From Gammaproteobacteria bacterium (GTDB lineage Bacteria; Pseudomonadota; Gammaproteobacteria; Pseudomonadales; Pseudohongiellaceae): a stretch of DNA of 38,958 nucleotides. Shown here piece by piece: positions 1-38,958 of this stretch; within the stretch, counting starts at the first letter, position 1; every line of letters starts with the position of its first letter. The DNA lies in assembly GCA_030645995.1 (NCBI GenBank), contig JAUSMU010000125.1, positions 1 through 38,958 on the forward strand, written 5' to 3'. The translations under genes were made by a program, and so were the position numbers. Below the pieces are notes generated by a model that saw only the letters and a program-made list of their open reading frames with translations, searched no databases and was not told the DNA's origin.

Positions 1-1607
1 TGATCGGCGATGACATCCTGATGCTGTGCAACGGCGTCAAGGATCACTCGATGCTGACGCTCATGCTCAATGCACAGCAGTTGGGGCAGCAGGTGCTGCC
101 GGTGATCGAAAAATATTCCGAGTTCGAGCAGTTGCTGGTGCTGGCCGATCAGCGCGAGATGCCGCGTGACACTGACGTGCGCCTGACGCCGCGCATGGGC
201 GTGCGCATGAAGCTCTCGACACGCGGTTCAGGCCGCTGGTTCGAATCCGGTGGCTCTGGTTCCAAGTTCGGCCTCACGGTTCCTGAGCTGGTGCAGCTGG
301 TGCATGAGCTGGAGAAGCGCGGTAGTGGTGACTGCCTGGAATTGTTGCACTTCCACCTTGGCAGTCAGATCGCCGACACCCAGGCTCTGCGCTCTGCTGT
401 GCGCGAAATCACGCAGTTCTATGCCGACCTGCATCTGCGCGGCATCAAGGTGAAGTACCTCGATGTCGGCGGCGGCCTCGGCGTCAATTACGGTGGCAAC
501 TACGGGAGCGGTCATGGTGCCGGGCATGGCGGTAGTCATGGTGGAGAGTACGAAGAGGTGGAATCCTCGATCAACTACGGCCTGCGGGAATATGCCAACG
601 TCATCGTCTTCACCGTCAAGGAAATCTGCGAACAACGCGGTGTGCCGATGCCCACGTTGCTCTCCGAGAGTGGCCGCGCGATCACTGCGCATCACTCCAT
701 TCTGGTAGTGCCGGTTATCGGTGTACATCAGCCGGACAACCCGCCCAAGTGCGAGGCGCCAGCCGACTCGGCGCCGGTCGTGCAGCGCATGGAAGCCGCA
801 TTGAAGGAAGCGAAGGCGGAGCGCTCACGCGGACTGCTGATGGAGGTGATTCACGATGCGCAGGACGCACGCATGGAGGCGGGGCAGCTGTCGCGGCTCG
901 GCTATCTCGACATGGAATCACTAGCCTATGTGGAGAGCGTCTACTGGAGCATCTGCCGCAAGGTGCTGCACAAGTTCACCGCGCTGCATCTGAACCCGGC
1001 CCCGGCCGAGCAGGCCGAGCTGGAGACGCAGCTGACCGATCTGTATCTGTGCGACTTCTCGGTGTTTCAGTCGATCCTCGACCATTGGGCCATCGGTCAG
1101 GTGTTCCCGGTAATGCCGCTCGACCGACTGGACGAGGAGCCGACGCGGCGCGGCCAGGTGGTGGACCTGACCTGCGACTCCGACGGCAAGATCGATCAGT
1201 ACGTCTCCTCCCACGCCAACAAGAGCTGGCTGCCGCTGCACGAGTATCGGCCGAACAAACCCTATTACCTCGGGGTGTTTCTGGTGGGGGCGTATCAGGA
1301 GATTCTTGGCGACGCCCACAACCTGCTGGGCCCCGTTGGTGAGGCGCACATCTACGCCAGCGCCGACGAGCCAGGCAACTTCTGGATTGAGGAGACCATC
1401 AAGGCCATCAGCATCAAGGACATGCTGTCGCAAGTGCAGTATGTGCCGAGCGACCTGGACCGGCGCATGACCGAGCTGATCCGCCGCAAGATCGAGGCGG
1501 GAGTGGTCAAGCCGGCCGAGGGGATGCGCATTCTCAACAACTACACGAAGCGTCTGGAAGACACCACTTACTGCGACACCGACAAGGTGCATAACTCCGC
1601 TGTATAA
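1..1607 (+). CDS. speA: Arginine decarboxylase, biosynthetic type (5' end outside window)
   Basis: This PLP enzyme converts arginine to agmatine, the first step of a route to putrescine. The frame is open to the left edge and reads IGDDILMLCNGVKD from base 3, so the ATG at 21 is internal. Roughly the first 100 residues, including the PLP lysine region, lie outside the window. Family landmarks are GSGRW, HFHLGSQIAD, the phosphate-binding LDVGGGLGVNY and LSESGRAITAHH. The C-terminal part carries CDSDGKID and YQEILGDAHNLLG, and LCDF is seen midway. An oddity follows GGGLGVNY: a Gly/His/Tyr-rich stretch (about bases 490-550) before normal homology resumes at SSINYGL. The stop is TAA at 1605-1607, followed by a GC-rich hairpin. 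Family assignment is confident; the insert's role is unknown. Confidence 0.95.
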   Translation, partial: IGDDILMLCNGVKDHSMLTLMLNAQQLGQQVLPVIEKYSEFEQLLVLADQREMPRDTDVRLTPRMGVRMKLSTRGSGRWFESGGSGSKFGLTVPELVQLVHELEKRGSGDCLELLHFHLGSQIADTQALRSAVREITQFYADLHLRGIKVKYLDVGGGLGVNYGGNYGSGHGAGHGGSHGGEYEEVESSINYGLREYANVIVFTVKEICEQRGVPMPTLLSESGRAITAHHSILVVPVIGVHQPDNPPKCEAPADSAPVVQRMEAALKEAKAERSRGLLMEVIHDAQDARMEAGQLSRLGYLDMESLAYVESVYWSICRKVLHKFTALHLNPAPAEQAELETQLTDLYLCDFSVFQSILDHWAIGQVFPVMPLDRLDEEPTRRGQVVDLTCDSDGKIDQYVSSHANKSWLPLHEYRPNKPYYLGVFLVGAYQEILGDAHNLLGPVGEAHIYASADEPGNFWIEETIKAISIKDMLSQVQYVPSDLDRRMTELIRRKIEAGVVKPAEGMRILNNYTKRLEDTTYCDTDKVHNSAV

Positions 1608-1613
1608 GTGGGC

Positions 1614-1636
1614 CGCGCCTCACGACCCGAGGCGCG
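1614..1636. terminator. GC-rich hairpin between convergent speA and CigR-like gene
   Basis: A perfect 8-bp stem (CGCGCCTC with GAGGCGCG) encloses a 7-base loop a few bases after the speA stop and just past the stop of the opposing gene. There is no clear T-tract on either side, so it is a weak or bidirectional terminator candidate. Confidence 0.4.
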
Positions 1637-1640
1637 TCAG

Positions 1641-2072
1641 CTACTCAAACACTTCTTCGAGAATCTCCACCACCACGGCCGTCGCGATGGCAACCAGGAT
1701 CAGATCCTGTCCGGCGATGCGCCACTCATGATCGGCAATCGATGGCAGTCCGGACAACATGCCCTGTGGCACTCGCGTGCGAGCGATGCCTGGGGGCAGT
1801 GGCTTGCCGCGTGCCAGATTACGCGCGATGCCCGGTGGCAGGGCGCGGCGTCCGGTCAGACCGGCTGCAGCCGCCAGCTGGCGAGCCTGTGCTGCCGTGA
1901 TGCTGGCGCGCGCGGCTGCGGGGGTGTTGCCGGAATTCCCGGGAGAATTGGTGATGACCCGGCCGGTGCTGGCCGGTGGATTTCCCCGCATCATGCCCAT
2001 TTCGGCGCAGCTGCTGAAAACCAGGAGGCCGCAGCAGAGCAGCACGGAGCGCAGTGAGACACGAGTCTTCAT
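1641..2072 (-). CDS. CigR-like small lipoprotein of unknown function
   Basis: A 143-residue protein starting with a lipoprotein signal: a basic start, a hydrophobic stretch (about residues 8-20), then LVFSSC with the acylated cysteine near 22. After a Ser/Pro/Ala-rich linker comes the doubled motif ALPPGIARNLARGKPLPPGI, which is characteristic of the CigR/RcnB-like family. A hydrophobic C-terminal segment (DLILVAIATAVVVEIL) ends the protein. CigR of Salmonella is described as a membrane-associated anti-virulence factor; the molecular activity of this family is poorly known. AAGGA lies 7 bases before the ATG, which supports the start. The gene stands alone, convergent with speA. Family membership is fairly sure; no function is proposed beyond envelope location. 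Confidence 0.75.
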   Translation of the reverse strand: MKTRVSLRSVLLCCGLLVFSSCAEMGMMRGNPPASTGRVITNSPGNSGNTPAAARASITAAQARQLAAAAGLTGRRALPPGIARNLARGKPLPPGIARTRVPQGMLSGLPSIADHEWRIAGQDLILVAIATAVVVEILEEVFE

Positions 2073-2216
2073 GGAGAATTCCTTTTTGAATCATTGAATT
2101 GAAAGGGCATTCGGGATGCTGGTCACATCTTACACGAGTATGCGCTCTGTTCTGCGATACAACGCACACAGCCAGCCTGCCTGTCCTGCTGCTTTCGCTG
2201 TGGCCGACTGCTGATG

Positions 2217-3227
2217 TCAGCTGAGTAGATTCATCCGCTCCAGCCTTGTTCGCCCGGCAGTGGTCAGCAGACCGACAGCGTCCATGTTCAGCGTCAGCTG
2301 ACGGAAGCGTTGCCGGTTGAGCTCCGGGTGCTGCAGGCGATAGCGGCGCAGATGGCGCCGCAGCTCCGCCAGATCCCACCCCTTCGCCAGGCCGATACGG
2401 TTGTAGATATTCAGAGAATTGGCCAGCCGCAGGACATTGTCGAGCACGAAGCGGCTGCGCTCCTCCAGTGCGGCCTCATCCAGCGTCGCCAGATGTTCGC
2501 GCAGGAACTCGACCCCGAAGCGAACGTGCCGAGCCTCGTCACGCAAGATGTAATCGATGGCGAAGCGCAGCACCGGCACGCGCGTATTCTGGCGCAGCTC
2601 CTGAAAGCGGGCCATGGCGAGACTCTCGATGAGTATCTGGCAGGAAATGAATTTCATGTCCCAGCGCGGCTCGTCCACGCATTCGTGTATGAGGTTCATC
2701 AGCGCGTTGCTGGGGGGCGGAATTTCTCCGCCCAATTCGTGCAGATAACGGGAAAAGAATTCCACGTGCCGGGCCTCATCTGCCACCTGGGTACTGGCGA
2801 ACAGTTTGGCCTCGACAGTGGGCAGGCACGACACCAATTGCGAGGCGATCAGCATGGCCGCCTGTTCGCCGTGCAATAGCTCCGCAATCTCCAGGCGATG
2901 CTGCCACCAGCTCAAGCGCCGCCGCTCGGCTTCCGGCAGGCGATCATAATCCGGAAATCCCAGCAGCGGATTGCCTTCGTCGCTGGAAGGAAAATGTGCA
3001 GCCGCGCTGTCCCGCTCCCAGGGGATATCGGTGTTGGCGTTCCACTGGCCGGCCTTCGCGAGTTCATACAGGCGGTGAATCGGCGTTTTGACTTGCGGGT
3101 AGTGCCAGGGGATGACGCCGTTCATTTCGGCGCTGAACTCTGAATGCTGGGAGGCGTGCTGAGAAGTCTGGTCCGGCGCGTCAGCTGTCTGGCGCAGTTG
3201 CTTGTTGAGCGGGCTGTGTATGAGCAT
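2217..3227 (-). CDS. Ferritin-like diiron oxidase/oxygenase, divergent from the FAAL operon
   Basis: A 336-residue soluble protein with the full ligand set of a ferritin-like (ribonucleotide reductase R2-type) diiron site: a first-helix Glu in LLHGEQAAM, EXXH in VADEARHVEFF, a third-helix Glu in QILIESLAMARF, and a second EXXH in RDEARHVRFG. This pattern occurs in AurF-like N-oxygenases and other acyl- or aryl-modifying diiron enzymes; the sequence does not tell which reaction is carried out. The start at 3227 is chosen because a strong AAGGAGG (3234-3240) lies 6 bases upstream; the frame stays open to 3299. It is divergent from a fatty acyl-AMP ligase operon, so an inferred role is oxidising the acyl chain or its acceptor. 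Direct repeats sit just upstream of its ribosome site. Confidence 0.8.
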   Translation of the reverse strand: MLIHSPLNKQLRQTADAPDQTSQHASQHSEFSAEMNGVIPWHYPQVKTPIHRLYELAKAGQWNANTDIPWERDSAAAHFPSSDEGNPLLGFPDYDRLPEAERRRLSWWQHRLEIAELLHGEQAAMLIASQLVSCLPTVEAKLFASTQVADEARHVEFFSRYLHELGGEIPPPSNALMNLIHECVDEPRWDMKFISCQILIESLAMARFQELRQNTRVPVLRFAIDYILRDEARHVRFGVEFLREHLATLDEAALEERSRFVLDNVLRLANSLNIYNRIGLAKGWDLAELRRHLRRYRLQHPELNRQRFRQLTLNMDAVGLLTTAGRTRLERMNLLS

Positions 3228-3258
3228 GGCAATCCTCCTTGAAGGTCTCACTTGAAGA

Positions 3259-3278
3259 TCTTGTGACGGTCTTGTGAC
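3259..3278. promoter_or_regulatory. Tandem 9-bp direct repeats, one helical turn apart
   Basis: TCTTGTGAC occurs at 3259-3267 and again at 3270-3278, an 11-base period that would place both copies on the same DNA face. They sit in the divergent spacer, about 30-50 bases upstream of the diiron enzyme start and within its likely leader. This is a plausible regulator site for the divergent unit; no known regulator is recognised. Confidence 0.4.
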
Positions 3279-3336
3279 TTGTCCAGTTAACGTAAGCATA
3301 GTCCGGATTTTGCATTCGCGCCCGACGCTGCCCGAT

Positions 3337-3365
3337 TTGACGATTTTTAATTCTCTGCCTATAGT
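3337..3365 (+). promoter_or_regulatory. Sigma-70-like promoter of the FAAL operon
   Basis: TTGACG (3337-3342) and TATAGT (3360-3365) are separated by exactly 17 bases, each matching five of six consensus positions. Transcription would begin near 3372, leaving a leader of about 100 bases before the fatty acyl-AMP ligase start. Confidence 0.7.
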
Positions 3366-3392
3366 CGATTCACAAGCTCAGATTCGTACAAA

Positions 3393-3411
3393 CCCTCTCA
3401 GGAAGAGAGGG
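3393..3411 (+). promoter_or_regulatory. Leader hairpin upstream of the FAAL gene
   Basis: CCCTCTC (3393-3399) pairs perfectly with GAGAGGG (3405-3411) around the loop AGGAA. It lies between the predicted transcription start and the first gene. There is no T-tract, so it is more likely an RNA stability or translation-control element than a terminator. Confidence 0.4.
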
Positions 3412-3469
3412 ACGAGAGCTCTGTGATTTCTCTGTGTCAGTTGTTCATGTCAGCTCAAGGATGAAACCC

Positions 3470-5143
3470 ATGCCCAAGGATCGGGATCTGCTTTCGCTTT
3501 TTGAATCTCGCCTGCACTCACAGCCCGATATGCCGCTGTATTCCTTTCTGGATCGCGATGGTGCTGTCAGTCAGTCTCTTACCGTTTCCGCTCTCTTCGT
3601 GCAGGCACGCGATCTTGCCGAAGTCCTGCAGGCTTATGGTCTGAAGCACCAGCCCGTGGTGCTGCTGTACCCTCATGGCAGTGAGTTCATCGTGGCCTTC
3701 TTCGCTGCGCTGCTGGCTGGCGCATATCCCGTGCCGGTCGCCCGGCCAAGGGGGCGGGACTGGCGCGTGCTGATGGGAATTATCCGTGCGAGCAGGGCCG
3801 GTGCGCTGTTGACGCTGAGTGCCACAGCGCGACATCTTCCAGCGGAGCTGACTGTCGGTGATCCACTGCAAATAGTCCACACCGACAACCTCCATACGCG
3901 TCGTACAGACCGAATGGCACGGTGGCAAAGACCCGTCCCGGAGTCTCGGGACATCGCCTTTATCCAGTACACCTCAGGGTCCACGTCGGCACCGAAAGGC
4001 GTGGAGATCACGCACGCCGCCATCCTGCACAACTGCGAACTGATCGCACAGGCGTTTGCGTGCTCGGGTGCAGATATCGGCGTGAGCTGGCTGCCCTTCC
4101 ATCACGACATGGGCCTGATTGGCCATGTCATCACGCCGTTGTACTGCGGCATTCACAATTATTTTCTGGCGCCATCGGACTTCGCAGCCAAACCGGTGCG
4201 CTGGTTGCAAGCCATCTCCCGTTATCGGGGCACTATCAGTGGCGCGCCGGACTTCGCCTATGAGCACTGCCATTCGCGAGTCATCGAGGAAGAGCTGGAG
4301 GCGCTGGATCTGCGCAGTTGGCGTCTTGCCTATTGTGGCGCGCAAAGAGTGTCAGCGGACACGTTGAGAAAATTCTCGGCACGGTTTGGACGCAGGGGAT
4401 TTGCCGAGCAGGCATGGCATCCCTGCTACGGACTGGCGGAGGCGACGCTCTATGTGTGCAGTCGCCAGGGGCTTCACACCCATAGACAGCAAGGCAGGCT
4501 TCGTCAAACAGAACGCGAGGACGTGAGTATTGGCCAATTGGATGGGCGCGTGGACATTCGCATTGTGGATACAGAAGCGGGTGGTGAAGTCGCGGAGGAG
4601 GAGGTCGGCGAGATTCTGGTGCGCTCTGCCGCGCTGGGCAATGGCTACCATAGAGATGCGGTGAGCACCGCAGCGACTTTCGACGTCAGCATGACTGGTT
4701 TCCTGCGTACCGGCGATCTGGGCTATATCCATGAGGGTGATCTCTACTTCACGGGGCGTTGCAAGACTTTGATCAAGAGGCGCGGGCGCAGCTTTCATGC
4801 GGAGGACATCGAGGCCGAGGTGGAGGCGCTGTTGTGCGACAAAGGGGTGCAGCGCAGCGCTGCCTTCGAGCTGAATCCGGATGCGGCGGACTCGCTGGTC
4901 ATCTTGCTGGAAGCCGATGGCAGCGTCGATCCCCGGCTTATTGAACTCAGTATTCCAGTTCTGCAGTCGCGGTTGTGTCAGACGCCGGGGATTCTCGCCA
5001 CCGACATCGTGGTGGCCCCTCGGCACAGCCTGCCCTTGACCAGCAGCGGCAAGCTGCAGCGCATGCGTTGTCGGGAGCGCTATCTGGCGGGAGACTATTC
5101 AATTCGATCCGACAAGGAGTGTGAGCATGCAAAGGAATGTTGA
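3470..5143 (+). CDS. Fatty acyl-AMP ligase (FAAL)
   Basis: A member of the adenylate-forming superfamily that activates a fatty acid as acyl-AMP for loading onto a carrier protein, here probably the ACP encoded next. Motifs: the AMP-binding loop YTSGSTSAPKG (near residue 167), FAAL-typical SWLPFHHDMGLIGHVITPLY, CYGLAEATLYV, FLRTGDLGYI, and the C-terminal hinge region TGRCKTLIKRRGRSFHAEDIE. The HHDMGLIG and GLAEATL signatures fit FAALs better than acyl-CoA ligases. The start is uncertain: GTG 3434 and ATG 3461 are in frame, but only ATG 3470 has AAGG (3457-3460) at a good distance. From 3470 the product is 557 residues, near the usual FAAL core length. It overlaps the ACP gene by 17 bases, is first in the operon, and follows the 3337-3365 promoter. 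Confidence 0.93.
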   Translation: MPKDRDLLSLFESRLHSQPDMPLYSFLDRDGAVSQSLTVSALFVQARDLAEVLQAYGLKHQPVVLLYPHGSEFIVAFFAALLAGAYPVPVARPRGRDWRVLMGIIRASRAGALLTLSATARHLPAELTVGDPLQIVHTDNLHTRRTDRMARWQRPVPESRDIAFIQYTSGSTSAPKGVEITHAAILHNCELIAQAFACSGADIGVSWLPFHHDMGLIGHVITPLYCGIHNYFLAPSDFAAKPVRWLQAISRYRGTISGAPDFAYEHCHSRVIEEELEALDLRSWRLAYCGAQRVSADTLRKFSARFGRRGFAEQAWHPCYGLAEATLYVCSRQGLHTHRQQGRLRQTEREDVSIGQLDGRVDIRIVDTEAGGEVAEEEVGEILVRSAALGNGYHRDAVSTAATFDVSMTGFLRTGDLGYIHEGDLYFTGRCKTLIKRRGRSFHAEDIEAEVEALLCDKGVQRSAAFELNPDAADSLVILLEADGSVDPRLIELSIPVLQSRLCQTPGILATDIVVAPRHSLPLTSSGKLQRMRCRERYLAGDYSIRSDKECEHAKEC

Positions 5144-5423
5144 AGAAGCAGTACAGCGGCGGGTGTTGGATGCATTGAAAGACATCTGTCGACAACGCGG
5201 CCAGGCCGTGGACCCGCAACCTGATACTACAATCGGTGCTTTGGGGCTGGAGTCGCTGCAGTTGGTGGAGATCGTCTTCGAGTTGGAGACCTGCTATCAG
5301 GTGCAGGTCGACGAAGAACAACTGGCGCAACTGGAAAGTGTGGCAGATGTGATTGAGATGTTTAGCGACGCACTGCAGAGGGCTTCGCAGCAAATGGCTC
5401 CGCAGCAGGAAGCAACCGTATGA
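5127..5423 (+). CDS. Acyl carrier protein
   Basis: A 98-residue stand-alone carrier protein. The phosphopantetheine attachment site is GLESLQLVEIVFELE with Ser43; Glu replaces the usual Asp of the DSL motif. The acidic helix II and the conserved downstream region (DEEQLAQLESVADVIEMF) match ACPs. AAGGAG (5114-5119) is 7 bases before ATG 5127, so this start is preferred over GTG 5121. It overlaps the FAAL gene by 17 bases, and its TGA overlaps the ATG of the next gene (ATGA). The inferred role is to accept the acyl group from FAAL and present it to the acyltransferase encoded next. A dedicated phosphopantetheinyl transferase is not in view, so a housekeeping one must load it. Confidence 0.93.
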   Translation: MQRNVEEAVQRRVLDALKDICRQRGQAVDPQPDTTIGALGLESLQLVEIVFELETCYQVQVDEEQLAQLESVADVIEMFSDALQRASQQMAPQQEATV

Positions 5424-6682
5424 ATACGAGGATCGCAGCAGCGCGCCTGTTGATGGAGGCCGGTGCCGCCCATCGCGACGGCAATTATGCCGAGGCGCTG
5501 TCTTTGACGTGCAAGGCGCTGGAGCAGATGTTTGCCCGTCGCGAGCCGTCGGTGATTCGTGCGCTGTTGCGTGAGTATCCGTGGCCCTCTGGTGCGACCC
5601 GGCTGCTGCATACCGAGGTCGGTCCGCGTATCGAATTGAGTCCGCAGGATTTTTGCGCCGAGGCAAGCAGACAGTTTCTCGACTACGCGGCTGGGATGCC
5701 CGTGTGGTTCTCGCGCAGGACGCTCGTGGAGGCTGTCTATGTGTTCCTGCAGAGAAGGGCCGCTGATTGTCTGGAGAGCGCCTTGGCAATAAAGCAACAA
5801 CAACGGATTCTGCTCTGCCTTCACCGACTGCGTGCGCCGTTGCAATCCCGCCTGCCCGCTGCGGCTGCACACCGAGAAGCTGTGATTCTGGGACTGAGCC
5901 CCTTGCTCCATGAACCGCACGCGGCGCTGCGTCGACTGCTGCAGCAGCACGACTTCTATTTCGAGTACAACTATGCCAAGCGTTGCGAGCATGACGCGGC
6001 CGCAGAGTCGCTTCCTGCTCAGCCAAGGTTTGTGTGGCCGGACAGGGAAGCCTATGCAGCACTGGTGCGACGGCATCCGGGTTCCCGTGTGTTGGTGACG
6101 ATTCACATGGGGGATTTTGTGGGCGCCTTCCGGTGCATAGCCGAGCAGGTCGAAGACGGGCGCACAGTCATGTCGCTGCAACGCGAGAGTCGGTCACCGG
6201 AGGCGGACGCGCCCGGTGCAGCGCTGCATCTGCAGGTGTTGAGGCATGGAGCAGACGCTCCCGCTGAGGCCGTGGCGGGACTGCGAAAAGGCGACCGGAG
6301 TCTGGGCGTGCTGTTTGATCTGAGGGACGATTTCGGCACGACGACGGAGGTCATGTTTTTTGGTTGCAGGGCTCATCTCGTCAAAGGTCCGGCGCTGCTG
6401 GCCATTATCGGGCGGGCTCCGATCATTCCCTTTGTCACATGGGAATGCGCTGGTGTCGATGTGATTGAAATGGAAGACCTGATCGACACGCGGGTGCTGC
6501 ACGGTGAGTCCGTGGGAATGGCCGCCACCCGCATCACACAGCGACTCGCGCTGCTCGCAGAGCGCTGGATAAGACGTGCACCGGCACAGTGGAAATATCT
6601 CCCTGCACTGCCTGGCTACTGTCACCGCAATAGCAGACTGAACGGTCAGGTGACCGCGCTTGCGCCAGGGGGGCACGCATGA
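5420..6682 (+). CDS. LpxL/HtrB-like acyltransferase with N-terminal extension
   Basis: A 420-residue protein. The second half (about 205-395) resembles the LpxL/HtrB lysophospholipid and lipid A acyltransferase fold: VLVTIHMGDFVGAF (His229), LRKGDRSLGVLFDLRDD, VMFFGCRAHLVKGPALLAIIGRAPIIPFVTWE. Canonical members have His followed five positions later by Asp/Glu; here that position is Val234 and an Asp sits at 232 (H-M-G-D). The first 200 residues are helical, begin like one TPR-type hairpin (HRDGNYAEALSLTCKALEQMF), and have no clear family. The N-terminal membrane anchor common in LpxL is missing. It overlaps both neighbours by 4 bases. The inferred job is to transfer the ACP-bound fatty acid to the operon's product; the acceptor is unknown. 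Confidence 0.8.
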   Translation: MNTRIAAARLLMEAGAAHRDGNYAEALSLTCKALEQMFARREPSVIRALLREYPWPSGATRLLHTEVGPRIELSPQDFCAEASRQFLDYAAGMPVWFSRRTLVEAVYVFLQRRAADCLESALAIKQQQRILLCLHRLRAPLQSRLPAAAAHREAVILGLSPLLHEPHAALRRLLQQHDFYFEYNYAKRCEHDAAAESLPAQPRFVWPDREAYAALVRRHPGSRVLVTIHMGDFVGAFRCIAEQVEDGRTVMSLQRESRSPEADAPGAALHLQVLRHGADAPAEAVAGLRKGDRSLGVLFDLRDDFGTTTEVMFFGCRAHLVKGPALLAIIGRAPIIPFVTWECAGVDVIEMEDLIDTRVLHGESVGMAATRITQRLALLAERWIRRAPAQWKYLPALPGYCHRNSRLNGQVTALAPGGHA

Positions 6683-7923
6683 GCCAGAGCTTGTTCAGAG
6701 AAGAGGCGCTGCTGGCGACGACCGGTGAGCGGTTCGGTGCAGCGATGTTTTATCAGCCGCCCGCCGTGCGCCTGTTCTGCGTTGGAATGCTGCTGACTTT
6801 CATGGGGTTTCTCCTGTTCGCGGGATTCGCCGGTTTCAAGCGGACGGAAGTGGCGCGCGGGCAACTCAATCCGCTTGCCGGAGCCGTGAAAGTCTATGCG
6901 GCGCGTGTCGGCGTCTTGCAGGAGATCGTCGCTCGCGAGGGGCAGCGCGTGGATGCCGGGCAGCGACTCGCCGTCGTGTCGGCACGTCAGTTTGATCAGG
7001 AAGGCGGAGCGACTCTTTCTTTCCTGTTGCAGCAGGTCGACAGTCAGCTGCGACAACTGGAAGACGAGATACAGCTGGCTTGTGAGACGGCGGCCTTGGA
7101 AAGTGAACAGTGGAGGCAGAAAGTATCGGCACTGCAAGCCGAGCTGGTGCTGTTGGGTGATCAGCAGGAACTTATCGAGAGCCGCCGCTCGCTCAGCGAA
7201 CAGGATTATGCGCGCAGCAGCCATCTGCACAAACAGGGAATGCTGCCCGATTCCCTGCTTGATCAGCAGCTGGACAAACTCTACAGCGCGCGGCAGTTGA
7301 GCCGCGTGAATCTCCTGCAGATCGAAACGCGCGGACAGGTACTGGCGGAGGCACAGCACCAACTGGCAATGCAGCCTCTGCAATTGCGGCGCGAGTTGCT
7401 GGAGCTGGAACGCGCGCGTTCGCAGCTGCTGACCCGCCGCAAGGAAATCGAGACACAAGGCGCCTTCGCGGTGACCGCCCCGGCGGCGGGCGTCATCAGC
7501 AATCTGCTGGCCACACAAGGCGACACGCTGGAACCGAATCAGCCACTACTCAGCCTGCTGCCTGCGGACAGCCAGTTGGAGGCGTGGCTCTATCTGCCCT
7601 CGCGGGCGCGGGGCGAAGTGGCCCTGCAGCAGGAAATCATGCTGGCCTACGATGCCTATCCCGTGCGCACCTTCGGTGCGTTCCCGGCCACGGTGACGTT
7701 TATTGCCGACACGGTCATGGACCCGCGTGAGGTCGCTCTGCCTCACGAGCTTCGCGAACCGGTGTATCTGGTGCGCGCTCGATTGGGCAAGCAGACGATC
7801 GAAGACACGGCGCTGGAGCGCCTGCGGCCGGGCATGCAGTTTAGTGCGCAGATCGTCACGGCGCGGCAAACCCTGCTGCAGAGAGTGTTCGCCCCGCTGG
7901 GCAGTCTCGGGAGAAAACTGTGA
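6679..7923 (+). CDS. HlyD/CvaA-like membrane fusion protein
   Basis: The periplasmic adaptor (414 residues) of a type I-like secretion system, linking the inner-membrane ABC exporter encoded next to an outer-membrane channel. It has one N-terminal membrane helix (about residues 32-50), a lipoyl-type half-motif (GVLQEIVAREGQRVDAGQ), a long coiled-coil region (about 110-255, Leu/Gln/Glu rich), the second lipoyl half (VTAPAAGVISNLLATQGDTL) and a C-terminal beta region. The layout matches CvaA, the partner of peptidase-containing bacteriocin exporters. The start overlaps the previous stop (ATGA), and its TGA overlaps the exporter's GTG. No outer-membrane channel gene is in the operon, so a genomic TolC or the NodT-like channel at 34293 might serve. 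Confidence 0.92.
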   Translation: MSQSLFREEALLATTGERFGAAMFYQPPAVRLFCVGMLLTFMGFLLFAGFAGFKRTEVARGQLNPLAGAVKVYAARVGVLQEIVAREGQRVDAGQRLAVVSARQFDQEGGATLSFLLQQVDSQLRQLEDEIQLACETAALESEQWRQKVSALQAELVLLGDQQELIESRRSLSEQDYARSSHLHKQGMLPDSLLDQQLDKLYSARQLSRVNLLQIETRGQVLAEAQHQLAMQPLQLRRELLELERARSQLLTRRKEIETQGAFAVTAPAAGVISNLLATQGDTLEPNQPLLSLLPADSQLEAWLYLPSRARGEVALQQEIMLAYDAYPVRTFGAFPATVTFIADTVMDPREVALPHELREPVYLVRARLGKQTIEDTALERLRPGMQFSAQIVTARQTLLQRVFAPLGSLGRKL

Positions 7924-10025
7924 TCGCGGCACTGTTCGCCACCCGGCACCGGCTTCCGGAAGTACTGCAGTCAGAGCGGACGGAGTGCGGGCTTGCCTGC
8001 CTGTCCATGGTGGCGTCGTACTATGGCAAACATATCGATCTGAATACCTTGCGCCGGGACTATGCGGTGTCTGCACGCGGCGCGGGCTTGAATGACCTGT
8101 TGTCGATTGCCAATGCGCTGGGTCTGCAATCCCGGCCACTGCGCCTAGAATGCGACGAACTCGCTCAGCTGCAGTTGCCGGCAATTCTGCACTGGGACAT
8201 GCACCACTTCGTCGTCCTGCGCAGTGTGTCTGCCAAGGGCGTGGTTATTCATGATCCGGCGGTCGGCAGGCGCGAATATTCCCTGCGCGAGCTGGGTCGG
8301 CACTTCACGGGCGTCGCCATCGAGTGCGTGGCTGGCAGGGCTCTGGAGCCCGAGCGGCGGGAGCTGCGGTCGCGGCTGTTCGATCTGTTCAGTCGTTACC
8401 CCGGCTTCAATATGGCGGTCGCGCAGCTCTTCATTCTCTCCCTGCTTCTGCAGCTATCGTCGATCGGCACCGCGTTCTACCTGCAGCTGGTGATAGATGA
8501 GGGCATCACGAAGCTCGACGCCGATTTCCTTGCCATGCTCGCCCTCGGTTTCTTTCTGCTGGCACTGACCAGTGTGGGGATGAGCAGCGCCCGTGCCAGC
8601 GTGCAGCTGTATTTCTCCAATCAACTGGGCTTTCAGATGGCGGGCAACGTATTCCATCATCTGATCACGCTGCCCACGGAATTTTTCGGCAAGCGCCACG
8701 TCGGCGATCTGGTCTCCCGCTTCGGTTCCATTCGCGAAATCCGCAACATCCTGACGGAAGATCTGATTACCGTGGTGCTGGATGGGACACTCGCGTTGCT
8801 GACGCTGCTCGTCATGTTTTACTTCGACGCCGTGCTCGCGGCGGTGGTGCTGACGTTCGTCGTGCTGATAGCGACGCTGCGGCTGGCGATGATTCCGACG
8901 GTCAAATCACTCAGCGAACAGCGCATCGTGGCGGAAGCAAAGTCCAGCACCAGCTTGATGGAAAACATGCGCGCCATCGAGGTCATCAAATTTTATTGTC
9001 GAGAGCTGCCGCGCGCTCTGCTGTGGCGAAATCAGTATGCCGAGCAGGTCAACGCCAATGTGCAGCTGACACGGGTGATGATCCGGATCGATGCCGCGCA
9101 CGGTTTGTTGAGCGGTCTGGAGAATGTGCTGGTGATTTATCTGGCGGCGCTGGCGGTTCTGGAAGGTTCTCTGTCGCTGGGTTTTCTCACCGCGTTCATC
9201 GCCCTGAAGAGCAATTTTTCGTCGTCCATTCGTTCCTTCATCGAGAAACTGGTGCAGATCAGATTGCTGCGCCTGCAATTGGAACGGGTGTCTGACATTA
9301 CCTGCGCCCCACGCGAGTTCGACACGCTGTATCTGCCGAAATTGCGCGTGCCGGTGCAGGGGCGGCTGCAACTGGAAGGGCTGGAATATTGTTATCCGGG
9401 GTGTCGCATACCGGTCTTCCGGGAGGTCGATCTGGAGATCGCGCCGGGGGAGGTTGTCGCTATCACAGGCCCGTCCGGTGTCGGCAAGTCCACGCTGGTG
9501 AAGGTGATGGCGGGGCTGCTGTTGCCGACCTCAGGCGTTGTGCGCGTCGATGGTGTCGACATCCAGGCGTTTGGGCTAAGGCAGTTTCGCACCGCCTGCG
9601 CGGGAGTGCTGCAGAGCGACCAGCTGCTGTCGGGAACTCTGCAGGACAACATCACGCTGTTTGCCGACGAGGTGGATCAGGAGCGCCTGCGGCGGGCCTG
9701 TCGCATGGCGCAGATCGATGAGTTCATCGCCACCTTGCCGATGGGCTGCAACAGCCTGATCGGTGACATGGGCTCCATAATGTCTGCAGGACAGGGGCAG
9801 CGCGTGCTGCTGGCGCGGGCCTTCTATGCGCAGCCGCGCATTCTGTTTCTGGACGAAGCTACTGCCAACCTCGATCTACAGGTCGAGAGTGCAATTCTGA
9901 GGGAGATCCGTGCGCTACAGGTCACGACGGTCATGATCACCCACCGCACGGCACCGCTGGCGATTGCCGACACGGTGTTGTGCTTCAGCGAGGGGCGTCT
10001 GACGAGAAGCAGTGAGCGCCTATGA
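7920..10025 (+). CDS. Peptidase-containing ABC transporter (C39, CvaB-like)
   Basis: An inner-membrane exporter of 701 residues. Residues 1-130 form a C39 peptidase domain with all catalytic residues: Gln17, Cys23 (RTECGLACLSM), His96 (DMHHFVVL) and Asp112 (HDPA). Such domains cut peptide leaders after Gly-Gly-like sites during export. A six-helix ABC membrane domain follows (about 155-440), then the nucleotide-binding domain: Walker A GPSGVGKST (near 517), signature MSAGQGQR (near 620, departing from LSGGQ), Walker B ILFLDEATANLD, and H-loop MITHR. It starts at a GTG overlapping the previous stop (GTGA) and ends the operon. An intact protease predicts a double-glycine-type substrate, but no precursor gene was found nearby. 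Confidence 0.95.
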   Translation: MIAALFATRHRLPEVLQSERTECGLACLSMVASYYGKHIDLNTLRRDYAVSARGAGLNDLLSIANALGLQSRPLRLECDELAQLQLPAILHWDMHHFVVLRSVSAKGVVIHDPAVGRREYSLRELGRHFTGVAIECVAGRALEPERRELRSRLFDLFSRYPGFNMAVAQLFILSLLLQLSSIGTAFYLQLVIDEGITKLDADFLAMLALGFFLLALTSVGMSSARASVQLYFSNQLGFQMAGNVFHHLITLPTEFFGKRHVGDLVSRFGSIREIRNILTEDLITVVLDGTLALLTLLVMFYFDAVLAAVVLTFVVLIATLRLAMIPTVKSLSEQRIVAEAKSSTSLMENMRAIEVIKFYCRELPRALLWRNQYAEQVNANVQLTRVMIRIDAAHGLLSGLENVLVIYLAALAVLEGSLSLGFLTAFIALKSNFSSSIRSFIEKLVQIRLLRLQLERVSDITCAPREFDTLYLPKLRVPVQGRLQLEGLEYCYPGCRIPVFREVDLEIAPGEVVAITGPSGVGKSTLVKVMAGLLLPTSGVVRVDGVDIQAFGLRQFRTACAGVLQSDQLLSGTLQDNITLFADEVDQERLRRACRMAQIDEFIATLPMGCNSLIGDMGSIMSAGQGQRVLLARAFYAQPRILFLDEATANLDLQVESAILREIRALQVTTVMITHRTAPLAIADTVLCFSEGRLTRSSERL

Positions 10026-10062
10026 CCTCGATGACCCAGTAATCTCAAGAACCCCAATGACC

Positions 10063-10701
10063 TCAGCCCTGCGTCTCCTCGACAATCGTCGAGATGGTGT
10101 CCTGATCGTGCACCTGTTTCAGCGCGCCGGTGAAGATGTTGTAGTGCCAACCCTTCAGACACAGCGTGCCAGCCTCCACACGGCTGCGGATCCACGGGTA
10201 GGTCATCAGGTTGCGCAGCGAGTAGCCGACGGCGGCCTGCTCGCAGTGGTTGAAGGTGGCGTAGTCGTTGGGGTCGAGCGTATCCGGGTCGGCCAGGTTG
10301 GCCACCGGAGCGACGATGGACATCCAGCGGGCGATGAAGGTGTCCTGTGGCAGACGCTTGGATTCCATCACCAGCGAGCGGATGCCGCCACATCGGGAGT
10401 GGCCGAGCACGATGATCTCGGGCACTTCCAGCACGGTGATCGCGAATTCCAGCGCAGCGCTAGTGCCGTGGTAAGAACCCTCGATCTCGTAAGGGGGCAC
10501 CAGGTTGGCGACGTTGCGGATGACGAACAGCTCGCCGGGAGCGGTATCGAATATCAGGGCGGGTTCCATGCGGGCGTCACAGCAGGTAATCAGCACGTGA
10601 TTGGGGCGCTGCTGCTCCGCCAGTTGCCGCAATTTTTCCCTGTTCTCGGCAAAATAGCCGTTCTTGAAGCGCTGATAACCAGCGAGAAGTTTGTCGCTCA
10701 T
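10063..10701 (-). CDS. Beta-class carbonic anhydrase
   Basis: Interconverts CO2 and bicarbonate in the cytoplasm. The 212-residue length is typical for the bacterial beta class. Zinc ligands and dyad are all present: Cys40, Asp42 and Arg44 in CCDARMEP, then His101 and Cys104 in GHSRCGG. Further family motifs are VIRNVANLVPPYE and SLEFA-like SAALEFAITVL. ATG 10701 is chosen because homology to the family begins there; the frame is open to 10800 but that part overlaps the next gene's end. No strong ribosome site is seen, and a small inverted repeat (10703-10716) abuts the start. It is convergent with the ABC exporter gene. Confidence 0.95.
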   Translation of the reverse strand: MSDKLLAGYQRFKNGYFAENREKLRQLAEQQRPNHVLITCCDARMEPALIFDTAPGELFVIRNVANLVPPYEIEGSYHGTSAALEFAITVLEVPEIIVLGHSRCGGIRSLVMESKRLPQDTFIARWMSIVAPVANLADPDTLDPNDYATFNHCEQAAVGYSLRNLMTYPWIRSRVEAGTLCLKGWHYNIFTGALKQVHDQDTISTIVEETQG

Positions 10702-10702
10702 A

Positions 10703-10716
10703 ACTTGATACCAAGT
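10703..10716. promoter_or_regulatory. Inverted repeat abutting the carbonic anhydrase start
   Basis: ACTTG-ATAC-CAAGT has perfect 5-base arms and ends one base before the ATG of the carbonic anhydrase. It could be an operator or a small RNA hairpin over the ribosome site. Such short repeats can also arise by chance. Confidence 0.25.
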
Positions 10717-10741
10717 GCTGTGTGCTCCCACAGGGGAATTA

Positions 10742-11851
10742 TTACTCCGGCAGGATGCGGATGATGCCATCACCCTCGGTGGCGACGTAGATATAGCCAT
10801 CCGGGCCCTGCTTGATGTTGCGTACGCGGCCGATACCGGGGAACACGTTCTCGCTGGCCACCACGTTGTTGCCGTCCAGCACCAGATGCACCATGTAGCG
10901 GAATTTCAGTGAACCCACCAGCAGGTGGCCCTTCAGGTCCGGTCCGTAGTTGTCACTGGTGATGAAGGCCATGCCGGACGGCGCGATCGATGGGTCCCAG
11001 TAGAAAATGGGCTGTTCGATGCCTTCGCGGCTGGTCGCCACAGCCAGGGGCTGGCCGTTGTAGTCGATGCCGTAGCCGACGATCGGCCAGCCATAGTTCT
11101 TGCCCGGCTGGATGATGTTGATCTCGTCACCGCCCATCGGGCCGTGTTCGTGTTCCCACACCTGACCGGTGGTCGGGTGAAGGGTCAGGCCCTGCGGGTT
11201 GCGGTGGCCGTGCGAGTACACGGCTGTCTTGGCGCCGGGCGTGTTGACGAAGGGGTTGTCGGCCGGAATGCGGCCGTCGTCGTGCAGGCGGTAGATCTTG
11301 CCGCCGTCGCGGTCCAGCTGCTGGGCGTTTTCGAAGTGCGCGCCGCGCTCGCCGATGGAGAAGAACAGGTAGCCATCGTTATCGAAGACGATGCGGCTGC
11401 CGTAGTGCGCACCGCGCTCGGTGTTGCCCTCGCCCTTGTAGAGCACCTGCTGCTCGACCAGGCTGTCGCCCTGCAGTTTGGCGCGCATGATCGCCGTGTG
11501 GCTGCCGGTACCGCCGCCTTCCATGCTGGAATAGGTGATGTAGATCCAGCCATTGTTGGCATAGTCCGGGTGCAGCGCGATGTCGAGCAGGCCGCCTTGA
11601 CCGTTCACATGCACTTCCGGAACGCCGCCCAGCGGAGCGCTAAGCGTGCCTTCATGGACACGGTAGAGCTGGCCGCCACGGTTGGTGACGAGCATGTCGC
11701 CGTCGGGCAGCCAGGTCATGCCCCAGGGCACGTCGATGCCTTCCACGACCTTCTCGGTGCGGAAGCCGGGTTGATTCTGGGCGATGGCGGCACTGAAGGG
11801 AATGGCGACCGCCAACAGTATCGCAGTCAGACAGCTCGTCAGAGTTTTCAT
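10742..11851 (-). CDS. PQQ-dependent aldose sugar dehydrogenase (YliI-like), periplasmic
   Basis: A 369-residue soluble-type quinoprotein of the glucose/sorbosone dehydrogenase beta-propeller family, expected to oxidise aldose sugars with PQQ in the periplasm. A Sec signal peptide (MKTLTSCLTAILLAVAIPFSAAIAQ) is cut after AIA. Family motifs: VPWGMTWLPDGDMLVTNR, GGLLDIALHPDY, GERGAHFENAQ, HGHRNPQGLTLHP (with the catalytic-type His), WEHEHGPMGGDEINI and NYGWPIVGYG. AGGAA lies upstream of the ATG. It sits 40 bases upstream of the carbonic anhydrase gene in the same direction, but no common role is evident. PQQ biosynthesis genes are not in the window. Confidence 0.9.
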   Translation of the reverse strand: MKTLTSCLTAILLAVAIPFSAAIAQNQPGFRTEKVVEGIDVPWGMTWLPDGDMLVTNRGGQLYRVHEGTLSAPLGGVPEVHVNGQGGLLDIALHPDYANNGWIYITYSSMEGGGTGSHTAIMRAKLQGDSLVEQQVLYKGEGNTERGAHYGSRIVFDNDGYLFFSIGERGAHFENAQQLDRDGGKIYRLHDDGRIPADNPFVNTPGAKTAVYSHGHRNPQGLTLHPTTGQVWEHEHGPMGGDEINIIQPGKNYGWPIVGYGIDYNGQPLAVATSREGIEQPIFYWDPSIAPSGMAFITSDNYGPDLKGHLLVGSLKFRYMVHLVLDGNNVVASENVFPGIGRVRNIKQGPDGYIYVATEGDGIIRILPE

Positions 11852-11954
11852 GTCGGGTTCCTGGATTTATCGAGTGTATATGCCGATGGGCATTGTATCC
11901 AAAGCCGTCTGGGCTGGCAGCAACAAACTTGTGTGCCTCTGTGCCTTGTGCCTT

Positions 11955-12054
11955 GTGGGAGCGTACCCAGAGGGCATAAAGGCCTGCCCGCGATTGCTCT
12001 GGTGCGAGACCCCAATCGCGAGCAGGCCTTTATGCCCTTTGGGTACGCTCCCAC
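11955..12054. repeat. Long REP-like inverted pair
   Basis: Two 42-base arms (11955-11996 and 12013-12054) are reverse complements with only two mismatches, around a 16-base loop. Each arm begins GTGGGAGCGTACCC, contains GGGCATAAAGGCC, and ends in GCGATTG. The pair lies in the 235-base spacer between two minus-strand genes, where it could end or stabilise transcripts. The remainder of the spacer shows no clear feature. Confidence 0.9.
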
Positions 12055-12086
12055 ACTCTTCATATTTGCAGTGTTGCGACATCCTT

Positions 12087-13067
12087 TCAGCAAGGAGTGA
12101 GCAGCGGTCGCCCCGCGAAATATGCCGCCAGATTGTCCAGCACCAGCTGTCCCATGGCGCGCCGCGTCTCCACGGTAGCACTGCCGATGTGCGGAAACAG
12201 CACCACGTTCGACATGCCGAGCAGGGCCTCGGGGACGCGCGGTTCACTGGCGTAGACATCGAGGCCCGCACCGGCAATCACGCCCTGTTGCAATGCGGCG
12301 ACGAGGTCCGCCTCGTCTACGCTGCTGCCACGGCCGACATTGATGAAGATGCCCTGCGGGCCCAGCTGACGAAACACCTCCATGTTGAGCATCTTGCTGG
12401 TGGCCGCGCCACCGGGGAGCATGCACAGGAGGATGTCACTGGTCTGCGCCAGCGCCGGGAGAGACTCGCAGTAGCGCCAGGGCAGGGGTTTCGGCTGGCG
12501 GTTGTGGTAGGCGATCTGCATCTTGAAGGCGGCGGCGCGATTGGCGATCTCTTCGCCGATGGCGCCCAGGCCGACGATGCCGAGGGTCTTGCCAGCCAGG
12601 CTGCTGGAGAACGGGAACGGCGCCTGCAGCCAGTGGCCGTCACGCACATGGCGGTCGGCATTGATCAGGTTGCGCGAGGTGGCCAGCACCAAGGCCATGG
12701 CGAGGTCTGCCACGGCGTCGTTGAGCACGCCGGGAGTGTTGGTCACGTGGATGCCGCGTGCGCGGGTGATGCCGAAGTCGATGCCGTCGGTGCCGACGCC
12801 AAAGCAGCTGATGAGCCGCAGCTTTGGCAGTTGATAGATCAGCGGATTGGTCGCCCAGGACGCAGTGGCCACGGCCTCGCAAACCGGTGCTAGGCGGGCG
12901 ATCAGCGCCTGCTGTTCCTGCGGGTTTTCCAGCAGCCAGAGCTTGTGAGTCTGATATTGCTCATCCAGCTTCGCCAGCGTCTCCGGATGGAAGCTGTTGG
13001 CGACCAGCAGCGGCGGTTTCCGGGCAGCTTGTTGCGGGGCGTGTTGTTGGGTGTCTGGTGTCGTCAT
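12087..13067 (-). CDS. D-2-hydroxyacid dehydrogenase (glyoxylate/hydroxypyruvate reductase type)
   Basis: A 326-residue NAD(P)-dependent dehydrogenase acting on 2-hydroxy or 2-keto acids. The substrate-binding domain contains LRLISCFGVGTDGID. The Rossmann domain has the GxGxxG motif TLGIVGLGAIG. Catalytic residues are Arg in INVGRGSSVDE, Glu in ASEPRVPE and His in LFPHIGSATVETR. The residues fit the glyoxylate/hydroxypyruvate reductase group; exact substrate cannot be read. ATG 13067 is chosen because family homology begins soon after; the frame runs open to 13442, but that extension lies across the divergent copC gene and is rejected. It is divergent from copC. Confidence 0.92.
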   Translation of the reverse strand: MTTPDTQQHAPQQAARKPPLLVANSFHPETLAKLDEQYQTHKLWLLENPQEQQALIARLAPVCEAVATASWATNPLIYQLPKLRLISCFGVGTDGIDFGITRARGIHVTNTPGVLNDAVADLAMALVLATSRNLINADRHVRDGHWLQAPFPFSSSLAGKTLGIVGLGAIGEEIANRAAAFKMQIAYHNRQPKPLPWRYCESLPALAQTSDILLCMLPGGAATSKMLNMEVFRQLGPQGIFINVGRGSSVDEADLVAALQQGVIAGAGLDVYASEPRVPEALLGMSNVVLFPHIGSATVETRRAMGQLVLDNLAAYFAGRPLLTPC

Positions 13068-13203
13068 GGCGGCGATTCTAGCACGCTCTTTGCGACAATC
13101 TGCCGCAGTTTGTGGCTCGGCAATCGAGAAGGATTCGTATACACTGGCTCGCAGATGGACACAAAAGACAGACACCGAACCCAACGAAGACCGAGGTGAC
13201 ACC

Positions 13204-13617
13204 ATGAAGAGATTTACCCTGTTGCAGGGCCTGGCCGCTGCACTGCTGATGCTGGTCATGAACAGCACAGCATTCGCCCACAGTGCGATGAGCAGCTCTG
13301 TTCCCGGCAACGGCCAGACTGTGTCGACTCCGGAGATGTTGATGATGCATTTCAACGGCAACGTGCGGCTGGTGCGCCTGACCGTGACCGGTGACAGCGG
13401 CGTCGTCGATGTCGGTTTCGTCCCCGTTGCTGAAGCCAACATGATGTTCCATGTGCCGATGCCGCCCCTGGTCGCCGGTGCTTACCGCGTCAACTGGACA
13501 GTGATCGGTGAAGACGGCCACTCCGTCAGCGAAGACTTCCGCTTCACCGTGGACCCCAATGCCCCTGCAGCCGTCATGACTGAACACGGCGCCGGTGGCG
13601 GAGACCACGTACACTGA
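13204..13617 (+). CDS. copC: CopC-domain periplasmic copper-binding protein
   Basis: A 137-residue periplasmic protein. A Sec signal peptide ends at AFA, so the mature protein starts with His (HSAMSSSVPGNGQTV), the N-terminal copper ligand of CopC. Other conserved elements are FNGNVRL, PLVAGAYRVNWTVIGEDGHSVSEDF (His copper ligand in DGHSVS) and F-T-V at the C-terminal strand. A short His-bearing tail (HGAGGGDHVH) may add metal affinity. GAGGTGA precedes the ATG. Its stop overlaps the copD start by one base, so the two are co-translated. Known CopC proteins bind Cu and hand it to CopD. Confidence 0.92.
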   Translation: MKRFTLLQGLAAALLMLVMNSTAFAHSAMSSSVPGNGQTVSTPEMLMMHFNGNVRLVRLTVTGDSGVVDVGFVPVAEANMMFHVPMPPLVAGAYRVNWTVIGEDGHSVSEDFRFTVDPNAPAAVMTEHGAGGGDHVH

Positions 13618-14525
13618 TGCCGTTTGCCGCCGGTCCCTGGGAGCTGGCCATCGTACTCGCCAAGGTGCTGAGTTACGCGGGCCTCGCCAGCCTCACCGGC
13701 GGTTTTCTGATTTTCTGGCTGGGCAGTGAAAGCACTGCCTCTCGCCGCCATCTCCTCAATTTCATGCTACTGGCCAGTGTGGTCGGCGCTCTTTCTGTCG
13801 TGGTGTTTTTCCTGCTGCAGGTCGGCATCGTCAACCAGAACGGCATCGCGGGCATGTTCGACAGCTTCATGGCAGGGCTGGTGCTGCAGTCACCGATCGG
13901 TTATGGCAGTGGCTTGAAGCTGGCCGGCTTCTTGGTGGCTGCCGTTGCGCTGTGGCTGTCCAGGCCGACTCTGCTGTCCACGCAGGATGCGGTGAGATTC
14001 CCAACCGTGCTGAACGTCGGCGCGCCGCTGGCGATCGCCTTGTTTGCAGCCTCTTTTGCCGTGCTCGGCCACGTCGCGAGCCTCGGCGTGCTGGCCTGGG
14101 CCGCCATCGCCGTGCATATCTGTGCCATGGGACTGTGGATTGGCGCGCTGTATCCGCTGCACACGCTTTGCCAGCGCGAACCGGCCGCAACGCTGCAGCC
14201 GCTACTGCACACCTTCGGTCAGATCGGCTGGGTGCTGATTGGCAGCCTGCTCGTGGCGGGAACGTACCTGCTGACGCAACTGCTGGCGACGCCCGCAGAT
14301 CTCATCAGTAAACCGTATGGTTTTCTGCTGATCGCTAAACTGTTGCTGGTCCTCTGCCTGCTGGGCTTGGCCGCGCTCAACAAATTCCGCCTGGTGTCGG
14401 CAATGGCGAATGCCGGGGCTGGCGCCCTGCAACGCTCCATTCGCGGGGAGCTGGTTCTTGCCCTGCTGATTCTTTTGCTGACCGCCTGTCTGACCACTTT
14501 CACCGGGCCGACGCATCTGCCGTAG
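13617..14525 (+). CDS. copD: CopD family copper import membrane protein
   Basis: A 302-residue inner-membrane protein with about eight hydrophobic segments, starting at the overlap TGATG with copC. Family features include the opening LAKVLSYAGLASLTGGFLIFW, mid-segment HVASLGVLAWAAIAVHICAMGLWIGALYPL with conserved His and Trp, and LIAKLLLVLCLLGLAALNKFRL near the end. CopD is thought to move copper from periplasmic CopC into the cytoplasm. The pairing copC-copD supports the assignment. No copper sensor gene is adjacent. Confidence 0.9.
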   Translation: MPFAAGPWELAIVLAKVLSYAGLASLTGGFLIFWLGSESTASRRHLLNFMLLASVVGALSVVVFFLLQVGIVNQNGIAGMFDSFMAGLVLQSPIGYGSGLKLAGFLVAAVALWLSRPTLLSTQDAVRFPTVLNVGAPLAIALFAASFAVLGHVASLGVLAWAAIAVHICAMGLWIGALYPLHTLCQREPAATLQPLLHTFGQIGWVLIGSLLVAGTYLLTQLLATPADLISKPYGFLLIAKLLLVLCLLGLAALNKFRLVSAMANAGAGALQRSIRGELVLALLILLLTACLTTFTGPTHLP

Positions 14526-14576
14526 TGAAGGCAGGGCAATAGCCACACAGCGACGCGTCCCGCATTTTTGGAATCA

Positions 14577-14597
14577 TTTGCAAAAAAATTTTGTAAA
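14577..14597. promoter_or_regulatory. AT-rich imperfect palindrome upstream of the Na/Pi cotransporter
   Basis: TTTGCAAAA and TTTTGTAAA flank AAA, matching 8 of 9 paired positions. It overlaps a weak promoter-like pair (TTGTAA 14591-14596, TAGACT 14614-14619, spacing 17). If that promoter is real, transcription would start at the ATG and the mRNA would be nearly leaderless. No Pho box was recognised. Confidence 0.3.
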
Positions 14598-14627
14598 ACA
14601 TCAAGGGTTTGAATAGACTTTCAAGCA

Positions 14628-16289
14628 ATGAGCGACTTTGAAATTCTATATACCGCCGTCGGTGGTCTGGGGCTGTTTTTCCTGGGCCTGAAACTCTTGT
14701 CGAGCGCGTTGCAATCCAGTGGCGGCGATATCATTCGCAACATCCTGGCCACCGCGAGTGGCAATCGGGTGATGGCGCTCCTCGCCGGTCTCGGCATCAC
14801 CGCGTTCGTACAATCCAGCAGTATATCCACGGTGATGACAGTCGGTCTGGTCAACGCCGGCGTGCTCGAACTTAAATACTCCCTCGCAGTCATTCTCGGC
14901 TCCAACATCGGGGCGACGATTTCCGGCTGGATACTCGCGCTCGATCTCGGCAGATACGGTCTGCTGCTGATCGCGGTCGGCGCTTATCCGATGCTGGCAG
15001 GTAACAGCAATGGCGTGGTGGCCGCAGGCAAGGGTCTGCTGGCGCTGGGATTGTTGTTTACCGCTCTCGATTTCATGAGTGTGGCATTCGAGCCCTTGCG
15101 ACAGCATCAAGGCTTCCTCGCTTACATGCATCTCATCGATGCGGAATCCTTCGGTACGCTGCTCGCTTGTGTGATCCTTGGCGTCCTTCTCACCATGCTG
15201 ATCCGCAACAGCACCGCGATGCTGGCGATCACATTGACGCTGGCGACCACGGGCGTTATCGATTTCAACACGTCGCTTGGCCTGATTATTGGTATGAATC
15301 TCGGCGCAGCCCTGATCGCGCAGATGGCCGCGCGTGAAGCCAGCACCTCGGCCCTGCGGGTTGCGCGCGCCAACGTCCTGTTCAATGTACTTGGAGCGCT
15401 GCTCGCGATCGTGTTGTTCCCGCTGTTCATCGATCTGGTGGATGCGCTGGTGGCGGGCGATCCGGATATGCAACTGCTGTCAGGTGAGCGATCCAACATC
15501 GCCTGGCATATCGCCATGGCGCACACGATATTCAACCTGCTCGTTGCTCTGGTGTGGATGCCACTGCTCGACTATCTGACGAAACTGTTGGAGTGGCTGA
15601 TCCCACAACAGGTCGACGCAGAGGTCCACAGGGTCAAGTATCTGAATCAGCGCGCGACGCTGGCGCCCGAGGTCGCGCTGCAGCAGGCTGATCTGGAAAT
15701 GGACAACCTCATCGAGATCACCCGCCAGATGTTCAACCTGACGCGCACTTACGCGACAGGGGAGAAGGCCGACAAGGAGTGCTTCGACCGCATCTATGCG
15801 TATGAGGATGTCACGGATTCCATCGAGGAGGAGATGATTACCTTCATCACCAAGGTGCTGGCCACGTCGGTTACACAGGCCCAGTCGTCGCGCGCCTATG
15901 GTCTTATCCGCATGGCCGATGAGCTGGAGAGCATTGCCGACTGTCTGGAGTCTTTCTGCATCTACCGCACCCGCCTCTTCAAACAACATGAGACGCTGAG
16001 TGCAGATGCGTGGAACGACCTCATGGCCTATTTCAACGATGTCGATTCATTTGTGGGACGCGTGGTCGGCGCACGTCGCAAGCGCGCGGACTCCACCCGC
16101 ATCACCCACCTGATGGAGGAAGGCAAACGCCTGAACCGGATGGCGAACACCATGCGGGATCGGCATCTGGAGAGACTCAGGGATGGCACCTGCATGGCCC
16201 TGCCCGCGCAGACCTACAGCGACATGTTTGTGTCCATGCGCCGCATCAAGAACCACGCGATCAATATCCTCGAAACCTACGCCAACTGA
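14628..16289 (+). CDS. Na+/phosphate cotransporter (NptA/PNaS family) with PhoU-like C-terminus
   Basis: A 553-residue membrane transporter importing phosphate with sodium. The family's two inverted transport repeats are visible; the first has ITAFVQSSSISTVMTVGLVNAG and ILGSNIGATISGW, the second NSTAMLAITLTLATTGVI and GMNLGAALIAQMA. Membrane helices occupy roughly residues 1-330. The remainder (about 345-550) is a soluble helical PhoU-like domain (RQMFNLTRTYATGEKADKE, RMADELESIADCLES, MRRIKNHAINILE). The protein start MSDFEILYTAVGGLGLFFLGL is typical. No clear ribosome site precedes the ATG. It follows copD by about 100 bases and may have its own promoter. Confidence 0.92.
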   Translation: MSDFEILYTAVGGLGLFFLGLKLLSSALQSSGGDIIRNILATASGNRVMALLAGLGITAFVQSSSISTVMTVGLVNAGVLELKYSLAVILGSNIGATISGWILALDLGRYGLLLIAVGAYPMLAGNSNGVVAAGKGLLALGLLFTALDFMSVAFEPLRQHQGFLAYMHLIDAESFGTLLACVILGVLLTMLIRNSTAMLAITLTLATTGVIDFNTSLGLIIGMNLGAALIAQMAAREASTSALRVARANVLFNVLGALLAIVLFPLFIDLVDALVAGDPDMQLLSGERSNIAWHIAMAHTIFNLLVALVWMPLLDYLTKLLEWLIPQQVDAEVHRVKYLNQRATLAPEVALQQADLEMDNLIEITRQMFNLTRTYATGEKADKECFDRIYAYEDVTDSIEEEMITFITKVLATSVTQAQSSRAYGLIRMADELESIADCLESFCIYRTRLFKQHETLSADAWNDLMAYFNDVDSFVGRVVGARRKRADSTRITHLMEEGKRLNRMANTMRDRHLERLRDGTCMALPAQTYSDMFVSMRRIKNHAINILETYAN

Positions 16290-16319
16290 GCCAACTGACC
16301 CCAAATTTCACAGTCACAC

Positions 16320-17507
16320 TCAGTGGGCGGCGTCCACCGGCACCAGCAGCCGAAAGCTCAGCAATGAGATCGCGGCCGCCGCCAGCATCAGCACCAGCAT
16401 CGGGTAGACCGTTCCGTTGAAGATCAGCGCCACCGTCTGTGCCGCCACCGCCGAGAACCCCATCTGCATGAAGCCCGTGAGCCCCGAAGCACTGCCCGCC
16501 ATGTGTGGCGCCGCGTTGATGGCACCCGCCTGCGCGTTGGGCAGCGTGATGCCGTTGCCGAAGATCGCCAGCGCAATCGGCAGGAACAGCGCCGCCGGGT
16601 GATGCAATCCGAACAGTTGCAGGACAATGGCGAGGCTGATGCCAGCCAGCGAAATTTGCGAACCGTAATCGATCATGCGCTGAATGCCGAACTTGCGCCC
16701 GTAGTAGCGCGTCACGTAATTGCCGATCATGAAGCCCAGCGGAATCATGATGAAGTAGTAGCCGTACTCCGTGGCCGGTCGCTCGAACACGCTGACCATG
16801 ATCTCCGGCGCGGCGGAAATGAAACTGAAGAACACCACCGATACGAATGCCACGCTCAGCGAGTAACCCTGAAAGACCCGCACACGCATCAACGCGTTAT
16901 AGCAGCGCAGCATGTCGCCGACGCCAGTGAAGATCGTCGGCTCGCGCAGCGTCTCCGGTAATGCATAAAACAGCATGCCGAGCAGCAGCGCGCTGATGAT
17001 CGCCACGAGTATGAACACCGAATGCCAGTCCAGCCGCACCATCAGCTCGCCACCCACGGCGGGCGACAGCATGGGCATCACCACCATCACCATGACCAGC
17101 GTGGCGATCACCGAAGCAGCCTCGCGCGCGTCATAGACATCGCGCACGATCGCGCGTGCCACCACCATGCCTACAGCGCCACCGGCAGCCTGCACGATGC
17201 GGCCGGCAATCAGCAGTTCGATGCTGGGCGCCAGTACGCACAGGATGGAGCCGATGATGGTGATGATCATCCCGGCCATCAAGACCGGCTTGCGTCCGTA
17301 GCGGTCCGAGAGCGGGCCATAGGCGAGCGTAGCGACGGCAATCGCCGCCATCGATAGGCTGAGCGTCAGTTGCGCCACCGCCGCGCTGACCGCGAAACTC
17401 TCCTTGATAATGGGGATTGCGGGCAACAGGATCTGCATGGCGACGGGGCCGAGTGCCGAGACCATGGCCAGCAGCAGGATGAGTCCTTTGGAGAGGTGGG
17501 TGGTCAT
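16320..17507 (-). CDS. MFS multidrug exporter, Bcr/CflA-like
   Basis: A 395-residue major facilitator protein with about 12 membrane helices. The DHA1 (drug:H+ antiporter) signatures are visible: LAYGPLSDRYGRKPVL between helices 2 and 3, and GRIVQAAGGAVGMVVARAIVRDVYD, which is characteristic of the Bcr/CflA group. The motif-C-like LSPAVGGELM follows. Its ATG overlaps the stop of the upstream TPR gene (ATGA), so it is the last gene of the MoxR-type operon. Substrate is unknown. It is convergent with the Na/Pi cotransporter, with 30 bases between stops. Confidence 0.88.
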   Translation of the reverse strand: MTTHLSKGLILLLAMVSALGPVAMQILLPAIPIIKESFAVSAAVAQLTLSLSMAAIAVATLAYGPLSDRYGRKPVLMAGMIITIIGSILCVLAPSIELLIAGRIVQAAGGAVGMVVARAIVRDVYDAREAASVIATLVMVMVVMPMLSPAVGGELMVRLDWHSVFILVAIISALLLGMLFYALPETLREPTIFTGVGDMLRCYNALMRVRVFQGYSLSVAFVSVVFFSFISAAPEIMVSVFERPATEYGYYFIMIPLGFMIGNYVTRYYGRKFGIQRMIDYGSQISLAGISLAIVLQLFGLHHPAALFLPIALAIFGNGITLPNAQAGAINAAPHMAGSASGLTGFMQMGFSAVAAQTVALIFNGTVYPMLVLMLAAAAISLLSFRLLVPVDAAH

Positions 17508-19585
17508 TGCAGAACTGCATCCCGGTTGCGTTGCACAGTGGCGTTGTTCTGGGAACTGAGAATCACGCTGGACCCCATCAGCGCCATGCGCTGGGTCTGG
17601 CTGATTTCAATGCCGGGACCGAACGTGCGGTTATGGAACGTCTTCACCAGTTGCTGCGCCGGGGTGAGGGCTTCGGCCTCGCCATCGACGCCGATCTCCA
17701 GCGTGGTGACCTCACCCATCTGCAGGCATGACAAAGGCGAGCCGCCACGGGTGCTCAGGCACAGTGTCAGGTCGCTCTGCGGGAAGACTTCCAGCAGCAG
17801 GCCGTCGGGGTGATTGCGAAAGCGCGGCGAGCTTTCCAGATAACCGATGACCTCGCGCACGAACTCGTCGTCGACACCAGTGATATGCACCGGAAGCGCG
17901 AGGCCGAGTCGGCGAATGACGCTCGGATCCCATTCCAGTGCCTGCTCATAGCTGCTGAGGGCGATCTCCGTCTCGCCCAGACGCCACGCGGCATCGGCGA
18001 TGCGGGCAGCCAGGCGCGCCTTGAGCAGGACCTCCTGCGTTGGCAGCATGTTCATGGCACGGCCGGCGTGCTCGATGGTCAGCAGATCCTGCCCACGCAG
18101 TGCAGTGATCTCGGCGTGATAGGCGTGGTAGTAACCTTCGTTGAGGCTGAAGGCGCCCGCTGCCAGAGTCTGTTCCAGCACCGAGGACATCACGCCCTCG
18201 CCGATGATCGACACCAGTTCCGGCTCCACCCACTCGGGGATGTGCACGTCTAGCGGGGCATAAGGGCGCAGACGGTTCTGCAGCGTGGTGGTGTTGGCAA
18301 ACAGCGCCGCCGCGTGACGGGCTGAGCGCCAGGATTTGAAGCGCAGGCTCAGTGCCTCGGCGCGTGCGCTCAGAGATTCGGGGAATGGGAGGATGGCAAC
18401 CTCCTCCAGCTTCATCTCGTAGGCAGTCTGATTGGCCATGTGATTGATGAGCGCGGCGATGGAATCCTTCTGCGCCTCGTCGGCACTGTAGGAGCCGGTG
18501 CGGTCTGGCTGATTGAGTGCGGTGGCGCTGAGCGTCGCCGCGTCCTCGGGATAGCCAGTCAGAATCAGCAGCGCGGCACTCACCAGAAAATGTTCGGCGC
18601 GGTTCATCACCCCGACAATGGGCTCCTGGTTGTCGCGCCACACCAGCAGGTTGTCCAGCGCGGTGCGTGCCTCCTCGAAACGCCCTTGATTCATGTACAG
18701 ATAGAGCAGGTTGATCCACGGATCGCCGACGCTGTCCGGGTTCAGATAACGGGAAGCGCGGGTCAGGTAGTCTTCGGCTTCCTCCATGCGCAGCATACTC
18801 AGTGCGACTTCGGAGGCGTTGAGCAGGTAGACGGTATCGACCACACCGTTCTCGTCCTCGGCGACGGCCTCATCCTCGCTGATGGATTTGTCACAGGCTT
18901 CCAGTGACTCGGCCGGACGCAGGCTGGCCAGCTCCACCGCGCACAGTGTGTTCCAGGCGCGGCTGCGCTCGCGCACGTCGTTGCTGGTGTTGAGCACCAG
19001 ATTGGCGCTGGTACGAGCCTCGTCCCATTTCTGCATCTTGATCAGCGGCCAGCCGCGAAACGATTCCACCTCCTGTCCGTACACCGCCTCAATCTTGTCG
19101 AGATAGTCGAGGGAGGCTTGCTGATTGCCCATCAGTTGATGGACATAGGACAGCTGTGAGAGCGCGAGGTAGTGCCACTCGGCCCCGCCGTCGGCCATTG
19201 CCCGCCCGAGCGAGGTGTAGTTGGTCAACTCCTCGGCGCGCGCGAGATGAAAGAGTCCGCGTGCCAGGTTGCCCTCGACACGGATCAGCACCTCGGCGAG
19301 GGCGAATTGAGCGGCGGCCGAGTTGGGTTGCTCGGCAATCCAGCGCTGCGCCAGCTCGCGTGCGCGGACATTTTCCTTGAGGGTGAGGGCGTCGCAGATC
19401 TCCAGTGCGCGCTGCTCGGTGATGCCGAGCATGCCGAAGCACAACGTGGGCGTGCCGGGGATGTTGAAGCCGTCGAGGTCGTTCTGGGCGAAGGCAGGCA
19501 CTGCGACGCCGATCAGAAGGCCAGCAATCAATCCAATCTGCCTCCAAACGCCTCTGTGCCCCTGTGGGAGCGTACCCGAGGGCAT
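17504..19585 (-). CDS. Exported TPR-repeat protein in MoxR operon
   Basis: A protein of 693 residues from ATG 19585, with a Sec-type signal whose hydrophobic core is LIAGLLIGVAVPAFA, cut before QNDLDG. The rest is a helical repeat solenoid with TPR-like pairs (ALEICDALTLKENVRARELAQRW, AAQFALAEVLIRVEGNLARGL, AEDYLTRASRYL, EIALSSYEQALEWDPS). MoxR operons often encode periplasmic TPR proteins, seen as assembly partners; the function here is inferred only. Start choice is difficult. The frame is open upstream to a GTG at 19708 that overlaps the moxR stop, but that stretch is mostly REP sequence. ATG 19585 lies inside the REP arm, and TTG 19535 is another option with GGAGG upstream. Confidence 0.75.
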   Translation of the reverse strand: MPSGTLPQGHRGVWRQIGLIAGLLIGVAVPAFAQNDLDGFNIPGTPTLCFGMLGITEQRALEICDALTLKENVRARELAQRWIAEQPNSAAAQFALAEVLIRVEGNLARGLFHLARAEELTNYTSLGRAMADGGAEWHYLALSQLSYVHQLMGNQQASLDYLDKIEAVYGQEVESFRGWPLIKMQKWDEARTSANLVLNTSNDVRERSRAWNTLCAVELASLRPAESLEACDKSISEDEAVAEDENGVVDTVYLLNASEVALSMLRMEEAEDYLTRASRYLNPDSVGDPWINLLYLYMNQGRFEEARTALDNLLVWRDNQEPIVGVMNRAEHFLVSAALLILTGYPEDAATLSATALNQPDRTGSYSADEAQKDSIAALINHMANQTAYEMKLEEVAILPFPESLSARAEALSLRFKSWRSARHAAALFANTTTLQNRLRPYAPLDVHIPEWVEPELVSIIGEGVMSSVLEQTLAAGAFSLNEGYYHAYHAEITALRGQDLLTIEHAGRAMNMLPTQEVLLKARLAARIADAAWRLGETEIALSSYEQALEWDPSVIRRLGLALPVHITGVDDEFVREVIGYLESSPRFRNHPDGLLLEVFPQSDLTLCLSTRGGSPLSCLQMGEVTTLEIGVDGEAEALTPAQQLVKTFHNRTFGPGIEISQTQRMALMGSSVILSSQNNATVQRNRDAVLQ

Positions 19586-19672
19586 AAAGGCCCGCCCGCG
19601 ATCAGCCGTGGCACGCTGTCGCCCTAAACGCAGGCGCGGCAATATCCCATCGCGGGCAGGGCCCGCTCCCAC
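19564..19672. repeat. REP-like pair, long arm plus short Pseudomonas-like arm
   Basis: A long arm (19564-19602), starting GTGGGAGCGTACCCGAGG and ending GCCCGCGAT, faces a short inverted arm (19649-19672) that reads GTGGGAGCGGGCCCTGCC then CGCGAT on the other strand. The short arm resembles the classical Pseudomonas REP core. The pair lies between moxR and the TPR gene and contains the TPR gene's probable ATG. Confidence 0.88.
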
Positions 19673-19704
19673 AGGAGGTGAGTTATACGCAGAGCGTGGC
19701 CTTG

Positions 19705-20850
19705 TCACTGCAGCGTCGTCCGCGCGAGTTGTTCCATGGGTTCACGCATGCAGTCGTGCAGCACCTTGCCGAGATCGGCGACGCCGGGGGCCAGCTCGAC
19801 GCGGTGGCCGAGCACGCGGGGTAGCAGTGTCTCGATGTCCTCGGCGCTCACGAAGCTGCGGCCGCGCAGGGCGGCCAGCACCTGCAGGGCGGGCATCAGC
19901 AACACCATGCTGCGGGTGGAGTTGCCCTGCAGCACGCGCTCGTCGCTGCGCAAGTTGCGGGAGATATCCACCAGCGCGGTCTTGATGGCGCGGGCGATTA
20001 CCACATCCTGATCGATCACCTCGCGAGCCATCAGCACCTCGCTGCGGGTCACCTGGTGGAGTGACCCGTGAGCCCGCTGCTGACTCTGATCGCGGCGCGT
20101 CTTGTAGGTGTCCAGCACATCCAGCTCGGCGTCGCGTTCGATGTGCTTCATCGTGATCTTGAACAGGAAACGGTCCAGCTGCGGCGTGGGCAGCGGATAG
20201 GTGCCCACCAGGTCGAGCGGGTTCTGGGTCGCAATCACGAAGAACAATTTGTCCAAACGGTAGGTGGTGTTGTCGACCGTTACCTGCTTCTCGCCCATGG
20301 CCTCCAGCATCGCCGACTGCACCTTCGGCGAGGTGCGGTTGATCTCGTCCGCCAGCACGACATGCGCGAACAACGGACCGTGGCGGAAATGGAAGCTGTT
20401 GGTGCTGGTGTCGAACACCGAGCCGCCGGTCACGTCCGAGGGCAGCAGGTCTGGCGTGAACTGGATGCGGCGGAAGGGCACGATGGCGGCAGCGACGTCG
20501 TCGGCCTGCTCTTGCAGTGGCGTGATGATCGCCTCGCCCAGCGCCTTGGCGAGTGTGGTCTTGCCGGAGCCGGGGAAGTCTTCCAACAGCACGTGGCCGT
20601 CGGCGATCAGCGCGATGATCGCCAGCTCGATGACATCGTCACGTCCCAGCACCTGGCTGCGCACGGCGCCGCTCAGACGGTTGAGGACCGCGACGGCCTG
20701 TTGCAGGCGCGCGGATTGCGCGGCGACGCCTGCGGGGGCAGAGGTCGTCAGCGCTTCGCTTCTGTCGGCCGTTTCTGTCACTTCTACGTTCTCGTTTGCG
20801 CTCTCGATTGTGCTCTCAATTGCGTTCGCGCTTGTGGCTTCCAGGGTCAT
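19705..20850 (-). CDS. MoxR-family AAA+ ATPase
   Basis: A cytoplasmic AAA+ chaperone-like ATPase of 381 residues. It has Walker A LLEDFPGSGKTTLAKAL, the FTPDLLPSDVTGG segment, Walker B HVVLADEINRTSPKVQSAMLEAM, sensor 1 FVIATQNPLDLVGTYPLPTPQLDRF, and the C-terminal lid with RSMVLLMPALQVLAALRGR and sensor-2-type features. MoxR ATPases act with DUF58 and transglutaminase-like partners in maturing or activating other proteins. The first 45 residues are a Ser/Glu/Ala-rich tail without a family match. GGAGA lies upstream of the ATG. The stop overlaps a GTG in the TPR gene's frame (GTGA). Confidence 0.95.
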   Translation of the reverse strand: MTLEATSANAIESTIESANENVEVTETADRSEALTTSAPAGVAAQSARLQQAVAVLNRLSGAVRSQVLGRDDVIELAIIALIADGHVLLEDFPGSGKTTLAKALGEAIITPLQEQADDVAAAIVPFRRIQFTPDLLPSDVTGGSVFDTSTNSFHFRHGPLFAHVVLADEINRTSPKVQSAMLEAMGEKQVTVDNTTYRLDKLFFVIATQNPLDLVGTYPLPTPQLDRFLFKITMKHIERDAELDVLDTYKTRRDQSQQRAHGSLHQVTRSEVLMAREVIDQDVVIARAIKTALVDISRNLRSDERVLQGNSTRSMVLLMPALQVLAALRGRSFVSAEDIETLLPRVLGHRVELAPGVADLGKVLHDCMREPMEQLARTTLQ

Positions 20851-20925
20851 TCAGGGTCTCCGGACTACTTGGTTTTCTCTAAGGTCTGTGTATTGAAAAG
20901 GTTGAGACGGTCGGCGGACGTCGGG

Positions 20926-23175
20926 TCAATGCGTCCTCAACCATGCAAAGGGATCGAGGACGGCGAGCACGCGCTTCCACCAGGGAATGTGGCTGCCGAT
21001 TTCTTCGCGGATGCGGTTTTGCAGGGCTAGCCAGTCGGGGGTGGCCGTCGTTGCAGCGTGATCCTGAGCTTGATCGGGAGCGTGTGCCAAGGGCAATCGC
21101 GGCTGGGCCTTTATGCCCTCGGGTACGCTCCCACAGGGGCCCAGGGCGGCGTAGAGGTGGGAGGCGGTCATCGTGGCGAAGGATGGGGTCATCGTGCTGA
21201 GGCGGCGGGCGAAAGCCTCGCGGCTCTCGCCGTAGCGGCGGCGCTGGCCCAGTGCGGAGAGCATGTCCAGGGTGGCGCGGTAGCTCAGGCGGTAGCGCAG
21301 CGCCGGATCGGCAAATTGTGGGGCGCGCAGGCGGTAGACTTTCACGACGTAACCACCCAGCAACGCGAGCAACAGCGCGGCGACCAGCGTCTGCACCAGC
21401 ACGGTCAGCGGGAATGGCTCGTCCTGCTGGGAGCTGATGAACTCGTCGAACGCAGCCTCGTCGCGCAGCATGTCGCCGAGCAGCTGCTGCAGGCTGTTCT
21501 GCGGGTCCACGGACATGTCCACCAAGGTGCGCCCCGGGGCCGGATCGACGATCACCCAGCCCACGCCGTCCAGAAAAATCTCCGGCCAGGCATGACCATT
21601 GATGGCCTGAATCAGCAGCGAAGAGCCTCCGGCGCGATTGCTGGCCGGCACCGAGTAGCCGATGCCCACGCGGGCCGGGATGCCGATACTGCGGTACATG
21701 TAGGTGGCGGCGAAGGAGAAGTGCATACAGTAGCCGGTCAGGTCACCGAACAGGAACGAGGCTGCCGGGTCCTCGGCATAGGCGTGTTCATTCTTGTGGC
21801 TGTAGCTGCCGTTGCGGTCGAGGTAGTCCTTGATCGCCAGCGCCTTGGCATAGGGATCGTCGGCATAGCCGGGGCGCAGGTCCTGCAATATGGTCTCGGC
21901 CAGTTCGCGGTAGCGCGGGTCGTCGGGCAGCTCCAGATAAGCCTGACGCTGCGCGGGCGTCCAGTCGGGATCACCGGCGGTACGGCCTATCAGATCGGGA
22001 AATTCGAGCAGCGGCACCATCGAGTAGGCGTCGTAGGTCTGTTTGAAGCGCAGGTTGTTGGGGTTGGGCGTGTTCTCGAAGGCCACCGGCGTGTCCAGCC
22101 CGAACGGCGTGCGGTGCGGGGCGAGCAGGCCGATGGTGGTGCGCACAGCCTGACGCTTGTCCGGCAATGGCAGCGGCTCTTCGATGTCGGCGCGTACGGG
22201 CGGGAAGTGCGTGATCAGATCTTCATCGAGATCATCCCGGTCCGTCACCGCCAGTATGGTGCCATTGAATTCGGTGTAGGCGGATTCGCGGAAATAATAC
22301 GAGCCACCGGCTGGCTCGTAGTCATCGCGGAACAGCACGATGGCCACAGGGGCCTCCTTGTCGCTGGCGTCATTCTCGCCATCGCGGAAGGGGTTGTCCT
22401 GCTCGGCCGCACTGCCTTCGGCGCGCGCGGCACCGGTCAAGCCCAGGTCGTCGGTCAGGCGTGGGGAGGGCAAGCCGAACAGTTGCACGTAGGCCAGCAG
22501 GCTGAAACACAGCAGCCCCAGCACGGTGAAGTGATAGGGCAGGCGGCGGTGATTGTTCTCCATCATCAGCAACCCGGCAAGAGCCAGCACCGCTCCGCAG
22601 CCCAGCGCCATGAGGATGGAGCTGGGGTCGATGCCACGGGTGAGGGCGTAATCGCCGATGAAGAAGGGGCGGTGAATCATGCCCTGCCGATGTGCGGCCA
22701 GGGTGATGACGAAGGCGGCGGCGACAAACAGGATCTCCGTCACCCGGCCATAGCTGGTGCGATGCGCGAGGGTGCGCAGCAGGGCGGTCAGCGCGGCGGC
22801 GAACAGGAACCACTGCAGGACCTCGCCGATCTCATAGGTCAGCAGCGGGGGAATCAGGCTGGCGATGGTCAGGCTGCCGGTGATGACGCTACTCAGGAAC
22901 ACGCCGACGCACAGCAGCACCAGGGTGAAGACGGCGATCACGCTCAGGCGCAGGTCCCGCAGGGGCGGGCGGTTAATAAGCCCGTCGATCAGGTAGCAGG
23001 AGAACAGGCAGCCGACGAAGGCCGCCACCGAACCGCTCTCGCTGGTCAGCGACAGGCTCAGCACCCAGTAGCTGGAGGCAATGATCGCCGCCCGCAGGCT
23101 GGAGGGCAGCAGCTGGCTGAGGATGGAGTCCTGTGATGTCGTCTGTGTTCTGTTGTGCATGTGCGTGTCTCTCAC
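20926..23175 (-). CDS. TgpA-like membrane transglutaminase with DUF4129-like C-terminus
   Basis: A 749-residue inner-membrane protein: about six hydrophobic segments in residues 20-240, a periplasmic transglutaminase-like domain, one more membrane segment (near 600, FPLTVLVQTLVAALLLALLGGYVV), and a cytoplasmic DUF4129-like tail. The catalytic triad is present: Cys in LTGYCMHFSFAATYMYRSIG, His in NGHAWPEIFL and Asp in GWVIVDPAPGR. TgpA of Pseudomonas is essential and lies in a comparable DUF58/MoxR setting. The start is a GTG overlapping the DUF58 stop; ATG 23160 is possible. An in-frame REP element (21094-21134) adds about 14 residues (LGPCGSVPEGIKAQPR region) within the C-terminal tail. Confidence 0.9.
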   Translation of the reverse strand: MRDTHMHNRTQTTSQDSILSQLLPSSLRAAIIASSYWVLSLSLTSESGSVAAFVGCLFSCYLIDGLINRPPLRDLRLSVIAVFTLVLLCVGVFLSSVITGSLTIASLIPPLLTYEIGEVLQWFLFAAALTALLRTLAHRTSYGRVTEILFVAAAFVITLAAHRQGMIHRPFFIGDYALTRGIDPSSILMALGCGAVLALAGLLMMENNHRRLPYHFTVLGLLCFSLLAYVQLFGLPSPRLTDDLGLTGAARAEGSAAEQDNPFRDGENDASDKEAPVAIVLFRDDYEPAGGSYYFRESAYTEFNGTILAVTDRDDLDEDLITHFPPVRADIEEPLPLPDKRQAVRTTIGLLAPHRTPFGLDTPVAFENTPNPNNLRFKQTYDAYSMVPLLEFPDLIGRTAGDPDWTPAQRQAYLELPDDPRYRELAETILQDLRPGYADDPYAKALAIKDYLDRNGSYSHKNEHAYAEDPAASFLFGDLTGYCMHFSFAATYMYRSIGIPARVGIGYSVPASNRAGGSSLLIQAINGHAWPEIFLDGVGWVIVDPAPGRTLVDMSVDPQNSLQQLLGDMLRDEAAFDEFISSQQDEPFPLTVLVQTLVAALLLALLGGYVVKVYRLRAPQFADPALRYRLSYRATLDMLSALGQRRRYGESREAFARRLSTMTPSFATMTASHLYAALGPCGSVPEGIKAQPRLPLAHAPDQAQDHAATTATPDWLALQNRIREEIGSHIPWWKRVLAVLDPFAWLRTH
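21094..21134 (-). repeat. Single long REP-like element inside the tgpA-like gene
   Basis: On the minus strand it begins GTGGGAGCGTACCCGAGG, contains GGGCATAAAGGCCC and ends CCGCGATTG, agreeing with the other long copies. It is in frame inside the transglutaminase gene's 3' part and introduces no stop codon. Confidence 0.9.
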
Positions 23176-24584
23176 ACCCGGTTCATGCGTTTGTCATAGG
23201 TCAGCCCGGTACGCCGATCTACAACCATGGTCGATTCTACAAGTTGACCGAGTTCCGTCAACAAACGGCTCAGCTCGACGACAGAAGTCGCCTGTCCCTC
23301 GCGTTCGCGCAGTTCACGGTTTGCGGCACTGTCGTTGAACAGCAGCTTCTGCCAGCGTGGGCGCGGCTTGCTGGTAATGAAACCATCCGTCGCCAGCACC
23401 ACCGAGAAGCGCACCCGGAAGCGCCCGATGGTCGCGCGCAGCTGTTGCAGCCAGGGCCCGGTTTCGGCATTCGCAAAGACGATACAGTGCACACTGCCCT
23501 GATTGCCGAAGTGCTGCAGGTACTGGTCGAGTCCGTAGGCGTGCAAGCCGTCCAAAGCGCGCGATTGCGCGATCAGCTCCAGCGCCTCGCCCGTCTGATT
23601 AGTCGGTGTGTCGCCGCCGTCGGCGCAGAACAGCCAATCCTCCCCCAGCGCACCGGTCTCCACCGCGACGCGGGCGACGGCTGCCGCCGCCTCGTCGTGG
23701 GGGCCGGACAGCAGGTAGGCGAGCGTGCGGTTGCTGTGAAACACGCTGCGCTCCGCCAACCGCACGGTCAGGTGCCGGTTGCGCGCATAGACCTTCCACA
23801 TGATGTTGCGCACGGAATCGCCCGGCACATAGGGTCGAATCTCCATACGGTCGCCCTCGGGATGGCCACCGGGGTCGGGAATCCCATCTTCGGACGTGAG
23901 TGAGCGCAACAGAGGTAATGACTTGATGCTGCCGGCCTGCGGCAGCGCCAGCAACTCCCCTTCCTGTGTGAAGCGCCAGGAGAAGCGGCTGAAGCCCAGC
24001 ACGTCGCGCACCGTGAAGCGGCGGGTGATGGTGGGGCTCTTGCAGCGCCGCAGCGGGACGATTTCTTCCTCCCACTGCTGCTCGTCTTCGGACAGACGGT
24101 TGTGAGTCCGGATCGCGTCCGGGCGCACAATTTCCCAGCGCACGCTGATCAACGGCAACCATGGCATGGTGGGCATGGTGAAGCCGGTTTCGTTCGGGTA
24201 ACCCGCCTCCACCTTCATGCGGGCGATGTGGCGTTTCAGAATCACCTGGCGCTCTAGCTGATCGACGATCTGATAGCGCAGCAACAGGCCCCCGAGCAGC
24301 ACGATCACCGTGGAGAACAGGACGATGGCGAGCGCGCAGACGGCGAGCGCGAACACCACCAGATCCATGCGGCCGTAGCCGAAGGTCCGCAGCGCGAACA
24401 TGGCGATGACCAGCACAGCGACGCCCTGCACGGTGAGCGGGAAGCGGTCGCGCAGCAGGCCAAGCAGCTGGCTGACGAGCGCTCGCCACGACTGTGCGCG
24501 AGTCGCACCCTTGTCAGTCGATGTCTGCTGCTGGCGAGGGGAGAGCGCCTCGCCGGAACCACTGTGGTTGGTTCGTAACTGCAT
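23172..24584 (-). CDS. DUF58 domain protein, MoxR/TgpA partner
   Basis: A 470-residue protein with two adjoining membrane segments near the N-terminus (about residues 50-100: LTVQGVAVLVIAMFALRTFGY and LVVFALAVCALAIVLFSTVIVLLG) and a large soluble part. The DUF58 signature is PEGDRMEIRPYVPGDSVRNIMWKVYAR followed by RHLTVRLAERS, after which a VWA-like region follows. Such proteins occur next to MoxR and TgpA genes across bacteria; their exact role is not settled. AAGGG precedes the ATG. It is the first gene of the five-gene minus-strand operon, and its stop overlaps the next gene's GTG. Confidence 0.9.
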   Translation of the reverse strand: MQLRTNHSGSGEALSPRQQQTSTDKGATRAQSWRALVSQLLGLLRDRFPLTVQGVAVLVIAMFALRTFGYGRMDLVVFALAVCALAIVLFSTVIVLLGGLLLRYQIVDQLERQVILKRHIARMKVEAGYPNETGFTMPTMPWLPLISVRWEIVRPDAIRTHNRLSEDEQQWEEEIVPLRRCKSPTITRRFTVRDVLGFSRFSWRFTQEGELLALPQAGSIKSLPLLRSLTSEDGIPDPGGHPEGDRMEIRPYVPGDSVRNIMWKVYARNRHLTVRLAERSVFHSNRTLAYLLSGPHDEAAAAVARVAVETGALGEDWLFCADGGDTPTNQTGEALELIAQSRALDGLHAYGLDQYLQHFGNQGSVHCIVFANAETGPWLQQLRATIGRFRVRFSVVLATDGFITSKPRPRWQKLLFNDSAANRELREREGQATSVVELSRLLTELGQLVESTMVVDRRTGLTYDKRMNRV

Positions 24585-24652
24585 TGAAACCCTTGATGTC
24601 TGAATTACGTCGGAAGAGCTGGCGTGACCTGCAAATTTGCGTGTTTCTTATA

Positions 24653-25603
24653 TCAGGTTTTGGGGCCGAGGTAATACAGGTAGCCGATATATGTCATGAA
24701 CAGGAAGAGACCTTCCAGGCGCCCCAGCCGACGGTGTGTCCATGCCATCGGCAGCAGCAGGATGGCAATGCCCACCATGAGCGCGAAATCGATCCTGCTG
24801 AAATCGGTCGATGAGAGTGGATTGATGAGTGAAGCAACTCCGAGGATTCCGAGAATATTGAAGATGTTGGAACCGACGATATTACCAAGGGCGATATCTG
24901 CTTGTTTGCGCAAAGCGGCGACCACTGAGGTCGCCAGCTCCGGCATGCTGGTGCCGAGCGCTACAATGGTCAGCCCGATCAGTGACTCCGAGACGTTGAA
25001 GAACCGTGCGATATCCACGGCGCTGTCGACCAGCAGCGCCCCTCCTCCTGCCAGCGCGGCGAGCCCCGCCACGATCAGCACCAGACAGAACCAGGTCTTG
25101 TTCATCAGCGCTGGACCTGTCCCGGGCAGGGGTTGTGCGAGCCCTGACACCGCTGCACTTCTGGCGCTGCGATAGCTGTAGAAATTATAAATTATGATGC
25201 CGACAAACAGGAGGACTCCATCCCATTGACCAATCGTGCCATCCAGTGTCATTCCCCAGAGCAGAAGTGACACCCCGATCATGATGGGGATCTGCTCTGT
25301 CAGCAGGGAGGTGTGCACTCGCATGGGTTCAATCATCGCAGCCAGACCAAGGATAAGGGCGATGTTGGCGATGTTCGAACCAATCACGTTGCCAATCGAG
25401 ATGGAACTACTGCCACTGGCAGCGGCTTCCACGCTGACGGCCAGCTCCGGGGCACTGGTGCCGAAGGCGACGATCGTCAGCCCGATTACCAGTGGGGAGA
25501 TGCCCAGGCGTAATGCCAGCGCCGAACTGCCACGCACCAGCCCTTCAGCGCCAATGGTGAGTATTACCAGCCCGCAGATAAACCAGGTGATGGAGATGAT
25601 CAT
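24653..25603 (-). CDS. Na+/Ca2+ antiporter (YrbG/CaCA family)
   Basis: A 316-residue membrane protein with about ten helices and the two inverted alpha repeats of the cation/Ca2+ exchangers: GTSAPELAVSVEA with GNVIGSNIANIALILG, and GTSMPELATSVVAAL with GNIVGSNIFNILGILG. The conserved acidic Glu and Asn residues of both repeats are present, so the protein should be active. It is expected to expel Ca2+ in exchange for Na+ or H+. The start follows the upstream TM2-like gene stop by about 20 bases, in the same direction, so it may be co-transcribed with the TRAP genes. The DUF58 gene follows 68 bases downstream. Confidence 0.93.
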   Translation of the reverse strand: MIISITWFICGLVILTIGAEGLVRGSSALALRLGISPLVIGLTIVAFGTSAPELAVSVEAAASGSSSISIGNVIGSNIANIALILGLAAMIEPMRVHTSLLTEQIPIMIGVSLLLWGMTLDGTIGQWDGVLLFVGIIIYNFYSYRSARSAAVSGLAQPLPGTGPALMNKTWFCLVLIVAGLAALAGGGALLVDSAVDIARFFNVSESLIGLTIVALGTSMPELATSVVAALRKQADIALGNIVGSNIFNILGILGVASLINPLSSTDFSRIDFALMVGIAILLLPMAWTHRRLGRLEGLFLFMTYIGYLYYLGPKT

Positions 25604-25625
25604 GATGGGTGTCCGGCAGTCCGGT

Positions 25626-26051
25626 TCATCGCTCCGGTTTGTCTGCAGCGGCGGGCGTTGCGGGGGCAGATTTTGGAATGCGTCGCAGACAGCGGCGCAT
25701 CATCTGGTTGTTGTGGCTGTGCACGAGATGTTCGTAATTGAGGAGTTGCGGCACCTCGATGATGGCGACAGCCAGCAGGAGGGCGCCGCCGTATGCGGGG
25801 CTATCGGTGGTGAACAGTACGTATAGCGCGATGCTGGACAGCAGCAGATCGATAATGCCGCGCGGCCAGCGCCGCAGGTAGAAGTGATGAAGGCCGAGCA
25901 GGAAGAACCAGTTCAGAGTCGCATAGGTGCCAGGATGCTTGAGCAGGGATTGCTCCATCTGCAGGTATATTTCGTGCTGCGCAGGCGTCAGCAGCGAGAC
26001 CTGCTCGCGCAGCTCGGTTTCCTCAAGATTCAACTCTTTTTCTGAGAACAT
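25626..26051 (-). CDS. Small TM2-domain-like membrane protein
   Basis: A 141-residue protein. A charged N-terminus (residues 1-40) leads to the TM2-like module LNWFFLLGLHHFYLRRWPRG (about 45-65) and a following hydrophobic helix IIDLLLSSIALYVLF. A further hydrophobic segment (YGGALLLAVAIIEVPQLL) and a basic tail end the protein. The pattern of a helix, a conserved HFYLRR-like turn and a second helix resembles TM2 domain proteins, whose role in bacteria is unclear. ATG 26051 is chosen because upstream sequence overlaps the TRAP permease gene. It lies 20 bases after that gene and 22 before the antiporter gene. Confidence 0.7.
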   Translation of the reverse strand: MFSEKELNLEETELREQVSLLTPAQHEIYLQMEQSLLKHPGTYATLNWFFLLGLHHFYLRRWPRGIIDLLLSSIALYVLFTTDSPAYGGALLLAVAIIEVPQLLNYEHLVHSHNNQMMRRCLRRIPKSAPATPAAADKPER

Positions 26052-26071
26052 TTTCGAAACCGTTGTGGTGA

Positions 26072-28072
26072 TCAGGCAATACTGCGCTTCTGCCAGAGGA
26101 TGACGCTGAACAGCAACATGCCGCCAACCGCATGATACGCGATTCCGAAGGGATACCACATCATCAAGACGGCCGCCATCAGCAACATCAGGGCAGTGAT
26201 TGGATTCAGAGGTTTCTCCAGGCGCCATTGCAGGAGTCCCGCTGCGGCATACATGCCCAGACACGCCCAGAAGAAGACGCTGAGGCGCTCGGGCCAGGTG
26301 CCGGTGATCAATGGTGAGTAGGCGAACAGCAATGGCACCAGATAAAGCCCCTTTGCCAGCTTCCAGGCCGTCAGGCCCGTCGCGATGGGCTTGGTGCCTG
26401 CAACGCCTGCCGCCGCGAACGCCGCCAGGCAGACCGGAGGCGTCACGTTGCTGTCCTGCGACAGCCAGAAGATGATCAGGTGGGCACTGAGCAGCATACC
26501 CGCCAGCAGCGTCGGGTCCAGCAGTTCGGTGCGCAGCAGCTGACGCATCTCTAACGGCATCTCCCGCAGCGCCACTACCGGATCGCCGCCGAACAGCCCC
26601 AGGGTCGCCCGCACACTGGTCGGCAGGTCCGTGGCCTGCAGCGCCTGCAGCAGATAGTCCTGAGCTATCAGGTCATAGATCATGGGTGCGGACAAGGTTG
26701 CGAGCACGATGTAGGACGCCGTCACCGGCAGGCCGACACCCAGAATAAGCGATGCCAGCGCCACCAGCACCAGCGTGAGGAAGAGGCTGCCCTGTGCCCA
26801 TTCCACGATCATCAACGAGAAGGCGTTGCCCACTCCGGTCGTCACTACCACGTTGATGATCAGGCCGACTGCCACCAGCAGCAATGCGGTCATGATCGAG
26901 CCCTTCACACCATCCACGCAGGCGTCGAAACACACTTGCCATGTCATCGGTGTCGGCGACAGCCAGGAGGCTGCTATGCAGGCGACGATGGCGAAGACAG
27001 CAGACAGTATTGCGGTATAGCCCAGCGCGAGTCCTCCAATCAACACGCCCAGCGGCAGGATGAATTGCCAGCCCTTGCGCATCACCGCACGCAGCGAGTC
27101 GCCCTCGCCCAGCTGCTCGGCACTCAGGCCCAGTCGCTTGGCCTCGATACGGACAAAGAAGGCCACGGTCAGGAAATAGAGCAGGGCTGGCAGCACGGAG
27201 ACGGCCACGATCTGGCTGTAGGGAATCTGGGTGTAGCCCGCCATCACGAAGGCGCCCGCGCCCATGATGGGCGGCATCAGCGCACCGCCCGTGGAGGCCG
27301 CCGCCTCGACGCCTGCGGCGAACTGTGGGGGGAAGCCTGAGCGTTTCATCATGGGGATGGTGATGACGCCGGTGGAGACCACATTGGCCACCGCCGACCC
27401 GGAAACCGACCCCATCAGGCCCGAACCGACCACGGCCACCATGCCGGCACCGCCAGTGAAGCGCCCGGCGAGGCAGCGCGCCAGATTGACGATGAAATCA
27501 CCAGCCCCGGATTTAAGCAGGAAGGACCCGAACAGGATGAACATGAAGACATAGGTCGCGGAGATGTTGGCGGTGTTGCCGAACATCCCTTCGGCACTGA
27601 AGAAGCTGCGGTACAGCACAGTCTCCAGGCTGAGCCCCGGGAATGCGAAGATGCCGGGTGTGTAGCGCCCGAGGAAGAGGATGTAGCACAGCGAGATGAC
27701 GATCAGCACCGGAGTGAACCAGCCGGAGGTGCGGCGGGTGAATTCGATGGCCAGCAGCACCGCGATTCCCGAGACCAGATAGTCCGCGAACACGAACTCG
27801 GCCTCGCGGGCATAGAGAGCATCTTCGAAGAGAATCAGGTAGGTGGGAACCGCCACAGCCAGCAGCGCGAGGGCGATGTTGATGCCCTGGCGCAGACGGC
27901 CGGGGCGTGAACCATTGGCATCGACCTCGTTGTCCATCAGCGCGCACAGCGCACAGAAGCCACCGAAGTGAATCGCGGAGAACCACAGCTCCGAGAGCGA
28001 TGCGAAGACATTGGTGTAGACATGGAACAAGGCAAACAGAAACGCCGCCCAGCGCAACAACGGGGATTTCAT
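26072..28072 (-). CDS. TRAP transporter fused permease (DctQM type, TAXI-associated)
   Basis: A 666-residue membrane protein with many hydrophobic segments, matching the fused 4TM/12TM permease of TAXI-type TRAP transporters. The large-subunit motifs are visible: GSFLLKSGAGDFIVNLARCLAGRFTGGAGMVAVVGSGLMGSVSGSAVANV, ATGAL-like AASTGGALMPPIMGAGAFVM, and LGVGLPVTASYIVLATLSAPM. These sodium-driven importers take up small organic acids or amino acids. Its ATG overlaps the stop of the upstream receptor gene (ATGA), so the two are one functional unit. Substrate is unknown. Confidence 0.93.
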   Translation of the reverse strand: MKSPLLRWAAFLFALFHVYTNVFASLSELWFSAIHFGGFCALCALMDNEVDANGSRPGRLRQGINIALALLAVAVPTYLILFEDALYAREAEFVFADYLVSGIAVLLAIEFTRRTSGWFTPVLIVISLCYILFLGRYTPGIFAFPGLSLETVLYRSFFSAEGMFGNTANISATYVFMFILFGSFLLKSGAGDFIVNLARCLAGRFTGGAGMVAVVGSGLMGSVSGSAVANVVSTGVITIPMMKRSGFPPQFAAGVEAAASTGGALMPPIMGAGAFVMAGYTQIPYSQIVAVSVLPALLYFLTVAFFVRIEAKRLGLSAEQLGEGDSLRAVMRKGWQFILPLGVLIGGLALGYTAILSAVFAIVACIAASWLSPTPMTWQVCFDACVDGVKGSIMTALLLVAVGLIINVVVTTGVGNAFSLMIVEWAQGSLFLTLVLVALASLILGVGLPVTASYIVLATLSAPMIYDLIAQDYLLQALQATDLPTSVRATLGLFGGDPVVALREMPLEMRQLLRTELLDPTLLAGMLLSAHLIIFWLSQDSNVTPPVCLAAFAAAGVAGTKPIATGLTAWKLAKGLYLVPLLFAYSPLITGTWPERLSVFFWACLGMYAAAGLLQWRLEKPLNPITALMLLMAAVLMMWYPFGIAYHAVGGMLLFSVILWQKRSIA

Positions 28073-29202
28073 CGGGCTGTCTGCTCCTCAAACTGTTGCT
28101 CCTGCTGTTCATTCAGCAGCAAATGCGGGGGAATTTCGAGACCCTGCTCGCGGTAGTAACGCAGGGCGCCGGGGTGCAGGGGCGCGGCCAGGCCCTTGAG
28201 GGCAATCTCCAGCCGCATGTCCTTGGTGGCGGCGTGAATGTCCTGCATCGTGCCGAGGTTTTCCCAGATCATCTTGGTGATCTGATAGACGGCTTCATCG
28301 GGGATATCGGCGCGCACCACCAGCACGTTGGGCGAGGCGATGGAGCGCATCGCCGTATCTTGATTCGGGTAGGTGCCGGGGGCGAAGTCGTACCAGTCCC
28401 ACAGCGGGTAGCGGCTGTTCAGCGTGTCCAACTCCTGTTGCGAGAAGGTCAGCAGGGTGATGTCATCCCCCATCTGCGCGAAGGCCTGCGTGATGGCGCT
28501 GGCGGGCGCTCCGGCTGGCACATTGATGCCGGCGACGTTGCCGTCCTGCATGGCGTTGGCCGCGGCCTCATAGCCCATGTAGCCGAAGCTCATGGCGCTC
28601 TCGTAGTCGATGCCGAGCTGTTCGAGAATGTAACGTCCGGTCTGGTCAGCTCCCGAATTGCGGGCGCCGAGCACGACACGTTCGCCCTGCAAAGTACCGA
28701 AGTCACTGAGGGTGCCGTTCTTGACCAGCTCGGTCAGCAGCACGAAGTGTTCGACGTTCAGCCACATCGCGCTGACGCTGCGCATTTCGGTCTGCGGATT
28801 GCGCACTGGACCCTCGCCATTCCACGCCCAGGCGGCGAAGACGCCCTGCAGAATCGCGAACTGGGCCTCGTTGTCGCGCAGCAGCTTGACGTTCTCCAGC
28901 GAGCCTGCCGAGCTGATGGCCGAGAGGGAGATGTTGTGGGTGCGCTGCAGCTGGGATTTGGAGATGGTGGCCATCGCCACGCCGATCGGATAGTAAGCGC
29001 CGCCGACGGTGGCGGTAGTGAGAATGTAGGGGCGGTTGGCGGCCAGTTGTTCGGAGCAGCCGACGAGCAAGGCCGGGAGACACAGCGCGAGCAGCAGATG
29101 GCGCAATTTGCTGCCGGGGCGTGATGCCTCACCAGAGATGCCGATGGTGGTGGCTAAGGAGCTACCGACGCAGCTGCCGACGGATTGGTAGTGATTACCC
29201 AT
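28069..29202 (-). CDS. TRAP transporter TAXI-family solute receptor, lipoprotein
   Basis: A 377-residue substrate-binding protein for the fused TRAP permease. A lipoprotein signal LLLALCLPALLVGC places the acylated Cys at residue 49, so it is probably anchored rather than free in the periplasm. TAXI-family features are TTATVGGAYYPIGVAMATI, ISSAGSLENVKLLRDNEAQFAILQ, LVLGARNSGADQTGRYIL-like region and the C-terminal MIWENL. The signal has an unusually long 32-residue n-region from ATG 29202; TTG 29106 would give a normal lipoprotein signal and may be the real start. Many TAXI receptors bind glutamate or similar acids; here the ligand is unknown. Confidence 0.9.
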   Translation of the reverse strand: MGNHYQSVGSCVGSSLATTIGISGEASRPGSKLRHLLLALCLPALLVGCSEQLAANRPYILTTATVGGAYYPIGVAMATISKSQLQRTHNISLSAISSAGSLENVKLLRDNEAQFAILQGVFAAWAWNGEGPVRNPQTEMRSVSAMWLNVEHFVLLTELVKNGTLSDFGTLQGERVVLGARNSGADQTGRYILEQLGIDYESAMSFGYMGYEAAANAMQDGNVAGINVPAGAPASAITQAFAQMGDDITLLTFSQQELDTLNSRYPLWDWYDFAPGTYPNQDTAMRSIASPNVLVVRADIPDEAVYQITKMIWENLGTMQDIHAATKDMRLEIALKGLAAPLHPGALRYYREQGLEIPPHLLLNEQQEQQFEEQTAR

Positions 29203-29333
29203 ACTGCTCAGATCTTCATTTGTGGCAATTGCCTGTTTTTATTGGATTTCTTGAAGAATTTGGCGGTGATCTTCAGCGCCTCCGGATGAAACCACAATTT
29301 CCCGGAAAGCACAATTGAGCTGCGACGAAGTGC

Positions 29334-30572
29334 TCAGCCGAAGAACCAGTAGCAGGCCAGGATGGCGGTGGTAATGCCGGCGAAATCGGCCAGCAGACCG
29401 CAGGTGATCGCATGGCGGGTCTTGCGAATGCCGACGCTGCCGAAGTAGACCGCCAGCACATAAAAAGTGGTCTCGGTGCTGCCCTGCACGGTGGCTGCGA
29501 CGCGTGCTGCAAAAGAATCCACACCAAAAGTGTTCATAGTCTCCAGCATCATCGCCCGCGCGCCGCTGCCACTGAGCGGTTTCATGAATGCGGTTGGCAG
29601 GGCATCGACGAAGCGGGTGTCGATGCCCAGCGCAGCGACCAGTGCGCGGATGCCTTCGAGGAGGATGTCGAGACAGCCGCTGGCGCGGAACACGCCGATC
29701 CCCACCAGCATGGCCAGCAGGAAGGGGATGATCTTGATGGCGACGTTGAAGCCTTCCTTCGCCCCTTCGATGAACAACGAGTAACAGTCGAGCCTGCGCT
29801 GCATGCCGGACACCAGAAACAGCACGATGACGCTGAACAGCAGCAGGTTGCCGAACAGAGCCGAACGCGTGGAGAGAACGTCGCCGGGCAGGCCGACGAT
29901 GAAGCTGAGCAGAGCCGCCATCAGCACCGCGAAGCCGCCGAACCACGCCAGCACCACCGGGTCATGCAGGCGCAGTTTCTGTATCCAGGCCACGCTGAAG
30001 AGGCCGACCAGTGTGGAGGCCGAGGTCGCCATCAGGATCGGCAGGAACACGGCGGCGGGTTCTGTCGAGCCCTGCTGCGCCCGGTAGAGAAAGATTGTCA
30101 CGGGTAACAGGGTCACTGAGGAGGTGTTGAGTACGAGGAAGAGGATTTGCGCGTTGCTGGCGGTGTCCTTGTCCGGGTTAAGCTCCTGCAGGTCATTCAT
30201 CGCCTTCAGGCCCATGGGCGTGGCGGCGTTGTCCAGACCGAGGAAGTTGGCGGCCAGATTCATGGTGACGGAACCGATGGCGGGATGATTCGCTGGCACA
30301 CCTGGCATCAGTCGGGAGAACAAGGGTCCCATGGCGCGGGCGATGATGTTGATGAGGCCGCTGTGTTCTGCGACTCGGAACAGCCCTAGCCACAAGGCCA
30401 TGACTCCGATCAGGCCGATGGCGATCTCCACCGCGAGATTCGACATCTCGAAGGTCGCCGCTACGAGCTGGCTGAAGACCTCTGGATTGGTGCCCGACAG
30501 CCATTGCCACAGAGCGGCAACGAAAGCGAGCAGGAAGAAACTTAACCATAGAGTATTGAGCATGGCGGCCAT
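29334..30572 (-). CDS. Spore maturation protein A/B fusion (nucleoside recognition domain)
   Basis: A 412-residue membrane protein joining SpmA-like (about 1-200) and SpmB-like (about 220-410) halves, each with nucleoside-recognition (Gate) motifs: NLAANFLGLDNAATPMGLKAMNDL and, in the second half, LLAMLVGIGVFRASGCLDILL, TRFVDALPTAFMKPLSGSGARAMMLE and QGSTETTFYVLAVYFGSVG. Such fused proteins occur in non-sporulating proteobacteria, where function is unknown; the name reflects Bacillus homologs. ATG 30572 or 30563 are both possible and have no strong ribosome site. An in-frame stretch of about 40 codons continues past the TGA. Confidence 0.88.
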   Translation of the reverse strand: MAAMLNTLWLSFFLLAFVAALWQWLSGTNPEVFSQLVAATFEMSNLAVEIAIGLIGVMALWLGLFRVAEHSGLINIIARAMGPLFSRLMPGVPANHPAIGSVTMNLAANFLGLDNAATPMGLKAMNDLQELNPDKDTASNAQILFLVLNTSSVTLLPVTIFLYRAQQGSTEPAAVFLPILMATSASTLVGLFSVAWIQKLRLHDPVVLAWFGGFAVLMAALLSFIVGLPGDVLSTRSALFGNLLLFSVIVLFLVSGMQRRLDCYSLFIEGAKEGFNVAIKIIPFLLAMLVGIGVFRASGCLDILLEGIRALVAALGIDTRFVDALPTAFMKPLSGSGARAMMLETMNTFGVDSFAARVAATVQGSTETTFYVLAVYFGSVGIRKTRHAITCGLLADFAGITTAILACYWFFG

Positions 30573-30625
30573 GATACAGAAAAGCAGTCGCCGCAAGAAC
30601 GCAGAGTCAGAACGTGCAGCAACGC

Positions 30626-30640
30626 TGTCACGATTTGACA
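30626..30640. promoter_or_regulatory. Inverted repeat upstream of the MacA-like operon
   Basis: TGTCA-N5-TGACA (30626-30640) is a perfect short palindrome that overlaps TTGACA (30635-30640). It lies about 100 bases before the adaptor gene. It could be an operator of the export operon, although no good -10 element at 17 bases was found. Confidence 0.3.
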
Positions 30641-30737
30641 CTATTTTGTCGGGACCTGCAGCGACAGGTTATGCAGATGCCTGCGTATCAAAGGCCAATC
30701 AGTACATTTCCCTATCAGTTTTTTGAAGGACATTTGC

Positions 30738-32201
30738 ATGAAGAAGGAACGCGACAGCCACTCCGAGACCCAGGATTCCCCATTGCTCACCCCGCCTGGC
30801 AGAAAGAAGCGCGGCAGGAAATGGGGGCTGATCAGCATCGTGCTGCTCGCCGCTGTGGGGCTGTATTTCTATCTGCAGGATGACGAGGAGGCGTTGGTTG
30901 ATCAGCCGCTGATCTCCACCGTGACGGTGGGCGACATCGAGAACACCATCTCCTCGGCAGGCAGTTTGAAGCCGAGCATATTTGTCGATGTCGGCGCCCA
31001 GGTGTCTGGACAACTGCAGAAGCTGCATGTTGAAGTGGGCGACAAAGTGGAGGCCGGGCAATTGCTGGCCGAGATCGATGCGCGTACCCAGGTCAGTCGC
31101 GTGGAGGCGAGCCGTGCGGCGCTGGCAGCGCTCGAAGCACAGGTCAGCTCGCGACGTGCCAGCCTCGATCTGTCCAAGGCCAACGCCCAGCGCCAGGAAC
31201 GTCTGATGGCGGCCAACGCCACCAGCCAGCAGGACTTTGACACCGCGACGGCGAACCTCGCCAGCGCCGAAGCCAACGTGACTCAATTGGAGCGGCAGAT
31301 TCAGCAAAGCCGCTCCACACTGAATTCCGAAGAGACTCAGCTCGAATTCACCCGCATCTATTCGCCGATCACCGGCACGGTGGTGTCCATCGAGATGAAC
31401 GAAGGTCGCACCTTGAATGCCAATCAGATGGCGCCAACCATTCTGCGCGTCGCTGACCTGTCCACGATGACCGTGCAGACCGAAATTTCCGAGGCCGACA
31501 TCGGCAGCATGAAGACAGGCATGGACATCTATTTCACGACACTGAGCGGAGGCAGCCGACGCTGGGTGGGAACGCTGCGACAGGTGCTGCCGACGCCGGT
31601 GATCGAGAACAACGTGGTGCTTTATACCGGCTTGTTTGATGTCGACAACGTCGATGGAGCGTTGCTGCCCGAGATGACCGCGCAGGTGTTTTTCATCACC
31701 TCTGCCGCGCGCGCCGTGCTGATGGTACCAGTAGGGGCACTGACCTTCGCCGATGCGCCGCTGCCAGAGGGTGCTTTCCCGGCGGGTGCCGGGGCGCCAG
31801 CGGGCGCTAGACTACCGCCCGACGCCTCGGGAGCGCCAGCGGGCACACCTGTGAATGCGGAGGCTGCTGCCGCAGCGGTACGGCAGGCGATTCAGTCCGG
31901 TCAGCGTCCTCCGGCAGGTGCCAACGGAGGTCGTCGTGGTCGACCCGGTGCGGCGCCTGGTGAGATGCCAGCCAGACGCCTCGCCACCGTGCGCGTCATC
32001 GATGCCGATGGTATCGAGCAGGAGCGCAATGTGGTGGTCGGCATCAGCAGTCGTGTCAACGCCGAGGTGATTTCCGGTCTGGTAGAAGGCGAACAGGTCG
32101 TCGCCGGTATTCTGCAGGCGGCAGCCGAGCCGCAGAGCAACAATAACAATCAGAACATGGGCATTCCGCGCGGCATGATGCCGCCCGGGGGCTTCCGATG
32201 A
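30738..32201 (+). CDS. macA: MacA-like periplasmic adaptor of ABC efflux pump
   Basis: A 487-residue adaptor subunit for a MacB-type transporter. A single N-terminal membrane segment (about 23-42, GLISIVLLAAVGLYFYLQ) is followed by the lipoyl half-motif VDVGAQVSGQLQKLHVEVGDKVEAGQLL, a coiled coil (about 115-195), the second lipoyl half (YSPITGTVVSIEMNEGRTL) and beta-barrel region. Near residues 335-410 there is a Pro/Ala/Gly-rich insert (PEGAFPAGAGAPAGARLPP onwards) before the final VRVIDADGIEQERNVVVGI region. ATG 30738 is preferred to TTG 30723 because AAGGA is 7 bases upstream. It overlaps the transporter gene by 4 bases. The symbol reflects family, not proven substrate. Confidence 0.88.
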   Translation: MKKERDSHSETQDSPLLTPPGRKKRGRKWGLISIVLLAAVGLYFYLQDDEEALVDQPLISTVTVGDIENTISSAGSLKPSIFVDVGAQVSGQLQKLHVEVGDKVEAGQLLAEIDARTQVSRVEASRAALAALEAQVSSRRASLDLSKANAQRQERLMAANATSQQDFDTATANLASAEANVTQLERQIQQSRSTLNSEETQLEFTRIYSPITGTVVSIEMNEGRTLNANQMAPTILRVADLSTMTVQTEISEADIGSMKTGMDIYFTTLSGGSRRWVGTLRQVLPTPVIENNVVLYTGLFDVDNVDGALLPEMTAQVFFITSAARAVLMVPVGALTFADAPLPEGAFPAGAGAPAGARLPPDASGAPAGTPVNAEAAAAAVRQAIQSGQRPPAGANGGRRGRPGAAPGEMPARRLATVRVIDADGIEQERNVVVGISSRVNAEVISGLVEGEQVVAGILQAAAEPQSNNNNQNMGIPRGMMPPGGFR

Positions 32202-34249
32202 GCACCGCCGTCCTCGATGGCGCGCAGCCGGATTCCGGGCGTCGCTCGCCAGGCCGTGCGAAGCAGGCCGATGACAACACGGCAGTCGATATTCAGCAGA
32301 TCCCCATCATCGAGCTGCGTGGCATTCAGCGGACTTTCATCACCGGTGGAGGGGTTGAAGTGCGGGCGTTGCGCGGCATTGATCTGAAGATTCATGTCGG
32401 TGAATTTGTCGCCATCGTCGGGCAATCGGGTTCCGGCAAGTCGACCATGATGAATATTCTCGGCTGTCTGGATAAACCCACTGCCGGCACCTACCTGTTC
32501 GGCGGTCGCGACATCCGCGATTTCGGCCCGGATGATCTGGCCTGGTTGCGCCGCGAGGCCTTCGGCTTCGTGTTTCAGAGTTACAACCTGCTGCCGCATT
32601 CCACCGCGCTGGAGAATGTCGAGATTCCCGCAATCTACGCAGGCCTGAACGGCACCGAGCGGCGCCTCAAGGCCGAGGCGCTGCTGACCTCGCTTGGGCT
32701 CGGCGAGCGCATGGACCATCGGCCCAGTCAGCTCTCCGGCGGTCAGCAGCAGCGAGTCTCCATAGCTCGCGCCATGATCAACGGTGGCAACATCATACTC
32801 GCCGACGAACCCACCGGTGCGCTGGATTCGAAGAGCGGAGTGGAGGTGATCAATCTGCTCAAGAGTCTGGCGCGGCAGGGGCACACAGTCATCATCATCA
32901 CCCATGATCCGAAGCTGGCCGAGCATGCGGATCGCATCATTGAATTCAGCGACGGCGTCGTCGTCAGCGATCGTCATCGCGAGCGCCCAGACGTCCCGCG
33001 TGGCAGCAACAGCAAACTGCGCGAACTGCTGATGAGTCGTCGTGCGCCCTCGCCATTGGCCGGTGTTGGCGAGGCCATTCGCATGGCGCTCAGCTCACTC
33101 ACCGCGAACACCTTCCGCACCATCCTGACCTTGCTGGGTATCGTCATCGGTGTCGCCTCTGTGGTGGCCATGCTGGCAATCGGCGAGGGCGCGAGCCGGG
33201 AGATTGTCGAACGAATCAGTTCCATCGGCACCAACATGCTGACGTTGCAACCGGCCAGAGTAGAAGGGCGGCGCAACGCACCGTCGACACTGACCTTTGA
33301 TGATGCCGACGCCATCGCCGAGAGCATTCCGAATGTGCTGGGCACCCTGCCGGAGATTCAGGGTAATTACACCGTGCGCTTCGGAAGGCAGGACTATTCG
33401 ACCACCGTGACGGCCAACACGGAGAGCATGCCGGAGATCCGCAGCTGGCCGCTGGCGCGCGGTGTCTACTTCACCCGCGAGGACAGCGAGACCTATGCTT
33501 CTGTCGCCGTGCTGGGGGCGACCGTCGCCGACGAGATGTTTCCTGACGGTTCCGATCCGCTGGGTGAATTCATTCTGATACGCAACGTGCCCTTCCAGAT
33601 CATTGGTGTGCTGACGCGCAAGGGAGGTTCCGGTTTCGGTGGCTCCGACCAGGACGACGCTGTGTTTGTGCCACTCAAGACGGGCGCGCTGCGGCTGTTC
33701 GGCACCCGCGTCGCCCGTTCCATATCGGTGGCGGTGGCGGACATCGATCAGATCGGCACGACCGAGGCCAATCTGCTGGAGTTCATGACAGTGCGGCACG
33801 GTACCCAGGACTTCCGAGTCTTCAACAGTGCCGAATTGCTCGACACCGTGTCGGCCTCGCAGGATGTCTTCACCATGTTGCTCGGCTCGATAGGGGCAAT
33901 ATCACTGCTGGTGGGCGGTATTGGAGTGATGAACATCATGCTGGTGTCGGTGACCGAACGTACCCGCGAGATCGGCATCCGCATGGCTACAGGGGCGAGG
34001 CAGTTCGATATTCTCTCCCAGTTCCTCTCCGAGGCCATTGTGGTGTCTGCCCTGGGCGGTATTCTCGGGGTCGCGATCGGGGTGGGGATCGGGTTGGTGC
34101 TGGAACGGGTCGGCGCGCCGATTGCGTTTACGTCGGGGCCTATGGTGCTGGCTTTCTGCTGTGCAGCGGGCACTGGTCTGGTGTTCGGCTTCATGCCTGC
34201 CCGCAAGGCGGCCCGCATGGACCCGGTGGTGGCACTCGCGAATGAATAG
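32198..34249 (+). CDS. macB: MacB-like ABC transporter (ATPase plus FtsX-type permease)
   Basis: A 683-residue inner-membrane protein: ATPase domain first, then four helices and a periplasmic domain of MacB type. A disordered 35-residue extension precedes it. Walker A is GQSGSGKST (75-83), signature LSGGQQQR, Walker B IILADEPTGALD, H-loop IIITHD. The first permease helix follows near residue 305 (TFRTILTLLGIVIGVASVVAML); the large periplasmic domain spans about 330-555; the final helices are GGIGVMNIMLVSVTERTREIGIRMATGAR and the last two near the C-terminus. MacB pumps act by mechanotransmission, moving macrolides, lipopeptides or toxins. The start overlaps the macA stop (ATGA). Confidence 0.93.
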   Translation: MSTAVLDGAQPDSGRRSPGRAKQADDNTAVDIQQIPIIELRGIQRTFITGGGVEVRALRGIDLKIHVGEFVAIVGQSGSGKSTMMNILGCLDKPTAGTYLFGGRDIRDFGPDDLAWLRREAFGFVFQSYNLLPHSTALENVEIPAIYAGLNGTERRLKAEALLTSLGLGERMDHRPSQLSGGQQQRVSIARAMINGGNIILADEPTGALDSKSGVEVINLLKSLARQGHTVIIITHDPKLAEHADRIIEFSDGVVVSDRHRERPDVPRGSNSKLRELLMSRRAPSPLAGVGEAIRMALSSLTANTFRTILTLLGIVIGVASVVAMLAIGEGASREIVERISSIGTNMLTLQPARVEGRRNAPSTLTFDDADAIAESIPNVLGTLPEIQGNYTVRFGRQDYSTTVTANTESMPEIRSWPLARGVYFTREDSETYASVAVLGATVADEMFPDGSDPLGEFILIRNVPFQIIGVLTRKGGSGFGGSDQDDAVFVPLKTGALRLFGTRVARSISVAVADIDQIGTTEANLLEFMTVRHGTQDFRVFNSAELLDTVSASQDVFTMLLGSIGAISLLVGGIGVMNIMLVSVTERTREIGIRMATGARQFDILSQFLSEAIVVSALGGILGVAIGVGIGLVLERVGAPIAFTSGPMVLAFCCAAGTGLVFGFMPARKAARMDPVVALANE

Positions 34250-34292
34250 ACATTTATTTTACGGGCATTTGGTAAACAGCAAAGGCGGGACG

Positions 34293-35708
34293 ATGAAAGA
34301 GTTGTATGGAAGAAGTGTGCGGACTGCCGCCTTGTTGTCTCTGAGCATCGCCGCACTGACCGGTTGCGCCTTGCAGAGTGACGTGCCGCCGCTCGATCAG
34401 ACCGATGTGCCAGCAGCCTGGCTCGGACCCGTCACCACCGATGCCATGGTATGGCCCGCAGTGAACTGGTGGGAGAGCTTTGGCGATACGGAGCTGACCG
34501 GGCTGATTGCTCAGGTACAGGCCGGGAACTTCGATCTGGCCAATAATCAGCGCAACCTGCAGGCGGCGCAGTTGGCCCTGCGCGAGGCGCAATTCAATCT
34601 ACTGCCCAGAGCGAGTCTGACGATTGGCACCGGCGCGTCGTACAGCGACACCCGCGTCGACGGTGTGCAGAATTCCGGCAGCACTGGCTCGCCGTTCGAC
34701 GTGGCAGGCACTGTCAGCTACACCGATATTCTCAGCAAACCAGCCGTCTACACCCAGGCACTAGCCGACTTCGATTCACGTGCCGCGCAAGTGGCAGACG
34801 TGGCGCTCAACACCCTGGGCACGTCCGCCTCGACGTATTTTCAGCTGCTGCTGATCCGTGACAAGACCACCGCCGCCCGTCAGAACGTCGCCAATGCCGA
34901 GGCCATCGCCGAGATCGCCAACGCACGAGTGGCGGCCGGTGTCGCGGTGCCGATCGAGGCGCTGCAACAACAGATCGCTCTGCAACGTGAGCGCGCCTCG
35001 CTGAGTAGCCTGCTGCAGAGTGATCTGGCGGCACGTGCTTCGCTGGCCTTGCTCAGTGGACGTGGTGTGCAGGGTTTCGACATCGCTGGACAGACGCTCG
35101 CCAACATCGTCGTGCCGCAGGTGCAGCCGGGGTTGCCCTCGGAGCTGCTGTTGCGCAGGCCCGATCTCGTGCAGGCCGAGGCGCAGTTGCGCAGCACGGT
35201 CGCGGGGCTGGATATTGCGCGCAGTGATTATTTTCCGAGTATTTCGCTGACCGGTGGTTTGAATGCCAGCAGCACGTCGTTGTCGGAGTTGGTGACCTCG
35301 CCGGATGTGTACTTCAGATCCAGCGCGGCAATCCTGCAGACTTTGCTCGACACCGGGCAACGCGCTCGTACTGTGGAGAGGACGCGACTCACGCTGGACA
35401 GCAGCCTGGCGACGTATCGGCGCACCGTGCTGGCAGCTTTCAATGAAATCGAAGTATTGCTGAGCAGCATTCAACTGCAGACTGAACAGGTCAACGTGGC
35501 ACAGCAGAATCTTAATGCCGCCGAGGAATCGTTCCGCATCGCCCAGGTGCGCTACGAAGAGGGAGTCACCGAGTTCCAGACCGTGCTGACTTCCCAGAAC
35601 ACGCTGTTCTCCAGTCGCAACGCCTATCTCGATAGCAAGCTGCAGCAGCTCAACACCGCCGTGAGCCTCTATCAGGCCCTCGGCGGCGGTTGGCAGTTCG
35701 CAGAATAA
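34293..35708 (+). CDS. NodT/TolC-type outer-membrane efflux lipoprotein
   Basis: A 471-residue outer-membrane channel subunit. A lipoprotein signal ends in ALTGCALQ, so the N-terminus is probably lipid-anchored to the outer membrane. Two OEP repeats follow: first NWWESFGDTELTGLIAQVQAGNFDLANNQRNLQAAQLALREAQFNLLP, second PSELLLRRPDLVQAEAQLRSTVAGLDIARSDYFPSISLTGGL, and the closing AEESFRIAQVRYEEGVTEFQTVL coiled coil. ATG 34293 fits with GGCGGGA upstream and lies about 40 bases after the transporter gene. It should complete the tripartite pump with the two preceding proteins, and could also serve the CvaA/CvaB-like exporter at 6679-10025, which has no channel gene of its own. Confidence 0.93.
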   Translation: MKELYGRSVRTAALLSLSIAALTGCALQSDVPPLDQTDVPAAWLGPVTTDAMVWPAVNWWESFGDTELTGLIAQVQAGNFDLANNQRNLQAAQLALREAQFNLLPRASLTIGTGASYSDTRVDGVQNSGSTGSPFDVAGTVSYTDILSKPAVYTQALADFDSRAAQVADVALNTLGTSASTYFQLLLIRDKTTAARQNVANAEAIAEIANARVAAGVAVPIEALQQQIALQRERASLSSLLQSDLAARASLALLSGRGVQGFDIAGQTLANIVVPQVQPGLPSELLLRRPDLVQAEAQLRSTVAGLDIARSDYFPSISLTGGLNASSTSLSELVTSPDVYFRSSAAILQTLLDTGQRARTVERTRLTLDSSLATYRRTVLAAFNEIEVLLSSIQLQTEQVNVAQQNLNAAEESFRIAQVRYEEGVTEFQTVLTSQNTLFSSRNAYLDSKLQQLNTAVSLYQALGGGWQFAE

Positions 35709-35718
35709 AACTGATTTT

Positions 35719-35760
35719 GTGGGAGCGTACCCGAGGGCATAAAGGCCCGCCCGCTCCCAC
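35719..35760. repeat. REP-like element with terminal 9-bp stem
   Basis: It begins GTGGGAGCGTACCCGAGG and ends CGCTCCCAC, so the ends pair over nine bases, a single hairpin-like unit. It lies between the convergent channel gene and dienelactone hydrolase gene, where it could act as a bidirectional transcription end. Confidence 0.85.
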
Positions 35761-35771
35761 AGGGGAAAGGC

Positions 35772-36650
35772 TTACGCCAGCGCAGTCTCGAAGATCGCCA
35801 GCATGCGACCCCAGGCCTTCTCAGCTTGCGGTTCGTTATACACAGCAGAGTCCGGCACACACCAGCCGTGCATCGAGCCCTCATACACTTCAATCTCGGC
35901 AGTAACACCAGCAGCATCGAACGCCGCGCGCAGCACATTCTTGGATTCCGGATCACGCTCGTCGTCGTTGGCGGCAACGGCGATCAGCATGGATGCCTGC
36001 ATGTTGGCGATGCCCAGATGCGGGCTGTCCGGGTTGGTCGTATTCAGACCACCGCCGTGGAATGTGGCACCGGCACCGACGCGATCAGGCAGTGTTGCAG
36101 CAGTCCGCATCACGATCGGGCCGCCCATGCAGTAGCCCATGGTGCCGATCTTGCGGCCGGTGTCCACGGATGACTGTTGATCGACCCAGGCTACGAACGC
36201 ACGCGCGTCGGTGACGTGAGTAGTGGCATTCAGCTGGCCGGCCATTGGGCGGACGATGGCGGCGATCGCCGGGTCTGCAAAGCTGGCGCCTTCGGCCACC
36301 ACGGGAGACTTGGCGCTGCGGTAGAAGGGATTCACCACCAGCACGGAGTAACCGGACTGGGCCAGGCGCTTGCCCATGGCACGGAACGCGGGGCGCAGAC
36401 CGAGGATGTCCGGCCAGATGATGACGGCCGCGTGAGTGCCAGTAGTCGGGTGTACGAAATAGCAGTCAGCTGTGCCGTCGGGTGTCTCGATGTTGACGTC
36501 CATCTCCATCACGTCCTGCGCATGCAGCACAGAGGGCAGCATCATCATCATGCCTGCGCCAGCCGTGAGCTTGCCGAAGGTACGACGGTTCATTTTCTGG
36601 TGTAGCTTCAAATAGGCTTCGTTCTCTTCATTGGTATGGTTGTCACACAT
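35772..36650 (-). CDS. Exported dienelactone hydrolase family protein
   Basis: A 292-residue alpha/beta hydrolase. The N-terminus has MNRRTFGKLTAGAGMMMMLPS, which fits a twin-arginine (Tat) signal with RRTFGK, ending at LHAQD. The catalytic triad is Cys in TMGYCMGGPIVM, Asp in AANDDERDPES and His in GSMHGWCVP, as in dienelactone hydrolases; substrate is unknown. The start at 36650 has AAGGAG 10 bases before it, giving 19 residues in front of the twin arginines; a start at the internal ATG 36593 would look more like a normal Tat signal. The protein is probably periplasmic. The gene stands alone, convergent with the efflux operon. Confidence 0.9.
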   Translation of the reverse strand: MCDNHTNEENEAYLKLHQKMNRRTFGKLTAGAGMMMMLPSVLHAQDVMEMDVNIETPDGTADCYFVHPTTGTHAAVIIWPDILGLRPAFRAMGKRLAQSGYSVLVVNPFYRSAKSPVVAEGASFADPAIAAIVRPMAGQLNATTHVTDARAFVAWVDQQSSVDTGRKIGTMGYCMGGPIVMRTAATLPDRVGAGATFHGGGLNTTNPDSPHLGIANMQASMLIAVAANDDERDPESKNVLRAAFDAAGVTAEIEVYEGSMHGWCVPDSAVYNEPQAEKAWGRMLAIFETALA

Positions 36651-36686
36651 TCTTCTTGTTCTCCTTGGAAGCGGTTGGTTTGAGTT

Positions 36687-36695
36687 GTTATACCA
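36687..36695 (-). promoter_or_regulatory. Extended -10 promoter candidate for the dienelactone hydrolase gene
   Basis: On the minus strand the sequence TGGTATAAC carries TG one base before a -10 that matches five of six positions. No good -35 is seen. It lies about 40 bases upstream of the ATG. The remaining spacer (36651-36867) has a tandem 15-base near-repeat at 36834-36863 and nothing else clear. Confidence 0.4.
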
Positions 36696-36867
36696 GGATG
36701 GGCAGTGTAGGGGAAAACGGGGGCGGAAAGCACGTCGAATCGGGCTTGCAGAATTGAAAATCTGCCCTGTCAGTACAATTACCCGCAGGTAAGAGACGTG
36801 ACAAGGCGATTCAGGATTGCTGTTGTCGGGACGGTTCTCGTCAGAAGAGTTCTTGTCAGAGGAGCTC

Positions 36868-38415
36868 TTACACTTTGAACTGTCCGACCAGACGTTTCAT
36901 CTCCAGTGCCAGCCGTGCCAGTTCGTCGGAACCGGCGCTGATTTCCTTCGATCCAGTGGCTGTTTCATTGGCCACCTGAGAAATATTATTGATGTTCTTC
37001 TTGATGTCGATGGTCACCGCAGACTGCTCTTCTGAAGCACTGGCAATCTGGGTGGTCATGTCCTTGATGACAGACACAGCCTTGGTGATTGCCTGCAACG
37101 ACTGTCCGGCTCGGCCGGCATGTTCCACGCTGGACGACGCCTGTTCCTTGCCTTTGCCCATGACGGTCACTGCCTGACGTGCACCGGTCTGCAGCTTCTG
37201 TATCATCTTCTGAATCTCTTCAGTGGATGCCTGTGTGCGGCTGGCCAGCGTTCTCACTTCATCCGCGACCACCGCAAAACCACGCCCCTGTTCCCCGGCT
37301 CGCGCGGCCTCAATGGCAGCGTTGAGTGCCAGCAGATTGGTCTGTTCTGCAATGCCCCGGATTACGTCGAGCACAGAGCCGATGTTGTCGGTCTCTTTCT
37401 GCAACTGAATGATGACTTCGGAAGCGCGGTCGATGTCGTGCGCCAGTTCATTGATAGCATGCATCGTCTGAGCAACGACTTCTGCGCCTTTGTTGGATTC
37501 GTTGTCAGCCTTCTGAGCATCCGATGCGGCCATCCCGACGTTATGTGCCACCTCTTCCACTGTGCTGGCCATTTCGGTCATCGCAGTGGCCACGTGAGCA
37601 ATCTCCGACTGCTGGCGATTCGCCCCGTTGGCTGTCTGATTGGTTGTTGCGGAAAGCTGCTCGGCAGCCGACGTCAGATTGAATGAGGAATCTTTGAAAC
37701 TGCTGACGACGACGTGAATACGACTGACGAACACATTGAACCAGTGCGCCAGCTGACCTATCTCGTCTTCCGAAATGATCTGGATGCGCTGGGTCAGATC
37801 CCCGTCACCTTCTGCGATATCGCGCAGTGCATCTACCACCTGATTGATGGGGGCCACAATGGAACGCTGCACCACGAAAGAGATCGCCAGCGCCATCGCC
37901 GCTATCCCTACAACGATGCCGAGGACCGATAGCAGATAGGTGTTGACGACCTGCTGATACGCCTCCAGGCTGACACGCAGGTAGATGGTTCCAATCATGT
38001 CACCGTCCATCTGGATCTGCTCATAGAGCTCCAGATACCCGAGATCATCATGGCGGACAATCTCCCCTGTCGCCCCTGGCCTGTTCGGCAGAGAATTGGC
38101 CAACGTGCCGCGAGCAGCAAACGTGGCAAACGAGCTGCCACCGGCATCGAATATAACCGCTCCGCTGATGTTCTGATTCAGTTCCAGCGAACTTAAGGTT
38201 TCCGTCGCCGATGCGGAGTCCAGGAATGCCAGTGCTCCGGTTGAATTTGCTCCGATCAGGCGGGCCGTGATCTGTGCGTCGGTATTAGTCGACTCTTCGA
38301 GTCTGTTCAAATCCATCACGATGAAGATGATGCTGCACACTACAACGGCGAAAGTGCTGGTCACCGTGACACCGGCTAGAATTTTCCACTTTAATGTCCA
38401 CTTCGAACTCATCAT
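36868..38415 (-). CDS. Methyl-accepting chemotaxis protein with CHASE8-like sensor domain
   Basis: A 515-residue receptor. One N-terminal helix (about 10-33), a periplasmic domain (about 35-150), a second helix (about 158-182), HAMP (about 185-240) and the cytoplasmic signalling domain with [35 protein letters not shown]. The periplasmic part ([49 protein letters not shown]) resembles CHASE8 domains as found in YfiN/TpbB diguanylate cyclases. ATG 38415 is preferred to 38430 because GGAGGG (38423-38428) lies 7 bases before it. The YfiR-like gene ends 19 bases upstream, same direction. Presumed role is relaying a YfiR-type periplasmic signal to CheA; no che genes are visible. Confidence 0.9.
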
Positions 38416-38434
38416 GTGAGCACCCTCCAAAGGT

Positions 38435-38958
38435 TTACTGAATTGCCCGCATTAACTGTTCTCTGACCTGCAGATTCACGCTGCTTATCAAGGTTTTTTG
38501 TATGCTGATTGCAATCTTGCCGCCAGGTGCCGGCGCCAGGCCTATCATTCCACCGCTTTTGGAGAAACCGTCAACCTCGCCGACCGTGAGTATCGGAAGG
38601 CCAGAGAGAGCATTGGTTATCTCCGTCACCCGAGCTTCTTCATCAGCACTGATAAAGAGGATATTGCAGCCCTTGGCATCCTCTACTTGCGCAGAATTGA
38701 GCTCGGTAACAGCAAAGGCTCTCTCTCCAGCCTTCTTGTTCCGCAGGTTCTGTTCCAGTACGTTGCCAAGGTGATTTTCACCAAGAACACAGAGTTTGAA
38801 ATCAGCTGAAGGCGATGCAAAGGCGGTCTCCGGCCAATCGATGAAGCGACCAAAGTTCAATAGAAACTTGGCAATGGAGTCCTTTCCTTCGTCACTTGCA
38901 GAAATACGTTCAGCCATGGCGCCGGAATGGTAAGTGCTCAAGAACAAGACAGTTACAA
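38435..38958 (-). CDS. YfiR family periplasmic protein (5' end cut by window)
   Basis: The visible frame is open to the right edge and reads [15 protein letters not shown] then ERISAS, the end of a signal peptide cut after AMA. The mature part has the YfiR/DUF4154 signature: [75 protein letters not shown] and the [24 protein letters not shown] end. YfiR in Pseudomonas is a periplasmic repressor of YfiN, a CHASE8 diguanylate cyclase. Here the downstream partner is instead a chemoreceptor with a similar sensor domain. TTG 38947 should not be taken as the start; the true start lies outside the window. Confidence 0.9.

Follow-up and report, generated by a model that had tools for sequence, protein, structure and literature searches.

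An in-frame REP insertion in a transglutaminase-domain gene of an uncultured Pseudohongiella-like lineage

Intragenic REPs of the GTAG and CGTC families have previously been described in several species, where single elements or inverted dimers lie within open reading frames and often add 20–30 residues to the encoded proteins (Di Nocera et al. 2013, PMC3733652). A location in flexible linkers was proposed for such copies, and recB of two Xanthomonas species was found to carry different REPs at about one site (PMC3733652). Here, we describe a REP copy that is read in frame in the gene of a Transglut_core membrane protein. The gene is located in a stretch of 38,958 nt (hereafter, the window) belonging to a draft metagenome-assembled genome in 502 contigs (G000). 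All genomes compared are draft MAGs, and the named relatives belong to the Gammaproteobacteria/Pseudomonadales close to Pseudohongiella, with some isolate labels carrying the names of lakes. Very probably, a REP or REPIN was inserted in the ancestor of four species and is translated as a flexible linker, which is tolerated rather than functional.

The host gene and its REP

The coordinates of the features are collected in Table 1. In the host protein of 749 aa, Transglut_core (residues 438–545) was the sole Pfam match even at E <= 5, with TgpA_N and DUF4129 absent, and a search of NCBIfam gave no match. The nearest solved relative found was the protein-glutamine gamma-glutamyltransferase 6g49 (E = 7e-14, host residues 402–546). 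Like TgpA of Pseudomonas aeruginosa (PMC3507681), the protein is a membrane protein with Transglut_core, and its gene, too, belongs to a cluster, here with those for MoxR and DUF58 proteins, in the order DUF58 - transglutaminase - MoxR - TPR (Pfam); unlike TgpA, it has no match to TgpA_N or DUF4129. A protein combining TgpA_N, Transglut_core and DUF4129 is encoded in G000 at a locus other than the window cluster (contig C75, L274:1794-3962), with an AAA ATPase-like ORF upstream of this full-domain TgpA candidate. The host protein is a paralogue-like relative of TgpA. P. aeruginosa TgpA (PA2873, transcription unit PA2875-2874-2873) was reported to be essential (PMC3507681); as only Transglut_core is found here and the full domain set is encoded on C75, this essentiality cannot be carried over to the window gene. 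The gene had been called TgpA-like and ‘essential-type’, with a ‘DUF4129-like tail’, in the first-pass annotation; Pfam supports neither a TgpA-like identity in the strict sense nor such a tail.

Two side observations concern homologues of this cluster. The transglutaminase-gene homologue L156:4001-6154 (WLWQ01000002.1) has one in-frame stop codon within the matched stretch, and CAMCRC010000094.1 (L102), titled Klebsiella pneumoniae, encodes a Pseudohongiella-like cluster, so that this MAG is probably mislabelled.

Table 1. Positions of the genes and REP features in the window
Feature	Position	Strand	Basis or remarks
TPR gene	17504-19708	minus	ORF, Pfam; putative GTG start overlapping moxR stop
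MoxR-type AAA ATPase gene	19705-20850	minus	ORF, Pfam
Host gene, Transglut_core membrane protein, 749 aa	20926-23175	minus	ORF, Pfam, same-family homologues with long alignments
DUF58 gene	23172-24584	minus	ORF, Pfam
Long-tip REP copy, 42 nt, in frame	21094-21135	minus	Encodes residues 681-694 CGSVPEGIKAQPRL
18-nt tail CCCTTGGCACACGCTCCC after REP	21076-21093	minus	Sequence; comparison with L013/L014
Inverted long-tip REP pair (REPIN)	11954-12055		Two 43-nt arms, 95% complementary, 16 nt apart
REPIN between moxR and TPR gene	19549-19672		Long-tip arm 19563-19602, short-tip arm 19650-19672
Truncated long-tip REP joined to CGCTCCCACA end	35718-35754	plus	

The intragenic REP, TGTGGGAGCGTACCCGAGGGCATAAAGGCCCAGCCGCGATTG, is two positions off the family consensus TGTGGGAGCGTACCCGAGGGCATAAAGGCCCGCCCGCGATTG, with a core that is 95% identical. 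The first-pass annotation had placed a REP within this gene and claimed that the frame was kept; its position agrees with ours to within one base, and the host ORF is open across the whole element. An Rfam scan of the window gave no match. The tail that follows the REP ends in CGCTCCC, which resembles the distal end of the second arm of a REPIN, and may be the remnant of a truncated arm. Taken together, REP and tail comprise 60 nt, or 20 codons, which is equal to the length excess over the closest insertion-free linkers, those of the G005/G011 type.

The 111-nt region around the REP matched 41 places in its own genome (E <= 8.5e-6). Five of them are in the window, where long-tip copies lie at 19549-19614, 11951-12000, 12013-12055 and 35718-35754, in addition to the intragenic one. 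The GTGG...GCGA ends are conserved across this high-copy short repeat, as in REP or REPIN. Both types of the element end in GTGGGAGCG and CGCGA; the long type has TACCC(N)NAGGGCATAAA ahead of GGCC, and in the short type the tip is a compact hairpin (GGCCTGCC or AGCCCTGCT, among others). Some 40 long-tip and 150 short-tip REPs (148 exact matches to the short type) were counted in G000, and the reversed pattern, used as a control, had zero matches in every genome. Inverted pairs of arms with a short spacer, often a long one combined with a short one as in the REPIN arrangement, are common (e.g. L051, L054 and L059). Genes of PF01797 were detected in 13 of the 14 draft genomes of the genus. None of the 12 PF01797 loci read was flanked by this REP within 1.5 kb (L041 of G011 has one loose REP-like match), and the sole PF01797 gene found in G000 had no flanking REP of these types over the same distance.

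A clade-restricted insertion with later in-frame edits

An alignment of 23 homologues at their C-termini, a check proposed in the first-pass annotation, showed the REP segment to be a true insertion that adds residues around GSVPEGIKAQPR to the protein, as had been suggested there. The full segment occurs in G000 and G013, and the REP core without the tail in G009; at this position, G010 has a short-type REP. It is absent from all 10 other homologues of the same genus (G005, G011, G012, G007, G003, G001, G002, G008, G004 and G006), which are approximately 71–76% identical and possess a short linker, such as ALGEPQHNDATQQAQSVDW. These REP-less homologues are shorter, and the REP lies wholly inside the ORF with the frame kept, which are the features by which intragenic REPs were recognised earlier (Di Nocera 2013). 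Among the 14 genomes of the genus, the long-tip type is restricted to G000, G013, G010 and G009, and thus the insertion and the long REP type share one distribution. By synonymous distance, G000 and G013 group together, followed by G010 and then G009.

The first-pass annotation had named, as what would speak against an insertion, a similar sequence in relatives without REPs or a sequencing error; the segment is lacking in such relatives and present in independently assembled sister genomes. The genome is a draft MAG of many contigs, and repeats such as REPs can mislead assemblers; a REP might have been mis-joined into the gene or read in a wrong frame. However, the separate assemblies of G013 (JAURWS) and G009 (CAIOZF) contain this insertion in the same context of flanking sequence, that of G010 (CAIRBI) contains the other subtype, and unique flanks run on at both sides of the REP, which makes an artefact of assembly or sequencing extremely improbable.

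In the AlphaFold2 model, which is weak overall (mean pLDDT 64.7, from 51 sequences), residues 680–710 have pLDDT < 50 and lie between helices 664–678 and 715–727. Across all aligned relatives, the linker at the REP site varies in length and sequence, so that model and alignment agree on a predicted disordered, low-confidence linker. Codon differences between G000 and G013 numbered 6 nonsynonymous to 38 synonymous upstream of the insert, against 8 to 3 in the insert region (Fisher p = 0.0003); it should be noted that the latter ratio covers the insert region, the 14 codons of the REP core alone having too few changes for a test of selection. This relaxed pattern points to weak constraint on the segment beyond its frame. 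Furthermore, REPs seem suited to being tolerated in frame, since few of their frames bear stops: five of six were stop-free in the long-tip type and six of six in the short-tip type (two short types tested).

The residues encoded by the REP could also have been co-opted and now be functional, for instance as a binding or regulatory linker. The segment has indeed been retained in at least three species, and its REP-core residues are nearly identical in G000 and G013. Against this, codon evolution in the insert region is relaxed, the core has been swapped in G010 for the peptide of another REP (GSEPRSRL), the tail was deleted in G009, and the linker is disordered and of variable length. We therefore regard co-option as very unlikely, and a tolerated insertion as the likelier outcome, given a length-variable disordered linker with relaxed codon evolution.

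Another possible explanation is that the REP works at the RNA or DNA level, as a determinant of mRNA stability or as a gyrase or attenuator site, its coding capacity being incidental. Roles in mRNA are frequently considered for REPs that lie close to 3' ends (PMC3733652), and the present copy lies about 165 nt ahead of the transglutaminase stop codon and upstream of moxR in one cluster. However, when single-stranded DNA was folded, only the short type was clearly better than its shuffles (z = -2.6), whereas the long-tip type was no better (consensus z = 0.33, transglutaminase copy 0.37, G009 copy -0.11), and the element differs from species to species. A role of this kind is thus very unlikely.

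Under the preferred reading, that of a tolerated insertion, the ancestor shared by G000, G013, G010 and G009 would have acquired a long-tip REP/REPIN unit, approximately 60 nt long with what was left of its second arm, in the linker that joins the last helices, presumably mobilised by a RAYT-type transposase. With a net gain that is a multiple of three and a REP that is mostly free of stops, translation would yield some 20 extra residues of flexible linker. The site was length-variable already and, with codon changes relaxed, the insert would have been tolerated rather than put to use. The later frame-keeping edits comprise the tip replacement in G010, which may have been conversion-like, the deletion of the tail in G009 and a gain of 6 nt in G013.

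In-frame REPs in other genes

The first-pass annotation considered REPs to be normally extragenic and the present copy to be an exception. The former holds for most copies, as only about 10 of some 140 examined were in a convincingly coding frame; the latter does not, as at least seven other genes of G000 contain in-frame REPs, most of which sit in linkers. These counts derive from the retrieved loci of about 140 G000 copies, for which codon use was scored on both sides (the scoring being trained on four window genes only), followed by comparison with relatives or by Pfam.

In the TrpE-TrpG fusion (anthranilate synthase), a REP separates Anth_synt_I_N from Chorismate_bind in G000 and G013, and is missing from eight other aligned relatives. 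The G013 gene (L237:761-3379, G013:C35) has two separate in-frame insertions, the second being a REPIN in the GATase part. In a ThpR/LigT-type phosphoesterase, a single REP is present in G000 and a tandem pair in G013, and G010 has a remnant at most. In MetG, an in-frame REP lies in the interdomain linker that precedes the tRNA_bind domain, and its place is much the same in eight genomes (L216/L244, G000:C184; L245-L258). Up to three in-frame REPs occur in a WaaF-like heptosyltransferase; in this gene, the right REP arm is tandemly duplicated in frame (36 nt) in G000 (L259, G000:C60) but not in G013 (L260). Three further cases were assigned by Pfam layout and an open frame: a NuoM-like Proton_antipo_M protein, a SelD-type fusion with the REP between Pyr_redox_2 and AIRS, and ZipA with the REP before ZipA_C. 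Less convincing candidates are a TamB-like ORF and one resembling glycosyltransferases.

Next to the transglutaminase gene, G000, G013 and G009 have a TPR frame that remains open across the whole REPIN, ahead of the signal peptide. With its predicted start, the 5' leader of this gene may be coding through the REPIN. In several relatives, the TPR gene begins with ATG beside the moxR stop and has a short leader, and N-terminal REPs are often non-coding (PMC3733652). REP-like or repeated segments were also seen in the TPR leaders of L102, L106 and L159, and in the Pseudohongiella MAG L123 (JABMOK010000165.1) the leader consists of a short tandem repeat (LMHLVLMHLVLMKGVLM...) that offers numerous potential ATG starts.

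Apparent exchange of REP types and comparison with known systems

At the transglutaminase site, G010 reads GTGGGAGCG-AGCCCCGCT-CGCGATTG, where G000, G013 and G009 have a long tip of 24 nt; the flanks are otherwise nearly identical, and each tip has a length divisible by three. That the short tip arose by simple deletion was considered and rejected, as a loss of 15 nt would still need four substitutions. Together, these substitutions produce the exact canonical REP 23-mer, which also occurs elsewhere in G010 as well as in G000, G013, G005, G009 and G011. Other sites differ in a similar manner: between moxR and the TPR gene, the tip is long in G000 and short in G013 and G009, and in waaF it is long in G000 and G013 and short in G010. 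When these tips are compared with the order of the species, (G000, G013), G010 and G009, exchange between REP types appears to have run both ways. The change of tip would fit gene conversion, template switching or replacement guided by a transposase, and repeated insertion at one and the same base is less likely.

The tip types of the MetG REPs follow the host genome. Counted over the copies of each genome, GCT tips make up 47 of 74 in G002, 105 of 207 in G008 and 8 of 12 in G006, compared with about 3 of 151 in G000. Concerted evolution argued from metG alone was set aside as weak, for the tip family (GCT in G002, G008 and G006, GCC in the others) also tracks phylogeny. Whatever the case, it is quite possible, albeit tentative, that REPs of this genus are exchanged in place, also within coding linkers, the tip of an existing REP giving way to that of another type from its own genome in a conversion-like or transposase-guided manner, that frame-preserving swaps are kept, and that linkers are thereby repeatedly rewritten by the current REP family.

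In-frame REP insertion is already documented as a type of event, of which the window provides a well-supported case: a dated insertion in the gene of a conserved membrane protein, accompanied by others in the MetG, TrpEG and WaaF linkers of the same lineage. The switch of type in place, between close sister species and in a coding linker, goes somewhat beyond the literature we found. Such a switch at one coding site, together with the sister species, offers a clean natural system for the study of REP exchange, be it by gene conversion, template switching or the action of RAYTs on existing REPs.

The elements described here resemble those of Di Nocera and colleagues (PMC3733652) in being short palindromes inside ORFs, at linker-type sites and with differing REPs at one site. 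They differ from the GTAG and CGTC families in their GTGG tag (TGTGGGAGC) and in their host, an uncultured Pseudohongiella-like lineage; beyond the 2013 study, the gain could be dated on a within-genus alignment, and at a single coding site the tip was found to be swapped between closely related sister species. As with the palindromic elements of Rickettsia (RPEs, PMC10969869), which are the best-known analogue, mobile palindromes are found in frame in many unrelated genes, but the RPEs measure about 150 bp, and the REPs here are shorter and mostly outside genes, with a coding minority. Inverted REP doublets with a short spacer and several sequence groups per genome are shared with the REPINs of Pseudomonas fluorescens SBW25 (PMC3116915), for which extragenic space was analysed; in contrast to that study, no REP-flanked RAYT was found at the loci read here. 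Finally, the enterobacterial RU elements (Delihas 2007, PMC2759123) are likewise small mobile repeats read in frame in annotated genes, although at 103–168 bp they are longer than the REPs of the present lineage.
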